Shown here: positions 1 through 64,000 of the stretch, piece by piece | How positions within the stretch are numbered: the stretch's first letter is position 1 | Layout: each line of letters starts with the position of its first letter | Assembly: GCF_900112135.1 (NCBI RefSeq) | Contig: NZ_FOLC01000007.1 | Span: 62,001-126,000 of the forward strand | DNA length: 64,000 nucleotides | From: Collimonas sp. OK412 | GTDB lineage: Bacteria; Pseudomonadota; Gammaproteobacteria; Burkholderiales; Burkholderiaceae_D | Direction: 5' to 3' | Translations under genes and position numbers: made by a program | The notes under the pieces: model-generated | The model's input: only the letters and a program-made list of their open reading frames with translations | What the model was told of the DNA's origin: nothing | The model's database searches: none

Positions 1-189
1 TGGGGCGTAATACACCGGTGGCGGCGCGTAATACACCGGCGGCGGGCCCCAATACAGCGGTCCGCCTATGGTTACACCGAAGCGCGGGCCGTAAAAGCCG
101 CCATGTCCGTAATAGCCGTAGGCAAAACTGGCCGAGCTGGTGACCATCAGGCCCGCAGCGGCAAGTACCAATAGAGCAATTTTTTTCAT
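1..189 (-). CDS. Secreted Tyr/Pro/Gly-rich small protein, C-terminus cut by window edge
   Basis: The ATG is at 189 on the minus strand and the frame stays open to base 1, so 63 codons are visible and the end is missing. The first 23 residues form a classical signal peptide: MKK, a hydrophobic core (IALLVLAAAGLMV), then SASFA before the likely cleavage. The mature part is rich in Tyr, Gly and Pro and ends in a tandem PPPVYYAP-type repeat. It is presumably exported to the periplasm or envelope. I do not recognise a family with a known function; similar short repetitive exported proteins are usually annotated as hypothetical. Confidence 0.6.
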   Translation of the reverse strand, partial: MKKIALLVLAAAGLMVTSSASFAYGYYGHGGFYGPRFGVTIGGPLYWGPPPVYYAPPPVYYAP

Positions 190-482
190 GATATGTCCCA
201 CGCATTTATCAGTGATTTAATCATAATCCCGGACAGCCGCAAGCGCAAAAAGGAGTTACGTCTGGTTGCAAATGTTGGCGTCAAGATCAATCATTTTAAC
301 TCTTTGATACAAAGCGGCTTATATGGGCGGAATGCAGGAGAGCCAATGCGGAGAATTGTTGCAGGACAGCAGGAGATTTTTACTTGCCCCTGCGCGGCAG
401 TCTGCAAGGCAGTCGGCTTGCGACCTACTCTATAATCAGCCGATCCTCCGCATCGACAGACGACAGAAAACAGGTGAAAGAA

Positions 483-1706
483 ATGCAGCAGCCAAGCGCA
501 CAACAGCAATCCTCCCTCCAGGGCGTCAAGGTGATCGAACTCGGCACCTTGATCGCCGGTCCTTATGCCGCCAGCCTGCTGGGCCAGTTTGGCGCCGAAG
601 TGATCAAGATCGAAGCGCCGGGCGACGGCGATCCCCTGCGCAAGTGGCGCAAGCTGCACAACGGCACTTCGCTGTGGTGGTATTCGCAAAGCCGCAACAA
701 GAAGTCGGTGACCTTGAACCTGAAGTCGGAGCAGGGCCAGCAGATTGTGCGCGACCTGGTCAAGGACGCCGATATCGTGATCGAGAATTTCCGTCCCGGC
801 ACGCTGGAAGGCTGGGGCCTGGGCTGGGAAGATTTGTCGAAGATCAATCCGAAGCTGATCATGGTGCGTGTATCCGGTTACGGCCAGGACGGCCCTTATC
901 ATGCGCGGCCCGGGTTTGCGGCGATTGCCGAATCGATGGGCGGTCTGCGCAACCTGGCCGGTTATCCCGACCGGCCGCCGGTGCGGGTCGGCGTCAGCAT
1001 CGGCGATACGCTGGCGTCGCTGTATGGCGTGATCGGCGCCTTGCTGGCCATGCACCATCTGAAAGCGAACGGCGGTACTGGGCAGTTCATCGACATCGCT
1101 CTGTACGAAGCGGTGTTCGGCGTGATGGAAAGCCTGATTCCGGAATATGCCGAGTTCGGTTTCGTGCGCGAACGCACCGGCGCCAGTTTTCCGGGCATTT
1201 CACCATCCAGCACTTATCCCTGCCTGAGCGATGTCCGCGGCGAACACTATGTGATCATTGCCGGCAACGGCGACAGCATCTTCAAGCGCCTGATGCACGC
1301 CATCGGCCGCAGCGACCTGGCGGAAGATCCGCGCCTGGCGCGCAACGACGGCCGGGCGCAGCATAACGACATGCTTGATGCCGCCATCACGGAATGGACC
1401 TCGCGGCATGGCCTGGAGCATGTGCTGCAGGTGCTGGAACAGGCGGAAGTACCGAGCAGCAAGGTCTATACCGCGGCCGATATCCACCAGGACCCGCATT
1501 TCCGCGCGCGCGACATGATCCAGCAGCATGTGCTGCCGGACGGCCAGCCGATAGATTTGCCGGGCATCGTGCCCAAGCTGTCGGCGACGCCGGGCCAGAC
1601 CAACTGGGTGGGGCCGGAACTGGGGCAGCATACGGCGGAAGTGCTGGCCACCATTGGCCGGAGCGCCGAGCAGATCGCACAGTTGCGGCAGCAAGGCGTG
1701 ATCTGA
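483..1706 (+). CDS. CaiB/BaiF family (class III) CoA-transferase
   Basis: A 407-residue protein that should move CoA between acyl-CoA and a free organic acid in the cytosol. The N-terminus has the family pattern VIELGTLIAGPYAASLLGQF followed by GAEVIKIE and later ENFRPG. The nucleophilic Asp of class III enzymes fits Asp175 in the segment VSIGDTLASLYG. Length matches the family (about 400 aa). The ATG at 483 was chosen because AGGTGA lies just upstream and homology begins soon after it; an in-frame ATG at 384 gives a tail without family similarity. It stands alone, ending 6 bases before the stop of the convergent sensor kinase. The substrate cannot be told from sequence; formyl-CoA transferase or succinyl-CoA-dependent homologues are possible. 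Confidence 0.85.
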   Translation: MQQPSAQQQSSLQGVKVIELGTLIAGPYAASLLGQFGAEVIKIEAPGDGDPLRKWRKLHNGTSLWWYSQSRNKKSVTLNLKSEQGQQIVRDLVKDADIVIENFRPGTLEGWGLGWEDLSKINPKLIMVRVSGYGQDGPYHARPGFAAIAESMGGLRNLAGYPDRPPVRVGVSIGDTLASLYGVIGALLAMHHLKANGGTGQFIDIALYEAVFGVMESLIPEYAEFGFVRERTGASFPGISPSSTYPCLSDVRGEHYVIIAGNGDSIFKRLMHAIGRSDLAEDPRLARNDGRAQHNDMLDAAITEWTSRHGLEHVLQVLEQAEVPSSKVYTAADIHQDPHFRARDMIQQHVLPDGQPIDLPGIVPKLSATPGQTNWVGPELGQHTAEVLATIGRSAEQIAQLRQQGVI

Positions 1707-1712
1707 ACAGCT

Positions 1713-3053
1713 TCAGACCGGAATGTGGATAACCACCTTTAGTCCGTAAGGTGCTGTGCCGCGGGCATGCTGCAGCTCGATCCTGCCATGCAGCCTGGCC
1801 ACGATCGACTTGACGATCGACAGTCCCAGGCCTGAGCCGTCCTGGCCGCTGCCCAGCACCCGGTAAAAGGGGTCGAATACCCGCTCGCGTTCAGCTTCTT
1901 CAATCCCCGGACCGCTGTCTTCCACTTCGATCGATACCAGGCCGGGCTGCATGCCGGCGCGCAGCTCTATGCTGCCGCCTTGGGGGGTATAGCGGATGGC
2001 GTTGTCGATCAGGTTGCGCACCAGGGCGACGATATCGACTTCCTGCGCCGCCAGCGTGATCTCGGTATCTGCTTCGATGCCTATATCGACCTGCCTGGCT
2101 TGCGCCAGCGGCAGGCTGTCCTCCATCACGCGCCGCAGCACGGCTTGCAGGGAAACCTGGGCGAGCTGGGGCGCGCCGGTATTTTGCGAACGCGCCAGCG
2201 TCAGCAGCTGTTCCAGCAAGGCTTTGCTGCGATTGAGGCCTTGCCGTAACGGCAGCAGGCGTGCTTTCGAGGCCGGCGAAAGATCGGTTGCGGCCAGGTT
2301 TTCCGCCTGCAGCGACAACGCCGTCAGCGGCGAGCGCAATTCATGGGCAGCGTCGGCCAGGAAGCGCCGCTGGGCATCCATGTTGTCGGCGACCCGCCGC
2401 AGCAGGCGATTGATCGAGCCAATCAGCGGCCGGATTTCATCGGCCACCTGCTGCTCGGCGAGCGGACGCATGTCCTGGTCGTCGCGGCGGTCGACTTCCT
2501 GCGACAGCAGGGCGATCGGCCGCAGCATGCGACGCACCAGGAAACTGACCAAGGCGATCAGTACCGGGATCAGGACCATGAACGGCATCATGGTGCGCAG
2601 GCCGCTGTCGCGCGCGATCTCGTCGCGCACCGCAGTCTGCTGGCCTACCGCCAGGCGCTGGCCGGAAGGCGTCGTCTGTACGAACAGACGCCAATGCACA
2701 CGGCCCGCCTTGAATGTCTGTATGCCGTCGCGCAGATCGGCGGGCAGCCGCAGCGCATCATCGTCACCCTTGGCTGGCGCGGCCGGCGCCAGGACCTGGA
2801 CGATGACTTTCGATTCCTCGTCCTTCATTTTCCCAATCGCATGGCGGTCCGGCGTGGCCGGCGGCAGATCGCGGCTAAGCACCAGCGCCGCTACCTGGCG
2901 CAGCTGGTCATCCTGCAGGTCGTTGGCTTCATGGTAAGCAGAATAAAAGGAAAACACGCCGGCCGGCACCGCCATCGCCAGGATCACCAGGGACAGCCAC
3001 AGCGACAGCCGGAACTGCAACGAACGGCTTAGTCTTGCCTGGAAACCATCCAT
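1713..3053 (-). CDS. Two-component sensor histidine kinase (QseC/PmrB-like)
   Basis: A 446-aa inner-membrane kinase. A first membrane segment (about residues 16-38) and a second (about 155-175) enclose a periplasmic sensor region of roughly 115 residues, followed by HAMP, a dimerisation helix with phospho-acceptor His237 in AAHELRSPL, and the ATPase domain with N box (NLIDNAIRYTP), G1 (DSGPGI) and G2 (GSGLGLSIV). All catalytic boxes are intact. Its start overlaps the end of the response-regulator gene by 25 bases, so the pair is translationally coupled. QseC/PmrB-like by layout; the signal is unknown. It ends convergently 6 bases from the CoA-transferase gene. Confidence 0.88.
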   Translation of the reverse strand: MDGFQARLSRSLQFRLSLWLSLVILAMAVPAGVFSFYSAYHEANDLQDDQLRQVAALVLSRDLPPATPDRHAIGKMKDEESKVIVQVLAPAAPAKGDDDALRLPADLRDGIQTFKAGRVHWRLFVQTTPSGQRLAVGQQTAVRDEIARDSGLRTMMPFMVLIPVLIALVSFLVRRMLRPIALLSQEVDRRDDQDMRPLAEQQVADEIRPLIGSINRLLRRVADNMDAQRRFLADAAHELRSPLTALSLQAENLAATDLSPASKARLLPLRQGLNRSKALLEQLLTLARSQNTGAPQLAQVSLQAVLRRVMEDSLPLAQARQVDIGIEADTEITLAAQEVDIVALVRNLIDNAIRYTPQGGSIELRAGMQPGLVSIEVEDSGPGIEEAERERVFDPFYRVLGSGQDGSGLGLSIVKSIVARLHGRIELQHARGTAPYGLKVVIHIPV

Positions 3054-3691
3054 CCCAGTCCCCTGACATTTTTGATTGACGCCGCGCCCAGTTTTTTACG
3101 GATCGAATGAATCAGGAATTCCACCGCATTGCTTTCGACTTCTTCATTCCAGCCATAGATGCGGTCTTCCAGTTCCTGGCGCGAGAGGATCGCTCCCGGT
3201 CTCAGCAGCAGTGCATGAAGCAGGGAAAATTCGCGCGCTGACAGGCGGGTTGCGACACCGTCAGCGGTTACTTCGCGCGTGCTGGGGTCGAGGAACAGGG
3301 AGCCGTTGCTCATCACCGGATTGGCGTTGCCGGCCTTGCGCCTTACCACCGCGCGCATGCGCGCCAGCAGCTCGCCCATCTCGAACGGCTTGACCAGGTA
3401 ATCGTCGGCGCCGAGGTCGAGGCCGCCGATGCGGTCTTCGACAGCGTCGCGCGCGGTCACGATCAGCAAGGGCAGCGCGCTGCCCTGCTGCCGCAGCTGG
3501 CGCAGCACGGCGAAGCCGTCCTGGCGCGGCAGGCCGAGGTCGAGCAGCATCACATCGTAGCTTTGGCCGGACGCGGCGCTCAGGGCAGCCGCGCCGTCAT
3601 GCACCCAGTCGACGGCATGGCTGGCGTCGCGCAATGCCGTCTGCACCGCGTCGCCGATCATGCGGTCGTCTTCCACCAGCAGTACTCTCAT
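3029..3691 (-). CDS. OmpR-family response regulator (QseB/PmrA-like)
   Basis: A 220-aa DNA-binding response regulator paired with the kinase that follows it. The receiver domain carries the acidic pair (VEDD), phospho-acceptor Asp51 in LLDLGLP, the Thr of IVTARD and Lys of VKPF. The C-terminal half is a winged helix (LSAREFSLLHALL ... SNAVEFLIHSIRKKLG). The start at 3691 (MRVLLVEDD) is preferred to an in-frame ATG five codons upstream, because receiver domains begin directly with this strand. It is first in a two-gene operon. No target promoters can be assigned from the window. Confidence 0.9.
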   Translation of the reverse strand: MRVLLVEDDRMIGDAVQTALRDASHAVDWVHDGAAALSAASGQSYDVMLLDLGLPRQDGFAVLRQLRQQGSALPLLIVTARDAVEDRIGGLDLGADDYLVKPFEMGELLARMRAVVRRKAGNANPVMSNGSLFLDPSTREVTADGVATRLSAREFSLLHALLLRPGAILSRQELEDRIYGWNEEVESNAVEFLIHSIRKKLGAASIKNVRGLGWMVSRQD

Positions 3692-3748
3692 TGCGTGCCT
3701 CTCCATGCGCCAGGTTGCCTTTGTCGCTGATTCTACCTTGCACGCCGC

Positions 3749-4345
3749 CTATTTCAATATCCAGCCGCGCCGGATCAGCGGCGCGAACAGGCGTTGGTGA
3801 ATGAGGGAAGCGGCTCGGAACAGCGGCCCGATAAACCATTTTGCGCCGCTAAAGCAGAGTCCCGCGCTGAGCGCGGCGACCAGGGCGGCGCCCAGCATGT
3901 CCAGCGGGAAGTGGACGCCGAGGTAGATGCGGGCCCACGCCATGGGCAGGCCGAGCAGGCTTAAGGCCAGTCCCAGCGTGCGCAGCTGGCGATGCAGCAG
4001 GAAACTGAAAGCCACGGACCACTGCAAAGTCAGGTGGTCGCTGGGGAACGAAGAATCGGCGGCATGTGCAAGGAAATTCGTGCCAAGGCCGATCATGAAC
4101 GGGCGCGGATGCGGCCACAGCGCGCCGACCAGCATGCTGACGGATAACGCGAGGACGCCGCAGGCGGCGGCTTCCAGCATCAGCTTGCGCGTCTGTTCGC
4201 CGCCGCGCAGCCAGCCTGACAGCAGGATGGCCGGGGCCAGGAAAATCAGCCATTCGGCGCATAGCATGGCGGCGTTCAGCAAGATCGGCGAGGGATGGGG
4301 GCTGGCATTGATCAGCAGAAACAGCGAGTGATTCAGTTCTTCCAT
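3749..4345 (-). CDS. PAP2-family membrane phosphatase (undecaprenyl-diphosphatase-like)
   Basis: A 198-aa polytopic membrane protein of the PAP2 superfamily. The three phosphatase motifs are visible: PHPRPF, SFPSDH and RIYLGVHFPLD, supplying the Arg, Ser/His and His/Asp catalytic residues. The usual Lys seven residues before the first Arg is absent, as in the subgroup with PHPRPF-type motif 1. It probably dephosphorylates a lipid diphosphate at the periplasmic face, such as undecaprenyl-PP (BcrC-like) or a lipid A related substrate. The ATG at 4345 (MEELNHSLFLL) fits homologues; a longer frame to 4465 would begin inside the porin terminator region. It lies downstream of the porin gene but is separated from it by a terminator. 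Confidence 0.8.
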   Translation of the reverse strand: MEELNHSLFLLINASPHPSPILLNAAMLCAEWLIFLAPAILLSGWLRGGEQTRKLMLEAAACGVLALSVSMLVGALWPHPRPFMIGLGTNFLAHAADSSFPSDHLTLQWSVAFSFLLHRQLRTLGLALSLLGLPMAWARIYLGVHFPLDMLGAALVAALSAGLCFSGAKWFIGPLFRAASLIHQRLFAPLIRRGWILK

Positions 4346-4465
4346 GGGGGCCTTTGGCAAAGTGAGGCTAAACGCCGTATCGGACAGGTGGAAGCAGGAT
4401 AGTTGCGGAGACTTAGCTATTACTGAGGAGAAGCGGGATGGGCGCCGCGGCCGGCCGTGCGCCAT

Positions 4466-4503
4466 GAAAAAAGCCGGCGCTGACGTTAGTCATGGCCGGC
4501 TTT
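4466..4503 (-). terminator. Rho-independent terminator of the porin gene
   Basis: Read on the minus strand, AAAGCCGGC and GCCGGCTTT form a 9-bp stem around a loop that itself contains TGAC/GTCA, followed by a run of Ts. It begins 21 bases after the porin stop codon. Confidence 0.85.
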
Positions 4504-4524
4504 GCTTGCTGCGGGATTAAAAAA

Positions 4525-5652
4525 TCAGAAGCGGGTACGCATGCCGACTGCGAATTCGGTCTGGTTCTTGAAGCCGTTGGCAGATCCTACGAGATAGCCG
4601 CCGCTGAGTTTCATATAATCGGCAGCCAAATACAGTTCTGTGCGCTTCGACAGGTGGTAGAAGGTCGAGGCGTACAGCGTCTTCTTGTTGCCGCTGCCGG
4701 TCGCAGTCGAACCGCTGGCGTCTGCATAGGCATTCAAGGTGCTGGTGCCGGCCGCATTGTAAGCCGCATTTTCAGCTTTCATTACCTGATAGCCGAGTTC
4801 ATAGTCGAACGAACCCTGCGGCGTGAACTTGGCCGACACGGTGTACGCGTCGTCCTTACGCTTGCCGAGCGCACCTTGTTCTGCTGTGTAATGGAAATAG
4901 CCCGCATTCAAACGGACCAGGTCGAACATGTAGCTGCCGCCCACCGAATACGATTTGTGCTTTTCCAGGCTGCTGTCGATGCCGTTGCCGACGTCGGCCT
5001 GGTTGATGAAACCGGAAACGATGAAGTTCGAGCCGTTGTAGCCGATCGCCGCAGATTTTGTGGTGTTGCGCGCGAACTGGCCTGCTGTCTCGCCGAACTG
5101 ATAACCAAGGCCGGCGACCACGCCGTTATTGAATACTTTCTTCCAGGTCACGCCATTGTCGTAGCGTGTGCCGGTTGCGCTGCCGGAGTAGAAAATCAGT
5201 TGCTTGAAATTGTTGTTGTTGGTGTAGCCGCCTTCTTCCAGGCCGAGCTTGGAGCCATATGCGTCGCCGTAGACCTGGGAGAAATCACGTGCCAGAGTAT
5301 TTTGGCGGCCCAGAACGACCTGGCCGAAAGTAGTGTCTTGCAAGCCTACCCAAGCGTCGCGGTTGAACAATACGCCCGGGGTATCCATTTCACCGGTGCC
5401 GACCACGAATTCGGCTTCCAGTTTGAAAATCGCCTTGAGTCCGCCGCCGAGGTCTTCTGCACCGCGGAAACCGATGCGATTGCCGCTGAACCAGGCTACC
5501 GGGATACCGGTCAGGCGGTCGCCGGCCTTGTCAGCATGATTGACGGTGCTGATGGTGGCGTCGATCAGGCCATAGATCGTGACATTGGTTTGCGCATAGG
5601 CGGCATTGACGCATGTCCCCAGAACTGCCAGCGCAAGTAGCGTTTTTTTCAT
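4525..5652 (-). CDS. Gram-negative trimeric porin (Burkholderiales OmpC/Omp32 type)
   Basis: A 375-aa outer-membrane general diffusion porin. The signal peptide spans about residues 1-20 (MKKTLLALAVLGTCVNAAYA), and the mature protein starts with QTNVTIYGLIDATI, the usual first strand of beta-proteobacterial porins. Features of the family include WFSGNRIGFRGAEDLGGGLK, the loop-3 type segment FNRDAWVGL, and a terminal Phe (GMRTRF) needed for outer-membrane assembly. It has its own terminator. It sits 195 bases downstream of the TctDE-like kinase gene on the same strand, so that system might control it, but no site proves this. The substrate is not predictable. Confidence 0.92.
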   Translation of the reverse strand: MKKTLLALAVLGTCVNAAYAQTNVTIYGLIDATISTVNHADKAGDRLTGIPVAWFSGNRIGFRGAEDLGGGLKAIFKLEAEFVVGTGEMDTPGVLFNRDAWVGLQDTTFGQVVLGRQNTLARDFSQVYGDAYGSKLGLEEGGYTNNNNFKQLIFYSGSATGTRYDNGVTWKKVFNNGVVAGLGYQFGETAGQFARNTTKSAAIGYNGSNFIVSGFINQADVGNGIDSSLEKHKSYSVGGSYMFDLVRLNAGYFHYTAEQGALGKRKDDAYTVSAKFTPQGSFDYELGYQVMKAENAAYNAAGTSTLNAYADASGSTATGSGNKKTLYASTFYHLSKRTELYLAADYMKLSGGYLVGSANGFKNQTEFAVGMRTRF

Positions 5653-5847
5653 TGTTGTCTCCAGATATTTATAGTTGGCTTTACCGACCGCTTGGATCGG
5701 TGTAGCAACTATAAAATTCGCAAGCTTACTGATTGCTTTCAGGACGCCAAATGGCTGCCTCTCGGCTGTTGGATTTGCACCACAGTCAGGAGGAATGAAT
5801 CCTGTTCTTGAAAGCTGCTGGTAAGTTTTTCTGGAGATTGCAGCCGG

Positions 5848-7251
5848 TTACCATGCTGCTTGTCCTGTATTCGGCGGGCCCGCGAAGGTAACTGTAACGA
5901 TCAATCCGTTGCCGGCGGCAGGGCTGGACAAGACAATTTCCGCCCGGCTGGCCAGTGCGATTTCCCGCACGATGGCCAGTCCCAGGCCGCTGCCGTCCGA
6001 ACCTGCTTCGCTCAGGCGGTAGAAACGTTCAAATACATGCTCCCGTTCTGCCTCGGGAATCCCTGGGCCATTGTCGACGACGCGCAGCACCACGGCATGT
6101 TCAGCCGTGGCGACGGCGACGGTTACCTTGCCGCCTGCCGGGGTATACCGCAACGCATTGTCGACCAGGTTGGCGACCAGTTCTTCCAGCATCGATGGCG
6201 TGGCATGGACCGTCACCGGCGCGCCTGCGAATTCAAAGCCAAGATCGATATTCTTGGACTGCGCCAGCGTCGCCAGCTCCTCCAGCACGCGCCGCACCAC
6301 TTCGACCAGGTCGACATCGGTCTGGCGCAAAGGATGGCCGACGCCGGTTTCGGCGTTGGACAGCGTCAGCAGCTGGTTGACCAGCCGGATCCCGTGCTGC
6401 ACGCCTTTGTTGATCGCGCGCAGCGCGGCGTCCTTGGCGTCGGCGTCGTTGCTGCGCAAGCCGTAGTTGACCTGGGTGTTGAGCACGGCCAGGGGCGTGC
6501 GCAGCTGGTGCGAAGCGTTGGCGATGAAGCGCCCATGCGCCGACACGTGGTCGTCCAGCCGCTGCACGTAGTCGTTGATGGCGTGCACCAGCGGCGCCAG
6601 TTCGGTCGGCACCGGCGCGGTGTCGAGCGCTTCCAGGGCGCCGGGCTTGCGGCGCTGGACCCGGTCGCGCAGGCGCATCATCGGCGCCAGGCCGTGGCGC
6701 AATCCGAGCAACAGCAGCAGCACCATCAGCACCAGTATCGCCAGCTGCTGCTGCACGGTGTGTTCCCACATGCGGTCCGACAGCGTCTTGTAGGAATGCT
6801 GGGTCTGTGCTACTTCGATCAGTACGGGCTCCTGCGCGGGCACACCGAACACCGGTTGCGAAAAGGCGACGATGCGCACCGGATCGCCGCGGAAGCTGGC
6901 GTTGAAATAGACCGATTCTTCATTGCGAGGCATGTGCGGCGGAGCGGGCAGGTCGAGCTGTCCGGCCAGCAGCTTGCCGTTGGCGGCGACTACCCGGTAG
7001 TAGACGCGGTCGTGTGAATCCGACTGGAACAGTTCCAGTGCGGCAGGCGGAATGGGCACTTGCAATACGTCGTCTTCGTAATGGATCTGCTCGCCGATGA
7101 TGCGCGCCGAACCGAGCAGCGTGCGGTCGTGCACCACCGTCGCCATCTCGATCGCATTATGGTAGGAGACCCAGATGTTGAAGCCGACGAACAGCACCAG
7201 CGGCACCAGCAGCCACAGCAACAACTGGGTGCGCAGGCTGCTAAACTTCAT
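5848..7251 (-). CDS. tctE: Two-component sensor histidine kinase, TctE-like
   Basis: A 467-aa inner-membrane kinase. Membrane segments lie at about residues 9-29 and 168-184; between them is a periplasmic 2CSK_N-type domain (HDRTLLGSARIIGEQI ... VYYRVVAANGKLLAG), which is characteristic of TctE. HAMP follows, then His248 in ASHQLRTPL, N box (NLVDNALRYTP), G1 (DNGPGIP) and G2 (GSGLGLAIV). The start at 7251 overlaps the regulator gene by 11 bases; a longer frame to 7308 would only extend into that gene. TctDE systems in other bacteria respond to tricarboxylates, but no tctCBA transporter is in the window, so the ligand is open. The porin gene lies just downstream. Confidence 0.87.
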   Translation of the reverse strand: MKFSSLRTQLLLWLLVPLVLFVGFNIWVSYHNAIEMATVVHDRTLLGSARIIGEQIHYEDDVLQVPIPPAALELFQSDSHDRVYYRVVAANGKLLAGQLDLPAPPHMPRNEESVYFNASFRGDPVRIVAFSQPVFGVPAQEPVLIEVAQTQHSYKTLSDRMWEHTVQQQLAILVLMVLLLLLGLRHGLAPMMRLRDRVQRRKPGALEALDTAPVPTELAPLVHAINDYVQRLDDHVSAHGRFIANASHQLRTPLAVLNTQVNYGLRSNDADAKDAALRAINKGVQHGIRLVNQLLTLSNAETGVGHPLRQTDVDLVEVVRRVLEELATLAQSKNIDLGFEFAGAPVTVHATPSMLEELVANLVDNALRYTPAGGKVTVAVATAEHAVVLRVVDNGPGIPEAEREHVFERFYRLSEAGSDGSGLGLAIVREIALASRAEIVLSSPAAGNGLIVTVTFAGPPNTGQAAW

Positions 7252-7915
7252 GATGCTGCTTAAGCAGATAGCCGAGTCCGCGCAAGGTGATGATGACGGC
7301 GTCGCCATGTTCCAGTTTCTTGCGAATGCGGTGGATATAGACCTCGATGGCGTCCTGCGACACGTCTTCCGCCATTGCGTACAGGCTGTCGGCGAGGGCT
7401 TGCTTGCTGACGGTTTTCCCCATTTTCATGATCAGGGTTTCCAGCACGGCATGTTCGCGCCGGGTCAGGGTGAGCGCCACGCCGTCGATCGAGAAGATCA
7501 GGCTGTTGCTGTCGTAGCTCAGAGATCCGCACTGCAGGATCGGGTTTCTCTGCTGGTTGGAGCGGCGCAGCAGTGCACGGATGCGGGCTTCCAGTTCGTT
7601 GACGTCGAACGGTTTGGCCATGTAGTCGTCGGCGCCCGTATTGAGGCCGACGATACGGCCCTCGACCGAATTGTTGGCGGTCAGGATCAGCACCGGCACG
7701 TTGTTGTTGCGCGCGCGCAGGCGCTTGAGTACTTCGCTGCCGTCCAGTTTCGGCAGGGACATGTCAAGGATGACCAGTTCATATTGCTGCGTCAGCAGCA
7801 AATGGTCGGCGTCGGCGCCGTTATAAACGCAATCGACCGTGTATTTATTGCGGTGCAGGGTCAGCGCCAGCCATTCGGACAGGGGCCTGTTGTCTTCTAC
7901 CAGCAAAATTCGCAT
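7241..7915 (-). CDS. tctD: OmpR-family response regulator, TctD-like
   Basis: A 224-aa response regulator cotranscribed with the kinase that overlaps its end. The receiver domain has acidic residues VEDN, phospho-acceptor Asp51 (VILDMSLPKLDG), and Lys in AKPFDVNEL. The C-terminal winged helix includes LTRREHAVLETLI and IEVYIHRIRKKL. Length and motifs match TctD. Divergent from the amidohydrolase gene across a 215-bp intergenic region. Likely role: phospho-dependent activator of transport or porin genes, by family analogy only. Confidence 0.88.
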   Translation of the reverse strand: MRILLVEDNRPLSEWLALTLHRNKYTVDCVYNGADADHLLLTQQYELVILDMSLPKLDGSEVLKRLRARNNNVPVLILTANNSVEGRIVGLNTGADDYMAKPFDVNELEARIRALLRRSNQQRNPILQCGSLSYDSNSLIFSIDGVALTLTRREHAVLETLIMKMGKTVSKQALADSLYAMAEDVSQDAIEVYIHRIRKKLEHGDAVIITLRGLGYLLKQHHEV

Positions 7916-8032
7916 GTTTGTTTCCGTCTCTGGGACGCCATTATTTTATGACTGCATGTGGCGATGAGGCGGATTATGAAAGGCATGCCCGGACTTGGCT
8001 ATCGATAAATCGCTGTGCCGGCAAATTTCCAA

Positions 8033-8117
8033 TTGCCTTGCGAAAATTGCACATGATAGTATTGGTCCATCCAATAGACCAATTGTGTGCAAAGCAATTG
8101 GTCCATGGAAACCAATT
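8033..8117 (+). promoter_or_regulatory. Predicted promoter with two inverted-repeat operators upstream of the amidohydrolase
   Basis: TTGCCT (8033-8038) and TAGTAT (8057-8062) are spaced 18 bp apart and can serve as -35/-10 boxes. Two inverted repeats follow. The first is ATTGGTC at 8061-8067 with GACCAAT at 8077-8083 (9-bp spacer). The second is AATTGGT at 8096-8102 with ACCAATT at 8111-8117 (8-bp spacer). Both share the half-site ATTGGT and overlap or follow the expected start of transcription, a repressor-like geometry. Half-sites of this kind are seen with GntR/FCD-type sugar-acid regulators, but no regulator gene is adjacent, so the factor is unknown. Confidence 0.55.
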
Positions 8118-8130
8118 CGAGACCGACAAT

Positions 8131-8976
8131 ATGCCTGATACGACGCCTGCTCCCCTACGCATCGATGCCCACCAGCATTTCTGGCTGCTGGCGAACCGGA
8201 CAGGGCAATGGCCGCCGCCGGAACTGGCGGAAATCCACCGCGATTTCCTGCCGCCGCAGCTGGAACCCTTGCTGCGGCAGCACGGTATGACGGGCAGCGT
8301 GCTGGTGCAATCGCTGCCCAGCATGAGCGATACCTTGTTCATGCTCGGCCTGGCCGAACGCAGCGAATTCGTAAGGGCCGTGGTGGGCTGGGCCGACTTG
8401 AAAGCAGCCAACGCCGAGCCGCAGATACAGCTGCTGGCCAGCCACCCGAAAATGCGCGGGTTGCGGCCCATGCTGCAGGACCTGGCCGACGACTGGATCT
8501 GCGATCCGCAACTGGCGCCGGCAATCGCTGCCATGCAGCGCCACCGGCTGAGCCTGGATGCGCTGGTCCTGCCGCGCCACTTGCCGTCGTTGCTGAAGTT
8601 CGCCGAGCGCCACCCGGACCTGCCTATCGTCATCGACCACGCCGCCAAGCCGCAGATCGCCAGCGCCGAGATGGAACCCTGGCGTACGTCGATGAGCCGG
8701 CTGGCGGCATTGCCGCAGGTGCATTGCAAACTGTCGGGACTGGTGACCGAGGCTGCGCCCGGCTGGCAGGTCGCCCAGCTGCAGCCGTATGCATCTCACG
8801 TGCTGGATGTGTTTGGCGCGGAGCGGGTGATCTGGGGCAGCGACTGGCCGGTGGTCAACCTGGCGGCCGATTACGGCAGCTGGCTGGCCGCGACCGATGT
8901 CTTGCTGGGCGGCCTGGCGCCGCTCCAGCGGCAGCAGGTCATGGGCTTGAATGCGCAGCGCTTTTACCGCCTGTAG
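8131..8976 (+). CDS. Amidohydrolase-2 family TIM-barrel hydrolase (sugar lactonase-like)
   Basis: A 281-aa cytosolic TIM-barrel metal-dependent hydrolase of the group containing L-fuconolactonase, L-rhamnono-1,4-lactonase and 2-pyrone-4,6-dicarboxylate lactonase. The N-terminal metal motif is DAHQHFW (His14, His16); a central His is in VIDHAAKP, and the C-terminal Asp in WGSDWPV. The ATG at 8131 was chosen because family similarity begins within ten residues and the operators lie immediately upstream. No sugar transporter or dehydrogenase genes accompany it, so the exact lactone cannot be named. It ends 6 bases from the stop of the convergent ferritin-like gene. Confidence 0.82.
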   Translation: MPDTTPAPLRIDAHQHFWLLANRTGQWPPPELAEIHRDFLPPQLEPLLRQHGMTGSVLVQSLPSMSDTLFMLGLAERSEFVRAVVGWADLKAANAEPQIQLLASHPKMRGLRPMLQDLADDWICDPQLAPAIAAMQRHRLSLDALVLPRHLPSLLKFAERHPDLPIVIDHAAKPQIASAEMEPWRTSMSRLAALPQVHCKLSGLVTEAAPGWQVAQLQPYASHVLDVFGAERVIWGSDWPVVNLAADYGSWLAATDVLLGGLAPLQRQQVMGLNAQRFYRL

Positions 8977-8982
8977 CGCGGC

Positions 8983-9810
8983 TTAACGCAGGAACACCTT
9001 GTTCATGATCTGCGTAACCGGGTAGGCCACCAGCGACTGCACGGCAGGCGGCAGGTCCAGCGGGCGCATGATCATCTTGATCGTCATGTCGGGCGACAGG
9101 TGGGCGCGGATGGTGGTGTTCATCTTGCTGTGGATCTGCTGCAGCATGGCCTGGTCGTCGGCATGCCGCGGCGCCCTGGTGCCGAGCACATGGCGCAGGG
9201 CGCAAGCGGCGTCCTCGTTTTTCATTTCCAGGGTGCGGCGGCGCAGGGCGCCGAAGATGCGGTGGCGGCGTAGCCCCTCGTGCTGCCGGAAGCGGCGGAA
9301 ATAGCGGAAGAAATGCTTGTAGTGGTTCACCTCGTCCTTGGCGATGCGCGAGGCCAGGTCCTTCAGCACCGGTTCATCGGTGCTGCGCGACAATGCGCCG
9401 TAGAAGGTGGCGGTCCCGGCTTCCACCACGCAGCGCGCCACCATTTCCAGGCCCTTGCTGGGCTCCAGCAGTTCAACCTTGCAATAGGTTGAATATTCGT
9501 CGAGAAAATTGCGGTACGCCGTCGGCCAGTCGAATTCAGGCCATATGTGCTCGACATAGGCGCGCAGCGCCTGGCCATGCTGCAATTCTTCGACTTCCCA
9601 CTGCTCGCGCAGCCAGGTGGAGATTTCCGGCTCGTCGCCGTAGTAATCCACCAGGTTCTGGGTGTACAGGTCGGAGCCGCTTTCGACAAACGACGCGCAG
9701 GTGACCAGGTAAAAAAGGTTTTCGTCGGGCCGGACTTTGGGGATGTTGATTTTTGAAAAATCCAGGTCGGCGATTTTCCAGTGCGTATTCTGTTCGCTAC
9801 CTCTGTGCAT
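8983..9810 (-). CDS. Ferritin-like diiron protein of unknown function
   Basis: A 275-aa protein with a four-helix carboxylate-bridged diiron pattern: Glu in FVESGSDLY, ExxH in EELQHGQAL, Glu in VVEAGTATFY, and ExxH in KDEVNHYKHF. This order (E, ExxH, E, ExxH) is shared by acyl-ACP desaturases and R2-like oxidases. The C-terminal 110 residues are basic and then amphipathic, without a clear domain. The start at 9810 is set by GGAGAG seven bases upstream; an in-frame ATG at 9825 lies before that sequence. Possible roles are a fatty-acyl oxygenase/desaturase or an iron-dependent oxidase; nothing nearby narrows it down. Confidence 0.65.
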   Translation of the reverse strand: MHRGSEQNTHWKIADLDFSKINIPKVRPDENLFYLVTCASFVESGSDLYTQNLVDYYGDEPEISTWLREQWEVEELQHGQALRAYVEHIWPEFDWPTAYRNFLDEYSTYCKVELLEPSKGLEMVARCVVEAGTATFYGALSRSTDEPVLKDLASRIAKDEVNHYKHFFRYFRRFRQHEGLRRHRIFGALRRRTLEMKNEDAACALRHVLGTRAPRHADDQAMLQQIHSKMNTTIRAHLSPDMTIKMIMRPLDLPPAVQSLVAYPVTQIMNKVFLR

Positions 9811-9959
9811 AATCAATCTCTCCATGTGGTTGTGACTGATATAGGACTACTTAGGTATGACGCATGCTTTTGCAATAGGTTCAAGGTACACGATTTTGCC
9901 GCGATGTGTGCATTTCGGGCTCATGCTAGGATTAAGCCTTATTTTGCAGCGAGGCCAAT

Positions 9960-10193
9960 ATGAGCGATCACACCAATGAAAACGTCGAATATCGCGGTTA
10001 CGTCATCGTGCCGAAACCGGTGCAGGGCCATGATGACCTGTGGCATGACGGCTACCAGATATTGAAGGCGGGGACCAGCGTTTCCAGCCGCACCAACACC
10101 GAAAGCGCGCACACCAGCCTGGCTACCGCCTATGACAGCAGCGTCGAATTTGCAAAAATCGAGGTGGATAACCTGGTTGCGCTGACCGAATAA
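9960..10193 (+). CDS. Small protein of unknown function
   Basis: A 77-aa acidic soluble protein. The region EYRGYVIVPKPVQG followed by a Trp and a second Tyr-containing strand suggests a small beta-strand domain, and the C-terminal third reads as a helix. The start codon follows GCGAGGCCAAT, which holds a usable GAGG ribosome site. It has no signal peptide or membrane segment. It lies 62 bases upstream of the penicillin-acylase gene on the same strand and may be cotranscribed. I do not recognise the family. Confidence 0.55.
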   Translation: MSDHTNENVEYRGYVIVPKPVQGHDDLWHDGYQILKAGTSVSSRTNTESAHTSLATAYDSSVEFAKIEVDNLVALTE

Positions 10194-10255
10194 ATTCTTC
10201 CGCGGCGGCAGTTGCCCGGCAAGCGCCGGTTTGTAAAAAAATACAAAAGAGACAA

Positions 10256-12670
10256 ATGCTCATGCAACGATCTATCTGCGCTGCGGCGGCGCTGCTGGTG
10301 TTGTTGGCCGCAACCTCGAGCCAGGCCAGGGACACGCCGCCGGCCTCTGTCACCACCTACAAGATTGCAGGATTGAAAAAACCTGCGGAAATCCTGGTGG
10401 ACCAATGGGGTGTACCGCACATATACGCCGCGAATCAGGACGATGCTTTTTTTGTCCAGGGTTTCAACGCAGCGCGCGACCGCCTGTTCCAGATCGATTT
10501 GTGGCGCCGCCGCGGCCTGGGACTGCTGGCGCAGGTGTTCGGTCCGGCCTACGTCCAGCAAGACCGCGCCGCGCGGCTGTTCCTTTACCGCGGCGACATG
10601 CAGCGCGAGTGGCAGTCCTACGGCCCGCATGCGCAGCAGGTGGCGAATACCTTCGTGGCCGGCATCAATGCCTATGTCGATCATGTCAACGCCCATCCCG
10701 AAAAATTGCCGTTCGAGTTCAGGCAGCTGGGTTATGCGCCGGCCAGGTGGCAGGCGGAAGATGTGGTACGCATCCGCAGCCACGGCCTTACCCGCAACCT
10801 GGACAGCGAAGTGGCGCGCGCCAACGTCGCCTGCAAAGCCGACCTGAAATCCGATGAAATCCGTTTCGGCCTCACGCCAAAATGGGAGACGACGATGCCG
10901 GACGGCCTGGATCCGTGCCTGCCGAAGGACTTGCTGAAAGTGTTCAAGCTGGCGACCCAGGGTGTCAAGATCAACAAGGACAGCTTGCAGAAAGGGCAGA
11001 GCGACGCCGCGGTGATGGCCGTTGCGGAGAATCCGGAAGAGGTCGCCGAGGGCAGCAACAACTGGGTGGTGGCGCCGGCAAAATCGGCCACCGGCCGCGC
11101 CATCATGGCGAACGATCCGCATCGCGCCTATTCGGCGCCGTCCTTGCGTTACATCGCCCATATCAATGCGCCGGGCTTGAACGTGATCGGCGCCGGCGAA
11201 CCGGCGCTGCCGGGCATTTCGATCGGGCATAACGGCAGCGTCGCCTTCGGCCTGACCATCTTCAATATCGACCAGGAAGATTTGTACGTCTACAAGCTTA
11301 ACCCTGAGCATTCCGACCAGTATGAATACCGGGGAAAGTGGGAGCCGTTCAACATCATCATGGAACAGATCCCGGTCAAGGGTGCTGCGCCCGTGACTGC
11401 CGAACTGGTGTTCAGCCGCCATGGCCCGGTGATTTTTTCCGAACCGGGGAAAAATCGCGCCTTTGCCGTCCGGTCCGGCTGGCTGGAGCCGGGCATGTCG
11501 CCGTATTTCGGCAGCATCGACTATATGCGCGCCAGGAATTTTGCCGAATTCAAGCACTCCTTGCTGCATTGGGGCGCACCGACCGAGAACCAGGTGTATG
11601 CCGACACCAAGGGCAATATCGGCTGGGTGCCGGGCGGCCTGGCGCCGATCCGCCCCAACTGGGACGGCTTGCTGCCGGTGCCGGGCGACGGCCGTTATGA
11701 ATGGGCCGGCTTCTGGTCCGGCGACCAGCTGCCGTCCAGCTACAATCCAAAACAGGGCTGGTTCGCCTCCGCCAACCAGATGAACCTGCCGGATGGCTAT
11801 CCGTATCGTGAACGCAAGCTCGGTTTTGAATGGACCAACAATTCGCGCTTTACGCGCATCAGCGAAGTACTGTCGGCGCTGAACAAGGTTTCGCTGGAAG
11901 ATTCCATGCGCCTGCAAAACGACGACCTGTCGATTCCGGCGCGGCGCCTGGCTGCATTGCTGAAACCACTGTCTTCCAGCGACGCCCGGACCCAGGCGGC
12001 GCTGGATGTATTCACCGGCTGGGATTTCGTCGAGCGCGCCGATTCGGCACAGGCCGCCTTGTTTGAAGTCTGGCTCTCGCGCCATCTGGGCAAGGCGTTC
12101 AAGGCAGCGGTGCTGAGTCCGGCCGCGGCGGAGGCGATGGGCGCGCCCGACACCGCCGTGCTGCTGGATACCCTGGAGCAGCCGCAAACGCGTTTTGGGC
12201 CGGATGCCGCACGCAAGCGCGACCAGCTGCTGTTAAGCAGCTTGGGCGAGGCGTATGCCGAACTGCAGAAGCTGCAAGGCGAGGACGCCAGCCAGTGGCA
12301 GTGGGGCAAGCTGCATCACAACCAGATGGAGCATCCGCTGGCGGCCGCGGTGGATGACGCTACCCGGGCAAAATTGAATGTCGGTCCCATGCCGACCCAT
12401 GGTGGCGCGTATTCGCCCAATCAGTCGACTTATCGCAGCAGCGATTTCCTGCAGACCAACGGCCCTTCGTTCCGGGTGGTGGTCGATGTCGGCAACTGGG
12501 ATAACTCGCGTGCGGTCAATTCGCCGGGACAGTCGGGCGATCCGGATAGCCCGCACTATCGCGACCTGGCCGACAAGTGGCTCAAGGGCGAGTATTTCCC
12601 GCTGCTGTATTCGCGGGCGGCGGTGGAGAAAGCCACTGTGCAGAGGATTCGCTTGCAGCCGGAAAACTGA
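10256..12670 (+). CDS. Penicillin acylase family periplasmic amidohydrolase (Ntn hydrolase)
   Basis: An 804-aa precursor. Residues 1-24 form a signal peptide ending SSQARD. The alpha subunit region contains the family start (VDQWGVPHIYAANQDDAFFVQGF, recognisable in parts) and RDRLFQIDLWRRRGLG. Autocatalytic cleavage is expected before Ser267 in EEVAEGSNNWVV, which becomes the N-terminal nucleophile of the beta subunit. Other beta motifs are ANDPHRAY, PGISIGHNG and SANQMNLP. Members hydrolyse penicillin side chains, acyl-homoserine lactones or other N-acyl amides; the substrate here is unknown. Quorum quenching is possible but not shown. A strong bidirectional terminator follows. Confidence 0.88.
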   Translation: MLMQRSICAAAALLVLLAATSSQARDTPPASVTTYKIAGLKKPAEILVDQWGVPHIYAANQDDAFFVQGFNAARDRLFQIDLWRRRGLGLLAQVFGPAYVQQDRAARLFLYRGDMQREWQSYGPHAQQVANTFVAGINAYVDHVNAHPEKLPFEFRQLGYAPARWQAEDVVRIRSHGLTRNLDSEVARANVACKADLKSDEIRFGLTPKWETTMPDGLDPCLPKDLLKVFKLATQGVKINKDSLQKGQSDAAVMAVAENPEEVAEGSNNWVVAPAKSATGRAIMANDPHRAYSAPSLRYIAHINAPGLNVIGAGEPALPGISIGHNGSVAFGLTIFNIDQEDLYVYKLNPEHSDQYEYRGKWEPFNIIMEQIPVKGAAPVTAELVFSRHGPVIFSEPGKNRAFAVRSGWLEPGMSPYFGSIDYMRARNFAEFKHSLLHWGAPTENQVYADTKGNIGWVPGGLAPIRPNWDGLLPVPGDGRYEWAGFWSGDQLPSSYNPKQGWFASANQMNLPDGYPYRERKLGFEWTNNSRFTRISEVLSALNKVSLEDSMRLQNDDLSIPARRLAALLKPLSSSDARTQAALDVFTGWDFVERADSAQAALFEVWLSRHLGKAFKAAVLSPAAAEAMGAPDTAVLLDTLEQPQTRFGPDAARKRDQLLLSSLGEAYAELQKLQGEDASQWQWGKLHHNQMEHPLAAAVDDATRAKLNVGPMPTHGGAYSPNQSTYRSSDFLQTNGPSFRVVVDVGNWDNSRAVNSPGQSGDPDSPHYRDLADKWLKGEYFPLLYSRAAVEKATVQRIRLQPEN

Positions 12671-12686
12671 GCTGCCGGCGGAAAGT

Positions 12687-12714
12687 AAAAAGGGCGCCGG
12701 TCGGCGCCCTTTTT
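12687..12714. terminator. Bidirectional terminator between the acylase and ugpC genes
   Basis: AAAAAGGGCGCC and GGCGCCCTTTTT form a perfect 12-bp stem with a 4-nt loop. T-runs on both strands serve the rightward acylase gene and the leftward ugp operon, whose last stop codon overlaps it. Confidence 0.92.
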
Positions 12715-13792
12715 ACGCTTGCCCGATGCGCTGCGTGGTCTGCGGATCAAACCAGTGCAGGGCCGCGGCGTCAAAACCGGCGGTGATCTGTTGCCCGGTC
12801 ACGACCGCGGTCGCGGCTGGCACTCGCATCACCAGCAGCTGGTCTCCTATCGAAGCGTGCACCAGCAGGTCGGCGCCCAGCGCTTCCACCAGTTCTGCGC
12901 GCAGGTTCAAGCCGGGGCGGCCGAAGATCAGCTGTTCCGGGCGCAGGCCCATGATGCAATCGCGGCCAGCGATGGTGCCGCAGGTAGAGGGCAGCGCGAC
13001 GGCATCGGCGTTGGCCAGCGTGAAGCTGTTGCCGTCCGCTGCCAGTTTTCCGTGCAGCAGGTTCATCGGCGGCGAACCGATGAAGCTGGCGACAAAAGTG
13101 GTGGCCGGCCTGGCGTAGACCTCGGCCGGCGTGCCTATCTGTTCGGCGCGGCCGCCGTTCATGACGATCATGCGCTGGCCCAGGGTCATGGCTTCGACCT
13201 GGTCATGCGTTACATACAGGCTGGTGGTGCCCAGCGTGCGGTGCAGCTTCTGGATTTCCAGGCGCATCTGCACGCGCAGCTTGGCGTCCAGGTTGGACAG
13301 CGGTTCATCGAACAGGAACACCGCCGGTTCGCGCACGATGGCGCGTCCCATCGCCACGCGCTGGCGCTGGCCGCCGGACAGCTGGCGCGGGGTGCGCTGC
13401 AGCAGGGCGCCCAGCTCCAGGATCTTGGCCGCCTTTTGCACCCGGACTTCGATGTCGTCCTTGCCCAGGCCGCGGATCTTCAGGCCGTAAGCCATGTTCT
13501 CGTAGACGCTCATGTGCGGGTACAGCGCATAATTCTGGAACACCATGGCGATGTCGCGGTCTTTCGGTTCCAGCTGGTTGACTACGCGGTCGCCGATCAC
13601 GATGTCGCCCGAGGTGACTTCTTCCAGCCCCGCCACCATGCGCAGCAAGGTCGATTTGCCGCAGCCTGAAGGGCCCACCATGACGATGAATTCGCCGTCG
13701 GCGATATCGATCGAAATGCCGTGGATGACATCGACCGCCTTGGGCGCCTTGCCGTAGGTTTTCTTGACGTTTTCTAGGTGTACTTTTGCCAT
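12713..13792 (-). CDS. ugpC: sn-Glycerol-3-phosphate ABC importer, ATP-binding protein
   Basis: A 359-aa MalK/UgpC-type ATPase. It carries Walker A (GPSGCGKST), Q-loop ([18 protein letters not shown]), signature (LSGGQRQR), Walker B ([13 protein letters not shown]) and switch His (YVTHDQ), then the C-terminal regulatory TOBE-type domain. The start at 13792 ([14 protein letters not shown]) removes an 11-residue upstream frame extension with no similarity. It is the last gene of the operon ugpB-A-E-C. The identification as Ugp rests mainly on the binding protein and on gene order; MalK-like sugar ATPases look similar. Confidence 0.92.
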
Positions 13793-13793
13793 A

Positions 13794-14645
13794 TCACTTC
13801 TCGGAATCAACCAGACCTTTAACAAACCATTTTTGCATCACTACCACCACCAGGCCCGGCGGCAGCATCGCCAGCACCAGGGTAGCCATCACCATGTTCC
13901 ATTCCACCGCCGAATCGCCGCCGGCGATCAGGGTCTTGATGCCTATCCCGATCGGGTACATGTTTTGGTTGGTGGCGATCATCAGCGGCCACAGGTACTG
14001 GTTCCAGCCGTAGATGAACATGATGACGAACAGCGCGATGATATTGGTGCGCGACAGCGGCCAGATCACGTCCTTGAAAAAGCGCAAGGGGCCGGCGCCG
14101 TCGATGCGCGCGGCTTCGGCCAGTTCGTCCGGGATGGTCAGGAAGAACTGCCGGAACAGGAAAGTGGCGGTGGCCGATGCGATCAGCGGAATGGTCAGCC
14201 CGGCATAGGTGTTGAGCATGTGGAAATCGGAAACCACCTGGTAGGTCGGCGTGATGCGCACCTCCACCGGCAGCATCAGCGTCATGAAAATCATCCAGAA
14301 AAACAGCGAGCGCCCGGGGAAACGGAAGTACACCATGGCGAATGCCGACAGCATGGAAATCGAGATCTTGCCGATCGCAATCGCCAGCGCCGACACCAGG
14401 CTCACCAGCAGCATGCGCGCCACCGGCGGCGCCGAGACGTTGCCGGATGCGCCCTTGGTCAGCAAGGCGCCGTAATTTTCCACGAGATGACTGCCGGGCA
14501 GCAGCGACAAGGGCGCTGCAGCGGCCTCCTGCGCGGTTTGCGTGCTGGCGACAAAAGCCACATACAGCGGGAAGGCAATGATGATGACACCCAGGATCAG
14601 CACCAGGTGGCTGACCATGTCGAGGATGGGGCGGCGCTCAATCAT
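13794..14645 (-). CDS. ugpE: sn-Glycerol-3-phosphate ABC importer, permease UgpE
   Basis: A 283-aa inner-membrane permease with six predicted membrane segments. The EAA loop that docks the ATPase reads [20 protein letters not shown] and falls at about residues 180-200. An N-terminal MalG-like segment ([19 protein letters not shown]) starts the protein. Two bases separate its stop from the ugpC start, and 21 bases separate its start from the ugpA stop. Together with UgpA it forms the translocation pore. Confidence 0.92.
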
Positions 14646-14666
14646 GGGCGGCTTTCATGAGGTTTT

Positions 14667-15551
14667 TCATGCGTACTGGACTTTCTTTTCAACATACTTG
14701 AACTGCGCCACGGTGAGCACGATGACGATGGTCATCAGGATCACCGACTGCGCCGCGGCGCTGCCCAGGTCGCCGCCCTTGAAGCCGTCGATGAAGACCT
14801 TGTAGACCAGGATCTCGGTGTCCTTGCCGGGGCCGCCCTGGGTGGTGGCTTCGATGATCGCGAAGGTGTCGAAGAAGGCGTAGACGATGTTCACCACCAG
14901 CAGGAAGAAGGTGGTGGGCGACAGCAGCGGGAAAATGATGGTGGCGAAACGTTTGACCGGGCCGGCGCCGTCGATCGCGGCGGCTTCGACCAGCGATTTC
15001 GGTATGGCCTGCAGGCCGGCCAGGAAGAACAGGAAGTTGTAGCTGACCTGTTTCCAGACGGCGGCGATGACGATCAGTATCATCGCGTGGCGGCCGTTGA
15101 GCACGTGGTTCCAGTCGATGCCGACGTGATGCAGCCAGTTCGACACGATCCCGAGCGTAGGGCTCAGCATGAACATCCACAACACGCCGACCACCACCGG
15201 CGACACCGCATAAGGCCAGATCAGGAAGGTCTTGTAGATGGCCGCGCCTTTTATCACGCGGTCGGCAAACGCGGCCAGCATCAGCGACAGCGACAGGCCG
15301 AGCACCGCGACCAGGATCGAAAAGACCGCGGTGGTCTTGAACGAGGCAAGGTAATTGCTGTCAGCGAACAGGGTGCGGAAATTGTCGAACCAGACGAATT
15401 CGGAATAGCCGCCGAAGGCGTCCTGCAGCAGCATCGACTGGTACAGGGCTTGCACCGCCGGCCAGACGAAAAACAATAGGGTAACGATGATCTGCGGCGC
15501 GACCAGCGCATAGGGCAGCCAGGCAGACTTGAAGCGTGCGCGTTTTTCCAA
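14667..15551 (-). CDS. ugpA: sn-Glycerol-3-phosphate ABC importer, permease UgpA
   Basis: A 294-aa MalF-like permease with six membrane segments, the first at LPYALVAPQIIVTLLFFVWP. The EAA motif is LVEAAAIDGAGPVKRF. The short segment between helix 1 and 2 (LLQDAFGGYSEFVWFDNFRTL) matches UgpA rather than the long MalF periplasmic loop. The gene is separated from ugpB by 111 bases that hold a stem-loop, and is followed by ugpE. It forms the membrane channel with UgpE. Confidence 0.92.
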   Translation of the reverse strand: MEKRARFKSAWLPYALVAPQIIVTLLFFVWPAVQALYQSMLLQDAFGGYSEFVWFDNFRTLFADSNYLASFKTTAVFSILVAVLGLSLSLMLAAFADRVIKGAAIYKTFLIWPYAVSPVVVGVLWMFMLSPTLGIVSNWLHHVGIDWNHVLNGRHAMILIVIAAVWKQVSYNFLFFLAGLQAIPKSLVEAAAIDGAGPVKRFATIIFPLLSPTTFFLLVVNIVYAFFDTFAIIEATTQGGPGKDTEILVYKVFIDGFKGGDLGSAAAQSVILMTIVIVLTVAQFKYVEKKVQYA

Positions 15552-15614
15552 GATGAGGCTTTCTTACCGGGCATCCGCGTTGACGCGGGATTTCAGGGCA
15601 TGACAGGAGCAATT

Positions 15615-15640
15615 CCCGCAGTGCAGGTCAACACTGCGGG
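15615..15640 (-). repeat. Stem-loop in the ugpB-ugpA intercistronic gap
   Basis: CCCGCAGTG (15615-15623) and CACTGCGGG (15632-15640) make a perfect 9-bp stem with an 8-nt loop. No T-run follows on the minus strand, so it is more likely an RNA stability element or partial terminator that lets the binding-protein message exceed the permease message. Confidence 0.6.
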
Positions 15641-15662
15641 GGAAACCAGGTATCCGCTGGTT

Positions 15663-16970
15663 TTACTTGTTGGTTTTTTCAAAACGTTCCAGCAGCAGGT
15701 TACCGCGTTCCACCGCGGTATCCAGCGCCTGTTTCGGCGTGATCTTGCCGGTCCAGACGTTTTCCAGTTCTTCGTCGATGATGGTGCGGATCTGCGGCAT
15801 GTTGCCGAGGCGGATGCCGCGCGACTTGTCGGTGGTCTTGGTGATCATCTGCTTGACCGGGACATCGGTGCCGGGATTGCGCTCATAGAAACCGGATTTC
15901 CTGGTGATTTCGTAAGCCGCCGTGGTGGTCGGCAGGTAGCCGGTTTCCTGGTGCCATTTGGCTTGCACTTCCGGTTTCGACAGGAACTTGAAGAACTTGG
16001 CGACGCCTTTATAGTCTTCGGTTTTCTTGCCGCCCATGACCCACAGCGAAGCGCCGCCTATCATGGTGTTTTGCGGTGCGCCGGGCACGTCGTTGTAATA
16101 CGGCAGGGTAGCGATGCCGAACTTGAACTTGGAATTTTTCGCAATGTCCGCATAGCTGGACGAAGAACCGGTCAGGATGCCGCATTCGCCGGCATAGAAT
16201 TTCGAAGTCGCTTCATCCTTGCGGCCGGCGTAGGTAAAGTAGCCTTGCTTGGCCCAGTTGGCCAGGTTTTCGATGTGCTTGACGTGCAGCGGGCTGTTGA
16301 ATTTCAGGCGCGTGTCGAGGCCGTCGAAACCATTGTTCCTGGAGGCGAATTCAACGTTGTGCCAAGTCGAGAACGATTCCAGTTCGACCCACGATTGCCA
16401 GGTAGTGGTGTAGGCGCATTTGGCGCCGCTGGCTTTCAGCTTGGCGGCGTCGACCGCGAGTTCCTGCCAGGTCACCGGCGGCTTGTTCGGATCCAGTCCG
16501 GCCTTGGCGAACATGTCCTTGTTGTAGAACATCACGGTGGTCGAGCTGTTGAACGGCAGCGACAGCAGGCCGCCGCCTTTAGGCGCGGCGTAATAGCCGC
16601 CGATGGCCGGTACATAGGCGGAAGGATCGAACGGTTCGCCGGCCAGCTTCATGACTTCCGACACCGGCTTGATGGCGCCCTTGGAATACATCATGGTGGC
16701 GGTGCCGACTTCAAACACCTGCAGGATGTCGGGGGCGTTGCCGGCGCGATAGGCGGCGGTTGCCGCTGCCATGGCTTCGTCGTAGGCGCCCTTGTAAACC
16801 GGGGTGACCTTGTATTCCGACTGGCTCTTGTTGAATTCGTCGGCCAGCCCGTTGACGCGGTCGCCGAGAGCGCCGGCCATCGAGTGCCACCACGATATCT
16901 CGGTGGCGGCGTGCGCCGCAATGCTCATGGTCGCTAGTGTGCAAGCAATAGCCAGTGCTTTCAATTTCAT
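15663..16970 (-). CDS. ugpB: sn-Glycerol-3-phosphate periplasmic binding protein
   Basis: A 435-aa solute-binding protein, close to the usual 438 aa of UgpB. The signal peptide spans residues 1-21 (MKLKALAIACTLATMSIAAHA); the mature protein starts with ATEISWWHSMAG, typical of UgpB. Further family stretches are PDILQVFEVGTATMMYSKGAI, LPFNSSTTVMFYNKDMF and GGASLWVMGGK. The start at 16970 has GGAGG seven bases upstream; a longer frame to 17204 has no signal and no ribosome site. First gene of ugpBAEC, with a Pho-box-like promoter just upstream. It captures glycerol-3-phosphate or glycerophosphodiesters for import. Confidence 0.93.
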   Translation of the reverse strand: MKLKALAIACTLATMSIAAHAATEISWWHSMAGALGDRVNGLADEFNKSQSEYKVTPVYKGAYDEAMAAATAAYRAGNAPDILQVFEVGTATMMYSKGAIKPVSEVMKLAGEPFDPSAYVPAIGGYYAAPKGGGLLSLPFNSSTTVMFYNKDMFAKAGLDPNKPPVTWQELAVDAAKLKASGAKCAYTTTWQSWVELESFSTWHNVEFASRNNGFDGLDTRLKFNSPLHVKHIENLANWAKQGYFTYAGRKDEATSKFYAGECGILTGSSSSYADIAKNSKFKFGIATLPYYNDVPGAPQNTMIGGASLWVMGGKKTEDYKGVAKFFKFLSKPEVQAKWHQETGYLPTTTAAYEITRKSGFYERNPGTDVPVKQMITKTTDKSRGIRLGNMPQIRTIIDEELENVWTGKITPKQALDTAVERGNLLLERFEKTNK

Positions 16971-16992
16971 CAGGGCCTCCGTAAAATTTTTT

Positions 16993-17026
16993 ATGGTAGC
17001 GAAATCATATGACGACTGCATGACAG
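16993..17026 (-). promoter_or_regulatory. Pho-box-like promoter of ugpBAEC
   Basis: On the minus strand CTGTCAT, four bases (GCAG), then TCGTCAT form a 7-4-7 direct repeat (17009-17026) matching the PhoB consensus half-site CTGTCAT at 12 of 14 positions. Ten bases later lies a -10-like TACCAT (16993-16998). In PhoB-activated promoters the box replaces the -35 at this distance. The ugpB start is 23 bases further on. Confidence 0.6.
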
Positions 17027-17187
17027 CAGCAGCCTCGCTGTAAAGCCGGATTCTATAGGTGAGTTTGTCAGCCGCGCAATGTTTGTTTTCCTTGTGCGCG
17101 ATGAAAGCCGGAATGCGGCCCGGTTGACGGGCTTGGTTTGCGGCTCGCAGTTGCCGGATAAGCGCAGCTTCTGGAATCGCATATGGT

Positions 17188-17201
17188 GTAATAATAATTA
17201 C
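17188..17201. promoter_or_regulatory. Operator-like palindrome 1 (upstream of the acyl-CoA dehydrogenase)
   Basis: GTAATAATAATTAC, a near-perfect palindrome and the first of four copies of consensus GTAATwwwAATTAC in the window. It lies about 100 bp upstream of the copy that overlaps the predicted dehydrogenase promoter. The other copies flank a TetR-family regulator gene at 24872. Confidence 0.6.
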
Positions 17202-17278
17202 CAAAAAGTCAGAGGTCTGTCTCTAGCATTCATATTGCAAACCGGCGTATTCTCAAATACCATCAATCAGGGTTGTTT

Positions 17279-17316
17279 TTGAATTGTGATCGATGAAAGT
17301 GTAAATTAAATTACAC
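17279..17316 (+). promoter_or_regulatory. Predicted promoter overlapped by operator-like palindrome 2
   Basis: TTGAAT (17279-17284) and TAAATT (17302-17307) are spaced by 17 bp. The -10 lies inside GTGTAAATTAAATTACAC (17299-17316), whose outer arms GTGTAA/TTACAC are perfectly inverted. Binding here would block RNA polymerase on the acyl-CoA dehydrogenase operon. Confidence 0.62.
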
Positions 17317-17338
17317 GGTAAAAATATCTGGAGACGCC

Positions 17339-17407
17339 ATGCCTCACGTATTTGCCTGCCGTACCGCCGGCTTGATTGCGCTTGCCGTTTGCCGGAGCAA
17401 CGCATGA
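17339..17407 (+). CDS. Possible 22-codon leader ORF coupled to the acyl-CoA dehydrogenase gene
   Basis: An ATG with GGAG five bases upstream (TGGAGACGCC) opens a 22-residue frame (MPHVFACRTAGLIALAVCRSNA) that ends in ATGA, overlapping the dehydrogenase start at 17404. The peptide resembles no family I know and may be a translational-coupling leader or a chance ORF. Its ribosome site is at least as good as that of the dehydrogenase gene itself. Confidence 0.35.
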   Translation: MPHVFACRTAGLIALAVCRSNA

Positions 17408-18543
17408 TCCCGCGCCTGTTGTTCAATTCCGACCATGAAGAGTTTCGCCAGAGCCTGCGGCGCTTCCTGCAGGCTGAAGTCTTGCCGCGCCATGCCGGCT
17501 GGGAGGAACAAGGGTTTGTCGACCGCGATATCTGGCAGCGCGCCGGCGAGCTCGGCTTCCTGTGCACCAACATGCCGGAAAACTATGGCGGCTCCGGCGT
17601 CGACCGCAAGTTCAGCACCATCGTGCTGGAAGAGCTGGCAAGCAGCAACGCGTCGGGCATAGGCTGGCCGCTGCATTCCGACATCGTCGCGCCTTACCTG
17701 CTGCGTTACGGCAGCGAAGAACTGAAGCAAGCCTGGCTGCCGAAGATGGCCGCCGGCACCGCGATCACGGCGATCGCGATGACCGAACCGGGCACCGGTT
17801 CGGACCTGCAGGCGATCCAGACCACGGCCATCGAAGATGGCGACGACTACATCGTCAACGGCGCCAAGATATTCATCACCAACGGCTATAACAGCGACAT
17901 GGTGGTGGTGGCGGTGAAGGTGGGCGACAAGAGCCGCGGAGCGAAGAATGTATCGTTGCTGGTGATAGAAGCCGGGCGTCCCGGTTTCAGCAAAGGCAAG
18001 CCATTGAAGAAGATCGGCATGAAAGCGCAGGATACCTGCGAGCTGTTCTTTGACAACGTACGGGTCCCGAAGAGCAACATCATCGGCCAGGTCGGCGCCG
18101 GCTTCACCATGCTGATGCAAGAGCTGGCCTGGGAACGGCTGCTGATCGCGATTACCTCGGTGGCCAATGCGGAAGCGATGCTCGCCGCAACCATCGAATA
18201 CACGCGCGACAGGCAGGCTTTCGGCCGTACCGTATCGTCATTCCAGAATACGCGCTTCAAGCTGGCGGAGATGAAAACCGAACTGCAGATCGCGCGCGTG
18301 TTTGTCGACCGCTGCGTCGAGCTGGAAGTCGAAGGCGAGCTGCGGGTGGATGCCGCCGCTGCCGCCAAGTACTGGTGTTCCGACCTGCAAGGCAAGGTGC
18401 TGGACCAATGCCTGCAACTGCATGGCGGTTACGGTTTCATGCAGGAGTACCCGATTGCGCGCGCCTATATCGATGCGCGCGCCCAGCGGATTTACGGCGG
18501 CACCAACGAAATCATGAAAGAGATCATTTCTCGGTCAATATGA
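17404..18543 (+). CDS. Acyl-CoA dehydrogenase, long-chain (LCAD) type
   Basis: A 379-aa flavoenzyme that oxidises acyl-CoA to trans-2-enoyl-CoA. FAD and substrate motifs are TEPGTGSDLQAIQ, FITNGYNSDMVV and RQAFGRTVSSFQNTRFKL. The end reads QLHGGYGFMQEYPIARAY ... QRIYGGTNEIMKEII. At the MCAD catalytic position (YEGT) this protein has Gly (YGGT), whereas Glu244 in QELAWERLLIA occupies the alternative base position used by LCAD and isovaleryl-CoA dehydrogenase. The start at 17404 has GGAG six bases upstream. It is the first of the rightward genes (dehydrogenase, SDR, racemase, SCP2) and lies behind two TetR-type palindromes. Confidence 0.9.
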   Translation: MIPRLLFNSDHEEFRQSLRRFLQAEVLPRHAGWEEQGFVDRDIWQRAGELGFLCTNMPENYGGSGVDRKFSTIVLEELASSNASGIGWPLHSDIVAPYLLRYGSEELKQAWLPKMAAGTAITAIAMTEPGTGSDLQAIQTTAIEDGDDYIVNGAKIFITNGYNSDMVVVAVKVGDKSRGAKNVSLLVIEAGRPGFSKGKPLKKIGMKAQDTCELFFDNVRVPKSNIIGQVGAGFTMLMQELAWERLLIAITSVANAEAMLAATIEYTRDRQAFGRTVSSFQNTRFKLAEMKTELQIARVFVDRCVELEVEGELRVDAAAAAKYWCSDLQGKVLDQCLQLHGGYGFMQEYPIARAYIDARAQRIYGGTNEIMKEIISRSI

Positions 18544-18586
18544 GTGATGAGTGCGGTTTTTTCTATTTTGAATAAAGACAGAAACT

Positions 18587-19519
18587 ATGGAAAATGAAAT
18601 GCAAAATGCATTGCGCTACGACGGCCGGGTGGCGATCGTCACTGGCGCCGGCAACGGCCTGGGCCGGGTGCATGCCTTGCTGCTTGGTGCGCGCGGCGCC
18701 CATGTGGTGGTAAATGACCTGGGCGGCGATGTCCATGGCGGCGGCAAGTCCAGCGCTGCCGCCGACCAGGTGGTGGCGGAGATCAAGGCTACCGGCGGCA
18801 GCGCGGTCGCCAACTACGATTCGGTGGAAGACGGCAGCCAGATCGTGCAGGCCGCGCTCGATCATTTCGGCGGCGTCGATATCGTGATCAACAATGCCGG
18901 CATCTTGCGCGACAGCAGTTTCGCCAAGATGACAGAGGACGACTGGGACCTGATCTACCGGGTGCACGTGCTGGGGGCGTTCCGCGTCACCCATGCGGCT
19001 TGGCCGCACATGCGCAACAAGGGTTACGGCCGCATCGTCATGACCACCTCCGCTGCCGGCATCTACGGCAATTTCGGCCAGGCCAACTACAGCATGGCGA
19101 AGATGGGCCTGGTCGGCATGGCGAATACGCTGGCGATCGAAGGCGCCGCCAAGAACGTGCTGGTCAATACCATCGCGCCGCTGGCCGGCTCGCGCATCTC
19201 GGAAACGGTGATGCCGCCGCAGATGATGGCGGCGCTCAAGCCGGAGTTCGTGGCGCCGCTGGCGGCATACCTGTGCCACGAGAGCTGCAGGGAAAACGGC
19301 AGCCTGTTCGAAGTCGGCGCCGGTTTCCACGCCAAGCTGCGCTGGCAGCGCACGCAAGGCCATCATTTCCACGGGCAGGCTTTCGGTCCCGAACAGGTGG
19401 CCCGGCATTGGCAAGAGATCGTCGATTTCGACGACGCGACCTATCCTGCCAGCATAGGCGAATCGTTGACATCCATCGTGCAGGACGTCGGTTCGCCTTT
19501 CGGCCAGGGCAAGCCATGA
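18587..19519 (+). CDS. SDR family 3-hydroxyacyl-CoA dehydrogenase, MFE-2/HSD17B4-like
   Basis: A 310-aa short-chain dehydrogenase. The Rossmann motif is TGAGNGLGR (from residue 19), with [17 protein letters not shown], and catalytic Ser155, Tyr168 and Lys172 (GQANYSMAK). The strings [26 protein letters not shown] and [15 protein letters not shown] are hallmarks of the dehydrogenase part of peroxisomal multifunctional enzyme type 2, which acts on (3R)-hydroxyacyl-CoA. No hydratase-2 (MaoC) or SCP2 domain is fused here; an SCP2 protein is encoded separately 1.4 kb downstream. Likely role: oxidation of 3-hydroxyacyl-CoA from branched or bulky acyl chains. Same operon as the dehydrogenase. Confidence 0.87.
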
Positions 19520-19525
19520 TGCGTA

Positions 19526-20671
19526 ATGGCTAATCCGCTTCTGTCCGGCATCCGGGTGCTCGACCTGACCCGTTTGCTGCCCGGTCCCTTCTGCAGCTTT
19601 TACCTGGCGCAGCTGGGAGCCGAAGTGGTCAAGCTGGAAGAGCCGCAAGGCGGCGATTACGCGCGCATGCTGTCGCCTGAACTGTTTACCCTGCTCAACC
19701 GCGGCAAGAAATCGGTCACCCTGGATTTACGGCAGCCGCAAGCGGTCACCGTGCTCAAGGTCATGGCGGCGCAGGCCGATGTCCTGATCGAATCGTTCCG
19801 GCCCGGCGTGATGGACAAGCTGGGCTGCGGCTACCACGACCTGAAGCTGATCAATCCGCGGCTGGTCTACGCCGCGCTCACCGGTTACGGGCAGACCGGC
19901 CCCTACAAAGACCGCGCCGGGCACGACATGAATTACTGCGCCTATGCCGGCTTGCTGGACCAGACTGGCGCTGCCGGCGGCCCGCCGGTGCTGTCGAATT
20001 TCCAGGGCGCCGACCTCGCCGGCGGTGCGCTGACCTGCGCCCTCGGGATACTGGCGGCGGTGATCGGCGCGCGCGCCTCGGGCCAGGGCACCATGGTCGA
20101 TGTCGGCATGCTGGACGGCACGCTGGCGCTGCAGGCGCTATCGCTGGCCACTATCCGCACGCTGGGCGGCAGCGCGGAGCGCGGCGGCGATATCTTGAGC
20201 GGCGGCCTGGCCAACTACAGCATCTACGCTTGCGCCGACGGCAAACATGTGGCGCTGGCGGCGCTGGAGCCTAAATTCTTCCTCAATTTCTGCAAGGCGG
20301 TGGATCGGCCCGACCTCGCGGCCTTGCCGCTCGCGCCGGGAGCGGATGGCGCAGCCTTGAGAGCGGCTTTAAGCGCATTGTTCAAGACCCGCTCGCGCGA
20401 TGAGTGGGAACAGCTGCTGGCCGGCCGCGACTGCTGCGTATCTGGCATCTACACACCACAGGAAGCATTGGACAACCCGCAGGTCAAGGCGCGCGGCCTG
20501 GTCCGCATGGAAGACGGCAAGCCTGTATCGGACCTGCCGATCAGGTTCAGCGATGCTGTCGGCACGGCTGGCGATTGTCCGGCGCTGGGAGCGGATACTG
20601 CCGATGTGCTGGCGGGCCTGGGATTTGATGCGGCAGCGCTGGCCGCGTTGCACGCAAGCGGCGCGATTTGA
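19526..20671 (+). CDS. Alpha-methylacyl-CoA racemase-like CaiB/BaiF protein
   Basis: A 381-aa class III CoA-transferase-fold protein, 6 bases after the SDR gene. It begins GIRVLDLTRLLPGPFCSFYL and continues GAEVVKLEEPQGGDYAR. The racemase catalytic residues fit: His133 in AGHDMNY, Asp163 in FQGADLAGGA, and Glu248 in LEPKFF. Their spacing (30 and 85) equals that of His126/Asp156/Glu241 in the M. tuberculosis enzyme. That favours an AMACR role, interconverting 2R/2S methyl-branched acyl-CoAs so the dehydrogenase can accept them, rather than transferase activity. With the LCAD-type enzyme, MFE-2-like SDR and SCP2 it suggests degradation of methyl-branched, isoprenoid or sterol-type acyl chains. 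Confidence 0.88.
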   Translation: MANPLLSGIRVLDLTRLLPGPFCSFYLAQLGAEVVKLEEPQGGDYARMLSPELFTLLNRGKKSVTLDLRQPQAVTVLKVMAAQADVLIESFRPGVMDKLGCGYHDLKLINPRLVYAALTGYGQTGPYKDRAGHDMNYCAYAGLLDQTGAAGGPPVLSNFQGADLAGGALTCALGILAAVIGARASGQGTMVDVGMLDGTLALQALSLATIRTLGGSAERGGDILSGGLANYSIYACADGKHVALAALEPKFFLNFCKAVDRPDLAALPLAPGADGAALRAALSALFKTRSRDEWEQLLAGRDCCVSGIYTPQEALDNPQVKARGLVRMEDGKPVSDLPIRFSDAVGTAGDCPALGADTADVLAGLGFDAAALAALHASGAI

Positions 20672-20734
20672 AGCAAGGCTGTTCAGCAAAAATATCGGTA
20701 AACGGTTATCCAGATCGATGTGCGAGGAGAGGCC

Positions 20735-20854
20735 ATGGACGTGCAAAGAATCCGGTCGCCGACCATGAAAGTCAAGCGCGGCGAAGTGGAAAAACGCTAC
20801 GCCGCGTTGATGGAGAAGGAACTGCAGGTGCGGGATGCAGTCGGATGGGAATGA
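20735..20854 (+). CDS. Possible 39-aa small protein between racemase and SCP2 genes
   Basis: An ATG preceded by GAGGAGAGG (3 bases spacing from the last G) opens a 39-codon frame. The peptide is charged and helix-prone, with KVKRGEVEKRYAALMEKEL in its centre. Codon use looks like that of the neighbours. The strong ribosome site is the main argument; no family is recognised. It could also be a decayed remnant of a longer gene. Confidence 0.35.
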   Translation: MDVQRIRSPTMKVKRGEVEKRYAALMEKELQVRDAVGWE

Positions 20855-20923
20855 CAGGCCGCTTGCCTGCATCCGCTTGCATTACTGCCGGCAACAGATT
20901 TTTAAACAACCAGAGGAAATGCA

Positions 20924-21241
20924 ATGACAGTCAACGATATCATCAAGCTCATGCCGTCCTGCCTGAACACCGTAGCGGCGGCGGACATGAAAAGCAGTAT
21001 CCAGTTCGATATTTCGAAGCCGATGTACCTGCTGATCGATCATGGAACCTGCGCCGCGCACGAAGGCGTGGTCGACTCCCCCGATGTGGCGCTGACCATG
21101 GCCGATGAAGACTTGAAGGCCATGCTTAAAGGCGAGCTGAACGGCGCCATGGCCTTCATGAGCGGCAAGCTGAAACTCAAGGGCGACATGATGCTGGCCC
21201 AGCGCATTCCTTCCCTGTTTGACGCCAGCAAGATCGGCTGA
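20924..21241 (+). CDS. SCP2 sterol-binding domain protein
   Basis: A 105-aa single SCP2 domain, a small cytosolic hydrophobic-pocket fold that carries acyl-CoAs or sterols. The typical pattern is VDSPDVALTMADEDLKAMLKG followed by AFMSGKLKLKGDMMLAQRI, seen here in overlapping pieces. Start codon follows AGAGGAAATGCA. In eukaryotic MFE-2 this domain is fused to the hydroxyacyl-CoA dehydrogenase; here both are separate genes in one locus, supporting a joint role in bulky acyl-CoA oxidation. It ends convergently with the FadB-like gene; a GCTCTTC/GAAGAGC hairpin at 21252-21277 lies between them. Confidence 0.88.
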   Translation: MTVNDIIKLMPSCLNTVAAADMKSSIQFDISKPMYLLIDHGTCAAHEGVVDSPDVALTMADEDLKAMLKGELNGAMAFMSGKLKLKGDMMLAQRIPSLFDASKIG

Positions 21242-21294
21242 GTTGCCTGCAGCTCTTCGTCGTCGCCGAGGAAGAGCCTCAGCGTATCCCTGTA

Positions 21295-23427
21295 TCACTC
21301 GAAGCGCTTGCCCTGTTCCGCCATTGTCACGAGGATTGCCGCCGGCGCGAAATAACTGCCGAACCGGGCTGACAGCTGGTTTGCCCGCTGGACAAAATCG
21401 GCGACGCCGTAGGCATTGATGTATTGCAGGGCGCCGCCCTGGAACGGCGCGAAACCCCAGCCGAAAATGCTGCCGATGTTGGCGTCGGCAACGGTCAGCA
21501 CTACCTGTTCCTCGTAGCATTTTGCCGCCTCGTTGGCTTGCACAAACATCATGCGCTCGATCAGGTCCTTTTGCGGCAGCTGCGTGGCGGCGAGCGGAAA
21601 CGCTTGCTGCAAGCCGGGCCACAGGTGCTTGTTCTGGTTTTCGGGATAATCATAAAATCCCTTGCCGGTTTTCTTTCCCTTGCGGTCCAGCTGGGCCACC
21701 ATTTTTTCCAGCCCGGCATCGGCCGGATGGCCGGCGAAGGGCTTGCCGGCCTCGGCAAAATCCTTGCGCGTCTGTTCCAGGATATGCAGGGACAAGGACA
21801 AGCTGACTTCGTCATGCACGGCCAGCGGTCCTACCGGCATGCCGGCCTGCAAGCCAGCCATCTCGATGGCGCGCGGATGCTGGCCTTCCATCAGCAGCTT
21901 CAAGCCTTCCATCACGTAGGTGCCGAATACGCGCGAGGTGTAGAAGCCGCGTGAATCGTGGACCACGATCGGGGTTTTCCTGATCTGCTGCACGTAGTCG
22001 AAGCCGCGCGCCAGCGTCTGCTGGCTGGTCTGCTGGCCGACGATGATTTCAACCAGCGGCATCTTGTCTACCGGCGAGAAGAAATGCAGGCCGATGAAAT
22101 TTTCCGGCCGCACGCTGGCTTGCGCCAGGCCGGTAATCGGCAGGGTAGAGGTGTTCGAAGCGAACACGGCGTCTTTACTGATCAACGCCTCGGTCTTGCG
22201 AGTCACCTCGGCCTTCACCTGGCGATCTTCAAACACCGCTTCGATAATCAGGTCGCAGCTCGCCAGGTCGTTGAAATCCACGGTAGGCGTGATGCGCTTG
22301 AGCAGGGCTTCCTTGCCCTCCGCGGTTTGCTGCTTGCGCTTGATCGCCTTGTCGAGCAGCTTGCTGGAATAATCCTTGCCGTGCGCCGCGGTTTCCAGGC
22401 TGTTGTCCAGCAACACCACGTCCATGCCGGCCTTGGCCGAGGCATAGGCGATGCCGGCGCCCATCATGCCGGCGCCGAGGATCCCTACCTTGCCGACTTT
22501 GGACGGCGCAAAGCCTTCCGGGCGCGACTTGCCCTTGTTGATGGCGTTCAGCTGGAACCACAAGGTGCCGATCATGTTCTTGGCCACCGGCGACAATGCG
22601 CAATTGACGAAGTAGCGCGATTCGATTTCGCAGCCGGTATCGAAATCGACGATGCCGCCTTCGAATACGCAGCTCATGATATTGGTCGCCGCCGGATAAT
22701 TGCCATGCGTCTTGGCGCTTGCCATGGACGGCGCGATGGCCCACAGCTGGCCGTTGGCCGGACTGCGCGAGTCGCCGCCGGGCCAGCGGAATTTCTTGTC
22801 GTCCCACGGCTGCTTCGCCTTGGGATTGGCCAGGCACCAGGCCTTGGCTTTTGCCAGCAGCTGTTCCCTGTCGCTCACCAGCTCCTGGACAATGCCTTGC
22901 TGCAGCGCCTCTTCGGCGCGCAGTTCCTTGCCTTCCAGCATGAGCTGCAATGCGCCCTGGATGCCGATCATGCGCGGCAAACGCTGCGTGCCGCCGCCGC
23001 CCGGCAGCAGGCCGAGCTTGACTTCCGGCAGGCCGAACTTGGCTTTCGGGTTGTTGATGGCGATGCGGTGATGGCAGGCCAGCGCCAGCTCCAGGCCGCC
23101 GCCCAGGGCGGTGCCGTTCAGCGCAGCCACCACCGGCCGGTCGCACAACTCCAGGCGGCGCAGGAAACCTTTGAATTCCTGCACCAGGTCGAAAGCTGCT
23201 TGCGCGTCGGTGATCTGGAACAGTTTTTCAATATCGGCGCCGGCGACGAAATCCGCCTTGCCCGAGGTGATGATGACGCCGGTGATGGCTGGATCGGCTT
23301 CGATGGCGGCAATCGCCTCCATGAACGGCGCCGTCAGCGCTTCGTTCAATACATTCATCGACCGTCCTGGCATGTCCAGGGTCAAGGTCACGATATTGTC
23401 GCTGTCTTTTTGGAAATTTACACTCAT
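21295..23427 (-). CDS. FadB/FadJ-like bifunctional enoyl-CoA hydratase / 3-hydroxyacyl-CoA dehydrogenase
   Basis: A 710-aa cytosolic multifunctional beta-oxidation enzyme. The N-terminal crotonase domain (to about residue 190) has the oxyanion/active-site stretches ADFVAGADIEKL, GTALGGGLELALACH and FGLPEVKLGLLPGGGGTQRL. The second half is the NAD-binding domain (VGILGAGMMGAGIAY), with SNTSTLPIT, catalytic His in GLHFFSPVDKMPLVE, and C-terminal GKGFYDYPE. All key residues look intact. It follows the thiolase gene by 17 bases on the same strand, forming the thiolase-hydratase/dehydrogenase operon opposite to the dehydrogenase operon. It acts on (3S)-hydroxyacyl-CoA, unlike the SDR of the same locus. 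Confidence 0.93.
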   Translation of the reverse strand: MSVNFQKDSDNIVTLTLDMPGRSMNVLNEALTAPFMEAIAAIEADPAITGVIITSGKADFVAGADIEKLFQITDAQAAFDLVQEFKGFLRRLELCDRPVVAALNGTALGGGLELALACHHRIAINNPKAKFGLPEVKLGLLPGGGGTQRLPRMIGIQGALQLMLEGKELRAEEALQQGIVQELVSDREQLLAKAKAWCLANPKAKQPWDDKKFRWPGGDSRSPANGQLWAIAPSMASAKTHGNYPAATNIMSCVFEGGIVDFDTGCEIESRYFVNCALSPVAKNMIGTLWFQLNAINKGKSRPEGFAPSKVGKVGILGAGMMGAGIAYASAKAGMDVVLLDNSLETAAHGKDYSSKLLDKAIKRKQQTAEGKEALLKRITPTVDFNDLASCDLIIEAVFEDRQVKAEVTRKTEALISKDAVFASNTSTLPITGLAQASVRPENFIGLHFFSPVDKMPLVEIIVGQQTSQQTLARGFDYVQQIRKTPIVVHDSRGFYTSRVFGTYVMEGLKLLMEGQHPRAIEMAGLQAGMPVGPLAVHDEVSLSLSLHILEQTRKDFAEAGKPFAGHPADAGLEKMVAQLDRKGKKTGKGFYDYPENQNKHLWPGLQQAFPLAATQLPQKDLIERMMFVQANEAAKCYEEQVVLTVADANIGSIFGWGFAPFQGGALQYINAYGVADFVQRANQLSARFGSYFAPAAILVTMAEQGKRFE

Positions 23428-23444
23428 GATCTGGATCCAGTCCG

Positions 23445-24650
23445 TTAGACACGTTCGATGATGGTGGCGATGCCCATGCCGCCGCCGACGCAGAGCGAGA
23501 TCAAGGCGCTTGCCTTGCCGCTGCGCTCCAGTTCGTCGAGCGCGGTGCCGAGGATCATGGCGCCGGTTGCGCCCAGCGGATGGCCCATGGCGATCGAGCC
23601 GCCATTGACGTTGACCCGCTCCGGGTCGATATCGAGGTCGCGGATGGCGCGCATCACGACCGCGGCAAACGCTTCATTGATTTCAAACAGGTCGATATCC
23701 TTGGCTGACATCTTGGCCTTGGTCAGCGCCTTGCGGGCGGCAGGAGCGATGCCGGTCAGCATGATGGTCGGCTCCGAGCCGGTGACGGCGGCGGCGACAA
23801 TCCGGGCGCGCGGCTTCAGTCCCAGCCTCTGGCCCATCTCCTTGCTGCCGACCAGCACCAGCGCAGCGCCGTCGACGATGCCGGAGGAATTGCCGGCATG
23901 GTGCACATGGCTGATTTTTTCGACGGTAGTGTATTTGCGCAGCGCGGTCGCATCGAAACCCATCTGGCCGATCTGTTCGAAGGACGGGTTCAGTGCTGCC
24001 AGGTTTTCCATGGTGGTCTGGGCGCGGATGTATTCGTCATGATCCAGCAGCACCAGGCCATTGAGGTCCTTGACTGCGACCAGCGACTTGCTGAAGCGCC
24101 CTTCGGCGCGGGCGCGCGCGGCTTTCTGCTGCGACTGCACGGCAAAGCTGTCGACATCGCTGCGCGAGAAATTTTCCAGCGTAGCGATCAGGTCGGCGCC
24201 TATGCCTTGCGGCGCAAAGCCGGTGATCTGGTTGACCCGCGGATCCATGAACCAGGCGCCGCCGTCCGAACCCATGGCCCAGCGCGACATGCTTTCAACG
24301 CCGCCGGCCACCACCAGCTGCTCCTGGCCGGACATGACTTTCATTGCCGCCAGGTTGACCGATTCCAGGCCCGAAGCGCAAAACCGCGATTGCGTCACGC
24401 CCGGCACCGACTGGTCCCAGCCGGCGTAGAGCACCGCAGTGCGGGCGATGTCGGCGCCTTGTTCGCCGACCGGCGTCACGCAGCCGAGCACTACATCGTC
24501 GACTTGCGAGGTATCGAGGCGGTTGCGTTGCTGCAGCGCCTGCAGCAGCTGGGCCAGCAGGTTGACCGGCGAGACCTGGTGCAGGCTGCCGTCTTTCTTG
24601 CCCTTGCCGCGCGGGGTCCGTACGGAATCGAAAATATAGGCTTCAGTCAT
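23445..24650 (-). CDS. Acetyl-CoA C-acyltransferase (thiolase)
   Basis: A 401-aa thiolase that cleaves 3-ketoacyl-CoA. The nucleophile is Cys91 in [11 protein letters not shown]; the second active-site region is [18 protein letters not shown] with the His, and the C-terminal Cys is in SLCVGGGMG. The start [17 protein letters not shown] is typical of FadA/FadI-type enzymes. It is the first gene of the leftward operon with the FadB-like gene. Its predicted -10 (TATAAT) sits inside operator palindrome 3, so transcription is likely repressed by the divergent TetR-family protein. Confidence 0.93.
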
Positions 24651-24694
24651 AGCGTCTCCGGCTGGTATTTGCTTGTATGCGCTTGTATGTTTGC

Positions 24695-24725
24695 GTAATT
24701 ATAATTACACTTCGATCGATGTCTC
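24695..24725 (-). promoter_or_regulatory. Thiolase promoter overlapped by operator-like palindrome 3
   Basis: GTAATTATAATTAC (24695-24708) is a perfect 14-bp palindrome. On the minus strand it holds TATAAT (24698-24703), with GAGACA (24720-24725) 16 bp upstream as a -35-like box. The thiolase ATG is 45 bases downstream of the palindrome. Confidence 0.68.
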
Positions 24726-24830
24726 GCTTGATGTCCGATCCATGCTGAACAGCCACTGTAGTTAAAGCAATGGCCAGCGTCAATTGGTAATCTACTCTAA
24801 ACCAGGACAGGAACTGTCTGGAGCGCGATA

Positions 24831-24844
24831 GTAATATTAATTAC
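24831..24844. promoter_or_regulatory. Operator-like palindrome 4 in front of the TetR-family gene
   Basis: GTAATATTAATTAC, followed by AC as in copies 2 and 3. It ends 27 bases before the regulator ATG and includes a -10-like TAATAT, the position expected for autorepression. Confidence 0.65.
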
Positions 24845-24871
24845 ACGTATGGCAAAACCATCACTCAGCCC

Positions 24872-25495
24872 ATGGCCTCTGAAAAACAGAAAATCGTATT
24901 GGACCGCGCTCTGCTCAAGCCATTGATCAGGCAAAGGATAGAAAACGCTGTGCTGGATTTGTTTTCAGAACGCGAATTCCACAGCGTCGCCTATGGAGAA
25001 ATCGCTAGCGCCGCCAGTGTCTCCTTGCAGACTATCTATAAATACTACGGCAGCAAGGAAGCGCTGCTGTTTGCCTGCCTCGAGACCTGGCTGAGCACCC
25101 TGGCGTCGCGCATGCTCGATCACCTGCAAGGCATCGAGAGTTGCCAGGACAAGCTGCGCAAGGTGTTCTGGGTAGTGCTGGATTTTTTCGACCGCAATCC
25201 CAAGGTCAGCCAGCTGATCATGAGTTCGCTGCAGATCAGCGCATGGGGGCGCGACCGTACTTTCCGCCAGCCGGAAATGATGGAAGTGCTGATGAAAACC
25301 CTGGCCGACGGCAGGGCGCAAGGCGTGCTGATCGACGAAGTGGATGAAAAGATCCTGCTCGATTATTTCATCGGCATCCTGGAAAGGCTGGTGCACATGC
25401 ACACCATGCGCGGCGCAAAAGAGCCGCTGGCATTACAGGCCAATGCGCTGTTCAGGATGCTGTGGCGGGCCATCGCCAAGCCTGAACCGGTTTAG
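24872..25495 (+). CDS. TetR/AcrR-family transcriptional regulator of the acyl-CoA locus
   Basis: A 207-aa regulator. The N-terminal helix-turn-helix spans about residues 33-60: YGEIASAASVSLQTIYKYYGS, with the usual KEALLFACLE after it. The rest is an alpha-helical ligand and dimerisation domain. It is divergent from the thiolase operon, and the 221-bp gap holds palindromes 3 and 4. Related palindromes precede the acyl-CoA dehydrogenase operon, so I infer it represses all three units until an acyl-CoA binds. TetR-family repressors of beta-oxidation (for example PsrA and FadP types) are known in proteobacteria; which subgroup this belongs to is unclear. Confidence 0.88.
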   Translation: MASEKQKIVLDRALLKPLIRQRIENAVLDLFSEREFHSVAYGEIASAASVSLQTIYKYYGSKEALLFACLETWLSTLASRMLDHLQGIESCQDKLRKVFWVVLDFFDRNPKVSQLIMSSLQISAWGRDRTFRQPEMMEVLMKTLADGRAQGVLIDEVDEKILLDYFIGILERLVHMHTMRGAKEPLALQANALFRMLWRAIAKPEPV

Positions 25496-25516
25496 GCAAA
25501 TCTGGCTTGCCCATAA

Positions 25517-25551
25517 AAAAATAGCGCAGGCAATAAAGCCGGCGCTATTTT
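25517..25551. terminator. Bidirectional terminator between the TetR-family gene and sodB
   Basis: AAAATAGCGC (25517-25526) and GCGCTATTTT (25542-25551) form a 10-bp stem with a 15-nt loop, with A/T runs on both sides serving the two convergent genes. Confidence 0.8.
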
Positions 25552-25603
25552 CATTTGCGGCGCCGATAAGATTTTATTCCTTACCGGCCATGACAAATTT
25601 GTC

Positions 25604-26182
25604 TTATGCGAAATTCTTCGAAGCAAATTCCCAATTCGCCAATGCCCAGAATGCTTCCAGGTATTTTGGACGGGCGTTGCGGTAGTCGATGTAATAAGCG
25701 TGTTCCCAGACGTCGACGGTGATCAAAGGCTTGGCGTCGGTAGTCAGCGGAGTGGCTGCATTGGAAGTCGACACCAGGCCGAGCGAACCGTCAGCGTTCT
25801 TCACCAGCCATGCCCAGCCGGAGCCGAAAGTGCCGACTGCAGTCTTGGTCAGTTCTTCCTTGAACTTGTCGAACGAACCCCATTTGGCGTTGATCGCATC
25901 TGCCAGTGCGCCGGTTGGTGCGCCGCCACCTTTTGGCGACAGGCTGTCCCAGTAAAAAGTGTGATTCCAGATTTGCGCTGCATTGTTGAAAATGCCGCCG
26001 GAGGATTTCTTGACGATCTCTTCCAGAGTCGCGTTTTCGAATTCTGTGCCTGGAACCAGGTTGTTCAGGTTGGTCACATAGGTCTGGTGATGCTTACCAT
26101 AGTGGAATTCCAGGGTTTCCTTGGAGATGTGCGGAGCCAGTGCGTCCAGATCGTACGGGAGAGGCGGGAGTGTGTGTGCCAT
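25604..26182 (-). CDS. sodB: Iron superoxide dismutase
   Basis: A 192-aa cytosolic Fe-type superoxide dismutase that converts superoxide to hydrogen peroxide and oxygen. Metal ligands are His27 (HYGKHH), His74 (IWNHTFYW), Asp157 and His161 ([12 protein letters not shown]). The Fe-SOD signature [13 protein letters not shown] and the start [19 protein letters not shown] match SodB. It lies downstream of xseA on the same strand with a 172-bp gap, an order shared by many Burkholderiales. Confidence 0.96.
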
Positions 26183-26354
26183 GGTGCGTCCTTTCTATAG
26201 TTTTATTGGGATTACAAGGAAGCTGTTGCCTATACATCTATCTCGTGAACAGTTTCCCGGAGAGGGCTATTGTAAAGCGCTTAGCTATTCCATGCAGCAT
26301 GCTCGCGCTTTTATTCAATCCGCCATGTGACTTGCGTCGCCAAGAAACATGCCC

Positions 26355-27716
26355 TCAATCAAGCGTCGCCTGCACGCTGTCTATGCCGACCTGGGCGCTG
26401 CCTTCAGCCAGCTGCACGGTAATCACGTGGCGCGGCTGCAGCGCCCGCGGCGTCCGGATTACCTGGCCTTTGGCGTCGGAGACGATCGCGTAGCCGCGCT
26501 CCAGAGTGCGCTGCGGATTCAGCAGTTCCAGCTGGGCGTTGAGTGCTGCCAATGCCTGGCGGCGATCGCGGTTTTGCGCAGCCATCGCGCCGTTGAGGCG
26601 ACGGCTCTGCTCCAGCAGCGCAGTGCGGGATGCAACCGTGCTGGGTATTTGCGCGGCCAAGCGGGTACGCAGATTCAATAATGCATGGCGCGATTGCGTC
26701 AGCGGGATGCGGGTGGCGTGCAGCAGCCTGGCTTGCAGGCTTTGCAGCTTGACGCGTTCGTGGGCGATGGTGGTGGCCGGACTGCTCAGGCGCCGGCTCA
26801 GCCAGTCCAGGGTCTGGCTGGTTTCGGCCAGCCGCCGGCGCAAGGCGCGCGTCAGGTCGTCGGCATGGGTTTCCAATGTCGCCAGCCAGTCGGCGCGCGC
26901 CACCGTCGCCAGTTCGGCGGCGGCAGTCGGGGTGGCGGCGCGCAGGTCGGCGGCAAAATCGGCGATGGTGAAATCGGTTTCGTGGCCGACGCCGGAAATC
27001 ACCGGCATGGGCGCGGCGACGATGGCGCGCGCCACCGCTTCATCATTGAACGACCACAAGTCTTCGATGCTGCCGCCGCCGCGGCACACCAGCAGCAGTT
27101 CGCACTCGGCGCGTGCGGCGGCGGTATTGATGGCGCGCGCGATTTTCTCCGCTGCGCCGTCGCCTTGCACCGGCGTCGGATAAAGGATCACGCGCACATG
27201 CGGCGCACGGCGCGCGAGCGCGCTCAGGATGTCGCGCAGCGCTGCAGCCTGCAGGCTGGTGACGATGCCGATGGTGCGGGCGAATTGCGGCAGCGGCCGT
27301 TTGCGGGCCGGATCGAACAAGCCTTCCGCATTCAGTTTTTCTTTCAGGCGCAAGAATGCTTCGTACAGGTTGCCGACGCCGGCGCGCCGGATCGCTTCGA
27401 CGTTGAGCTGGTAATCGCCGCGCGCCGCGTACAGCGTCACCAGCGCCCGCACTTCCACCTTGTCGCCGTCGCGCGGAGTGAAGCCGGCATGTTGGGCGCG
27501 GCCCTTGAACATCACGCCGCGCACTTGCGCCGCATCGTCTTTCAGCGTGAAGTACCAGTGGCCGGAGGCGTAGCTTTTGAAATTCGATATTTCGCCGGCA
27601 ACCCAGGCCAGCGGGAAGCTGCGTTCCAGCAAACGCGCCACGGCTTGATTCAAGGCGGAAACCGTCAGTACTGGCGGTCCGCTGGAACGGTTGTCGGTGT
27701 CGCTGGAGAAATTCAT
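26355..27716 (-). CDS. xseA: Exodeoxyribonuclease VII large subunit
   Basis: A 453-aa subunit of the single-strand-specific exonuclease VII. The N-terminal OB fold runs [39 protein letters not shown], followed by the catalytic core with [38 protein letters not shown] and [11 protein letters not shown]. The C-terminal half is a long coiled-coil region rich in Arg and Leu. The start at 27716 ([13 protein letters not shown]) was preferred to a frame extension to 27767. The small subunit xseB is not adjacent. Confidence 0.94.
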
Positions 27717-27798
27717 ACGGGCTTTCCGGGGTTCTTGATTGGCTGGAGCGTTGCCATTGTAAAGCACGGTCGCTGAACATCAATGGAAAAGCGAAACA

Positions 27799-28212
27799 AA
27801 TCAAGGGCTTGTCCAGATTACAGTGTGCTTGCGCACAAGCTTATCCACAAATTCTGTGGGTAACTGCGGATCAGCCGGGGCTTGTGGATATCCATCGCCG
27901 CGGCTGCGGCAAAAACGCCAGGAAAGATGCATGAAAATCGTCGCCACCATCTGTAAACGGCTGTTCAAGGCGCATTTGCACCTATCCCCAACAGTAGTGA
28001 AAAGGCGTTTCCAATCAAGGACTTCGCGTGAATCCAGTGGGCTTGTGCACAAAGTTATCCCCAAAATCTGTGGAGAACTTTGCCGAGGTGGCGTCCGAAG
28101 ATCCTGCACGTTTTTCATGCAGCACGAAAAAATCCTTTCAAATCATCGGCTTAAGTTTCGAGTTAAGTACTTGTCCACAATCTTGTTCACATAATATGTG
28201 TGGAACTTCGGA
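27799..28212. repeat. Intergenic repeat cluster rich in DnaA-box-like 9-mers (units 1-3)
   Basis: The 517-bp gap between xseA and the esterase gene holds no gene. It contains three related units at 27799-27865, 28013-28079 and 28139-28207. Shared blocks, in order, are AATCA, GRCTT, CTTGnnCACA, TTnTnCnCA and TGTGG..AACT. Units 1 and 2 agree at 52 of 67 positions. Unit 1 holds a perfect DnaA box, TTATCCACA, at 27841-27849. Near matches lie at 27855 and 27883 (reverse), 28055 and 28069 (reverse), and 28171. A longer copy spanning 28104-28212 recurs at 30237-30344. Confidence 0.65.
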
Positions 28213-28233
28213 CGGCAAGCGCCGGGCGTTGTT

Positions 28234-29181
28234 TCAGGCCGCTTTTATCCAGCCGTTGTGCGCCGTCCAGGATTCGAACAGGCGCGGCCAGGCATGCGGC
28301 TGGCTGCCCGGTTTTCCCAATCCCCAGCCATGTCCGCCATCCTGGAATACATGCATCTCCGCCGGGATCTGCGCGGCCTTGAGCGCGTTGAACATCAGCA
28401 GGCTGTTCTGGATCGGCGCAATCGGATCGTCCGCGGCTTGCGCCAGGAAGGTTGGCGGCATGCCGCTGCCGACATGCCGTTCCACCGAAAATTCTTCGCT
28501 GGCGGCAAGGTCCGGATGCTTGCCGACGATTTCACGGCGCGAGCGCGTGTTGTCGTAGGGCGGCATGAAAGTAAGCACGGGATAGATCAAGCCGGCGAAA
28601 TCGGGGCGGGCGGAAAATTGATCCGCGGCGTCGATGGCTGCGTAACGCCGGGCATCCGGTTCTGCCGCTGTGGTTCCCGCCAGATGTCCGCCGGCGGAAA
28701 AACCGAGGATACCGATGCGATTGGCCGCCAGTCCGTACATTGGCGCCAGCGCCTTGATCAGCCGCATGGCCCGCTGGCCGTCCTGGAACGGTGCGATGTT
28801 CGACCAGCCTTCGCCTGGCAAGCGATAGACCAGTTCGAATACGGTGACGCCAATCGATTGCAGCCATTGGGCCGCCGGGATGCTTTCGCTGCCTCGCTCG
28901 ATATGCCCATAACCGCCGCCTGCAATCACCAGCACCGCGCTGCCGTCAGGCCGCTCGGGACGATAGACCACCAGGCGCGGGCGCGAGACGTTGGTGACCG
29001 ATCCTTTGGCATTGGTCTGTTCCGGTCCTTCGGGACCGTTTCCTCCGGGCGGCTTGGACCAGAGCGGAATCTCCTGCTGTTCCGCGGATGAGGATGCCGC
29101 GTAAAGATGGCGTGGAGCGACCAGCGCCGTTGCTCCCATGGCGCCCATTCCTAACAGGGTCCGCCGTTTGATGTTGTCCAT
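28234..29181 (-). CDS. Exported alpha/beta hydrolase (acetyl-xylan-esterase-like)
   Basis: A 315-aa serine esterase. The N-terminus MDNIKRRTLLGMGAMGATAL resembles a Tat-type signal (two Arg before a hydrophobic stretch), ending near LYAA. The catalytic triad fits Ser162 in GFSAGGHLAG, Asp251 or Asp252 in AADDPIAP, and His284 in DGGHGWG. The oxyanion loop is IAGGGYGHI. Homologues deacetylate xylan or other plant polysaccharides, but the substrate here is not proven. It is divergent from a LysR-family gene, which likely controls it. The pair lies between DnaA-box repeats and interrupts the usual xseA-exbB neighbourhood. Confidence 0.85.
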   Translation of the reverse strand: MDNIKRRTLLGMGAMGATALVAPRHLYAASSSAEQQEIPLWSKPPGGNGPEGPEQTNAKGSVTNVSRPRLVVYRPERPDGSAVLVIAGGGYGHIERGSESIPAAQWLQSIGVTVFELVYRLPGEGWSNIAPFQDGQRAMRLIKALAPMYGLAANRIGILGFSAGGHLAGTTAAEPDARRYAAIDAADQFSARPDFAGLIYPVLTFMPPYDNTRSRREIVGKHPDLAASEEFSVERHVGSGMPPTFLAQAADDPIAPIQNSLLMFNALKAAQIPAEMHVFQDGGHGWGLGKPGSQPHAWPRLFESWTAHNGWIKAA

Positions 29182-29274
29182 GTCAAAAGTCCCGTTGAAA
29201 TTGCCGATGTGGTTACGCCACTGATAATAAGAGGGCGGTAGGCCAATGTAAAATATAATAAAAACGGCATCTCC

Positions 29275-29289
29275 ATACTTTATATGTAT
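29275..29289. promoter_or_regulatory. Possible LysR-type binding site between esterase and LysR genes
   Basis: ATACTTTATATGTAT fits the T-N11-A pattern with inverted ATAC/GTAT arms. It lies 24 bases before the LysR-family start and 93 bases from the esterase start, in an AT-rich 131-bp divergent intergenic region. Confidence 0.4.
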
Positions 29290-29312
29290 CGGTGTACTAC
29301 ATTGAGGGCAGC

Positions 29313-30233
29313 ATGGAATTGAGGCACTTGCGTTATTTTGTGGTTGTTGCCGAGGAGAGGAATTTCACGCGTGCGGCGAAACGGCTGAACATGCAGCAAC
29401 CTCCGCTCAGCCAGCAGATCCGCATGCTGGAGAACGAACTGGGATTTGCACTGTTTCACCGGCATCCGAAAGGCGTCGACCTGAGCATCGGCGGCGAGGT
29501 GTTTTTGCACGAGGCGAAGTCGATCCTGGCAAATGTCGCCCAAGGCACGCAGCGCGCGGCGCGTGCGGCAAGCGGCATCGAAGGCATCATTTCGGTAGGG
29601 TTCACCAGTTCGGCTGCAGCGCATCCCCTGATTCCAGAAATCCTGCGGGCGCACCGCGCGGCAAAACCTGGCGTCGCCGTCAAATTCAGCGAAGGCAATG
29701 CGGCCGAACTGACGAGCGCGGTCGCTTCGGGAAAACTCGATCTCGGGTTCCTGCGCATGCCGGTCAGCCGTCCTCCCGGACTGGCGTTCCACCGCCTGCT
29801 TGACGAGGAAATGCTGCTGGTGTTGCCTGTCGGACATGCGCTTTTGCAAAAGCGGCCGAAAAAAGGCATGCCGGTGATTTCCCTGAAGTCGTTGCGCGAC
29901 GAGCAGTTCATCCTGGTCCGCAATCCGGGCGCTACAGGCATGTATTCCGGTTTCATCGATGCCTGCGTACGCGCCGGATTCTCGCCCAGCATCGCCGTCG
30001 AAGTCGACCGCATGCTGACCAATATCTGCCTGGTAGCCGCCGGCGTCGGCATTTCCGTCGTGCCGGCATCCATGAACGGTTTCCATACCGACCAGGTGGC
30101 GTATTGCCGTGTGCTGGAAAGCGGCGGTGGATTCAGCGCGCCGTTAACGCTGGTGTGCCGGCAGGCGGACACGCTGCCGGCCGTGCAACATTTTCTGGCG
30201 GAGGCTGGCCGTTTTGCCAGAGTGGGCGGGTGA
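29313..30233 (+). CDS. LysR-family transcriptional regulator
   Basis: A 306-aa LysR regulator. The winged helix is MELRHLRYFVVVAEERNFT, RAAKRLNMQQPPLSQQIRML with ELGFALFHRH after it. The C-terminal co-inducer domain starts near residue 90 (GIISVGFTSSAAAHPLIP) and contains LDLGFLRMP. The start at 29313 has GAGGG seven bases upstream; an ATG at 29292 lies before that site. It is divergent from the esterase gene and most likely regulates it. Repeat unit 4 begins 4 bases after its stop codon. Confidence 0.9.
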   Translation: MELRHLRYFVVVAEERNFTRAAKRLNMQQPPLSQQIRMLENELGFALFHRHPKGVDLSIGGEVFLHEAKSILANVAQGTQRAARAASGIEGIISVGFTSSAAAHPLIPEILRAHRAAKPGVAVKFSEGNAAELTSAVASGKLDLGFLRMPVSRPPGLAFHRLLDEEMLLVLPVGHALLQKRPKKGMPVISLKSLRDEQFILVRNPGATGMYSGFIDACVRAGFSPSIAVEVDRMLTNICLVAAGVGISVVPASMNGFHTDQVAYCRVLESGGGFSAPLTLVCRQADTLPAVQHFLAEAGRFARVGG

Positions 30234-30236
30234 AAT

Positions 30237-30344
30237 CTGCACGTTTTTGATGCAGCACAAAAAAGTCCTTTGAAATCATGGACTTCGATGTACGGTTTTG
30301 GACTTGTCCACAGTCTTGTTCACATAATATGTGTGGAACTCGGA
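30237..30344. repeat. Repeat unit 4, direct copy of 28104-28212
   Basis: A 108-bp sequence matching 28104-28212 at 91 of 109 aligned positions in my hand alignment, in the same orientation. The last 38 bp before the end (ACTTGTCCACA ... TGTGTGGAAC) differ at one position. It includes TTGTCCACA and TTGTTCACA. Together the copies flank the esterase/LysR pair. Confidence 0.75.
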
Positions 30345-30506
30345 GCGTTGCCCGGCCACTGTGAAATTAAGTGAAAAAATTTCCGCTCCGCAACGCTACT
30401 CGCCCTTGCTCACAAGCCTTCAACAAGTTACATTCTGCATCCATGCTGATGAACCCCCTCATCCGCATTTGCCGATATTGAATGCGATTTCACCAAGGAG
30501 TTTCTT

Positions 30507-31112
30507 TTGTTTGCCATTATTCAAGCTGCGGGCTGGCCGATCTGGCTGTTGCTGATTGCCTCCATCATTGCCACCGCATTGATTATCGAACGTCTGGTTT
30601 ACCTGCGCCGGCCGCGCATCCTGCCGCCGCAGCTGCTGCAGGAAGTGATACGGGTTTATCACAACGGCAAGATCAATACCGAAGTACTGACCAACCTGGA
30701 AACCAACTCGCCGCTGGGCCGGGTGCTGGCTGCCGGCCTGCGCAACGTCGATGCGCCGCGCGACCTGATGAAAGAATCGATCGAGGAAGCCGGCCAGGCC
30801 ACCGCGCATGAACTGGAACGATTCCTCACCACGCTCGGCACGATTGCCTCGCTGGCGCCGCTGATGGGCCTGTTCGGCACCGTGGTCGGCATGATCGAGA
30901 TTTTTGGCGCGACCAATGGCGCCGGCGCTGATCCGGCGCAGCTAGGCCACGGCATTTCGGTGGCCCTGTACAACACCGGTTTCGGCCTGGCGATCGCCAT
31001 GCCGGCGCTGATTTTCTACCGCCATTTCCGCGCGCTGGTGGACAGCTTCATCGTTGACATGGAGCAGCAGGCTGTGAAATTTGTCGATACCGTTCATGGC
31101 GCACGCAAATGA
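30507..31112 (+). CDS. exbB: MotA/TolQ/ExbB proton-channel family protein
   Basis: A 201-aa inner-membrane protein with three membrane segments (about residues 8-27, 112-134 and 150-170). It uses proton motive force with ExbD to energise TonB- or Tol-type machines. Family motifs are IIERLVYLRRP, FLTTLGTIASLAPLMGLFGTV and HGISVALYNTGFGLAIAMPA. The start is TTG at 30507, six bases after AAGGAG; no ATG fits. It overlaps exbD by four bases (ATGA). This exbBD-lpxK order is common in Burkholderiales. No tonB is nearby. Confidence 0.92.
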   Translation: MFAIIQAAGWPIWLLLIASIIATALIIERLVYLRRPRILPPQLLQEVIRVYHNGKINTEVLTNLETNSPLGRVLAAGLRNVDAPRDLMKESIEEAGQATAHELERFLTTLGTIASLAPLMGLFGTVVGMIEIFGATNGAGADPAQLGHGISVALYNTGFGLAIAMPALIFYRHFRALVDSFIVDMEQQAVKFVDTVHGARK

Positions 31113-31543
31113 ACTTCCGCAAAGGCAAGGGCCGCGACGACCCTGAAATCAACCTGATTCCGTTTATCGATGTCTTGCTGGTGATCGTCATTTTCCTGAT
31201 GGTCACCACCAGCTACAGCAAATTCACCGCGCTGCAGATTACCTTGCCGACGGCCGACGCCGACAAGGCAATGGTGCAGCCGCAGGAAATCAACGTTGCC
31301 GTCAATCAGCAAGGACAGTACGCAGTCAACAATGTCCAGGTCTCGTCGAAGGATGCGGCATCGCTGGCGCTCGACCTGAAGAACGCGGTGCAGGCCGACG
31401 GCAAGTCCAAGGGCGACCCGGTGGTGATCATCAACGCCGACGCCATGGCGACCCACCAGACCGTGATCAATGTGCTGGAAGCGGCGCGCCTGGCCGGTTT
31501 CGACAAGATCACGTTTGCCGCCCAGACTAGTGGGCACAAATAA
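31109..31543 (+). CDS. exbD: ExbD/TolR-family biopolymer transport protein
   Basis: A 144-aa protein with one membrane segment (LIPFIDVLLVIVIFLMVTT, about residues 16-35) and a periplasmic domain. Asp21 in the membrane segment is the conserved proton-carrying residue. The periplasmic part contains NVAVNQQGQYAVNN and VVIINADAMATHQTVINVLE, standard for ExbD. It overlaps exbB upstream and lpxK downstream, so the three genes are one transcription unit. Confidence 0.93.
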   Translation: MNFRKGKGRDDPEINLIPFIDVLLVIVIFLMVTTSYSKFTALQITLPTADADKAMVQPQEINVAVNQQGQYAVNNVQVSSKDAASLALDLKNAVQADGKSKGDPVVIINADAMATHQTVINVLEAARLAGFDKITFAAQTSGHK

Positions 31544-32573
31544 GCCTTCGCTGGAATCGGTCCTGAGCGCCGCCTGGCAGCGGCGCGGTTTGCTGGCATG
31601 CCTGCTGTGGCCGCTGTCGCTGTTGTTCGGACTGGCGGCGGCGCTGCGCCGCCGTTTGTATGCCGCCGGCTGGCAAGCCAGCACGCGTTTGCCGGTGCCG
31701 GTGATCGTGGTCGGCAACGTCTTTGTCGGCGGCACCGGCAAGACGCCGTTGACGATCTGGCTGGTGCAAGCGCTGCGCCAGGCCGGTTATGTGCCGGGTG
31801 TGATTTCGCGCGGTTACGCCGCGCGGTCCGGCGACGGCCAGGCCGCAGTACGGCACGTGACCTCGGCGTCGCTGGCTGCCGAAGTGGGCGACGAGCCTTT
31901 GCTGATAGCCGCGCGCGCGCAATGCCCGGTGGTGGTGGGCCGCAACCGGGTAGCGGCCGCCGAAGCGCTGTTGCAGGCGCATCCTGAAGTCAACCTGATC
32001 CTGTCGGACGACGGTCTGCAGCACTATCGCTTGCAGCGCGACATCGAAATCGTGCTGTTCGATGCGCGCGGCGCCGGCAACGGCTGGCTGCTGCCGGCCG
32101 GGCCGCTGCGCGAACCGGCAAGCCGCCGCCGCGACTTTACCGTGGTGAATGCGGCAACCATCCCGGCCTCCATGCCGGCTTCCGCCATCCGCATGCAACT
32201 GGTGGGCGAGCAGGCCGAGCAGCTTGGCGATCCGGGCCGGACCAGGCCGCTGGCCAGCCTGCAGGATCCGGCCTTGCGGCTTGCCGCCGCCGCCGGCATC
32301 GGCAATCCGCAGCGGTTTTTTTCGCTGCTGAGCGCGGCCGGACTGAAGTTCGAGGCGCTCGCCTTGCCCGACCATCATGACTTTTCCGGCAACCCGTTTG
32401 CCGCGCTCCAGGCCGAGATCATCCTGATAACTGAAAAGGATGCAGTAAAATGTCGGCAAATAGAAACCATCAGGAACGATCCGCGCATCTGGGTCGTTCC
32501 CGTGACGGCGCAGATCGATGCTGCGCTGTCGCACCAAATTCTGGAGAAACTCCGTGGACATTCGACTGCTTGA
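31530..32573 (+). CDS. lpxK: Tetraacyldisaccharide 4'-kinase (lipid A biosynthesis)
   Basis: A 347-aa inner-membrane-associated kinase that phosphorylates the 4' position of the lipid A precursor. The P-loop is VGGTGKTPL (residues 66-74), followed by [19 protein letters not shown] and the DD of [11 protein letters not shown]. An N-terminal hydrophobic stretch ([19 protein letters not shown]) anchors it. The start is GTG at 31530, inside the end of exbD; a longer frame begins 60 bases further inside exbD. It overlaps the next gene by 20 bases. Confidence 0.93.
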
Positions 32574-32751
32574 CATCCTGGTTTGCCCGATCTGCAAAGG
32601 TCCGCTGCATTACGATAAAAAAGCCCAGGAACTGATTTGCAACGCCGACAAGCTGGCTTTTCCGGTGCGCGACGGCATCCCCATCATGTGGGCCGACCAG
32701 GCGCGCGACCTGAACAGCCCGGCTGCGCCGGCTGCAGCTCCTGCGGCATAG
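32554..32751 (+). CDS. Trm112/YcaR-family small zinc-ribbon-like protein
   Basis: A 65-aa protein of the UPF0434/Trm112 family. It has one CPIC pair (Cys11, Cys14) and a later Cys in [20 protein letters not shown], as in E. coli YcaR. The start is GTG at 32554 with GGAG eight bases upstream. Its last residues are Ala/Pro rich. It lies between lpxK and kdsB, its usual place. Trm112 proteins stabilise methyltransferases in other organisms; the bacterial role is uncertain. Confidence 0.9.
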
Positions 32752-32763
32752 GCGGCGTTTATC

Positions 32764-33528
32764 GTGAGTTCGAGCAAGCCTTTCACCGTCATCATTCCGG
32801 CGCGGCTGGCGTCGACCAGGCTGCCTAACAAGCCGCTGGCCGACATCGGCGGCAAGCCGATGATCGTGCGCACCGCCGAGCGCGCCGCGCTGTCCGGCGC
32901 GGCGCAGGTCATCGTGGCGACCGACCATGCCGAAATCCTGGCGGTCTGCGCCCAGCATGGCATCGCCGCGCGCCTGACGCGCGCCGACCATCCGTCAGGC
33001 ACCGACCGCATTGCCGAAGTGGCAGCGGCGCTGGGACTGGCGGCTGACGCCGTGGTGGTGAACGTGCAGGGCGACGAACCGATGATCGAGCTGGAGCTGA
33101 TCGCCGCCACTGCGGCGCAGATCACCGGCGAGGTGCCGATGGCGACCGCGGCGCACGCGATCGACTCGGTGGCGGATGCCTTCAATCCGAATGTAGTCAA
33201 GGTGGTATTGAACCAGGCCGGGCGCGCGCTGTATTTTTCACGGGCGACGATTCCCTGGCACCGCGACGGCTTTGCACAGTCGCGCCAGGATTTGCCGGCA
33301 GGCTACCTGCCGCTGCGCCATATCGGCTTGTACGCATACAGCAATGGTTTTTTGCAAACCTATCCGACCCTGGCGGTGTCGCCGCTGGAACAGATCGAGG
33401 CGCTGGAGCAGTTGCGGGTGCTGTGGCACGGCTATCCGATTGCGGTGCATATTGCGCCGGCGGCGCCTGCGGTGGGCGTGGACACGCCGGAAGACCTGGA
33501 GCGGGTAAGACGTTTTTTCAGCGCTTGA
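32764..33528 (+). CDS. kdsB: 3-deoxy-manno-octulosonate cytidylyltransferase
   Basis: A 254-aa cytosolic enzyme that activates Kdo as CMP-Kdo for LPS inner-core synthesis. Motifs are [38 protein letters not shown] and [12 protein letters not shown], and later [12 protein letters not shown] and the [13 protein letters not shown] signature. The start is GTG at 32764. It follows the Trm112-like gene by 12 bases and is probably cotranscribed with lpxK. Confidence 0.95.
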
Positions 33529-33745
33529 TAGTGTGCAAAAAGAGCGCAAAGGCATCACGCAGCGGGCAGGAAATTATCGTTGAACCAACAGAAATAGTGC
33601 CGCGAGCTGGCTGTTTGGTAAAATTGTATGGTAAGTTTCATGCAAAGATAGCGTGGTACAAATAAAAGCATATCGGAGACGTCGCAGCAAACCCAGCAAC
33701 CATTGGCCGCGCCGTCGCCACAATCAATTCACAAACTCACCTTAG

Positions 33746-34411
<666 letters not shown>

Positions 34412-34413
34412 AC

Positions 34414-34443
34414 AAAAGCGGACTTCGGTCCGCTTTTTCTTTT
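34414..34443 (+). terminator. Terminator of adk
   Basis: AAAAGCGGAC and GTCCGCTTTT form a 10-bp stem closed by a TTCG tetraloop, followed by a T-rich tail. Confidence 0.93.
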
Positions 34444-34671
34444 GATCAACAAAATAATTTAGAATTCACCAGGGATCATTCGTCAGGACCGATCAACAGC
34501 ACAGCAGCAAACCAGCCCGCTTACCTCTCCAAGAACAACAGGGCAGCGAAAAGAAATGCATTACGCAGTATTGATCTGCAGTCCACCCATTTGGGATACA
34601 TGGTTGCAGATGAAATGGTGTAGTTGTTTTACTTTGTCGTGAAGCCGTACAAAAAAATTGGAGGAGTCAAC

Positions 34672-37146
34672 ATGGCATCAAGTCTATGGTTTGCCGTCGC
34701 TTGCGGCATCATTGCCGTTGTCTATGGGCTGGTCTCGCGCAGCTGGATCCTGAAGCAGGATCCCGGAAATGCGCGCATGCAGGAAATTGCCGCGGCGATC
34801 CAGCAGGGAGCTGCGGCCTACCTGGCGCGCCAGTACCGCACCATCGCTATCGTCGGCGTGGTGTTGTTCATCATTATCGCGATACTGCCTGGACTGGGCC
34901 TGGTGACCGCGACCGGATTCCTGATCGGCGCGGTGCTGTCGGGAGCCTGCGGCTTCATCGGTATGAATGTTTCAGTGCGCGCCAATGTGCGCACCGCGCA
35001 AGCCGCCACCAAGGGCATGGGGCCGGCGCTGGATGTCGCTTTCCGCGGCGGCGCCATCACCGGCATGCTAGTGGTCGGGCTGGGGCTGCTGGGCGTGACC
35101 TTGTTCTTCTTGTGGCTGCTGGCGTTCGCCGGACCTTCCGGACTTTCCCTGCACGACATCATCCGACCTTTGATCGGACTGGCGTTCGGCGCTTCCCTGA
35201 TTTCGATTTTCGCGCGTCTCGGCGGCGGCATCTTTACCAAAGGGGCCGATGTCGGCGCCGACCTGGTAGGCAAGGTGGAAGCCGGCATCCCGGAGGACGA
35301 TCCGCGCAATCCCGCGGTGATCGCCGATAACGTCGGCGACAATGTCGGCGACTGCGCCGGCATGGCGGCCGACCTGTTCGAAACCTACGTGGTGACGCTG
35401 ATCGCCACCATGCTGCTGGGTTCCTTGCTGATCCACGGCGCCGAACTGCAAGCCGTGCTGTATCCGCTGGCTCTGGGCGGGGTGTCTATCCTGGCTTCCA
35501 TCGTCGGCTGTTCCATGGTCAAGGCCAAGCCTGGCAAGAAAATCATGTCGGCCTTGTATACCGGCCTGTGGTGGGCGGCGATCCTGAGCCTGATCGGTTT
35601 TGTCGTGGTGACCTGGCTGATCCTGCCGGAGCCGATGCGGGTGCCGATGATGGGCTCGGCCCTGATCGGCATCGTGCTGACCGGCCTGATGGTGTACATC
35701 ACCGAGTATTACACCGGCACCGATTTCAAGCCGGTGCGGCACATCGCGCAAGCTTCCACTACCGGCCACGGCACCAACATCATCGCCGGTCTTGGAGTCT
35801 CGATGAAATCGACTGCGTATCCGGTGCTGGCGGTGTGCGTCGCCATCCTGGCTTCATACTGGCTGGGCGGCCTGTACGGCATTGCGATTGCCGCTACCGC
35901 CATGTTGTCGATGGCCGGCATCATAGTCGCGCTGGACGCCTATGGCCCGATTACCGACAACGCTGGCGGCATCGCCGAGATGTCCGGCTTGCCTGATTCG
36001 GTGCGGGCGATTACCGATCCGCTGGATGCCGTCGGCAACACCACCAAGGCGGTCACCAAGGGTTACGCCATCGGCTCGGCCGGCCTGGCGGCGCTGGTGC
36101 TGTTCGCCGATTACACCCATGCGCTCGACTCGGTGGGGAAAAGCACGGTGTTCGACTTGTCGAATCCGCTGGTGATTGTCGGCCTGTTCATCGGCGGCCT
36201 GATTCCCTACCTGTTCGGGGCGATGGCGATGGAAGCGGTGGGGCGCGCAGCGGGCGCGGTAGTGATCGAAGTGCGGCGCCAGTTCCGCGACATCAAGGGC
36301 ATCATGGACGGCAGCGGCAAGCCGGAGTACGACAAGGCGGTCGACATGCTGACATCATCGGCCATCAAGGAAATGATCATCCCGTCGCTGCTGCCGGTGG
36401 TGGTGCCGATCCTGGTCGGCCTGATACTGGGACCGGCAGCCTTGGGCGGCTTGCTGATGGGGACCATCGTCACCGGCCTGTTCGTGGCGATTTCGATGAC
36501 CACCGGCGGCGGCGCCTGGGACAATGCCAAAAAATACATCGAGGATGGCAACCACGGCGGCAAGGGCTCGGAAGCGCACAAGGCGGCGGTGACCGGCGAT
36601 ACGGTCGGCGATCCTTACAAAGATACGGCGGGCCCGGCGGTCAATCCCCTGATCAAGATCATCAATATCGTGGCCTTGCTGCTGGTGCCGCTGCTGCCGG
36701 CTTCGGGCATGCAGCAGGCGGCGGCAGGCGCGCCGGTGGTGCTGGTGCCTGTGCCGGTAACCGCCCCGGCGACGGCGGTCATCGTCGACAACGGCGCTGC
36801 CGCGGCTACAGCTACAGCAGCGGTCCCGGCTTCTTCGCCGGCGACTGTTATCTACTTTGAATCCGGCAAGGCGGAAGCCCCGGCAGATACCGCTGAAAAA
36901 CTGGCAGCCGTGGTGGATGCGGCGAAAGCCAAGGCCGGCTCCAAAGTCGTGGTCAGCGGCTTTCACGACACCACCGGCGACCCAGCCAGGAACGAGGAAA
37001 TTTCCAAGGAGCGCGCCAAGAGCGTGAAAGCGATCCTGCTGATCGCGGGCGTGGCTGAAGACGCCATCGTGCTGGAAAAACCGCAAGTGACTACCGGCAG
37101 CGGCGATAACGCGCAGGCGCGGCGGGTCGAAGTCAGCGTCCGTTAA
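34672..37146 (+). CDS. hppA: Membrane proton-pumping pyrophosphatase fused to an OmpA-like peptidoglycan-binding domain
   Basis: An 824-aa protein. Residues 1 to about 680 are a complete H+-translocating pyrophosphatase that couples PPi hydrolysis to proton export. Motifs include [40 protein letters not shown], the DNAGGIAEM region and [14 protein letters not shown]. Lys459 in GNTTKAV is the residue marking K+-independent pumps. A 40-residue Ala/Val/Pro linker follows, then residues 724-824 form an OmpA-C domain ([10 protein letters not shown] ... ARRVEVSVR). Its peptidoglycan-contact residues Asp766 and Arg781 are present at the correct 15-residue spacing. The start at 34672 has GGAGG upstream. 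Confidence 0.93.
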
Positions 37147-37164
37147 ACCATTTGGCGAGGCCAG

Positions 37165-37197
37165 GGGAGCGGCGGGCACGGCTTGCCGCTCCCTTTT
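37165..37197 (+). terminator. Terminator of the pyrophosphatase gene
   Basis: GGGAGCGGC (37165-37173) and GCCGCTCCC (37185-37193) form a 9-bp stem, followed by TTTT. Confidence 0.85.
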
Positions 37198-37237
37198 ATC
37201 TTCTACAAATTTCTTCTCCCTGTTACTCTTCATATCC

Positions 37238-38440
37238 ATGGAGACAAAACAAAAAACGGGCCTTATCCTGACCGGCGGCGGCGCCCGCGCGGCTTACCAG
37301 GTTGGCGTGATGGATGCGGTGGCGTCCATCTTGCGCGAGCAGGGCTGGGCGCCGGAACAGAATCCCTTCGATATCATTTGCGGCACGTCCGCCGGCGCCA
37401 TCAACGCCACGGCGCTGGCTTGCCGGGTCGAGAACTTCGGCCTGGGCGTGCAAAAGCTGATGGATGTCTGGGAACACTTCACGGTTGAACAGGTATACCG
37501 CGCCGATTCGCTTGGCGTGCTGCGTTCGGGCGCACGCTGGCTGTCCCTGCTGTCGTTCGGCTGGCTGCTGCGCAAATGGCATGCGCATCCGCCCAATTCA
37601 CTGCTCGACAATACGCCGCTGATTACCTTGCTGCACCGGCTGCTGGATCTGGAGCGGCTCGATGCGGCGCTGGTCAACGGCCACCTGGAGGCGCTGGCGA
37701 TCACCGCATCCTCATACAGCGGCGGCCAGCACATTACCTTTTACCAGAGCGCCGTCGAAATCCAGGGCTGGACCCGCAGCCAGCGGCGGGCGGTCAGGGA
37801 CCAGATCAATGTCGGCCATTTGCTGGCGTCGTCGGCGATTCCTTTCATTTTTCCGGCGATCCCGATTTATTGCGACGGCCGCCGCGAATATTTCGGCGAC
37901 GGTTCGATGCGCCAGCTGGCGCCGATTTCTCCGGCGATCCACCTGGGTGCCAGCAAGGTGCTGGTGGTGGGCGCAGGGCGCCGCAAGGAAGCGCCGGCCG
38001 ATGCGCCCGTGTTTGCCCGTTACCCCAGCCTGGCGGAGATCGCCAGCCATGCCTTGTCCAGCATTTTCCTGGATGGACTGGCGGTGGATATCGAGCGGCT
38101 GGAGCGCATCAATCACACGCTTTCCTTCCTGACGGACGAGCAACGCCAGCGCACGCCGCTGAAACCTGTGGAAATGCTGATCATTTCACCGTCGGAGCAG
38201 ATCGATGATATTGCTACCAAGCATTTCGGCAGCTTGCCGTTGCCGATCCGCACCTTGCTCGGCGGCCTTGGCGCCAAGGACGCGCACGGCGGCGGTCTCG
38301 CCTCTTATCTGTTGTTCGAATCGGGATATACACGTGAACTGATACGCATGGGCCAGAAAGATACGCTGGCGCGGCGCGACGAAGTGGCCGATTTTTTTGG
38401 CCCGAGCCCGGCCGCCAGGCAAGCGGCGGAGAACTTGTGA
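37238..38440 (+). CDS. Patatin-like phospholipase
   Basis: A 400-aa lipid acyl hydrolase. The oxyanion hole is LTGGGARAAYQVGVM, the nucleophile is Ser51 in CGTSAGAIN, and the dyad Asp is Asp221 in YFGDGSMRQ. The C-terminal 170 residues (SLAEIASHALSSIFLDGL, then LLGGLGAKD) follow the layout of bacterial patatin proteins of this length. There is no signal peptide. It probably cleaves phospholipids or other acyl esters in the cytosol or at the inner membrane. It stands alone between two terminator-bounded regions. Confidence 0.87.
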   Translation: METKQKTGLILTGGGARAAYQVGVMDAVASILREQGWAPEQNPFDIICGTSAGAINATALACRVENFGLGVQKLMDVWEHFTVEQVYRADSLGVLRSGARWLSLLSFGWLLRKWHAHPPNSLLDNTPLITLLHRLLDLERLDAALVNGHLEALAITASSYSGGQHITFYQSAVEIQGWTRSQRRAVRDQINVGHLLASSAIPFIFPAIPIYCDGRREYFGDGSMRQLAPISPAIHLGASKVLVVGAGRRKEAPADAPVFARYPSLAEIASHALSSIFLDGLAVDIERLERINHTLSFLTDEQRQRTPLKPVEMLIISPSEQIDDIATKHFGSLPLPIRTLLGGLGAKDAHGGGLASYLLFESGYTRELIRMGQKDTLARRDEVADFFGPSPAARQAAENL

Positions 38441-38552
38441 TCGGTAAATATTGTCAAATATTGCAACACTTGCAGCCGTGACAAGGATACGGGTTGATTC
38501 GTTTTCATCAACACGTTACCCTACGGTATCAGAACCATAAAATATTAAATTT

Positions 38553-38975
38553 ATGAAAAGCCACGCAACCCGGCGCCATTTCCCTGGTCTAAGTTCCGAT
38601 TTCGCCGTGGCTATATTGCGTAACGGAATCTTGCTGTTGCTTGGCTTGCTGCTGTCTTTTCAAGTATTTGCAAGGGAATCCCTGCCGCAGGATGTGGTTT
38701 CGGTAGGCCAGTTGCCGCAGGAAGCGCAAGCGACATTGATATTGATTAAGCAGGGCGGACCGTTCCCGTACGCCAAGGATGGCGTGGTATTCGGCAATTA
38801 TGAAGGGATGCTGCCCAGGCAGCGGCGCGGGTATTACCACGAATTCACGGTGAAAACGCCGCGTTCCCGCAACCGCGGCGCACGCCGGATCATCGCCGGC
38901 GGCAATCCACAGACCTCAGGCGAGTATTACTACACTGATAATCATTATCAAACTTTCAGACGCATCCAAGAGTGA
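38553..38975 (+). CDS. Secreted guanyl-specific ribonuclease (RNase Sa/T1 family)
   Basis: A 140-aa precursor. A hydrophobic segment at residues 21-40 (ending LLLSFQVFA) acts as signal peptide after a basic 20-residue lead. The mature part aligns with Streptomyces RNase Sa: GPFPYAKDGVVFGNYEGMLP, then YYHEFTVKTP, RGARRIIAGG and DNHYQTF. Catalytic residues fit Glu97, Arg108, Arg112 and His131; the Glu-to-Arg spacings of 11 and 15 equal those of RNase Sa. It would cut RNA after G outside the cytosol. The barstar-like inhibitor gene follows directly, as expected for protection of the producer. Confidence 0.88.
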   Translation: MKSHATRRHFPGLSSDFAVAILRNGILLLLGLLLSFQVFARESLPQDVVSVGQLPQEAQATLILIKQGGPFPYAKDGVVFGNYEGMLPRQRRGYYHEFTVKTPRSRNRGARRIIAGGNPQTSGEYYYTDNHYQTFRRIQE

Positions 38976-39028
38976 CTGAGATACAAAAACAACAGCAATC
39001 CATCATCATTGCTCTAGCTGAGGGAAAA

Positions 39029-39427
39029 ATGAGTTTGTTTAAAACCGTACCGCCAAATGTAGTGCAGTCCATCCGCGCCTTCCGTGTGACCGACCTGCAG
39101 GCGGAGGCCAGCCGCCTCGGGCAGCATTTCCTGTATGCCTATTGCGCGGAAGCAACGACTAAACAGCAAGTGCTGGCAAATATCGCCCACGCCTTCCATT
39201 TTCCCAAGCATTTCGGCAAGAATTTCGACGCGCTGGCCGATTGCCTGACCGACCTGGCCCACAAAGCCGGCCCGCAGCCGGGTTTCATTGTGGTGATCGA
39301 ACAACTGCCGAATACCCCCAAGTTCGACAAGGAAGCACGGGAAACCCTGCTCGACGTATTCCGCGACAGCGCCGATTTCTGGGCCGACAAAAAAGTAGCT
39401 TTTCGCGTTTTTTATTCATTCCAGTAA
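39029..39427 (+). CDS. Barstar-family ribonuclease inhibitor
   Basis: A 132-aa cytosolic protein with the barstar fold: FPKHFGKNFDALADCLTDL matches the barstar helix that plugs the RNase active site. Asp67 and Asp71 (NFDALADCL) occupy the positions of the key inhibitory acids Asp35 and Asp39. The start at 39029 was chosen for its GAGGG ribosome site five bases upstream. A GTG at 38972 in the same frame overlaps the RNase stop (GTGA) and would add 19 residues. It is cotranscribed with the ribonuclease gene. Confidence 0.87.
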   Translation: MSLFKTVPPNVVQSIRAFRVTDLQAEASRLGQHFLYAYCAEATTKQQVLANIAHAFHFPKHFGKNFDALADCLTDLAHKAGPQPGFIVVIEQLPNTPKFDKEARETLLDVFRDSADFWADKKVAFRVFYSFQ

Positions 39428-39450
39428 CACAGTTTTAATCAAAATTTACC

Positions 39451-39472
39451 GCTGTTTTTAATCAAAAACAGC
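39451..39472. repeat. Hairpin between the barstar and purN genes
   Basis: GCTGTTTTT and AAAAACAGC are perfect 9-bp arms around a 4-nt loop (AATC). No T-run follows, so it is an imperfect terminator at best for the RNase/barstar unit. Confidence 0.45.
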
Positions 39473-39496
39473 ATTGCAACGGGTACAATGCGCGCC

Positions 39497-40117
39497 ATGA
39501 GAAGCATTGTTATCCTGATTTCCGGGCGTGGCAGCAACATGCAAGCCATCGTCCGCGCCGCTCAAACCGAACAATGGCCTGCCAGAATCGCCGCTATCAT
39601 CAGCAACCGGGCAGATGCCGAGGGTTTGAAATTTGCCGCTGCCCAAGGCATTCCAACGGCAGTGGTTGCGAATAAAGACTATCCTGATCGTGAACAGTTC
39701 GACGCCGCCTTACGCCTCGTGATTGACGGATTTGCCCCGGACCTGGTGGTGCTGGCGGGTTTCATGCGTATTTTGACTGCGCCGCTGGTGGAGCATTATG
39801 CCGGCCGCATGCTGAATATCCATCCCTCTTTGCTGCCGAGTTTTCCAGGAATGGCGACCCACAGGCAAGCGCTGCAGGCCGGCGTTAAGGTGCATGGCGC
39901 GACCGTGCATTTTGTCACGCCGATGCTGGACCATGGCCCGATCGTGGCGCAGGTCGTGGTGGCGGTGCTGGAAGACGATACCGAACAGTCGCTGGAGCAG
40001 CGCGTGCTGGTCGAAGAGCATCAGCTATATCCGCGCGCAGTGCGCTGGTTTGTCGAAAATCGGCTGAGCATCGAAGATGGACGGGTGCATAACAGTGCGG
40101 CTCCGCACGAACGCTAA
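39497..40117 (+). CDS. purN: Phosphoribosylglycinamide formyltransferase
   Basis: A 206-aa purine-biosynthesis enzyme that formylates GAR with 10-formyl-THF. Motifs are VILISGRGSNMQAI, AGFMRIL, catalytic Asn/His in NIHPSLLPSFPG, and Asp in PMLDHGPIVAQ. The start at 39497 (MRSIVILISG) fits homologues. An ATG at 39488 overlaps a -10-like TACAAT (39484-39489), which would place the transcript start next to the chosen codon, possibly a very short leader. Confidence 0.93.
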   Translation: MRSIVILISGRGSNMQAIVRAAQTEQWPARIAAIISNRADAEGLKFAAAQGIPTAVVANKDYPDREQFDAALRLVIDGFAPDLVVLAGFMRILTAPLVEHYAGRMLNIHPSLLPSFPGMATHRQALQAGVKVHGATVHFVTPMLDHGPIVAQVVVAVLEDDTEQSLEQRVLVEEHQLYPRAVRWFVENRLSIEDGRVHNSAAPHER

Positions 40118-40181
40118 TACCGGCGTTTGGCAAGCCCGAGCGCGACCAACAGATTAAAAAGATTTTTATGAAAGATTCATT

Positions 40182-41435
40182 ATGAGATTGCCTCCCGCGA
40201 TCATCGGTCACACCGAAGAAGTTCTGCGCGAAATTTTACGTTTTACCGGCCCTGCCGACGGCACCTTGTCGCGCTATTTCCGCGATCATCCGAAGCTCGG
40301 TTCGCGCGAGCGCGGCGTGATCGCCGAAGCGGTCTACGGCCTGCTGCGCAACAAGGCGATCTACACCAGCTTCGCCGAATCCGGCAACGGCCCGACCATG
40401 CGCCGCATGACCCTGCTGGGCCTGGCCGATGCGGTCAGCATCGAGTCGCTGGGCGGTTTGTCTGAAGAAGAAACCGAATGGCTGACACGGGTCGCCGAGA
40501 TCGATCGTAACCTGATGCCGCCGCTGATGCGTTCCAACTTGCCGCAATGGCTGTTCGACAAACTGGTGGCGCGCGACGGCGAAGCCGCTACCTTGCAGCT
40601 GGCGCATGCGATGAACCAGCCGGCGCCGCTCGACCTGCGTGTGAATTCGCTCAAGGCTAATCGGGAAGACGTCATCGCCGCTTTGGCTGAAGCGCCGATC
40701 TTGTGCGAGCCGACCCCTTATGCGCCGCTTGGCTTGCGCGTCATCAAGAAACCGACTTTGCAAAACCTGCCGCTGTTCAAGAGCGGCGCGATCGAGGTGC
40801 AGGATGAAGGCAGCCAGCTGCTGGCGCAGATCGTCGGCGCCAAGCGCGGCGAGATGGTAGTCGATTTCTGCGCCGGCGCCGGCGGCAAGACGCTGGCCCT
40901 GGGCGCGACCATGCGCAACACCGGTCGCCTGTATGCCTTCGATGTTTCCGAGAAACGCCTGGCGAAACTCAAGCCGCGCATGGCGCGCAGCGGTTTGTCC
41001 AACATCCATCCGGTACTGATCGCGCACGAGAATGACGGCAAGGTAAAGCGCCTGGCCGGCAAGATCGACCGGGTGCTGGTCGATGCGCCGTGCAGCGGCC
41101 TCGGCACGCTGCGCCGCAATCCGGACGTCAAATGGCGGCAGACGCCGGAAGCGATTGTCGAGATGAATGCCAAGCAGATCGCGATCCTGTCCAGTGCTGC
41201 GCGCCTGGTCAAGTCTGGCGGCCGCCTGGTGTACGGCACCTGCAGCCTGCTGGATGAAGAAAACGACGCGATCGCGGCGCAGTTCCTGGCCAGCCACGAA
41301 GATTTCTCGCTGGTGCCGATGAAAGATGTACTGGCCGAGCAAAAGATTGAACTGGAGATGGGCGACTATCTCAAGCTGTTGCCGCACCAGCACCAGACCG
41401 ACGGTTTCTTTGCCGCGGTGTTCGTGCGCAAATAA
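40182..41435 (+). CDS. RsmB-family RNA cytosine-5 methyltransferase
   Basis: A 417-aa SAM-dependent RNA m5C methyltransferase. An N-terminal NusB-like helical segment is followed by the catalytic Rossmann domain: IEVQDEGSQLLAQI, the SAM loop VDFCAGAGGKTLAL, motif IV DAPCSGLGTLRRNPDVKW with one catalytic Cys, and motif VI YGTCSLLDEEN with the nucleophilic Cys. It probably modifies 16S rRNA, as RsmB or RsmF do, though the exact base cannot be assigned. It lies downstream of purN, an order seen in related genomes. Confidence 0.88.
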   Translation: MRLPPAIIGHTEEVLREILRFTGPADGTLSRYFRDHPKLGSRERGVIAEAVYGLLRNKAIYTSFAESGNGPTMRRMTLLGLADAVSIESLGGLSEEETEWLTRVAEIDRNLMPPLMRSNLPQWLFDKLVARDGEAATLQLAHAMNQPAPLDLRVNSLKANREDVIAALAEAPILCEPTPYAPLGLRVIKKPTLQNLPLFKSGAIEVQDEGSQLLAQIVGAKRGEMVVDFCAGAGGKTLALGATMRNTGRLYAFDVSEKRLAKLKPRMARSGLSNIHPVLIAHENDGKVKRLAGKIDRVLVDAPCSGLGTLRRNPDVKWRQTPEAIVEMNAKQIAILSSAARLVKSGGRLVYGTCSLLDEENDAIAAQFLASHEDFSLVPMKDVLAEQKIELEMGDYLKLLPHQHQTDGFFAAVFVRK

Positions 41436-41490
41436 GCAGGCGGTTCGACTGATGACGTGACCGCCAGGACGTTACGCTGTACGCAAAATA

Positions 41491-42864
41491 ATGCCAGATA
41501 TCTTTACCGAACTACTCAACGACCTGCTGAACAGCTTGCGTGCGCCGGGTTTGCCGGCGCAGGTCGGCCTGCTGTTGTTATGCGTAGGCCTGGGCTGGCT
41601 GCTGGCTCGCCTGCTGCGGCGCACTTTCAGCGTCAGTACGGTGCAGCCGCCGGCGATGCAGATCGGACTCGGCAGTTTTGCCAAGGTCTTGACTCCCATC
41701 ATTACCTTGCTTTTGCTGATACTGGTCAAGCTGGCGCTGCAGAAATGGCATCAGCCGGTGGATATCATGCGGCTGATGATCCCATTGGTGGCTTCGCTGG
41801 CGCTGATGCGTTTCGTGTTTTATGTCTTGCGCCGGGTTTTCGCGCGCAACAGCGGCGTCGGCACCTTCCTGCTGCTGTTTGAAAAGAGTTTCGGCGTGCT
41901 GGTCTGGATCGGCTTGCTGCTGTACATCACCGGCTGGTGGCCAGACCTGTTCGACTACCTGGACGGCACGGTGCTGCCTATCGGTCGCTACAAGGTGTCG
42001 CTGCTGGCGATCATGCAGGCGCTGGTCTCGGTGCTGGTGACGCTGGTGATTGCCTTGTGGGCCGGCGCCGCGCTGGAAGAGCGCCTGATGCGCGTCAATA
42101 CCGTGCATTCGTCGGTACGCACGGTGGTGGCGCGCATGGCGCGCGCTGTCCTGATCCTGATTGCCGTATTGCTGAGCTTGTCACTGGTGGGCATCGACCT
42201 GACGGTGCTGTCGGTATTCGGCGGTGCTTTGGGCGTGGCGCTGGGGCTTGGTTTACAGAAAATCGCCAGCAGTTATGTGTCAGGCTTCGTGATTTTGCTG
42301 GAGCGCAGCCTGGCGATCGGCGATATGGTCGGGGTCAGCACGTTTTACGGCAAGGTGGTCCAGATCAACAGCCGCTACACCGTGCTGCAAGGGTTGGACG
42401 GGATCGATACGGTGGTGCCGAATGAAGTCTTCATGATCAATTCGGTGCAGAATTATTCGCTGACCAACCGCGTGCTGCGCCTGGCGGCGCATGTGACGAT
42501 CGAGCATCAGGACGATGTCGAAAGCGTATTGTTGCTGCTGGAGCAGGTTGTGGTCGAGGTTGAGCGGGTGTCGCACGAAATCCTGCCGCAGGCCTTGCTG
42601 CTGAAGATCGGTCCCGACGGGCTAGAGCTAGAGGTCGGATTCTGGATCACGGATCCGGAGAACGGCCGGCTGAATGTGTTGTCTGACGTTAACCGTGCCA
42701 TCTGGCGCGTGTTGCAAGCCCGTCACATTAAGGTTGCACAGGTGAAACGGGATATCAGGATGATGCACGAGACGGAGTTGTATAAAGGTAATTTCGACGC
42801 CGATTCGCAACAAGATTTGCCATTAGATCGCCTGCGCGGCGCGCCAAAACCCAAAAACATCTAA
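41491..42864 (+). CDS. MscS-family mechanosensitive ion channel
   Basis: A 457-aa inner-membrane protein. About five membrane segments precede the MscS pore helix VLSVFGGALGVALGLGLQKI. The signature FVILLERSLAIGDMVGV and the beta domain (YTVLQGLDGIDTVVPN EVF) follow, then a C-terminal cytosolic domain. It should open under membrane tension to relieve osmotic downshock. The extra N-terminal helices make it larger than E. coli MscS (286 aa). It starts 55 bases after the methyltransferase gene. Confidence 0.9.
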   Translation: MPDIFTELLNDLLNSLRAPGLPAQVGLLLLCVGLGWLLARLLRRTFSVSTVQPPAMQIGLGSFAKVLTPIITLLLLILVKLALQKWHQPVDIMRLMIPLVASLALMRFVFYVLRRVFARNSGVGTFLLLFEKSFGVLVWIGLLLYITGWWPDLFDYLDGTVLPIGRYKVSLLAIMQALVSVLVTLVIALWAGAALEERLMRVNTVHSSVRTVVARMARAVLILIAVLLSLSLVGIDLTVLSVFGGALGVALGLGLQKIASSYVSGFVILLERSLAIGDMVGVSTFYGKVVQINSRYTVLQGLDGIDTVVPNEVFMINSVQNYSLTNRVLRLAAHVTIEHQDDVESVLLLLEQVVVEVERVSHEILPQALLLKIGPDGLELEVGFWITDPENGRLNVLSDVNRAIWRVLQARHIKVAQVKRDIRMMHETELYKGNFDADSQQDLPLDRLRGAPKPKNI

Positions 42865-42987
42865 TAATAAGGGTACAATTGCACTCGAAATTCGGGTAAC
42901 TGTTCGGTAACTACCCGTCAACTTACCCGTATCTCACTGTAAATAAGCAGTGGCATCATCTACCCATCTACACATGGAGTACACATA

Positions 42988-44181
42988 GTGTTCAATGCAA
43001 TACTCGATTTCTTATCGAATGGCGTAACAGGCGCGAGCGCCTGGCAGGTCGTCGTGTTCACGCTGGTCGTGACACATATCACGATTGCTGCAGTGACTAT
43101 TTTCCTGCACCGTTGCCAAGCTCACCGCGCTCTCGACCTGCACGCGATTCCAAGTCATTTCTTCCGTTTCTGGCTGTGGCTGACGACCGGCATGGTGACC
43201 AAGGAATGGGCTTCGATCCACCGCAAGCATCACGCAAAGTGCGATACCGAGGAAGATCCGCATAGCCCGGTAACGCGCGGCATCAAGAAAGTATTCTGGG
43301 AAGGCGCGGAGCTGTACCGTGCAGAATCCAAGAACCTGGAAACCATGGAAAAATTCGGCCATGGCACACCGGACGACTGGATCGAGAGAAACCTGTATAC
43401 CAAGCACAGCGCGCTGGGCATCGTGGCCATGCTGTTTATCGACATCATGCTGTTCGGCGTCATCGGCGTCAGCGTCTGGGCCGTGCAAATGGTCTGGATC
43501 CCGATTACCGCTGCCGGCATCATCAACGGCATCGGCCACTACTGGGGCTATCGCAACTACGATTGCAACGATGCTGCGACCAACATCATCCCGTTCGGCA
43601 TCATCATCGGCGGCGAAGAGCTGCACAATAATCATCACACCTTCGGCACTTCCGCCAAGCTGTCGTCGAAGTGGTACGAGTTCGACATCGGCTGGATGTA
43701 TATCCGCATGCTGGAAATCTGCGGCCTGGCCAAGGTCAAGAAAATCGCACCTGCGCCAAAATTCAACCACACCAAGCTGGTGCCGGACCTGGACACGCTG
43801 CAATCGGTGATCGCCAACCGCTACGACGTCATGGCCAAGTACGCCAAATCGCTGAAGAGCGCCTGGCATGAAGAGCGCGGCCAGCTGACAGACAAAGCCA
43901 AGCAGGGCGCCGTTTTCCTGAAGTCGTCGAAGAAACTGCTGCAACGCGAACCGACCAAGCTGGAAGCGCCGCAGAAGCAGCAATTGACCGAGTTGTTCCT
44001 GCATAGCAAAGCGCTGCAAACCATGCACGAGATGCGGGTTGAGCTGGGTGCGATATGGGAGCGTTCACACTTTACGCGCGATCAGTTGCTGCATCAGCTG
44101 CAAGACTGGTGCGCACGTGCCGAAGCGTCGGGCATCAAGTCGCTGCAGGATTTCTCGCTGCGCCTGCGTAGTTATTCCTGA
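42988..44181 (+). CDS. Membrane fatty-acid desaturase (OLE1/acyl-CoA delta-9 type)
   Basis: A 397-aa integral membrane diiron desaturase. The three His boxes are HRCQAH, HRKHH and HNNHH, and membrane segments flank them. The C-terminal 120 residues are a charged, mostly helical extension (SLKSAWHEERGQLTDKAK onward) longer than in the minimal enzyme, as in other betaproteobacterial homologues. It should introduce a cis double bond into acyl chains, helping membrane fluidity. The start is GTG at 42988. An AT-rich 123-bp region precedes it and a strong terminator follows. Confidence 0.9.
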   Translation: MFNAILDFLSNGVTGASAWQVVVFTLVVTHITIAAVTIFLHRCQAHRALDLHAIPSHFFRFWLWLTTGMVTKEWASIHRKHHAKCDTEEDPHSPVTRGIKKVFWEGAELYRAESKNLETMEKFGHGTPDDWIERNLYTKHSALGIVAMLFIDIMLFGVIGVSVWAVQMVWIPITAAGIINGIGHYWGYRNYDCNDAATNIIPFGIIIGGEELHNNHHTFGTSAKLSSKWYEFDIGWMYIRMLEICGLAKVKKIAPAPKFNHTKLVPDLDTLQSVIANRYDVMAKYAKSLKSAWHEERGQLTDKAKQGAVFLKSSKKLLQREPTKLEAPQKQQLTELFLHSKALQTMHEMRVELGAIWERSHFTRDQLLHQLQDWCARAEASGIKSLQDFSLRLRSYS

Positions 44182-44228
44182 GTCGCTGGACAGGGCGCTG
44201 TTGTATTGAGGCGTCTGATCCTGCCAAG

Positions 44229-44261
44229 AAAACGGTCCATGCAAATCGGACCGTTTTTTTT
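44229..44261 (+). terminator. Terminator of the desaturase gene
   Basis: AAAACGGTCC and GGACCGTTTT form a 10-bp stem with a 9-nt loop, followed by four more Ts. Confidence 0.92.
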
Positions 44262-44325
44262 CGCCCGACGTGTTTGCGGGGGCGTTGCTGCACAGGCCCG
44301 GACGCCTGCCGCAGCGTAGGGACGT

Positions 44326-44364
44326 AAAAAAGCCCCGCAGGACAGATGTCTTGCGGGGCTTTTT
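44326..44364 (-). terminator. Terminator of the rpmB-rpmG operon
   Basis: AAAAAGCCCCGCA and TGCGGGGCTTTTT form a 13-bp stem; read on the minus strand a run of Ts ends it 16 bases after the rpmG stop. The structure is symmetric and may work both ways. Confidence 0.9.
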
Positions 44365-44379
44365 GCAGAGCAGGATCAA

Positions 44380-44547
44380 TTACTTGATCTTGGTCTCTTT
44401 GTATTCAACGTGCTTACGAACCTTCGGGTCGAACTTCATGATCGACATTTTTTCCGGCGTCGTACGCTTGTTTTTTGTGGTGGTGTAGAAATGACCTGTA
44501 CCTGCGGTCGATTCCAGCTTGATTTTGTCGCGGCCTGATTTCGCCAT
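44380..44547 (-). CDS. rpmG: 50S ribosomal protein L33
   Basis: A 55-aa basic ribosomal protein: [20 protein letters not shown] at the start, then [14 protein letters not shown] and a C-terminal [19 protein letters not shown] end (here [12 protein letters not shown]). It lacks the paired zinc Cys residues, so it is the zinc-independent form. It lies 22 bases after rpmB, the standard order. Confidence 0.96.
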
Positions 44548-44569
44548 GATTCTTCCTTTATTCTGCTAG

Positions 44570-44806
44570 TTAGACTTTTTCGCCACGAGCGCGCAAATCG
44601 GTCAACACGGCATCGATGCCGATTTTGTCGATCACGCGCAAGCCGGCGTTGGACAAGCGCAGGGAGACCCAGCGATTTTCAGACTCAACGAAAATGCGGC
44701 GATTTTGCAAGTTAGGCAAAAAGCGACGTTTCGTCTTGTTGTTTGCATGGGAAACGTTGTTGCCGACCATCGGCCCCTTCCCGGTGACTTGGCAGACACG
44801 TGCCAT
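44570..44806 (-). CDS. rpmB: 50S ribosomal protein L28
   Basis: A 78-aa ribosomal protein. It starts [20 protein letters not shown] and continues [18 protein letters not shown], the standard L28 pattern without a zinc ribbon. It is the first gene of rpmB-rpmG. AGGAG lies just upstream of the start (minus strand TAGGAGTAAAAAC). Confidence 0.97.
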
Positions 44807-44941
44807 GTTTTTACTCCTAAAAGATTTCCGAAACTGGAAAAAAGGAGAGTATATATAAAAAAATGAGATTTTTCAATGACTTGCGGAAAACAATTGTGTC
44901 TTCTGCGCGCTCGTTGATTTAACAATTTGAAATCCAGGGAT

Positions 44942-45616
44942 TTACAGCTGGCCATGCTCGGCGAAAGAGTGTACTTGCGTGCCGGCCACGATGAAATGAT
45001 CCAGCACCCTGACGCTGATCAGGTCCAGCGCCTGCTTCAGGGTTTGCGTCAGCCGGCAATCGGCGGCGCTTGGCTCCAGCGTGCCGGATGGATGGTTATG
45101 CGCGAGCATGACGCTGGCGGCATTGTGCCGCAGCGCGGCCTTGACCACTTCGCGCGGATAGACGCTGGCGTGGGTCAGCGTGCCGCGGAATAGTTCTTCG
45201 GCGCAGATCAGGCGGTTCTTGACGTCCAGGAACAGCACCAGGAATGATTCATAGGGTTTGTTGGTCAGCAGCAGCTGCAGGTACTGCTTGACGGCGGCGG
45301 GGGCGTCGAAGCTGCTGCCGGCCTGCAGTTCTTCCACCAGCGAGCGCCTGCCCAGTTCGAGTATCGCTTGCAGCTGGGCAAATTTGGCGGGGCCGAGGCC
45401 GTTGATCGCAGAGAATTCCTTGAGCGGGGCGGAAAACAGGCGATTCAGGGAGCCGAAACGGCTGGTCATCTCGCGTCCCAGGTCGACCGCGCTTTTGCCG
45501 GCGGCGCCAACCCGCAGGAATACCGCCAGCAGCTCCGCATCGGAGAGCGCTTGCGGGCCAAGCTTGATCAAGCGTTCGCGCGGCCTCTGATCCGCAGGCC
45601 AGTCAGTAATTGCCAT
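44942..45616 (-). CDS. radC: RadC-family JAB/MPN domain protein
   Basis: A 224-aa protein. An N-terminal helix-hairpin-helix region ([15 protein letters not shown] ... [12 protein letters not shown]) precedes a JAMM metalloprotease-like domain with Glu (SFLVLFLD region) and [14 protein letters not shown] carrying the His-x-His and Asp ligands. The name reflects an old DNA-repair assignment; the biochemical role is unsettled. It lies near rpmBG as in many proteobacteria, and is divergent from the FKBP gene. Confidence 0.93.
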
Positions 45617-45728
45617 GGTGTAATCGGGGTAGGGCCGGTATCGGCCACGTCATATGGTCCAAGGTGGCTTACAATATCATCTTCTGATCGGCAGTTATTT
45701 TTTTGTTAATGGTGCTTTTGCCTAATTT

Positions 45729-46184
45729 ATGTCTAATTTGTCTCTCCCAGTCGTTACCGAAGCATCCTATCTGACCTTGCACTATCGCCTCGCCTCGCAA
45801 GATGGCGAAGATATCGTCACCACTTTCAAGGAATCGCCTGCTACCCTGCAGTTCGGCATGGGCCAGCTGGCGCCTTTCCTGGAAGCTTGCCTGCTGGGTT
45901 TGCCGGAAGGCACGCATCAAACCTTCGATCTGCCGCCGGAGCAGGCTTTCGGGCCGCGCAACCCCGAGCTGATCCAGCGTGTCTCGCGCGCCACGCTGCG
46001 CCAGAACTCCCAGCTGGGAGAGGAGTATCGTATCGGTGACCTGGTGGAGTTCGCGGCGCCGGGCGGCGGCCGGTTTGCCGGCGTGCTGCGCGAGATTGAC
46101 GAGCAGGGGGCCTTGTTCGATTTCAACCATCCCCTGGCCGGGCAGTCGCTCAAGTTCGAAGTGAAAATCATCGGCATTTTGTAG
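45729..46184 (+). CDS. FKBP-type peptidyl-prolyl isomerase (SlpA/FkpB-like)
   Basis: A 151-aa cytosolic prolyl isomerase and chaperone. The FKBP core with inserted flap domain is seen in [39 protein letters not shown] and [14 protein letters not shown]. It ends in [17 protein letters not shown], a signature of the SlyD/SlpA group. It lacks the His-rich metal tail of SlyD. It precedes ispH by 16 bases, the classical slpA-ispH pairing. Confidence 0.92.
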
Positions 46185-46200
46185 TTTGCGGCCGAAGCGC

Positions 46201-47151
46201 ATGAACATGGATATGAATATGGATAAAGAGATTTTATTGGCGCAGCCGCGCGGTTTCTGCGCCGGCGTCGACCGCGCGATCGAAATTGTCGAGCGCGCGC
46301 TGGAGCAGTTTGGCGCGCCGATTTATGTGCGTCACGAAATTGTCCACAATGCTTATGTAGTGGCGGACCTGCGCAACAAGGGCGCCATTTTCATTGAGGA
46401 GCTGGCCGATGTCCCGGCCGGCAACACCGTGATTTTTTCTGCCCATGGCGTCTCCAAGGCGGTGCAGGAAGAGGCCGAAGTGCGCGGCTTGAAAGTGTTC
46501 GATGCGACTTGTCCGCTGGTGACCAAGGTCCACATGGAAGTCGCCAAGATGCGCCGCGAAGGCCGCGAAATCGTCATGATCGGCCATGAAGGCCATCCCG
46601 AGGTAGAGGGCACCATGGGCCAGACCAATGACGGCATGCACCTGGTCGAGACCGTAGCCGACGTCGAGCGGCTGCAGGTAGGCAATCCCGACATGCTGGC
46701 CTATGTGTCGCAGACTACCTTGTCGGTCGACGATACCGCCGACGTGATCGCGGCGCTGAAGCAGAAATTCCCCAGCATCACCGAGCCGAAAAAGGGCGAT
46801 ATCTGCTACGCCACCACCAACCGCCAGCAGGCGGTCAAATTCATGGCGCCGCAGGTCGACATGGTGATCGTGGTCGGCAGCCCGAACAGCTCGAATTCCA
46901 ACCGCTTGCGCGAAGTGGCGGAGAAGAAGGGCACCGTCGCCTACATGGTGGACAACGCTGAACAGATCGACCAGGCCTGGCTGCAAGGGAAAAACCGGAT
47001 CGGCGTCACCGCCGGCGCGTCGGCGCCGGAAATCCTGGTGCAGGCCGTGATAGACCGCCTGAAAGCCTGCGGCGCCAAGAATGTGCGTACGCTGGACGGC
47101 GCCGAAGAGAATGTCACTTTCCCCATGCCCAAGGGGCTGGCGAGGGTTTAG
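46201..47151 (+). CDS. ispH: 4-hydroxy-3-methylbut-2-enyl diphosphate reductase
   Basis: A 316-aa [4Fe-4S] enzyme for the last step of the MEP isoprenoid pathway, giving IPP and DMAPP. Three cluster Cys are in [12 protein letters not shown] (Cys20), [11 protein letters not shown] and [11 protein letters not shown]; substrate residues lie in [17 protein letters not shown] and PNSSNSNRL. Two starts are possible: 46201 or 46222 (MDKEILLAQ), neither with a strong ribosome site. Close coupling to the FKBP gene suggests one transcript. Confidence 0.95.
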
Positions 47152-47440
47152 GCGGGAAGATGGCGGAACAGGCAATATGCCTATAATTATTTAGTGACAA
47201 TTATTGGTAATACTATTTCACTTCCGCGTTACTTCTATTCCTTGTCTGCCTGGATTCCCTGGCAAAAGCCGCGTCCAGCGGCCTTGCCGCCCTATTCTGG
47301 CGCGAAATTATATTTCGAAGAAACTCCACTTTTCCATCGATAGTTTTTTGTTTTCCTAGCTATCATTGCGGCGCTGCGGTTTGAATGTAAAAAACTGTGC
47401 GAACCGCGGGCAGCAGGTTAATATTGCAGTACTGTCAGAG
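47152..47440. other. Non-coding gap between ispH and the liv promoter
   Basis: About 290 bp, more AT-rich than the surroundings. I see no gene, RNA or repeat in it. A livJ/livK-type binding-protein gene, common at this position in other liv clusters, is absent. Confidence 0.5.
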
Positions 47441-47468
47441 TTGATTATCGCTCAACGTTAGCTATAAT
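47441..47468 (+). promoter_or_regulatory. Sigma-70 promoter of the liv operon
   Basis: TTGATT (47441-47446) and TATAAT (47463-47468) are spaced 16 bp apart. Transcription should begin near 47475, leaving a leader of about 300 nt before livH. Confidence 0.75.
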
Positions 47469-47556
47469 CTGCACAGTAATAGTGCATTGCCGCCACGGCA
47501 AGGCGCTCTAAGACAAAAAACGTTTTTGCAGAAAGACGTATAGGAGACAAACGAGT

Positions 47557-47634
47557 ATGCATACCCAATCCTTTTTTCTTATTCCGGCTATTCACGCGAT
47601 GCCAAATTACCCTTCCAGCCATCGTTGCAGATGA
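47557..47634 (+). CDS. Possible 25-aa leader peptide of the liv operon
   Basis: ATG at 47557 behind AGGAG (spacing about 11) opens a 25-codon frame, MHTQSFFLIPAIHAMPNYPS and five more residues. It contains FFLIPAI, so two Phe, one Leu and two Ile near the middle, but no long run of one codon. It ends 17 bases before a hairpin terminator that lies before livH. The placement suggests an attenuation leader; a chance ORF cannot be excluded. Confidence 0.45.
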   Translation: MHTQSFFLIPAIHAMPNYPSSHRCR

Positions 47635-47651
47635 GAGGAAGGGCGTCTCCC

Positions 47652-47686
47652 AACGGCACTAGGACTTTATCCAGGGTGCCGTTTTT
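47652..47686 (+). terminator. Hairpin terminator in the liv leader (possible attenuator)
   Basis: AACGGCAC (47652-47659) and GTGCCGTT (47676-47683) form an 8-bp stem followed by a run of five Ts. It lies between the promoter and livH, so readthrough must be regulated or partial for the operon to be expressed. Confidence 0.7.
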
Positions 47687-47772
47687 GTATCGGGAATGAT
47701 TTTTGCTGTGCTGCCTATGGTCGCAATAGTGTTCTGACCGATTTGACCCAAAACACATAGAACAAGGAAATT

Positions 47773-48702
47773 ATGGATATCTTTATCCAACAAGTTATCA
47801 ACGGCTTGGTGCTGGGAAGCATGTATGCGTTGATTGCCCTCGGTTACACGATGGTGTACGGGGTGCTGAACCTGATCAACTTCGCCCACGGCGACATCCT
47901 GATGATCGGGGCCATGGTCGGACTGTCCATCCTCAAGCTGCTGCAGCACGTGGCGCCAGGCCTGCCCGGGATTGTCCAGCTGGCGATCGCCATCATCGGC
48001 GCCATCCCGGTCTGCGTCATCATCAGCCTGATCATCGAACGGGTCGCCTACCGGCCGTTGCGCAATGCGCCGCGCCTGGCGCCGCTGATCACGGCGATCG
48101 GCGTTTCCATCCTGCTGCAGACTTTCGCCATGATGATCTGGGGCCGCAGCCCGCTGCCGGTGCCGCAAGTCATGCCTTCCGATCCTGTGCATATCTTCGG
48201 CGCGTTGATTTCGCCGACGCAGATCATGCTGCTGGTGCTGGCCGCCGCCTCGATGTTCGGCCTGGTGATGCTGGTCGAGAAAACCAAGATGGGCCGCGCC
48301 ATGCGCGCCACTGCCGAGAACCCGCGGGTTGCCGGCTTGATGGGGGTTGATTCCAACCGCGTCATCGTGATGACCTTCGCCATCGGCGCCGCGCTGGCGG
48401 CAGTTGCCGGCGTGATGTGGGGCGCCAACTATTCATCGGCGCAGTTCGCCATGGGCTTCGTGCCTGGCTTGAAAGCATTTTCCGCTGCGGTGCTGGGCGG
48501 TATCGGCAATATCTACGGCGCCATGCTGGGCGGTATCCTGCTGGGCCTGATCGAAAGCCTGGGCGCCGGCTACATCGGCGACCTGACGGGCAATTTCTTC
48601 GGCAGCAACTACCAGGACATTTTTGCCTTCATCGTCCTGATTATCGTCTTGACCTTGCGTCCGTCCGGCATCATGGGCGAACGTGTTGCTGACCGTGCTT
48701 GA
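47773..48702 (+). CDS. livH: Branched-chain amino-acid ABC transporter permease LivH
   Basis: A 309-aa inner-membrane permease with about eight membrane segments. It starts MDIFIQQVINGLVLGSMYAL, continues IALGYTMVYGVLNLINFAHG, and contains AVLGGIGNIYGAMLGG, all typical of LivH. AAGGAAATT precedes the ATG. It forms the translocation channel with LivM for Leu, Ile and Val or related solutes. First gene of livHMGF. Confidence 0.93.
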   Translation: MDIFIQQVINGLVLGSMYALIALGYTMVYGVLNLINFAHGDILMIGAMVGLSILKLLQHVAPGLPGIVQLAIAIIGAIPVCVIISLIIERVAYRPLRNAPRLAPLITAIGVSILLQTFAMMIWGRSPLPVPQVMPSDPVHIFGALISPTQIMLLVLAAASMFGLVMLVEKTKMGRAMRATAENPRVAGLMGVDSNRVIVMTFAIGAALAAVAGVMWGANYSSAQFAMGFVPGLKAFSAAVLGGIGNIYGAMLGGILLGLIESLGAGYIGDLTGNFFGSNYQDIFAFIVLIIVLTLRPSGIMGERVADRA

Positions 48703-48716
48703 CCGGAGGGGGACAT

Positions 48717-49931
48717 ATGGCTAATTTCTTCGACACCAAAAAGAACCCGACCAAGGCTTACACCAGCCTGGTCGCCCTTGTGATCCTGTTCGCGATCTTC
48801 CCGTTCATTGCCTTGAATTTCGGCAATTCCTGGGTCCGCATCATGGACTTCGCGCTGCTCTACATCATGCTGGCGCTAGGTCTCAACATCGTGGTCGGCT
48901 TCGCCGGCCTGCTGGACCTGGGCTACATCGCTTTCTATGCGATCGGCGCCTACATGACCGGCTTGCTGGCATCTCCGCAGTTTGCTTCGGTCCTGGAATC
49001 TTTCGTCAACACCTATCCGGCCATCGGCAATTTCCTGGTAATGGTCTGCGGTCCCGAGATTGTCCAGAACGGCATTCACCTGTCGCTGTGGGTGATCGTG
49101 CCGCTGGGCGCTGGCCTGGCAGGCCTGTTCGGCGCCATCCTCGGCGCGCCGACGCTCAAGCTGCGCGGCGACTACCTGGCCATCGTCACCCTCGGCTTCG
49201 GTGAAATCATCCGCATTTTCATGAACAACCTGAACGCGCCGGTGAATATCACCAACGGCCCGCAAGGGATCAACCTGATCGACCCGATCCGTATCTTCGG
49301 CGTTTCGCTGGCCGGCGAACGCGGTTCCAGCGCCATGGTGTATGTCGGCGGTTTCGGCATGCCGTCGGTCAATGCCTACTACTTCCTGTTCCTGATCCTG
49401 TGCATGGCGATCATCTTCATCTCGATCCGTCTGCAGAATTCGCGGCTGGGCCGCGCCTGGGTGGCGATACGCGAAGATGAAATCGCCGCCAAGGCGATGG
49501 GCATCAATACCCGCAACATGAAGCTGCTGGCGTTTTCCATGGGCGCCTCGTTCGGCGGCGTGGCCGGCGCCATGTTCGCCTCGTTCCAGGGTTTTGTCTC
49601 GCCTGAATCGTTCTCTCTGACTGAGTCGATTGCGGTGCTGGCGATGGTGGTGCTGGGCGGCATGGGCCATATCCCGGGCGTGGTGCTCGGCGGCATCCTG
49701 CTGGCGGCCTTGCCGGAAGTGCTGCGGCACACCGTGGAGCCGATGCAGATGGCGGTGTTCGGCAAGGTGCTGATCGATGCCGAAGTCTTGCGCCAGCTGC
49801 TGTACGGCCTGGCGATGGTGGTCATCATGTTGACTCGCCCTGCTGGTTTGTGGCCTGCGCCCAAGCACGAGGACCGGCCGGATGCCGATATCGATAAACC
49901 TACGCTGGCGACCGGCGTGGTAGAGGCATAA
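48717..49931 (+). CDS. livM: Branched-chain amino-acid ABC transporter permease LivM
   Basis: A 404-aa polytopic permease. Motifs are YIMLALGLNIVVGFAGLLDL, GYIAFYAIGAYM, LRGDYLAIVTLGFGEIIRI, ITNGPQGI and VVLGGMGHIPGVVLGG. The start at 48717 has GGAGGGGG seven bases upstream; an in-frame start at 48699 lies inside livH and before that site. It is longer than many LivM proteins because of an N-terminal cytosolic lead and an extra loop. Confidence 0.93.
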   Translation: MANFFDTKKNPTKAYTSLVALVILFAIFPFIALNFGNSWVRIMDFALLYIMLALGLNIVVGFAGLLDLGYIAFYAIGAYMTGLLASPQFASVLESFVNTYPAIGNFLVMVCGPEIVQNGIHLSLWVIVPLGAGLAGLFGAILGAPTLKLRGDYLAIVTLGFGEIIRIFMNNLNAPVNITNGPQGINLIDPIRIFGVSLAGERGSSAMVYVGGFGMPSVNAYYFLFLILCMAIIFISIRLQNSRLGRAWVAIREDEIAAKAMGINTRNMKLLAFSMGASFGGVAGAMFASFQGFVSPESFSLTESIAVLAMVVLGGMGHIPGVVLGGILLAALPEVLRHTVEPMQMAVFGKVLIDAEVLRQLLYGLAMVVIMLTRPAGLWPAPKHEDRPDADIDKPTLATGVVEA

Positions 49932-49940
49932 GGAGATCAC

Positions 49941-50711
49941 ATGAGCGCACCTACAATTCTGAGCATCTCCGGCGTCAATAAGCGATTTGGCGGCTTGCAA
50001 GCCCTGTCGGAAGTCAACATCCAGATCCTGAAAGGGCAGATCTACGGCCTGATCGGGCCGAACGGCGCCGGCAAGACGACTTTTTTCAACGTCATTACCG
50101 GTCTGTACCAGGCCGACACCGGCTCCTTCGAGCTGGCCGGCAAGCCCTATTCGCCGTCGGCGCCGCATAAAGTGGCCAAGGCGGGCATCGCACGCACCTT
50201 CCAGAACATCCGCCTGTTCGGCGAGATGACCGTGCTGGAAAATGTCATGGTGGGTTGCCATGTGCGTACCCACCAGGGCGTGTTCGGCGCGGTGTTCCGC
50301 CACAAGGCTGCGCGCATGGAAGAACTGGCGATCCGCAAGCGTTCCCAAGAGCTGCTGGATTTCGTCGGTATCGGCCGTTTTGGCGATCGTACTGCGCGTC
50401 ACCTGTCGTACGGTGACCAGCGCCGCCTGGAAATCGCCCGCGCGCTGGCGACCGATCCGCAGCTGCTGGCGCTGGACGAGCCTGCCGCCGGCATGAACGC
50501 TACAGAGAAACTGGCGCTGCGCGAGCTGCTGGTGAAAATCAAGAATGAAGGAAAGACCATTTTGCTGATCGAACATGATGTCAAGCTGATGATGGGCTTG
50601 TGCGACCGCCTGACCGTGCTGGACTACGGCAAGCCGATTGCCGAAGGATTGCCGGCCGAAATCCAGAAGAACCCGGCCGTGATTGAAGCCTATCTGGGAG
50701 GTGGTCACTAA
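49941..50711 (+). CDS. livG: Branched-chain amino-acid ABC transporter ATPase LivG
   Basis: A 256-aa ATPase. Walker A is GPNGAGKTT, the signature is LSYGDQRRLEIARAL, Walker B is LLALDEPAAGMN and the switch His is in LLIEHDVKLMM. The LivG-specific insertion after Walker A (FFNVITGLYQADTGSF) and RTFQNIRLFGEMTVLENV are present. The stop overlaps the livF ATG by one base. Confidence 0.95.
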   Translation: MSAPTILSISGVNKRFGGLQALSEVNIQILKGQIYGLIGPNGAGKTTFFNVITGLYQADTGSFELAGKPYSPSAPHKVAKAGIARTFQNIRLFGEMTVLENVMVGCHVRTHQGVFGAVFRHKAARMEELAIRKRSQELLDFVGIGRFGDRTARHLSYGDQRRLEIARALATDPQLLALDEPAAGMNATEKLALRELLVKIKNEGKTILLIEHDVKLMMGLCDRLTVLDYGKPIAEGLPAEIQKNPAVIEAYLGGGH

Positions 50712-51433
50712 TGGCAACCAATATCCTCAAAGTCAGCAACCTGAAAGTCGCTTATGGCGGCATCCAGGCTGTCAAGGGCATCAACCTGGAGGTCAACGAA
50801 GGCGAACTGGTGACGCTGATCGGCGCCAACGGCGCCGGCAAAACCACTACGCTGAAAGCCATCACCGGTACCTTGCCGCAGTGTAAAGTCGAAGGCGAGA
50901 TGCACTACCTGGGCGAACACACTAAAGGCCTGACGTCGTTTAACCTGGTCAAGCAAAAGCTGGCCATGGTGCCCGAAGGCCGCGGCGTGTTTACGCGCAT
51001 GAGCATCCAGGAAAACCTTTTGATGGGCGCATATACCCGTGACGACAAGGCCGGTATTGCGGCTGACATCGACAAGTGGTTTGGCGTATTCCCGCGCCTG
51101 AAAGAGCGCGCCGCGCAGATGGCTGGCACCTTGTCGGGTGGCGAGCAGCAGATGCTGGCCATGGCTCGTGCCCTGATGAGCCATCCCAAGCTGCTGTTGC
51201 TGGATGAGCCGTCAATGGGTTTGTCGCCGATCATGGTGGAAAAGATCTTCGAAGTGATCCGCACCGTTTCCGCGCAAGGCATCACGATCCTGCTGGTCGA
51301 GCAGAACGCCAAGCTGGCGCTGGAAGCAGCGCACCGGGCTTATGTGATGGATTCCGGCCTGGTGACCATGAGCGGCAATGCCAAGGACATGCTGGATGAT
51401 CCTAAGGTCAAGGCAGCATACCTGGGTGAATAA
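50711..51433 (+). CDS. livF: Branched-chain amino-acid ABC transporter ATPase LivF
   Basis: A 240-aa ATPase partner of LivG. Walker A is GANGAGKTTTLKAI, the signature is LSGGEQQMLAMARAL, Walker B is LLLLDEPSMGLSP and the switch region is LLVEQNAKLAL. Last gene of the operon, closed by a strong terminator. No binding-protein gene is in the operon, so the periplasmic receptor must be encoded elsewhere. Confidence 0.95.
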   Translation: MATNILKVSNLKVAYGGIQAVKGINLEVNEGELVTLIGANGAGKTTTLKAITGTLPQCKVEGEMHYLGEHTKGLTSFNLVKQKLAMVPEGRGVFTRMSIQENLLMGAYTRDDKAGIAADIDKWFGVFPRLKERAAQMAGTLSGGEQQMLAMARALMSHPKLLLLDEPSMGLSPIMVEKIFEVIRTVSAQGITILLVEQNAKLALEAAHRAYVMDSGLVTMSGNAKDMLDDPKVKAAYLGE

Positions 51434-51479
51434 CTGCTACGGCCGGGTTGTCCGCAACCCCGGCCGGTTTGCCGGAACG

Positions 51480-51508
51480 AAAAAAAAGAGCCATAGGCTC
51501 TTTTTTTT
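51480..51508. terminator. Terminator after livF
   Basis: AAAAAAAAGAGCC and GGCTCTTTTTTTT form a 13-bp stem with a 3-nt loop (ATA). Symmetric, so it can also end the leftward transglycosylase transcript. Confidence 0.93.
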
Positions 51509-51528
51509 ATTGCAGGCGGAAGGGGCGA

Positions 51529-52557
51529 TCAGGTCATCGGCAGCGAATTGAACTGATTGTCCGACTGCTGGATCCGATGCTCAATCGCATCCGGCACGGT
51601 CACAGCGGCTTCAGCCGGTGTCGGGCTGGCGTCGCTTGGCGACGCCGTGGTCTGGATTGCGCGCGGTTTCGGTGTAGCGATCGGTGCTGTCGAACCGGTC
51701 GAAGGCACATTCTTGCCGATGGCGACGTCTTGCAGGCGGCGATATTCAGCCAGTACCTTGTAGCCGTAACCGCCGTCATTGGCGAACGCCGCAGCGCCGA
51801 CATAACGTTTCAAGCCGGCTTCGACCGAACCGCCCTGGGTTACATAATCCTTGAGGATCATGGAGCCGACCTTGATGTTGGCCGTCGGATTCAGGGCTGC
51901 CTTGATGCCGCCCATGCTTTCAAACTTGTCTTCATGCACCTTAGACATGACTTGCATCAGGCCTTGTGCGCCCACCGGGCTTTCGGCAAACGGATTCAGG
52001 CCGGATTCGATCGCCATCACGGCCAGGATCAGCAACGGGTCGAGCTTGGTTTCCCGTGCTGTCTTGTAGGCCGTGGTCACGAACACGTTGGTGGCGTCGC
52101 CCGCTACCCGATAACGCTTGGACAGCCAGCTGGTGACCCATTGCTGCTGGCGCGAGCTGTCGATCGGCTTGATGGCCTTGTTCGCCAAGCTGTCCATGTG
52201 CAGCACATGATTGTTGCCGGTCGCCGGCGCCGTCAGGTTCGCCACCTTGGGGGCGGTATCGGCCTGGCTGGAAAGCACCGGTGCAGCCGCAGCCAGCGGC
52301 GCAGCTTTAGGTTCAGTGCTGCTGGCGAACAGCGGCAGGTTTTGAATCTTGTATGCCAAGTCAGGTTTCACCAGCATGGTGGTGAAGCCGATGATGGCCA
52401 GCATGGCGCTGAACAGTACGGTGATGCGGGTAGTGGCGATGAGGCCGCCGACGGTGTCGCGGGCGTAAAACACGCCATTAACGGATTGCATGCCGAATTT
52501 CTTTGCTTGGTCGAGCGTCGCCCAACCGGGTAGTGCTCTGGTAGATCTTGCTAACAA
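51529..52557 (-). CDS. Membrane-anchored lytic transglycosylase (SLT domain)
   Basis: A 342-aa peptidoglycan-cleaving enzyme. A membrane segment (TTRITVLFSAMLAIIGFTTML, about residues 41-60) is followed by an Ala/Pro-rich periplasmic linker, then the SLT domain: LDPLLILAVMAIESGLNPFA with catalytic Glu, SPVGAQGLMQVM, and YVGAAAFANDGGYGYKVLAEY. The start is TTG at 52557, because a perfect AGGAGG lies five bases upstream; an ATG frame to 52671 lies before that site. A 65-residue Ser/Pro/Thr tail ends the protein. The promoter is about 335 nt upstream. Confidence 0.85.
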   Translation of the reverse strand: MLARSTRALPGWATLDQAKKFGMQSVNGVFYARDTVGGLIATTRITVLFSAMLAIIGFTTMLVKPDLAYKIQNLPLFASSTEPKAAPLAAAAPVLSSQADTAPKVANLTAPATGNNHVLHMDSLANKAIKPIDSSRQQQWVTSWLSKRYRVAGDATNVFVTTAYKTARETKLDPLLILAVMAIESGLNPFAESPVGAQGLMQVMSKVHEDKFESMGGIKAALNPTANIKVGSMILKDYVTQGGSVEAGLKRYVGAAAFANDGGYGYKVLAEYRRLQDVAIGKNVPSTGSTAPIATPKPRAIQTTASPSDASPTPAEAAVTVPDAIEHRIQQSDNQFNSLPMT

Positions 52558-52899
52558 TTGAACCTCCTGAATCGTCGCGGCGCATGCAGGCTCCTTGATA
52601 AGGCTGGTTAAAGCTGGAGCGAATCTACCGAATGCTGCGTGCACCGTAATCAATATCGCAAGGCATCGCATATGATCTGCGGTGTGCCGTTGCGTCGTTG
52701 CTGCTTGCGCTTAAGTAGCTTTGGATCGATCGGCCGCAGTAGAGCGCGCCGGCTACAGGCAAACAACTTGTCCGGGGGAGAAGGCTGACGCCTTTTGAAA
52801 ACACTCCTTAAAATGTCATGTGGGACCCCGATCCCGTGAGTATTGAGAGTCGACATGAAAATCGCTTTTTGGGCGATGCGACTGCTTCAAGCTGGGCGC
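52558..52899 (-). other. Long untranslated leader of the transglycosylase gene
   Basis: About 335 nt between a consensus promoter and the TTG start. It contains a 68-codon frame from 52856 to 52650 that I do not consider a gene. No known riboswitch pattern is recognised; an internal AAGGAG lies near 52810 on the minus strand. Confidence 0.4.
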
Positions 52900-52928
52900 A
52901 TTGTAGGAGGCGTTTTATATCAAGTCAA
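52900..52928 (-). promoter_or_regulatory. Sigma-70 promoter for the transglycosylase
   Basis: On the minus strand TTGACT (52923-52928) and TACAAT (52900-52905) are spaced exactly 17 bp, close to consensus. Confidence 0.75.
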
Positions 52929-53061
52929 TACTATGAAAAATATAATCAATAACTTTTATGTCTAAAGAATGCGCCGGTTTGCCGCCGCAAGCCAATAAAA
53001 TCAAGCACTTGGCCAAAATGGCTTAATTGCTGAATTAACATTCATTTAAATTGTAAAACCC

Positions 53062-54546
53062 ATGAAATATTCAGATTTACGTGATTTTATTGTCAAATTG
53101 GAACAGATTGGTGAGCTGAAACGCGTTTCGACGCCGATTTCACCCTATTTGGAGATGACGGAAATCTGCGATCGCACTTTGCGGGCAGGCGGCCCGGCGC
53201 TCCTTTTTGAAAATCCGGTCGGACATTCGATACCTGTGCTAGGCAATCTGTTCGGCACGCCGCGCCGCGTTGCGCTTGGCATGGGAGCCGACGATGTCAG
53301 CGAATTGCGGCGCATCGGCCATGTGCTGGCGATGCTGAAAGAGCCCGAGCCGCCGAAAGGTTTCAAAGATATCCTCGGCCTCGGCACCCTGGTCAAATCG
53401 TTGTGGGACATGGCGCCCAAGGAGCATCGTTCGGCGCCGTGCCAGGACATCGTCTGGGAAGGCAACGACGTCGACCTTGCCCGGCTGCCGATCCAGCACT
53501 GCTGGCCAGGCGATGTCGCGCCGCTGATTACCTGGGGCCTGGTGATTACCAAAGGACCGCACAAGAAGCGCCAGAACCTTGGCATCTACCGCCAGCAGGT
53601 CCTCGGCCGCAACAAGGTGATCATGCGCTGGCTGGCGCATCGCGGCGGCGCGCTCGATTTCCGCGAGCACGCGATTGCAACCGGCGGCAAGCCGTATCCG
53701 GTGGCGGTAGCGCTCGGCGCCGACCCCGCTACTATATTAGGTGCGGTGACGCCGGTGCCGGACAGCCTGTCCGAATACCAGTTCGCCGGCCTGCTGCGCG
53801 GCAGCCGTACCGAGCTGGTCAAGGCCATCGGCAGCGAGCTGCGGGTGCCGGCGTCGGCCGAGATCGTGCTGGAAGGGCATATCAATCCCGACCCGTCCCA
53901 TCCGTCCGGTTATGAAATGGCGCTGGAAGGGCCATACGGCGACCATACCGGCTATTACAATGAGCAGGACTGGTTCCCGGTATTTACCATCGACCGCATC
54001 ACGATGCGCAAGTCGCCGATTTATCACTCTACGTATACAGGCAAGCCGCCGGACGAGCCGGCGGTGCTCGGCGTGGCGTTGAACGAAGTGTTCATCCCCT
54101 TGCTGCAAAAGCAGTTTTCCGAAATCACCGATTTCTATCTGCCGCCGGAAGGCTGCAGCTACCGCATGGCGGTGGTGCAGATGAAGAAGGCGTATGCCGG
54201 CCATGCCAAGCGGGTGATGTTCGGCGTCTGGAGCTTCTTGCGCCAGTTCATGTATACCAAGTTCATCGTGGTGGTCGATGAAGATGTCAACATCCGCGAC
54301 TGGAATGAAGTGATCTGGGCGATCACTACCCGGGTCGATCCGATCCGCGACACCACGATAGTGGACAACACGCCAATCGATTATCTCGATTTCGCCTCCC
54401 CGGTCAGCGGCCTGGGCAGCAAGATGGGGATCGACGCCACCAACAAGTGGCCGGGTGAAACCAGCCGCGAGTGGGGGCGCACCATCAGCATGTCGGTTGA
54501 GGTGAAGACGCGCGTCGACCAGATCTGGCAGGAACTGGGCATATAA
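53062..54546 (+). CDS. ubiD: UbiD-family 3-octaprenyl-4-hydroxybenzoate decarboxylase
   Basis: A 494-aa prenylated-FMN-dependent decarboxylase of ubiquinone biosynthesis. It begins [20 protein letters not shown], with GPALLFENP, the conserved prFMN/metal region [19 protein letters not shown] and HRGGALDF, catalytic ExxR-ExE-type residues near ILEGHINPD (here [11 protein letters not shown]), and [11 protein letters not shown]. The C-terminus (NDWNEVIW, here [12 protein letters not shown]) matches UbiD. The cofactor-making UbiX is not in the window. AT-rich promoter region upstream; the SRP RNA gene follows. Confidence 0.95.
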
Positions 54547-54647
54547 AACGAGGCTTGTTAGGCTGGGTTTGCCGGCGGTGCCGGCAGAAAATGGCGGCAG
54601 GGATGAAAAAGCCCTGCCAGCAATGCCGCAATGCGGTACAATTCACC

Positions 54648-54748
54648 CCGGCGGGCCCCTGCGCATTGTGGCGTGGTCAACCTGGTCAGGTCGGGAACGA
54701 AGCAGCCACAGCCATTTCCTGCAAGTGCCGCAGACAAGGCTCGCCTCT
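54648..54748 (+). ncRNA. ffs: 4.5S signal recognition particle RNA
   Basis: The apical signature GGTCAGGTCGGGAACGAAGC with AGCC after it matches the conserved SRP RNA domain IV loop that binds Ffh. The ends pair: GGCGGGCC near 54650 with GGCTCGCC at 54738-54745, and CTGCG with CGCAG inside. About 100 nt, the usual bacterial length. A promoter is visible upstream: TACAAT at 54637-54642 and CTGCCA at 54614-54619, 17 bp apart. The exact ends are estimated from pairing. Confidence 0.9.
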
Positions 54749-54842
54749 ACCCTCTAGTTATTTCCGTATTACTCCCCACGTTCGTCTTCGCGATTGCCGT
54801 TTATTCATGGCAAGCGTCACCATCCGTGCAAGCCCGAGCTTG

Positions 54843-56240
54843 TCAAGGCAGCATCGCTGCGCCGGCAGGAATGCTGAAGCCTATCGTTGTCGTACCGTCC
54901 GTGCTGTCGGCAAACACGCCGCCGCCATGCATCTTGGCGATTGCCTTGACAATCGCCAATCCCAGGCCATGGCCGTGCAGCTGGCTCTGGTCCTTGTCGT
55001 TGCGGGCGGCGTCGACCCGGTAAAAACGATCGAACAGGCGCGGCAGATGGCTGTCGGCAATCGGCTTGCCCGGGTTCGACACGGCAATCCTGATCACCTC
55101 GGGCTGCTGCGTGATCGTCACCGCAATGGCGGCGCCGGGATTGGAATGCTGGATCGCGTTATGCAGCAGGTTGCTCATCGCGCGCTTGAACAGCGAGGTT
55201 TCGATGGAGGCTTCGGCATTCACGTCACCGGCCACTTTCACCGTCATTTTCGAATCGTCCAGGAGAAACTCAAAAAACTCCACGGTCTTGCCGATTTCCT
55301 GCGCAATCGAAGTGCGCACCAGGCTGGTGGCGGCCTCGCCCTGGTCGGCGCGCGCCAGGAACAGCATGTCGTTGATGATGGAGCGCAGGCGCTCAAGCTC
55401 TTCCAGGTTCGATTGCAGCACTTCCTCGAACTGCGGCGCGGTGCGTTGCCGCGACAGCGCTACCTGGGTTTCGCCGATCAGGTTGGCCAGCGGCGTGCGC
55501 AGCTCATGGGCGACATCGGCATTGAAGGCTTCCAGCTGGTTGTAGGCGCCTTCCATGCGCTCCAGCACGCCGTTGAAGGCAATCGTCAGGTCCGACAGCT
55601 CGCCCGGCAGCGGCGAAATCTGCAAGCGTTGCGACAAGGTCCTGGGCCCCAGCGATTGCGCGGCGCTGGACAGTTGTTTCAACGGCCGCAAACCGACTTG
55701 CGCGATCCAGTAGCCAAGCAGCATGACCAGCAGCACGCCCAGCAGGGACAGGCCGACCAGCGCAATCATGAAGGCATGCAAGGTGTGCATGTAAGGCGCG
55801 GCGTCGACCGCCACGATCAGGCGCACCGCAGGCCGTTCCTGGAACGGCTCGATGGTGCCTACCATGGTGTGCAGCGGGTATTCGCGGCCGTGCAGCGTCA
55901 TGATGCCCATGCCGTTCGGATTGCGGTCCAGCTGCTCGACGTCGGCCAGGCCTTTGCCGTACTGGAAGCGGGGATCGTCGCTTAGCACCCAGTAACGGAT
56001 GCTGCCGTCGGCCGGTGTCAGGGTGTCCAGCTTGGCTTGCACCCGCGGCCAGCGGACCGGATCGCCGTTGTGGCCGATCATGTAGCGGGTATCGAGGAAA
56101 CGCGTGTTGAGTTCGTCTTGCTGGTGGCGCGCCAGCTCGCGTTGCAGCACGCCATACAGCGCGCTGCCGATCAGGGAAAAAATCAGCAGCGCCGCCAGCG
56201 CGAACATCGCCACCAGGCGTACGGTGATGGAACGTTTCAT
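54843..56240 (-). CDS. Heavy-metal-type sensor histidine kinase (CusS/IrlS-like)
   Basis: A 465-aa inner-membrane kinase. Membrane segments lie at about residues 8-30 and 156-178, with a 125-residue periplasmic domain between. HAMP is followed by His245 in [20 protein letters not shown], the N box [10 protein letters not shown], and G2 [13 protein letters not shown]. The phrase [14 protein letters not shown] is characteristic of the CusS/IrlS group. The start overlaps the regulator stop (ATGA). Downstream of an RND efflux operon, which it probably controls. The signal may be a metal such as Cu or a drug; unproven. Confidence 0.88.
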
Positions 56241-56926
56241 TCGCTGCTCTCCTGGAGAGTGCGCGGTTCCAGCACATAACCCATGCCGCGTATCGTATGC
56301 AGCAGCTTGGGGCTGAACGGCGTGTCGATCTTGGCGCGCAAACGCTTGATGGCGACTTCGACGACGTTGGTGTTGCTGTCGAAATTCATGTCCCAGACCA
56401 GCTCGGCGATTGCGGTCTTGGACAGGATTTCACCCTGGCGCCGCGCCAGCACCGCCAGCAGCGAGAATTCCTTGGCGGTGAGGTCGATGCGGATGTTGGC
56501 GCGATACGCCTTGCGGCTGATCAGGTCGATTTGCAGGTCGGCAATCCGCAGCTGCGCCGGCTCGAAGGCGCGGCCGCGCCGGGTCAGCGCCTGCAGCCGC
56601 GCCAGCAGTTCGAGGAAGGAAAACGGTTTCACCAGGTAGTCGTCGGCGCCGCCTTGCAAGCCTTTGATGCGGTCTTCCACGCGATCGCGCGCGGTCAGCA
56701 TGATGACCGGAGTCTGCTTGATGGCGCGCAAGGCGTGCAGGACCGTAAAACCGTCTATGCCGGGCAGCATGACGTCGAGCACGATGACGTCGTAGTCGTG
56801 CTCCAGCGCCAGGTGCTGGCCATCGGTTCCATTGTGCGCAACGTCGACCGCGCAACCCTGCTCGGTCAGGCCCTTGCACAGGTAATCGGCTGTCTTCAGT
56901 TCGTCTTCGACGATCAGGATCTTCAT
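56237..56926 (-). CDS. OmpR-family response regulator (CusR-like)
   Basis: A 229-aa response regulator. The receiver domain has VEDE, phospho-acceptor Asp51 ([13 protein letters not shown]), Thr in LTARDR and Lys in VKPFSFLEL. The winged helix reads [18 protein letters not shown] and [13 protein letters not shown], typical of CusR/CopR/IrlR. It follows the RND pump gene by 104 bases on the same strand and precedes the kinase, so efflux and regulation genes may share a transcript. Confidence 0.9.
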
Positions 56927-57030
56927 GTGTAGCCTGTCTCCTGGCTAGTTTCCCGCATGCCGGCACTGTGCCGATATGCAGGAGGATGTTTCATTGCCTG
57001 CATTATATTTGTCGCGTTACCTTGAATTTA

Positions 57031-60000
57031 TCATGCAGCAGCCTTGCGGGCCGCCTTGCGCGCCTGCCGCGCTTCCTTGCGCCGCATGTACCAGTAGTGG
57101 GCGCGGTCCAGGTACAGGTAAACCACCGGTGTCGTGAACAAGGTCAGCGCCTGCGACAGCACCAGGCCGCCCACCATGGCATAACCCAGCGGCCGCCGCA
57201 ATTCGGAGCCGGCGCCATGGCCCAGCATCAGCGGCAAGCCGCTCAGCAGGGCGCACATGGTGGTCATCATGATCGGGCGGAAGCGCAGCAGGCAAGCCTG
57301 GTAAATCGCTTCTTCGGGCTTCATGCCGTGCTGCCGTTCCGCCGTCAGCGCAAAGTCGATCATCATGATGCCGTTCTTCTTGACGATGCCGATCAGCAGG
57401 ATGATGCCGATCAGGGCGATCACGCTCAGGTCGTAACCGCCCATCATCAGGATCAGCAGGGCGCCGACGCCGGCCGACGGCAAGGTCGACAAGATCGTCA
57501 GCGGATGGATATAACTTTCATACAGCAGTCCAAGCACGATATACACCGCAACCAGCGCCGCCGCAATCAGGTAGGGCTGCGACGACAGCGAATCGCCGAA
57601 CGCCTTGGCCGTACCCTGGAAAGCGCCGGTCAGGGTGGTTGGCACGCCCATCTCGCTCTGCGCCTTCTGGATAGCCTCGACCGCCTCGCCCAGCGCCACG
57701 TTCGGCGCCAGGTTGAAGGAAATCGTCACTGCCGGGAACTGGCCTTGGTGGCTGATCGACAGGTACGAAGTCTTGCTGGTGTCGATGGTGACAAAGGTCG
57801 ACAGCGGGACTTGCTGGCCAGTCACCGGCGAGGTCAGGTAGAGCTTGTTGAACAGTTCCGGATCTTCCTGCAGCTTGGGCGTGACTTCCAGGATCACGTG
57901 GTAGCTGTTGATCTGGGTGAAGTACTGGGCCACCTGGCGTTGGCCGATGGCGTCGTAGATAGTCGAATCGATCAGCGCCGGCGTGATGCCGAAACTGGAA
58001 GCGCGCGCACGGTCGATGGTCAGGTTGGCGGCGGCGGCGGCATTTTGCTGGTCGGAGGCGACGTCGGTCAGTTGCGGCAGCTGGCGGAAACGGTTCAGCA
58101 GTTTCGGCGCCCAGACGTTCAGTTCATCCAGGTTGGAGTCGGTCACCGTGTACTGGTACTGGGTGCGCGACAGGCGGCCGCCGACGTTGATATCCTGGCC
58201 TGCCTGCAGGAACAGGTTGACCCCTTGCACCTTGGCCAGCTGCGGCCGCAGGCGCGTGATGATTTCATCGGCGCTGGCGGTGCGTCCTTCGTCCTTCGGT
58301 TTCAGGCTGATGAAGAAATTGCCGGTGTTGAAGGTGTTGCCGCCGCCGCTCATGCCGAAGCCGGTCACGTCCGGATCCTTGCGCACCACGTCAGCCAGGG
58401 CCAGCATGCGCTTGTTCATCGAAACAAAGGAAGAGTCCTGCGCCGATTCGGCAAAGCCGTAGACGAAGCCGGTGTCCTGTTGCGGAAAGAAGCCCTTCGG
58501 GATGACGATGAACAGCACCACGGTGGCAGCCATGGTGGCGAAGAACACCATCAGGGTGACGAATTGATGGCGCAGCACCACATTCAGGCCGCGTTTGTAG
58601 CCGTTCAGCATGGCGTCGAAACCGCGTTCGAACATCTGGTACATGCGGCCATGCGATTCAGCCGTATGCGATTTAAGGAAGCGCGAGCAGAGCATCGGCG
58701 TCAAGGTCAGCGAAATCACCACCGAGACTGCGATCGTCAGCGTCACGGTGATCGCAAATTCGCGGAACAGGCGGCCGACGATGCCGCCCATCAGCAGCAG
58801 CGGAATGAACACCGCCACCAGCGAGACCGAAATCGAGATAATCGTGAAGCCGATTTCGCTTGCCCCCTTGTAGGCCGCTTCCATCGGCGGCATGCCTTCT
58901 TCGACGTAGCGGTAGATATTCTCCAGCATCACGATCGCATCGTCGACCACGAAGCCCACCGCGATGGTAAGCGCCATCAGCGACAGGTTGTCGAGGCTGA
59001 AGCCGAGCAGGAACATGACGCCGGCAGTGCCGAGCAGCGCCAGCGGCACGGTCACGCTCGGGATCAGGGTGGCGGGGACGTTGCGCAGGAACAGGAAAAT
59101 CACCAGCACCACCAGGGCGATGGTCAGCACCAGCGTGAATTCGACGTCGGCGACCGAAGCGCGGATGGTCTGGGTACGGTCGATCAGTGTGTTGACGTGC
59201 ACCGTCGGCGGGATTGCCGCTTGCAGGCGCGGCAGGGCAGCCTTGATGCGGTCCACGGTTTCGATCACGTTGGCGCCCGGCTGCTTGGTGATCGCCAGCA
59301 CGATCGAACGGCCGTTGGTAATCGTGTTGCCGGCCGGCGCGGCGGCGCCGGCGTAGGCCCAGCCGGCGACCTTCAGGTTTTCCGCGGCATCGACGGCGAC
59401 GCCGACATCGCGCACCCTGATCGGCGCACCATTCTTGTAGGCCAGCACCATGTCGTTCCACGGTTCAGCGCTCAGCAGCTGGTCGTTGGTGTACACGGTA
59501 AAGCTTTGCTTGGCGCCGTCCACCGTGCCTTTGGGCTGGTTGACGGTGAGGCTGGCGATCACGCCCCTGATATCTTCCAGGCTGATGCCTATCGCCGTCA
59601 GCTTGGTCGGGTCGACCTGGATCCGGACCGACGGCTTTTGCACGCCGCCGATATTCACCAGCCCGACGCCGGGAATCTGCGAAATCTGCTGCGCCAGGAT
59701 ATTGTCGGCATAGTCATTCACCTGGATCAGCGGCAACGCGTCCGATTGCACCGCCATCACCAGGATCGGCGAGTCGGCAGGATTCACCTTGCGGAAGGTC
59801 GGCGGACTCGGCAGGTTGGCCGGCAGCTGGCCGCTGGCGGCGGTGATCGCTGCCTGCACGTCGAGCGCTGCGGCGTCGATGCTGCGGTTGAGGTCGAACT
59901 GCAGCGTGATCTGGGTAGAACCGAGCGAGCTGGTCGAAGTCATTTGCGACAGGCCGGCGATCAGGGAAAACTGCCGCTCCAGCGGCTGCGCCACGCTCGA

Positions 60001-60180
60001 CGCCATGGTTTCCGGATTGCCGCCGGGCAGGTTGGCGGAGACCTGGATCGTCGGGAAGTCGACCTGCGGCAGCGGCGCCACCGGCAGCAGCGGCCACACC
60101 GCGGCGCCGATCAGGAAAATCGCGATGGCGAGCAGCGTGGTGCCGATCGGCCGTTTGATGAAAGTCGCGGAGATGCTCAT
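57031..60180 (-). CDS. RND multidrug efflux transporter (MdtB/MdtC-like)
   Basis: A 1049-aa inner-membrane proton/drug antiporter with twelve expected membrane segments. It begins MSISATFIKRPIGTTLLAIA. The TM4 proton-relay pair is in GFVVDDAIVMLENIYRY, and duplicated motifs GIILLIGIVKKNGIMMIDFA and RFRPIMMTTMCALLSGLPL are present. The HAE1-family layout and MdtC-like segments (NADPPLYVN-type loops not seen) favour drugs over metals, since the CusA metal-relay Met cluster is not obvious. It overlaps the adaptor gene by four bases. Confidence 0.92.
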   Translation of the reverse strand: MSISATFIKRPIGTTLLAIAIFLIGAAVWPLLPVAPLPQVDFPTIQVSANLPGGNPETMASSVAQPLERQFSLIAGLSQMTSTSSLGSTQITLQFDLNRSIDAAALDVQAAITAASGQLPANLPSPPTFRKVNPADSPILVMAVQSDALPLIQVNDYADNILAQQISQIPGVGLVNIGGVQKPSVRIQVDPTKLTAIGISLEDIRGVIASLTVNQPKGTVDGAKQSFTVYTNDQLLSAEPWNDMVLAYKNGAPIRVRDVGVAVDAAENLKVAGWAYAGAAAPAGNTITNGRSIVLAITKQPGANVIETVDRIKAALPRLQAAIPPTVHVNTLIDRTQTIRASVADVEFTLVLTIALVVLVIFLFLRNVPATLIPSVTVPLALLGTAGVMFLLGFSLDNLSLMALTIAVGFVVDDAIVMLENIYRYVEEGMPPMEAAYKGASEIGFTIISISVSLVAVFIPLLLMGGIVGRLFREFAITVTLTIAVSVVISLTLTPMLCSRFLKSHTAESHGRMYQMFERGFDAMLNGYKRGLNVVLRHQFVTLMVFFATMAATVVLFIVIPKGFFPQQDTGFVYGFAESAQDSSFVSMNKRMLALADVVRKDPDVTGFGMSGGGNTFNTGNFFISLKPKDEGRTASADEIITRLRPQLAKVQGVNLFLQAGQDINVGGRLSRTQYQYTVTDSNLDELNVWAPKLLNRFRQLPQLTDVASDQQNAAAAANLTIDRARASSFGITPALIDSTIYDAIGQRQVAQYFTQINSYHVILEVTPKLQEDPELFNKLYLTSPVTGQQVPLSTFVTIDTSKTSYLSISHQGQFPAVTISFNLAPNVALGEAVEAIQKAQSEMGVPTTLTGAFQGTAKAFGDSLSSQPYLIAAALVAVYIVLGLLYESYIHPLTILSTLPSAGVGALLILMMGGYDLSVIALIGIILLIGIVKKNGIMMIDFALTAERQHGMKPEEAIYQACLLRFRPIMMTTMCALLSGLPLMLGHGAGSELRRPLGYAMVGGLVLSQALTLFTTPVVYLYLDRAHYWYMRRKEARQARKAARKAAA

Positions 60181-61373
60181 TTGCCGGCCTTGCTTGCTTT
60201 TTCTGCCGCGGCTGCAGGAGCGGGGCTAGCCGCGGCGCCGGCGTCCACGATCTTGGCGCCGGGTTTCAGCTTGTACTGGCCGTCGACCACCACTCGCTGT
60301 CCCGCATCCAGTCCCTTGTCGATCACAGCCAGGCCGTCCTGGATATTGGCGACCTGGATCGCCTGTATTTTCACCGTGCTGTCGGCGTTGACGACATACG
60401 CGTAGGTGCCGTCCTGGCTGCGCTGCACTGCCGCCGCCGGCACCGTCAGCGCCTGCTTGCGGTCACCCAGGACCAGCCTGACATTGACATACTGGCCTGG
60501 CCACAATACATGCGAGGGATTCTGGAAAATGCCTTTCAGCTGCACCGTGCCGGTGCTGGTATCGATCTGGTTGTTGAGCAGCGCCAGGTTTCCCTGCGCC
60601 AGCAGGGCGCTGCTGTTGCGCGCATAGGTCAACACGCTGAGCGGCTTCTGGCTGCCGCGCAGGGCGCTGTTGATGCTCTGGAAGGTTTCTTCCGGCAGGG
60701 TGAACACCACCGCGATCGGATCGATCTGGTTGATGACCACCAGGCCGTTGGCGTCCGCGGCATGGACGATATTGCCCGGATCGACCAGGCGCGCGCCGAC
60801 CCGGCCGCTGATCGGCGCCAGGATGCGGGTAAAGCTGAGCTGCACCTTGGCGTAGTTTATCTGCGCTTCATCGGCTTGCACCGCGGCCTGCAGCTGCGTG
60901 ACCTGCGCCCGCGTGGCATCCAGCGTCTGTTGTGTCGCGGCGTCCTGTTGCACCAGCGTGGTGTAACGCTGCAGGTCAAGCCTGGAGTTGGCCAGCTGCG
61001 CCTGGTCCTTGGCTTTTTGCGCGACGGCCTGGTCCAGCTGCGCCTGCAGGGTGCGCGGGTCGATCTGCGCCAGCAGCTGGCCGGCCTTGACGTCCTGGCC
61101 TTCGATAAAACCGACCTTGTCGAGCTGGCCGTCGATGCGGGCCTTGACGGTGACGCTGGCATTCGAAGTAACGGTGCCGACTCCGCTCAGGTACATCGGC
61201 ACATCCTGTTGCGAGACGCTGGCGGTGCTGACCGAGATCGGGCCGGCGGCAGCCTTCGGCGCCGTCTGGGCGTCGGCCTTGTGGACCATGGTCCAGCCGG
61301 CGGCGCCGATCAGGACCAGTATCGCGGCGGTGATCAGCAGCGTGGAACGCGGTTTGGAAAGTGTGGGGGTCAT
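60177..61373 (-). CDS. RND efflux periplasmic adaptor (MdtA-like membrane fusion protein)
   Basis: A 398-aa adaptor linking the RND pump to the outer-membrane channel. An uncleaved N-terminal anchor (LLITAAILVLIGAAGWTMV) is followed by the lipoyl half-motifs (VTVKARIDGQLDKVGFIEGQ), a coiled-coil hairpin (about residues 110-180, rich in Gln/Ala) and the barrel domain (SFTRILAPISGRVGARLVDP, NVRLVLGDRKQALTVPAAAV). The C-terminus is Ala/Pro-rich. No lipobox. Second gene of the operon. Confidence 0.92.
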   Translation of the reverse strand: MTPTLSKPRSTLLITAAILVLIGAAGWTMVHKADAQTAPKAAAGPISVSTASVSQQDVPMYLSGVGTVTSNASVTVKARIDGQLDKVGFIEGQDVKAGQLLAQIDPRTLQAQLDQAVAQKAKDQAQLANSRLDLQRYTTLVQQDAATQQTLDATRAQVTQLQAAVQADEAQINYAKVQLSFTRILAPISGRVGARLVDPGNIVHAADANGLVVINQIDPIAVVFTLPEETFQSINSALRGSQKPLSVLTYARNSSALLAQGNLALLNNQIDTSTGTVQLKGIFQNPSHVLWPGQYVNVRLVLGDRKQALTVPAAAVQRSQDGTYAYVVNADSTVKIQAIQVANIQDGLAVIDKGLDAGQRVVVDGQYKLKPGAKIVDAGAAASPAPAAAAEKASKAGK

Positions 61374-61391
61374 GTTTATCGGCTCGCGGAA

Positions 61392-62879
61392 TTAATCTGT
61401 CGTTTTGTTTGTGTGCTGCGTATCGTTTTGCGCCTGGTCGCCGTTCAGCCGGCTGGCATCCCAGCCGCCGCCAACGGCCTTGATCAGCGCTACGCTCGCC
61501 AGCAGCTGGCGTCCCAGCAGCTGCACCAGGGTGCGCTCGTTGCTCAGGGCAAGGGTTTGCGCGGTGACCACGGCCAGGTAAGTCGCGGTGCCGGCGCGAT
61601 ACTGGCTCAGCGCCAGCCGTTCCGCCAGTTGCGAAGCTTGCACCGCCTGCTTCTGGGCGATCGCTTCCTGGTCCAGGACATTGAGCGTGGCCAGGTTGTC
61701 TTCCACTTCCTGGAAGCCGCCCAGCACGGTTTGCTTGTATTGCGCTACCGCGGCGTCGTAGGCGGCGATGGCCTGGTCGCTATGCGCGCGCCGCAGGCCG
61801 CCGTCGAAAATGGTTTCGGCCAGCGCCGCGCCGAGCGACCAGACCCGGCTGGGCGTGTCGAACCACTGGGCCAGGCTGGCGCCATTGAAGCCGCCGCTGG
61901 CGCTCAGGGTCAGCGCCGGGAAAAAGGCCGACTTGGCGACGCCGATATTGGCGTTCGCCTGCGCCACATGGCGTTCGGCGCTGGCGATGTCGGGCCGGCG
62001 TTCCAGCAGGTCGGATGGCAGGCCGGCCGGGACCGGCGGCAAGCCTGCCTGCATCTTGCTCAGCATTTGCGTGTCGGCCGGCAACGCCGCCAGGTTGAAT
62101 CCGGAAGGCGCCTTGCCGGTCAGGATGGCGATTGCATGCTCCAGCTGGCTGCGCTGCGCCTGCAGGTCGATGGCTTGCGCTTCCGCGGTTTTCAGCTGGC
62201 TTTCGGCCAGCGCCACGTCGGAGCGCAGCGCCACGCCGGCGGCATACTGGCTTTGGGTCAGCTGCAGCGAACGGGCGTAGGCAGCCGTGGTGCGCGCATA
62301 CAAATCTTTCAGCAGGTCGGTGATGCGCAGTTGCAGGTAGTCTTGCGCCAGGGTCGCCTGGATGCTGAGGCGGGCGGCAGCCAGGTCGGCTGCGCTGGCC
62401 TGGCTGCCGGCGTCGCCGGCTTCCACCGAGCGCCGCACGCTGCCCCAGATGTCGGGCTCCCAGCTGCCTTGCAGGCCGGCGTTGTAGCTGTTGCCGATTT
62501 TGACGCCACTGGTGTTGCTGCGCGAACGGTCTACCCCGGCGCTGACGCCCGCCGTCGGCCAGAAGCCGGCGCGCGCCGCGTCGCCGGCGGCACGCGCCTG
62601 GCGATACTGGGCCTCTGCCACGCGGATGTTCTGGTTGGCCTGGTTGGCTTGCTGTATCAGGCCGTTCAGGGTGGCGTCGCCATAGACTTCCCACCAGTTG
62701 CTGCTGTCTATCTGTTGCGGCTGCGCCTGTTTCCACGGACCGGTCTCTTTATAGGCGGCGGGCACGTCCATGGCAGGGCGCACGTAATCGGGGCCGACTG
62801 CGCAGCCTGCCAGCGCAAACGCCACCGCGGCAGCCATGACGGCGGCTGAGAAAGTTCTTGGGGGAGGGGGAAAATTCAT
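61392..62879 (-). CDS. RND efflux outer-membrane lipoprotein (NodT/OprM family)
   Basis: A 495-aa TolC-like outer-membrane factor. The lipobox LAGC gives lipidated Cys26; the mature protein starts AVGPDYVRPAMDVP. Repeated TolC-type coiled-coil segments (RVAEAQYRQARAAGDAARAG, QLTQSQYAAGVALRSDVALA) and LPSDLLERRPDIASAERHV are the NodT signature. It is the first gene of the efflux operon, an order less common than adaptor first. A perfect 11-bp inverted repeat lies 23 bases upstream of the start. Confidence 0.92.
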   Translation of the reverse strand: MNFPPPPRTFSAAVMAAAVAFALAGCAVGPDYVRPAMDVPAAYKETGPWKQAQPQQIDSSNWWEVYGDATLNGLIQQANQANQNIRVAEAQYRQARAAGDAARAGFWPTAGVSAGVDRSRSNTSGVKIGNSYNAGLQGSWEPDIWGSVRRSVEAGDAGSQASAADLAAARLSIQATLAQDYLQLRITDLLKDLYARTTAAYARSLQLTQSQYAAGVALRSDVALAESQLKTAEAQAIDLQAQRSQLEHAIAILTGKAPSGFNLAALPADTQMLSKMQAGLPPVPAGLPSDLLERRPDIASAERHVAQANANIGVAKSAFFPALTLSASGGFNGASLAQWFDTPSRVWSLGAALAETIFDGGLRRAHSDQAIAAYDAAVAQYKQTVLGGFQEVEDNLATLNVLDQEAIAQKQAVQASQLAERLALSQYRAGTATYLAVVTAQTLALSNERTLVQLLGRQLLASVALIKAVGGGWDASRLNGDQAQNDTQHTNKTTD

Positions 62880-62901
62880 GAGTCCTGAGCTGACACGTTC
62901 G

Positions 62902-62928
62902 GCACATCGGATGAAATATCCGATGTGC
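62902..62928. repeat. Perfect 11-bp inverted repeat upstream of the efflux operon
   Basis: GCACATCGGAT (62902-62912) and ATCCGATGTGC (62918-62928) are separated by 5 bases. It lies between the MFS gene and the outer-membrane factor gene, with a -35-like TTGACC on its upstream side (minus strand). No T-run follows, so an operator or 5' RNA hairpin is more likely than a terminator. Confidence 0.6.
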
Positions 62929-63019
62929 AGGTCAACAACAAGCGCAGCATCGGACAGTATTTGGAAACACTTTATAGCTTGCTGCGGTACGGGACGCTGT
63001 CGCTAATATGACAATTCTG

Positions 63020-64000
63020 TCAGTTTCGCCCGTGTTTGATGCGCAATGCGCTGATGATGGTCGCAAGCAAGGTGGCGCTGGCCGCCAGCCATAAGGACAT
63101 GTGGACTGCGCTGGCGTCGATCTGGGCGGTGTCAGCCGCGGCCTGGGCGATGCTGGTCGCCGCCAGCACTACCGCGACCAGTGCGGCGCCGAGCGACTGG
63201 CCGAAGGTGCGGGCAATCGCCAGCACGCCGGAAGCGGTGCCGCTGCGTGCGCGCGACGCGTTGCTCAGCATTTCGCGATTGTTGGGGCTCTGGAAAAAAC
63301 CGAAGCCGAGCCCGCAGACGAAGGCGCGCCACAGGATGTCCGGCACCGATGCGTGCGCGCCCAGGCAGGCCAGCAGCACCAGGCCCAGCGTCAGCACCAG
63401 CAGGCCGCAGGTCGACAGCAGCGAGGCCGAATAGCGGTCGGCCAGGCGCCCGGCGATCGGCGCGGTGATGGCGATCGCCACCGGCCACGGTGTGAACAGG
63501 GCGGCCGACAGCAGCGGGCTGAAGCCATATGCGCCCTGGAACAGGAACGGTAGTGCAATAAAGGCAATTCCTTGCCCGACAAAAGAGCAGAGCGAAGTGG
63601 CGACTGCCATCGAAAAGCGTTGCGATGCAAAAATGTCAAGCGGCAGCAGCGGTGCGGAATACCATCGTTGTCTAATGATAAACAAAACCACCGATGCCAA
63701 GGCGATCCCGCCAAGCAGCAACTCCTGAGTCCAGCTGTCGTGGCGCGACAAGCCGTCGACCGCCATGACGATGGCGCCCAGGGCCAGCGCCGAGAGCAGG
63801 GCGCCGAGCGCATCGAAGCGGCCGCCGCGGCCCGGATCGCGCGGCAGCACACGGCGCGCCAGCAGCAGGGTGAGGATGCCGATCGGCACGTTCACCGCAA
63901 ACAGCCATTGCCAACTCAGCACCGACAGCATCAGGCCGCCGATGGCCGGCCCGGCAGCGGTGGAGGAGGCCACCACCAAGGCGTTGATGCCAAGCGCCGC
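63020..64000 (-). CDS. MFS drug exporter (DHA2/EmrB-QacA type), N-terminus beyond the window
   Basis: At least 326 residues are visible; the frame is open to the right edge. The antiporter motif C reads VVASSTAAGPAIGGLMLSVL, followed by SWQWLFAVNVPIGIL, which together are diagnostic of the 14-TM EmrB/QacA group. Many further hydrophobic segments follow. It lies just upstream of the RND operon on the same strand, with a 140-bp gap. Substrates are unknown. The real start lies past base 64000; an internal GTG at 63979 is not the start. Confidence 0.88.
   Translation of the reverse strand, partial: AALGINALVVASSTAAGPAIGGLMLSVLSWQWLFAVNVPIGILTLLLARRVLPRDPGRGGRFDALGALLSALALGAIVMAVDGLSRHDSWTQELLLGGIALASVVLFIIRQRWYSAPLLPLDIFASQRFSMAVATSLCSFVGQGIAFIALPFLFQGAYGFSPLLSAALFTPWPVAIAITAPIAGRLADRYSASLLSTCGLLVLTLGLVLLACLGAHASVPDILWRAFVCGLGFGFFQSPNNREMLSNASRARSGTASGVLAIARTFGQSLGAALVAVVLAATSIAQAAADTAQIDASAVHMSLWLAASATLLATIISALRIKHGRN

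Follow-up and report, generated by a model that had tools for sequence, protein, structure and literature searches.

As a rule, a TetR-family dimer occupies a palindromic site and leaves it once a ligand is bound. FadR of Bacillus, a TetR-family repressor of beta-oxidation that is released by acyl-CoA, has an operator of the TGAATGA/TCATTCA type. PsrA of Pseudomonas and the PsrA-like Smlt2053 are TetR autorepressors tied to fadBA-type genes, with an operator given as G/CAAAC(N2-4)GTTTG/C (PMC10304680). FadP and LiuQ are described as predicted betaproteobacterial TetR proteins that control the breakdown of fatty acids and branched-chain amino acids, with FadP given for Ralstonia, Burkholderia, and the Comamonadaceae at ∼18 genes per genome (PMC5343134). 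The Pseudomonas aeruginosa TetR protein PA3973 adjoins an acyl-CoA dehydrogenase gene and is credited with two 14-bp palindromes 11 bp apart at its promoter, the motif SAAGRNMTGAACG, and hundreds of ChIP peaks (PMC9736018).

The window (the whole 64-kb stretch of Collimonas DNA that was analyzed) carries a TetR gene within an acyl-CoA degradation locus. A preliminary description had reported four palindromes here, starting at 17188, 17301, 24695, and 24831, and a pattern search of the window recovers all of them. The features are as follows.

17188..17201, no strand: putative operator 1, GTAATAATAATTAC, the one farther from the ACAD gene in its promoter region
17279..17307, + strand: likely ACAD promoter, TTGAAT-N17-TAAATT, recognized by eye and absent from the consensus scan
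17301..17314, no strand: putative operator 2, GTAAATTAAATTAC, covering the likely -10 box of the ACAD operon
17404..18543, + strand: acyl-CoA dehydrogenase (ACAD); the open reading frame (ORF) runs from 17389, and the ATG at 17404 fits the starts of relatives
18587..19519, + strand: short-chain dehydrogenase of the HSD17B4 / (3R)-hydroxyacyl-CoA dehydrogenase type
19526..20671, + strand: CaiB/BaiF family protein, nearest solved structure alpha-methylacyl-CoA racemase
20924..21241, + strand: SCP2-domain protein
21295..23427, - strand: FadB/FadJ-type enoyl-CoA hydratase / 3-hydroxyacyl-CoA dehydrogenase
23445..24650, - strand: FadA-type thiolase, above the cut-off of NCBIfam NF006090
24695..24708, no strand: putative operator 3, GTAATTATAATTAC, on the thiolase side
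24755..24783, - strand: likely thiolase promoter, TTGACG-N17-TACAGT, from the consensus scan and the Collimonas alignment
24831..24844, no strand: putative operator 4, GTAATATTAATTAC, immediately before the regulator gene
24872..25495, + strand: TetR-family regulator, the presumed repressor

The ACAD, short-chain dehydrogenase (SDR), CaiB/BaiF, and SCP2 genes run to the right of copies 1 and 2, the FadB- and FadA-type genes lie on the opposite strand, and tetR is divergent from the thiolase gene. We propose, with a probability of about 0.88, that the TetR protein represses both catabolic operons and its own gene through paired GTAA-N6-TTAC operators and is released by acyl-CoA; the four palindromes are very probably the landing sites of this neighboring repressor. 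The protein would bind GTAA-N6-TTAC as a dimer. Each of the two promoter regions would take up two dimers, on operators ∼110 to 140 bp apart: one region, with operators 1 and 2, precedes the ACAD-SDR-CaiB-SCP2 operon, and the other, with operators 3 and 4, separates the thiolase-FadB operon from the divergent regulator gene. Once bound, it would block all three transcription units; when substrate is available, the regulator would come off the DNA on binding an acyl-CoA, for which a long-chain or 2-methyl-branched one is the likeliest. Binding by TetR, its dimeric form, repression, the acyl-CoA as ligand, and any cooperativity within a pair are inferred from sequence comparison.

The regulator is a TetR-family member by its N-terminal TetR_N helix-turn-helix (PF00440, 38.9 bits, cut-off 24); the model of the YsiA-like C-terminal ligand domain, TetR_C_4, gives it 20.5 bits, just short of the cut-off of 21. 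The NCBIfam model of Bacillus FadR (NF053878) gives it 49.8 bits, far below the cut-off of 200, while all 31 aligned TetR relatives match that model at E values up to 1e-8 (best 3.1e-21). The best solved structure for a profile of these 31 relatives is 3whb, a fatty acid metabolism regulator, over the full length (E = 1.8e-16), followed by 1vi0, 5gp9, 5gpa, and 3ang; we take the first three of these to be Bacillus FadR and 3ang to be a FadR protein. The FadR-type structure and the model matches of the relatives thus make an acyl-CoA the likely ligand. The regulator resembles Bacillus FadR in structure match and in the kind of targets but departs from it in model score, in its predicted GTAA-N6-TTAC operator, and in its small, local regulon. 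The palindrome had also been described as unlike the PsrA site, and this is upheld, GTAA-N6-TTAC being distinct from CAAAC(N2-4)GTTTG; the Vibrio PsrA model of NCBIfam gives the regulator 31.9 bits against a cut-off of 300. By their descriptions, FadP and LiuQ are alike in predicted role, and PA3973 shares the ACAD neighbor and the paired 14-bp palindromes but differs in motif, spacing, and number of ChIP peaks. In the part of the literature that was searched, we found no description of this operator or this regulator.

Among the enzymes, the nearest solved structure to the ACAD is mitochondrial long-chain acyl-CoA dehydrogenase (407 bits); a bacterial one scores 399. The short-chain dehydrogenase matches the human HSD17B4 domain at 406 bits and the yeast-type two-domain structure 2et6 at 522 bits over two copies, against ∼130 for the best FabG-type entries. 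The CaiB/BaiF protein leads with alpha-methylacyl-CoA racemase (207 bits), by a modest margin over formyl-CoA transferase (187). A racemase, an HSD17B4-like dehydrogenase, and an SCP2 protein would together recall the peroxisomal branched-chain route. In two genomes with separate ACAD clusters (G128 and G021), only the ACAD and CaiB genes were found, within stretches of 18 kb and 12 kb, so the short-chain dehydrogenase and SCP2 are not core to the cluster.

The putative operators occur in pairs, 100 to 216 bp apart, and two serve each promoter region. The proposal that copies 2, 3, and 4 overlap -10 boxes holds only in part. As judged by eye, a TAAATT that follows TTGAAT at a distance of 17 bp lies within copy 2, but the consensus scan is silent there; copy 3 contains a TATAAT found by the scan, but the other Collimonas rows in the alignment do not keep this; for copy 4, the scan gave no promoter on the tetR strand. 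The scan also detects TTGACG-17-TACAGT ∼50 bp upstream of the TATAAT in copy 3, and this promoter is largely kept in those rows. Copy 3 might therefore act over its internal TATAAT or, if the TTGACG-17-TACAGT promoter is used, as a roadblock ∼40 bp past the start. All four copies had been described as intergenic; copies 2 to 4 do lie between genes, whereas the status of copy 1 depends on the start of ugpB, since copy 1 is ∼220 bp upstream of the likely start (by eye) but the longest ORF on that side, from a TTG start, would extend into it.

In Collimonas, copy 1 sits between ugpB and the ACAD gene, and it could instead serve the divergent ugpB promoter, linking sugar or glycerol-phosphate uptake to fatty-acid degradation. 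We consider this improbable: the likely ugpB promoter (seen by eye and not found by the consensus scan) is ∼110 bp from copy 1, and the stretch between them is poorly conserved, while copies 1 and 2 keep a fixed spacing, 112 or 113 bp, in all 11 of the Collimonas genomes with the four sites on record. What lies on the far side of copy 1 also differs between lineages, being ugpB in Collimonas L009 to L013, GST-like in G128, and GGDEF-like in G021 (the last two by eye), and the pair is kept in the latter two genomes regardless; for this reason copy 1 is assigned to the predicted ACAD promoter and not to the gene on its far side.

For the footprint, we examined 47 loci encoding a TetR relative in a collection from which records near the window's own may be absent. 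These comprise seven Collimonas, one other member of the Oxalobacteraceae, and a remainder drawn mostly from Nevskiales-type gammaproteobacteria. Of the 47 loci, 41 have at least one GTAAN6TTAC site and 38 have at least two in the 330 bp preceding the TetR gene, the 38 being related and hence not 38 independent events. Together the loci carry 79 sites, whereas 200 dinucleotide shuffles gave 0.15 on average and never more than 2. Loci with a pair span 50 to 97% protein identity and 55 to 71% GC. The consensus first put forward, GTAATwwwAATTAC, captures a real palindrome, but its www center is not conserved: outside Collimonas the center is free, with T/C and A/G favored at positions 5 and 10. 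The conserved core of the predicted operator is GTAA-N6-TTAC, and the AT-rich center is a Collimonas trait.

In the comparison of orthologous loci, the pairs follow TetR in Collimonas, in two other Oxalobacteraceae genomes, and at most Nevskiales-type loci. Within the genus, the four sites are present at the locus in at least 11 of 15 genomes; the reduced genome G102 has none of them and also lacks TetR and thiolase. The motif is absent from all four Hydrocarboniphaga relatives (50 to 54% identical) and from the Polycyclovorans relative (L030), where the sites may have drifted or others may be in use. The stretch VSLQTIYKYYGSKEALL is unchanged in these relatives, and covariation of the recognition helix with the motif was of no help because motif-less relatives keep the same helix. 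One locus with a TetR only 26% identical (L054) also lacks the motif, and three (L045 to L047) have a single site. Helical phasing of the pairs at 10.5 bp was considered and is not supported: R is 0.37 over 42 loci (p ∼0.003), but these loci are related, and over 29 distinct distances R is 0.26 (p ∼0.14); the ACAD pairs, moreover, differ by 6 to 7 bp between lineages (112 to 113 versus 119).

Six Nevskiales genomes have 17 strand-matches to the motif against 15 for a reversed control, so that only placement is telling; of their 12 sites, seven are in the tetR-fadA region, three precede acyl-CoA-related genes, one lies at a KfrA_N ORF (L130), and one is inside an ORF (L132). The three acyl-CoA-side sites precede an ACAD gene (L138), an acetoacetate-decarboxylase-like ORF with an ACAD gene behind it (L139), and a short-chain dehydrogenase gene (L141). 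In three Oxalobacteraceae genomes, the motif count is not above the control, which exceeds it. In a tree of 47 TetR rows, with L054, L041, L064, and L065 removed beforehand, the 10 Oxalobacteraceae rows cluster together with support (100/98) and stand among gammaproteobacterial rows. The gene may have been transferred between the two classes.

Loci selected by thiolase, irrespective of the regulator, provide a control. Thiolase matches (35, at E values up to 1e-150) were found in 34 of 190 family genomes, and 30 loci were examined for TetR in 1.5-kb flanks and for sites in the 400 bp preceding the thiolase gene. Paired sites are present at all 13 loci with this TetR alongside and at 0 of the 17 without it, none of which had any site in that interval. 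The most telling control is G016, with a thiolase 87% identical, no sites, a different upstream gene, and no TetR match in the genome at E values up to 0.001; the other 16 thiolases are only 59 to 69% identical and are weak controls. A family search found a close TetR (73% identity or more) in 13 of 195 genomes, while 142 others match distant TetR proteins only. Targets that lie away from the regulator have pairs of their own. The ACAD gene of G021 (81% identical) is on a different contig from tetR and has its own pair 119 bp apart, as does that of G128 (82% identical, also 119 bp), and Stutzerimonas stutzeri (L035) has one pair before the thiolase gene and another before tetR, 3 kb away. The sites are thus tied to the enzymes and not to the regulator gene alone, and a promoter region carries two of them even in places where control of only a single gene seems called for. 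The local, autoregulated TetR regulon of acyl-CoA genes that had been suggested draws strong support from these pairs, which track TetR, are absent without it, and are present at separate targets; on the sequence evidence, it is a real, conserved, local regulon of acyl-CoA degradation with paired operators.

The palindrome is found beside genes other than this tetR as well. At a KfrA-type locus of four further Collimonas genomes (G130, G175, G117, and G203), two palindromes 25 bp apart precede an ORF of 290 to 293 amino acids, identified by Pfam as KfrA_N in L164; a recombinase-like ORF faces it in L164 to L166, with Phage_integrase confirmed in L164. In Panacagrimonas (L130), one palindrome stands just upstream of a KfrA_N ORF. 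The motif alone therefore does not name the protein that binds it. A regulator encoded elsewhere, either KfrA-type or a paralogous TetR, could bind the palindromes and leave the neighboring TetR incidental. This is improbable, as the pairs accompany this TetR gene in different families and are not found where the gene is lacking, and there is no KfrA-type tandem pair among the exact GTAAWN4ATTAC sites of the window's genome.

Within the window, only these four places (eight strand-matches) fit the pattern with up to two mismatches; 100 dinucleotide shuffles average 0.26 strand-matches and reach at most 2. Across the genome searched (5.46 Mb in 60 contigs), seven places lie within one mismatch of the palindrome, four of them at the acyl-CoA locus; of the others, C14:16460 is asymmetric, not a palindrome, and at the end of an ORF, and C16:59638 and C27:273358 are each inside an ORF. 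The random scatter that the preliminary description had set against its own reading is thus not seen. A search with GTAAWN4ATTAC adds C16:35547, within a 557-amino-acid ORF, and C13:88895, within a 402-amino-acid ORF resembling an ABC solute-binding protein, and among the places followed up, which for the looser pattern below come from 50 of its 64 matches, there is no further convincing site for a wider regulon in this genome. Chance AT-rich palindromes have a negligible probability: intergenic DNA is AT-richer than genes, and GTAATN4ATTAC with one mismatch allowed occurs at 64 genome places against 40 for a reversed control, so most loose matches are background and it is the exact or near-exact sites that carry the signal, but the shuffles, the genome counts, and the footprint in GC-rich relatives oppose this explanation, and the conservation found contradicts it.

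Repression by the neighboring TetR protein is a well-known type of switch, of which the proposed Collimonas regulon is a new example with a layout common to relatives. As a less likely reading, these regulators may form an undescribed proteobacterial FadR-like clade of acyl-CoA repressors with obligatory operator pairs (100 to 216 bp), looping each promoter region through protein bridges and commanding, in Collimonas, a peroxisomal-type branched-chain route (alpha-methylacyl-CoA racemase, LCAD-like, HSD17B4-like, and SCP2) beside the FadAB route. For a TetR protein common to Collimonas and Nevskiales-type bacteria, the analysis supplies named targets and, in GTAA-N6-TTAC, an operator that can be checked, and the paired-operator layout is a simple test case for looping by a TetR protein. 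If the proposal is true, a scan for these sites would predict whether such soil bacteria can grow on branched or long-chain acids.

Inspection by eye shows a 22-codon open reading frame (ORF; 17339-17407) directly past operator 2, with a GGAG motif ahead of it and a stop that overlaps the likely ATG of the acyl-CoA dehydrogenase gene, as ATGA; extra bases at the ORF position are also seen by eye in two Collimonas loci (L012 and L013), and none in three others (L009-L011). The thiolase leader (24651-24694) has 20 bases more than in eight aligned relatives, with GCTTGTATG present twice.

The thiolase-FadB pair is retained in an Oxalobacteraceae genome (G016, locus L111) at 87% identity, with the TetR-family regulator absent, its sites missing at the pair, and a different gene upstream. 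In a Polycyclovorans relative, a different palindrome, GTAAGGTTGATAACCTTAC, is located between the thiolase and regulator genes (L030:8767-8785).

Two copies of the GTAA-N6-TTAC-type palindrome of the window, 25 bp apart, also precede a KfrA_N-type gene in four other Collimonas genomes:

L164:3319-3357, palindrome pair before KfrA_N-type gene
L165:3337-3375, palindrome pair before KfrA_N-type gene
L166:3324-3362, palindrome pair before KfrA_N-type gene
L167:3036-3074, palindrome pair before KfrA_N-type gene

The first three of these loci carry a tyrosine-recombinase-like ORF opposite. The pair is a putative convergent operator, and the element bearing it may be mobile or serve in chromosome maintenance.
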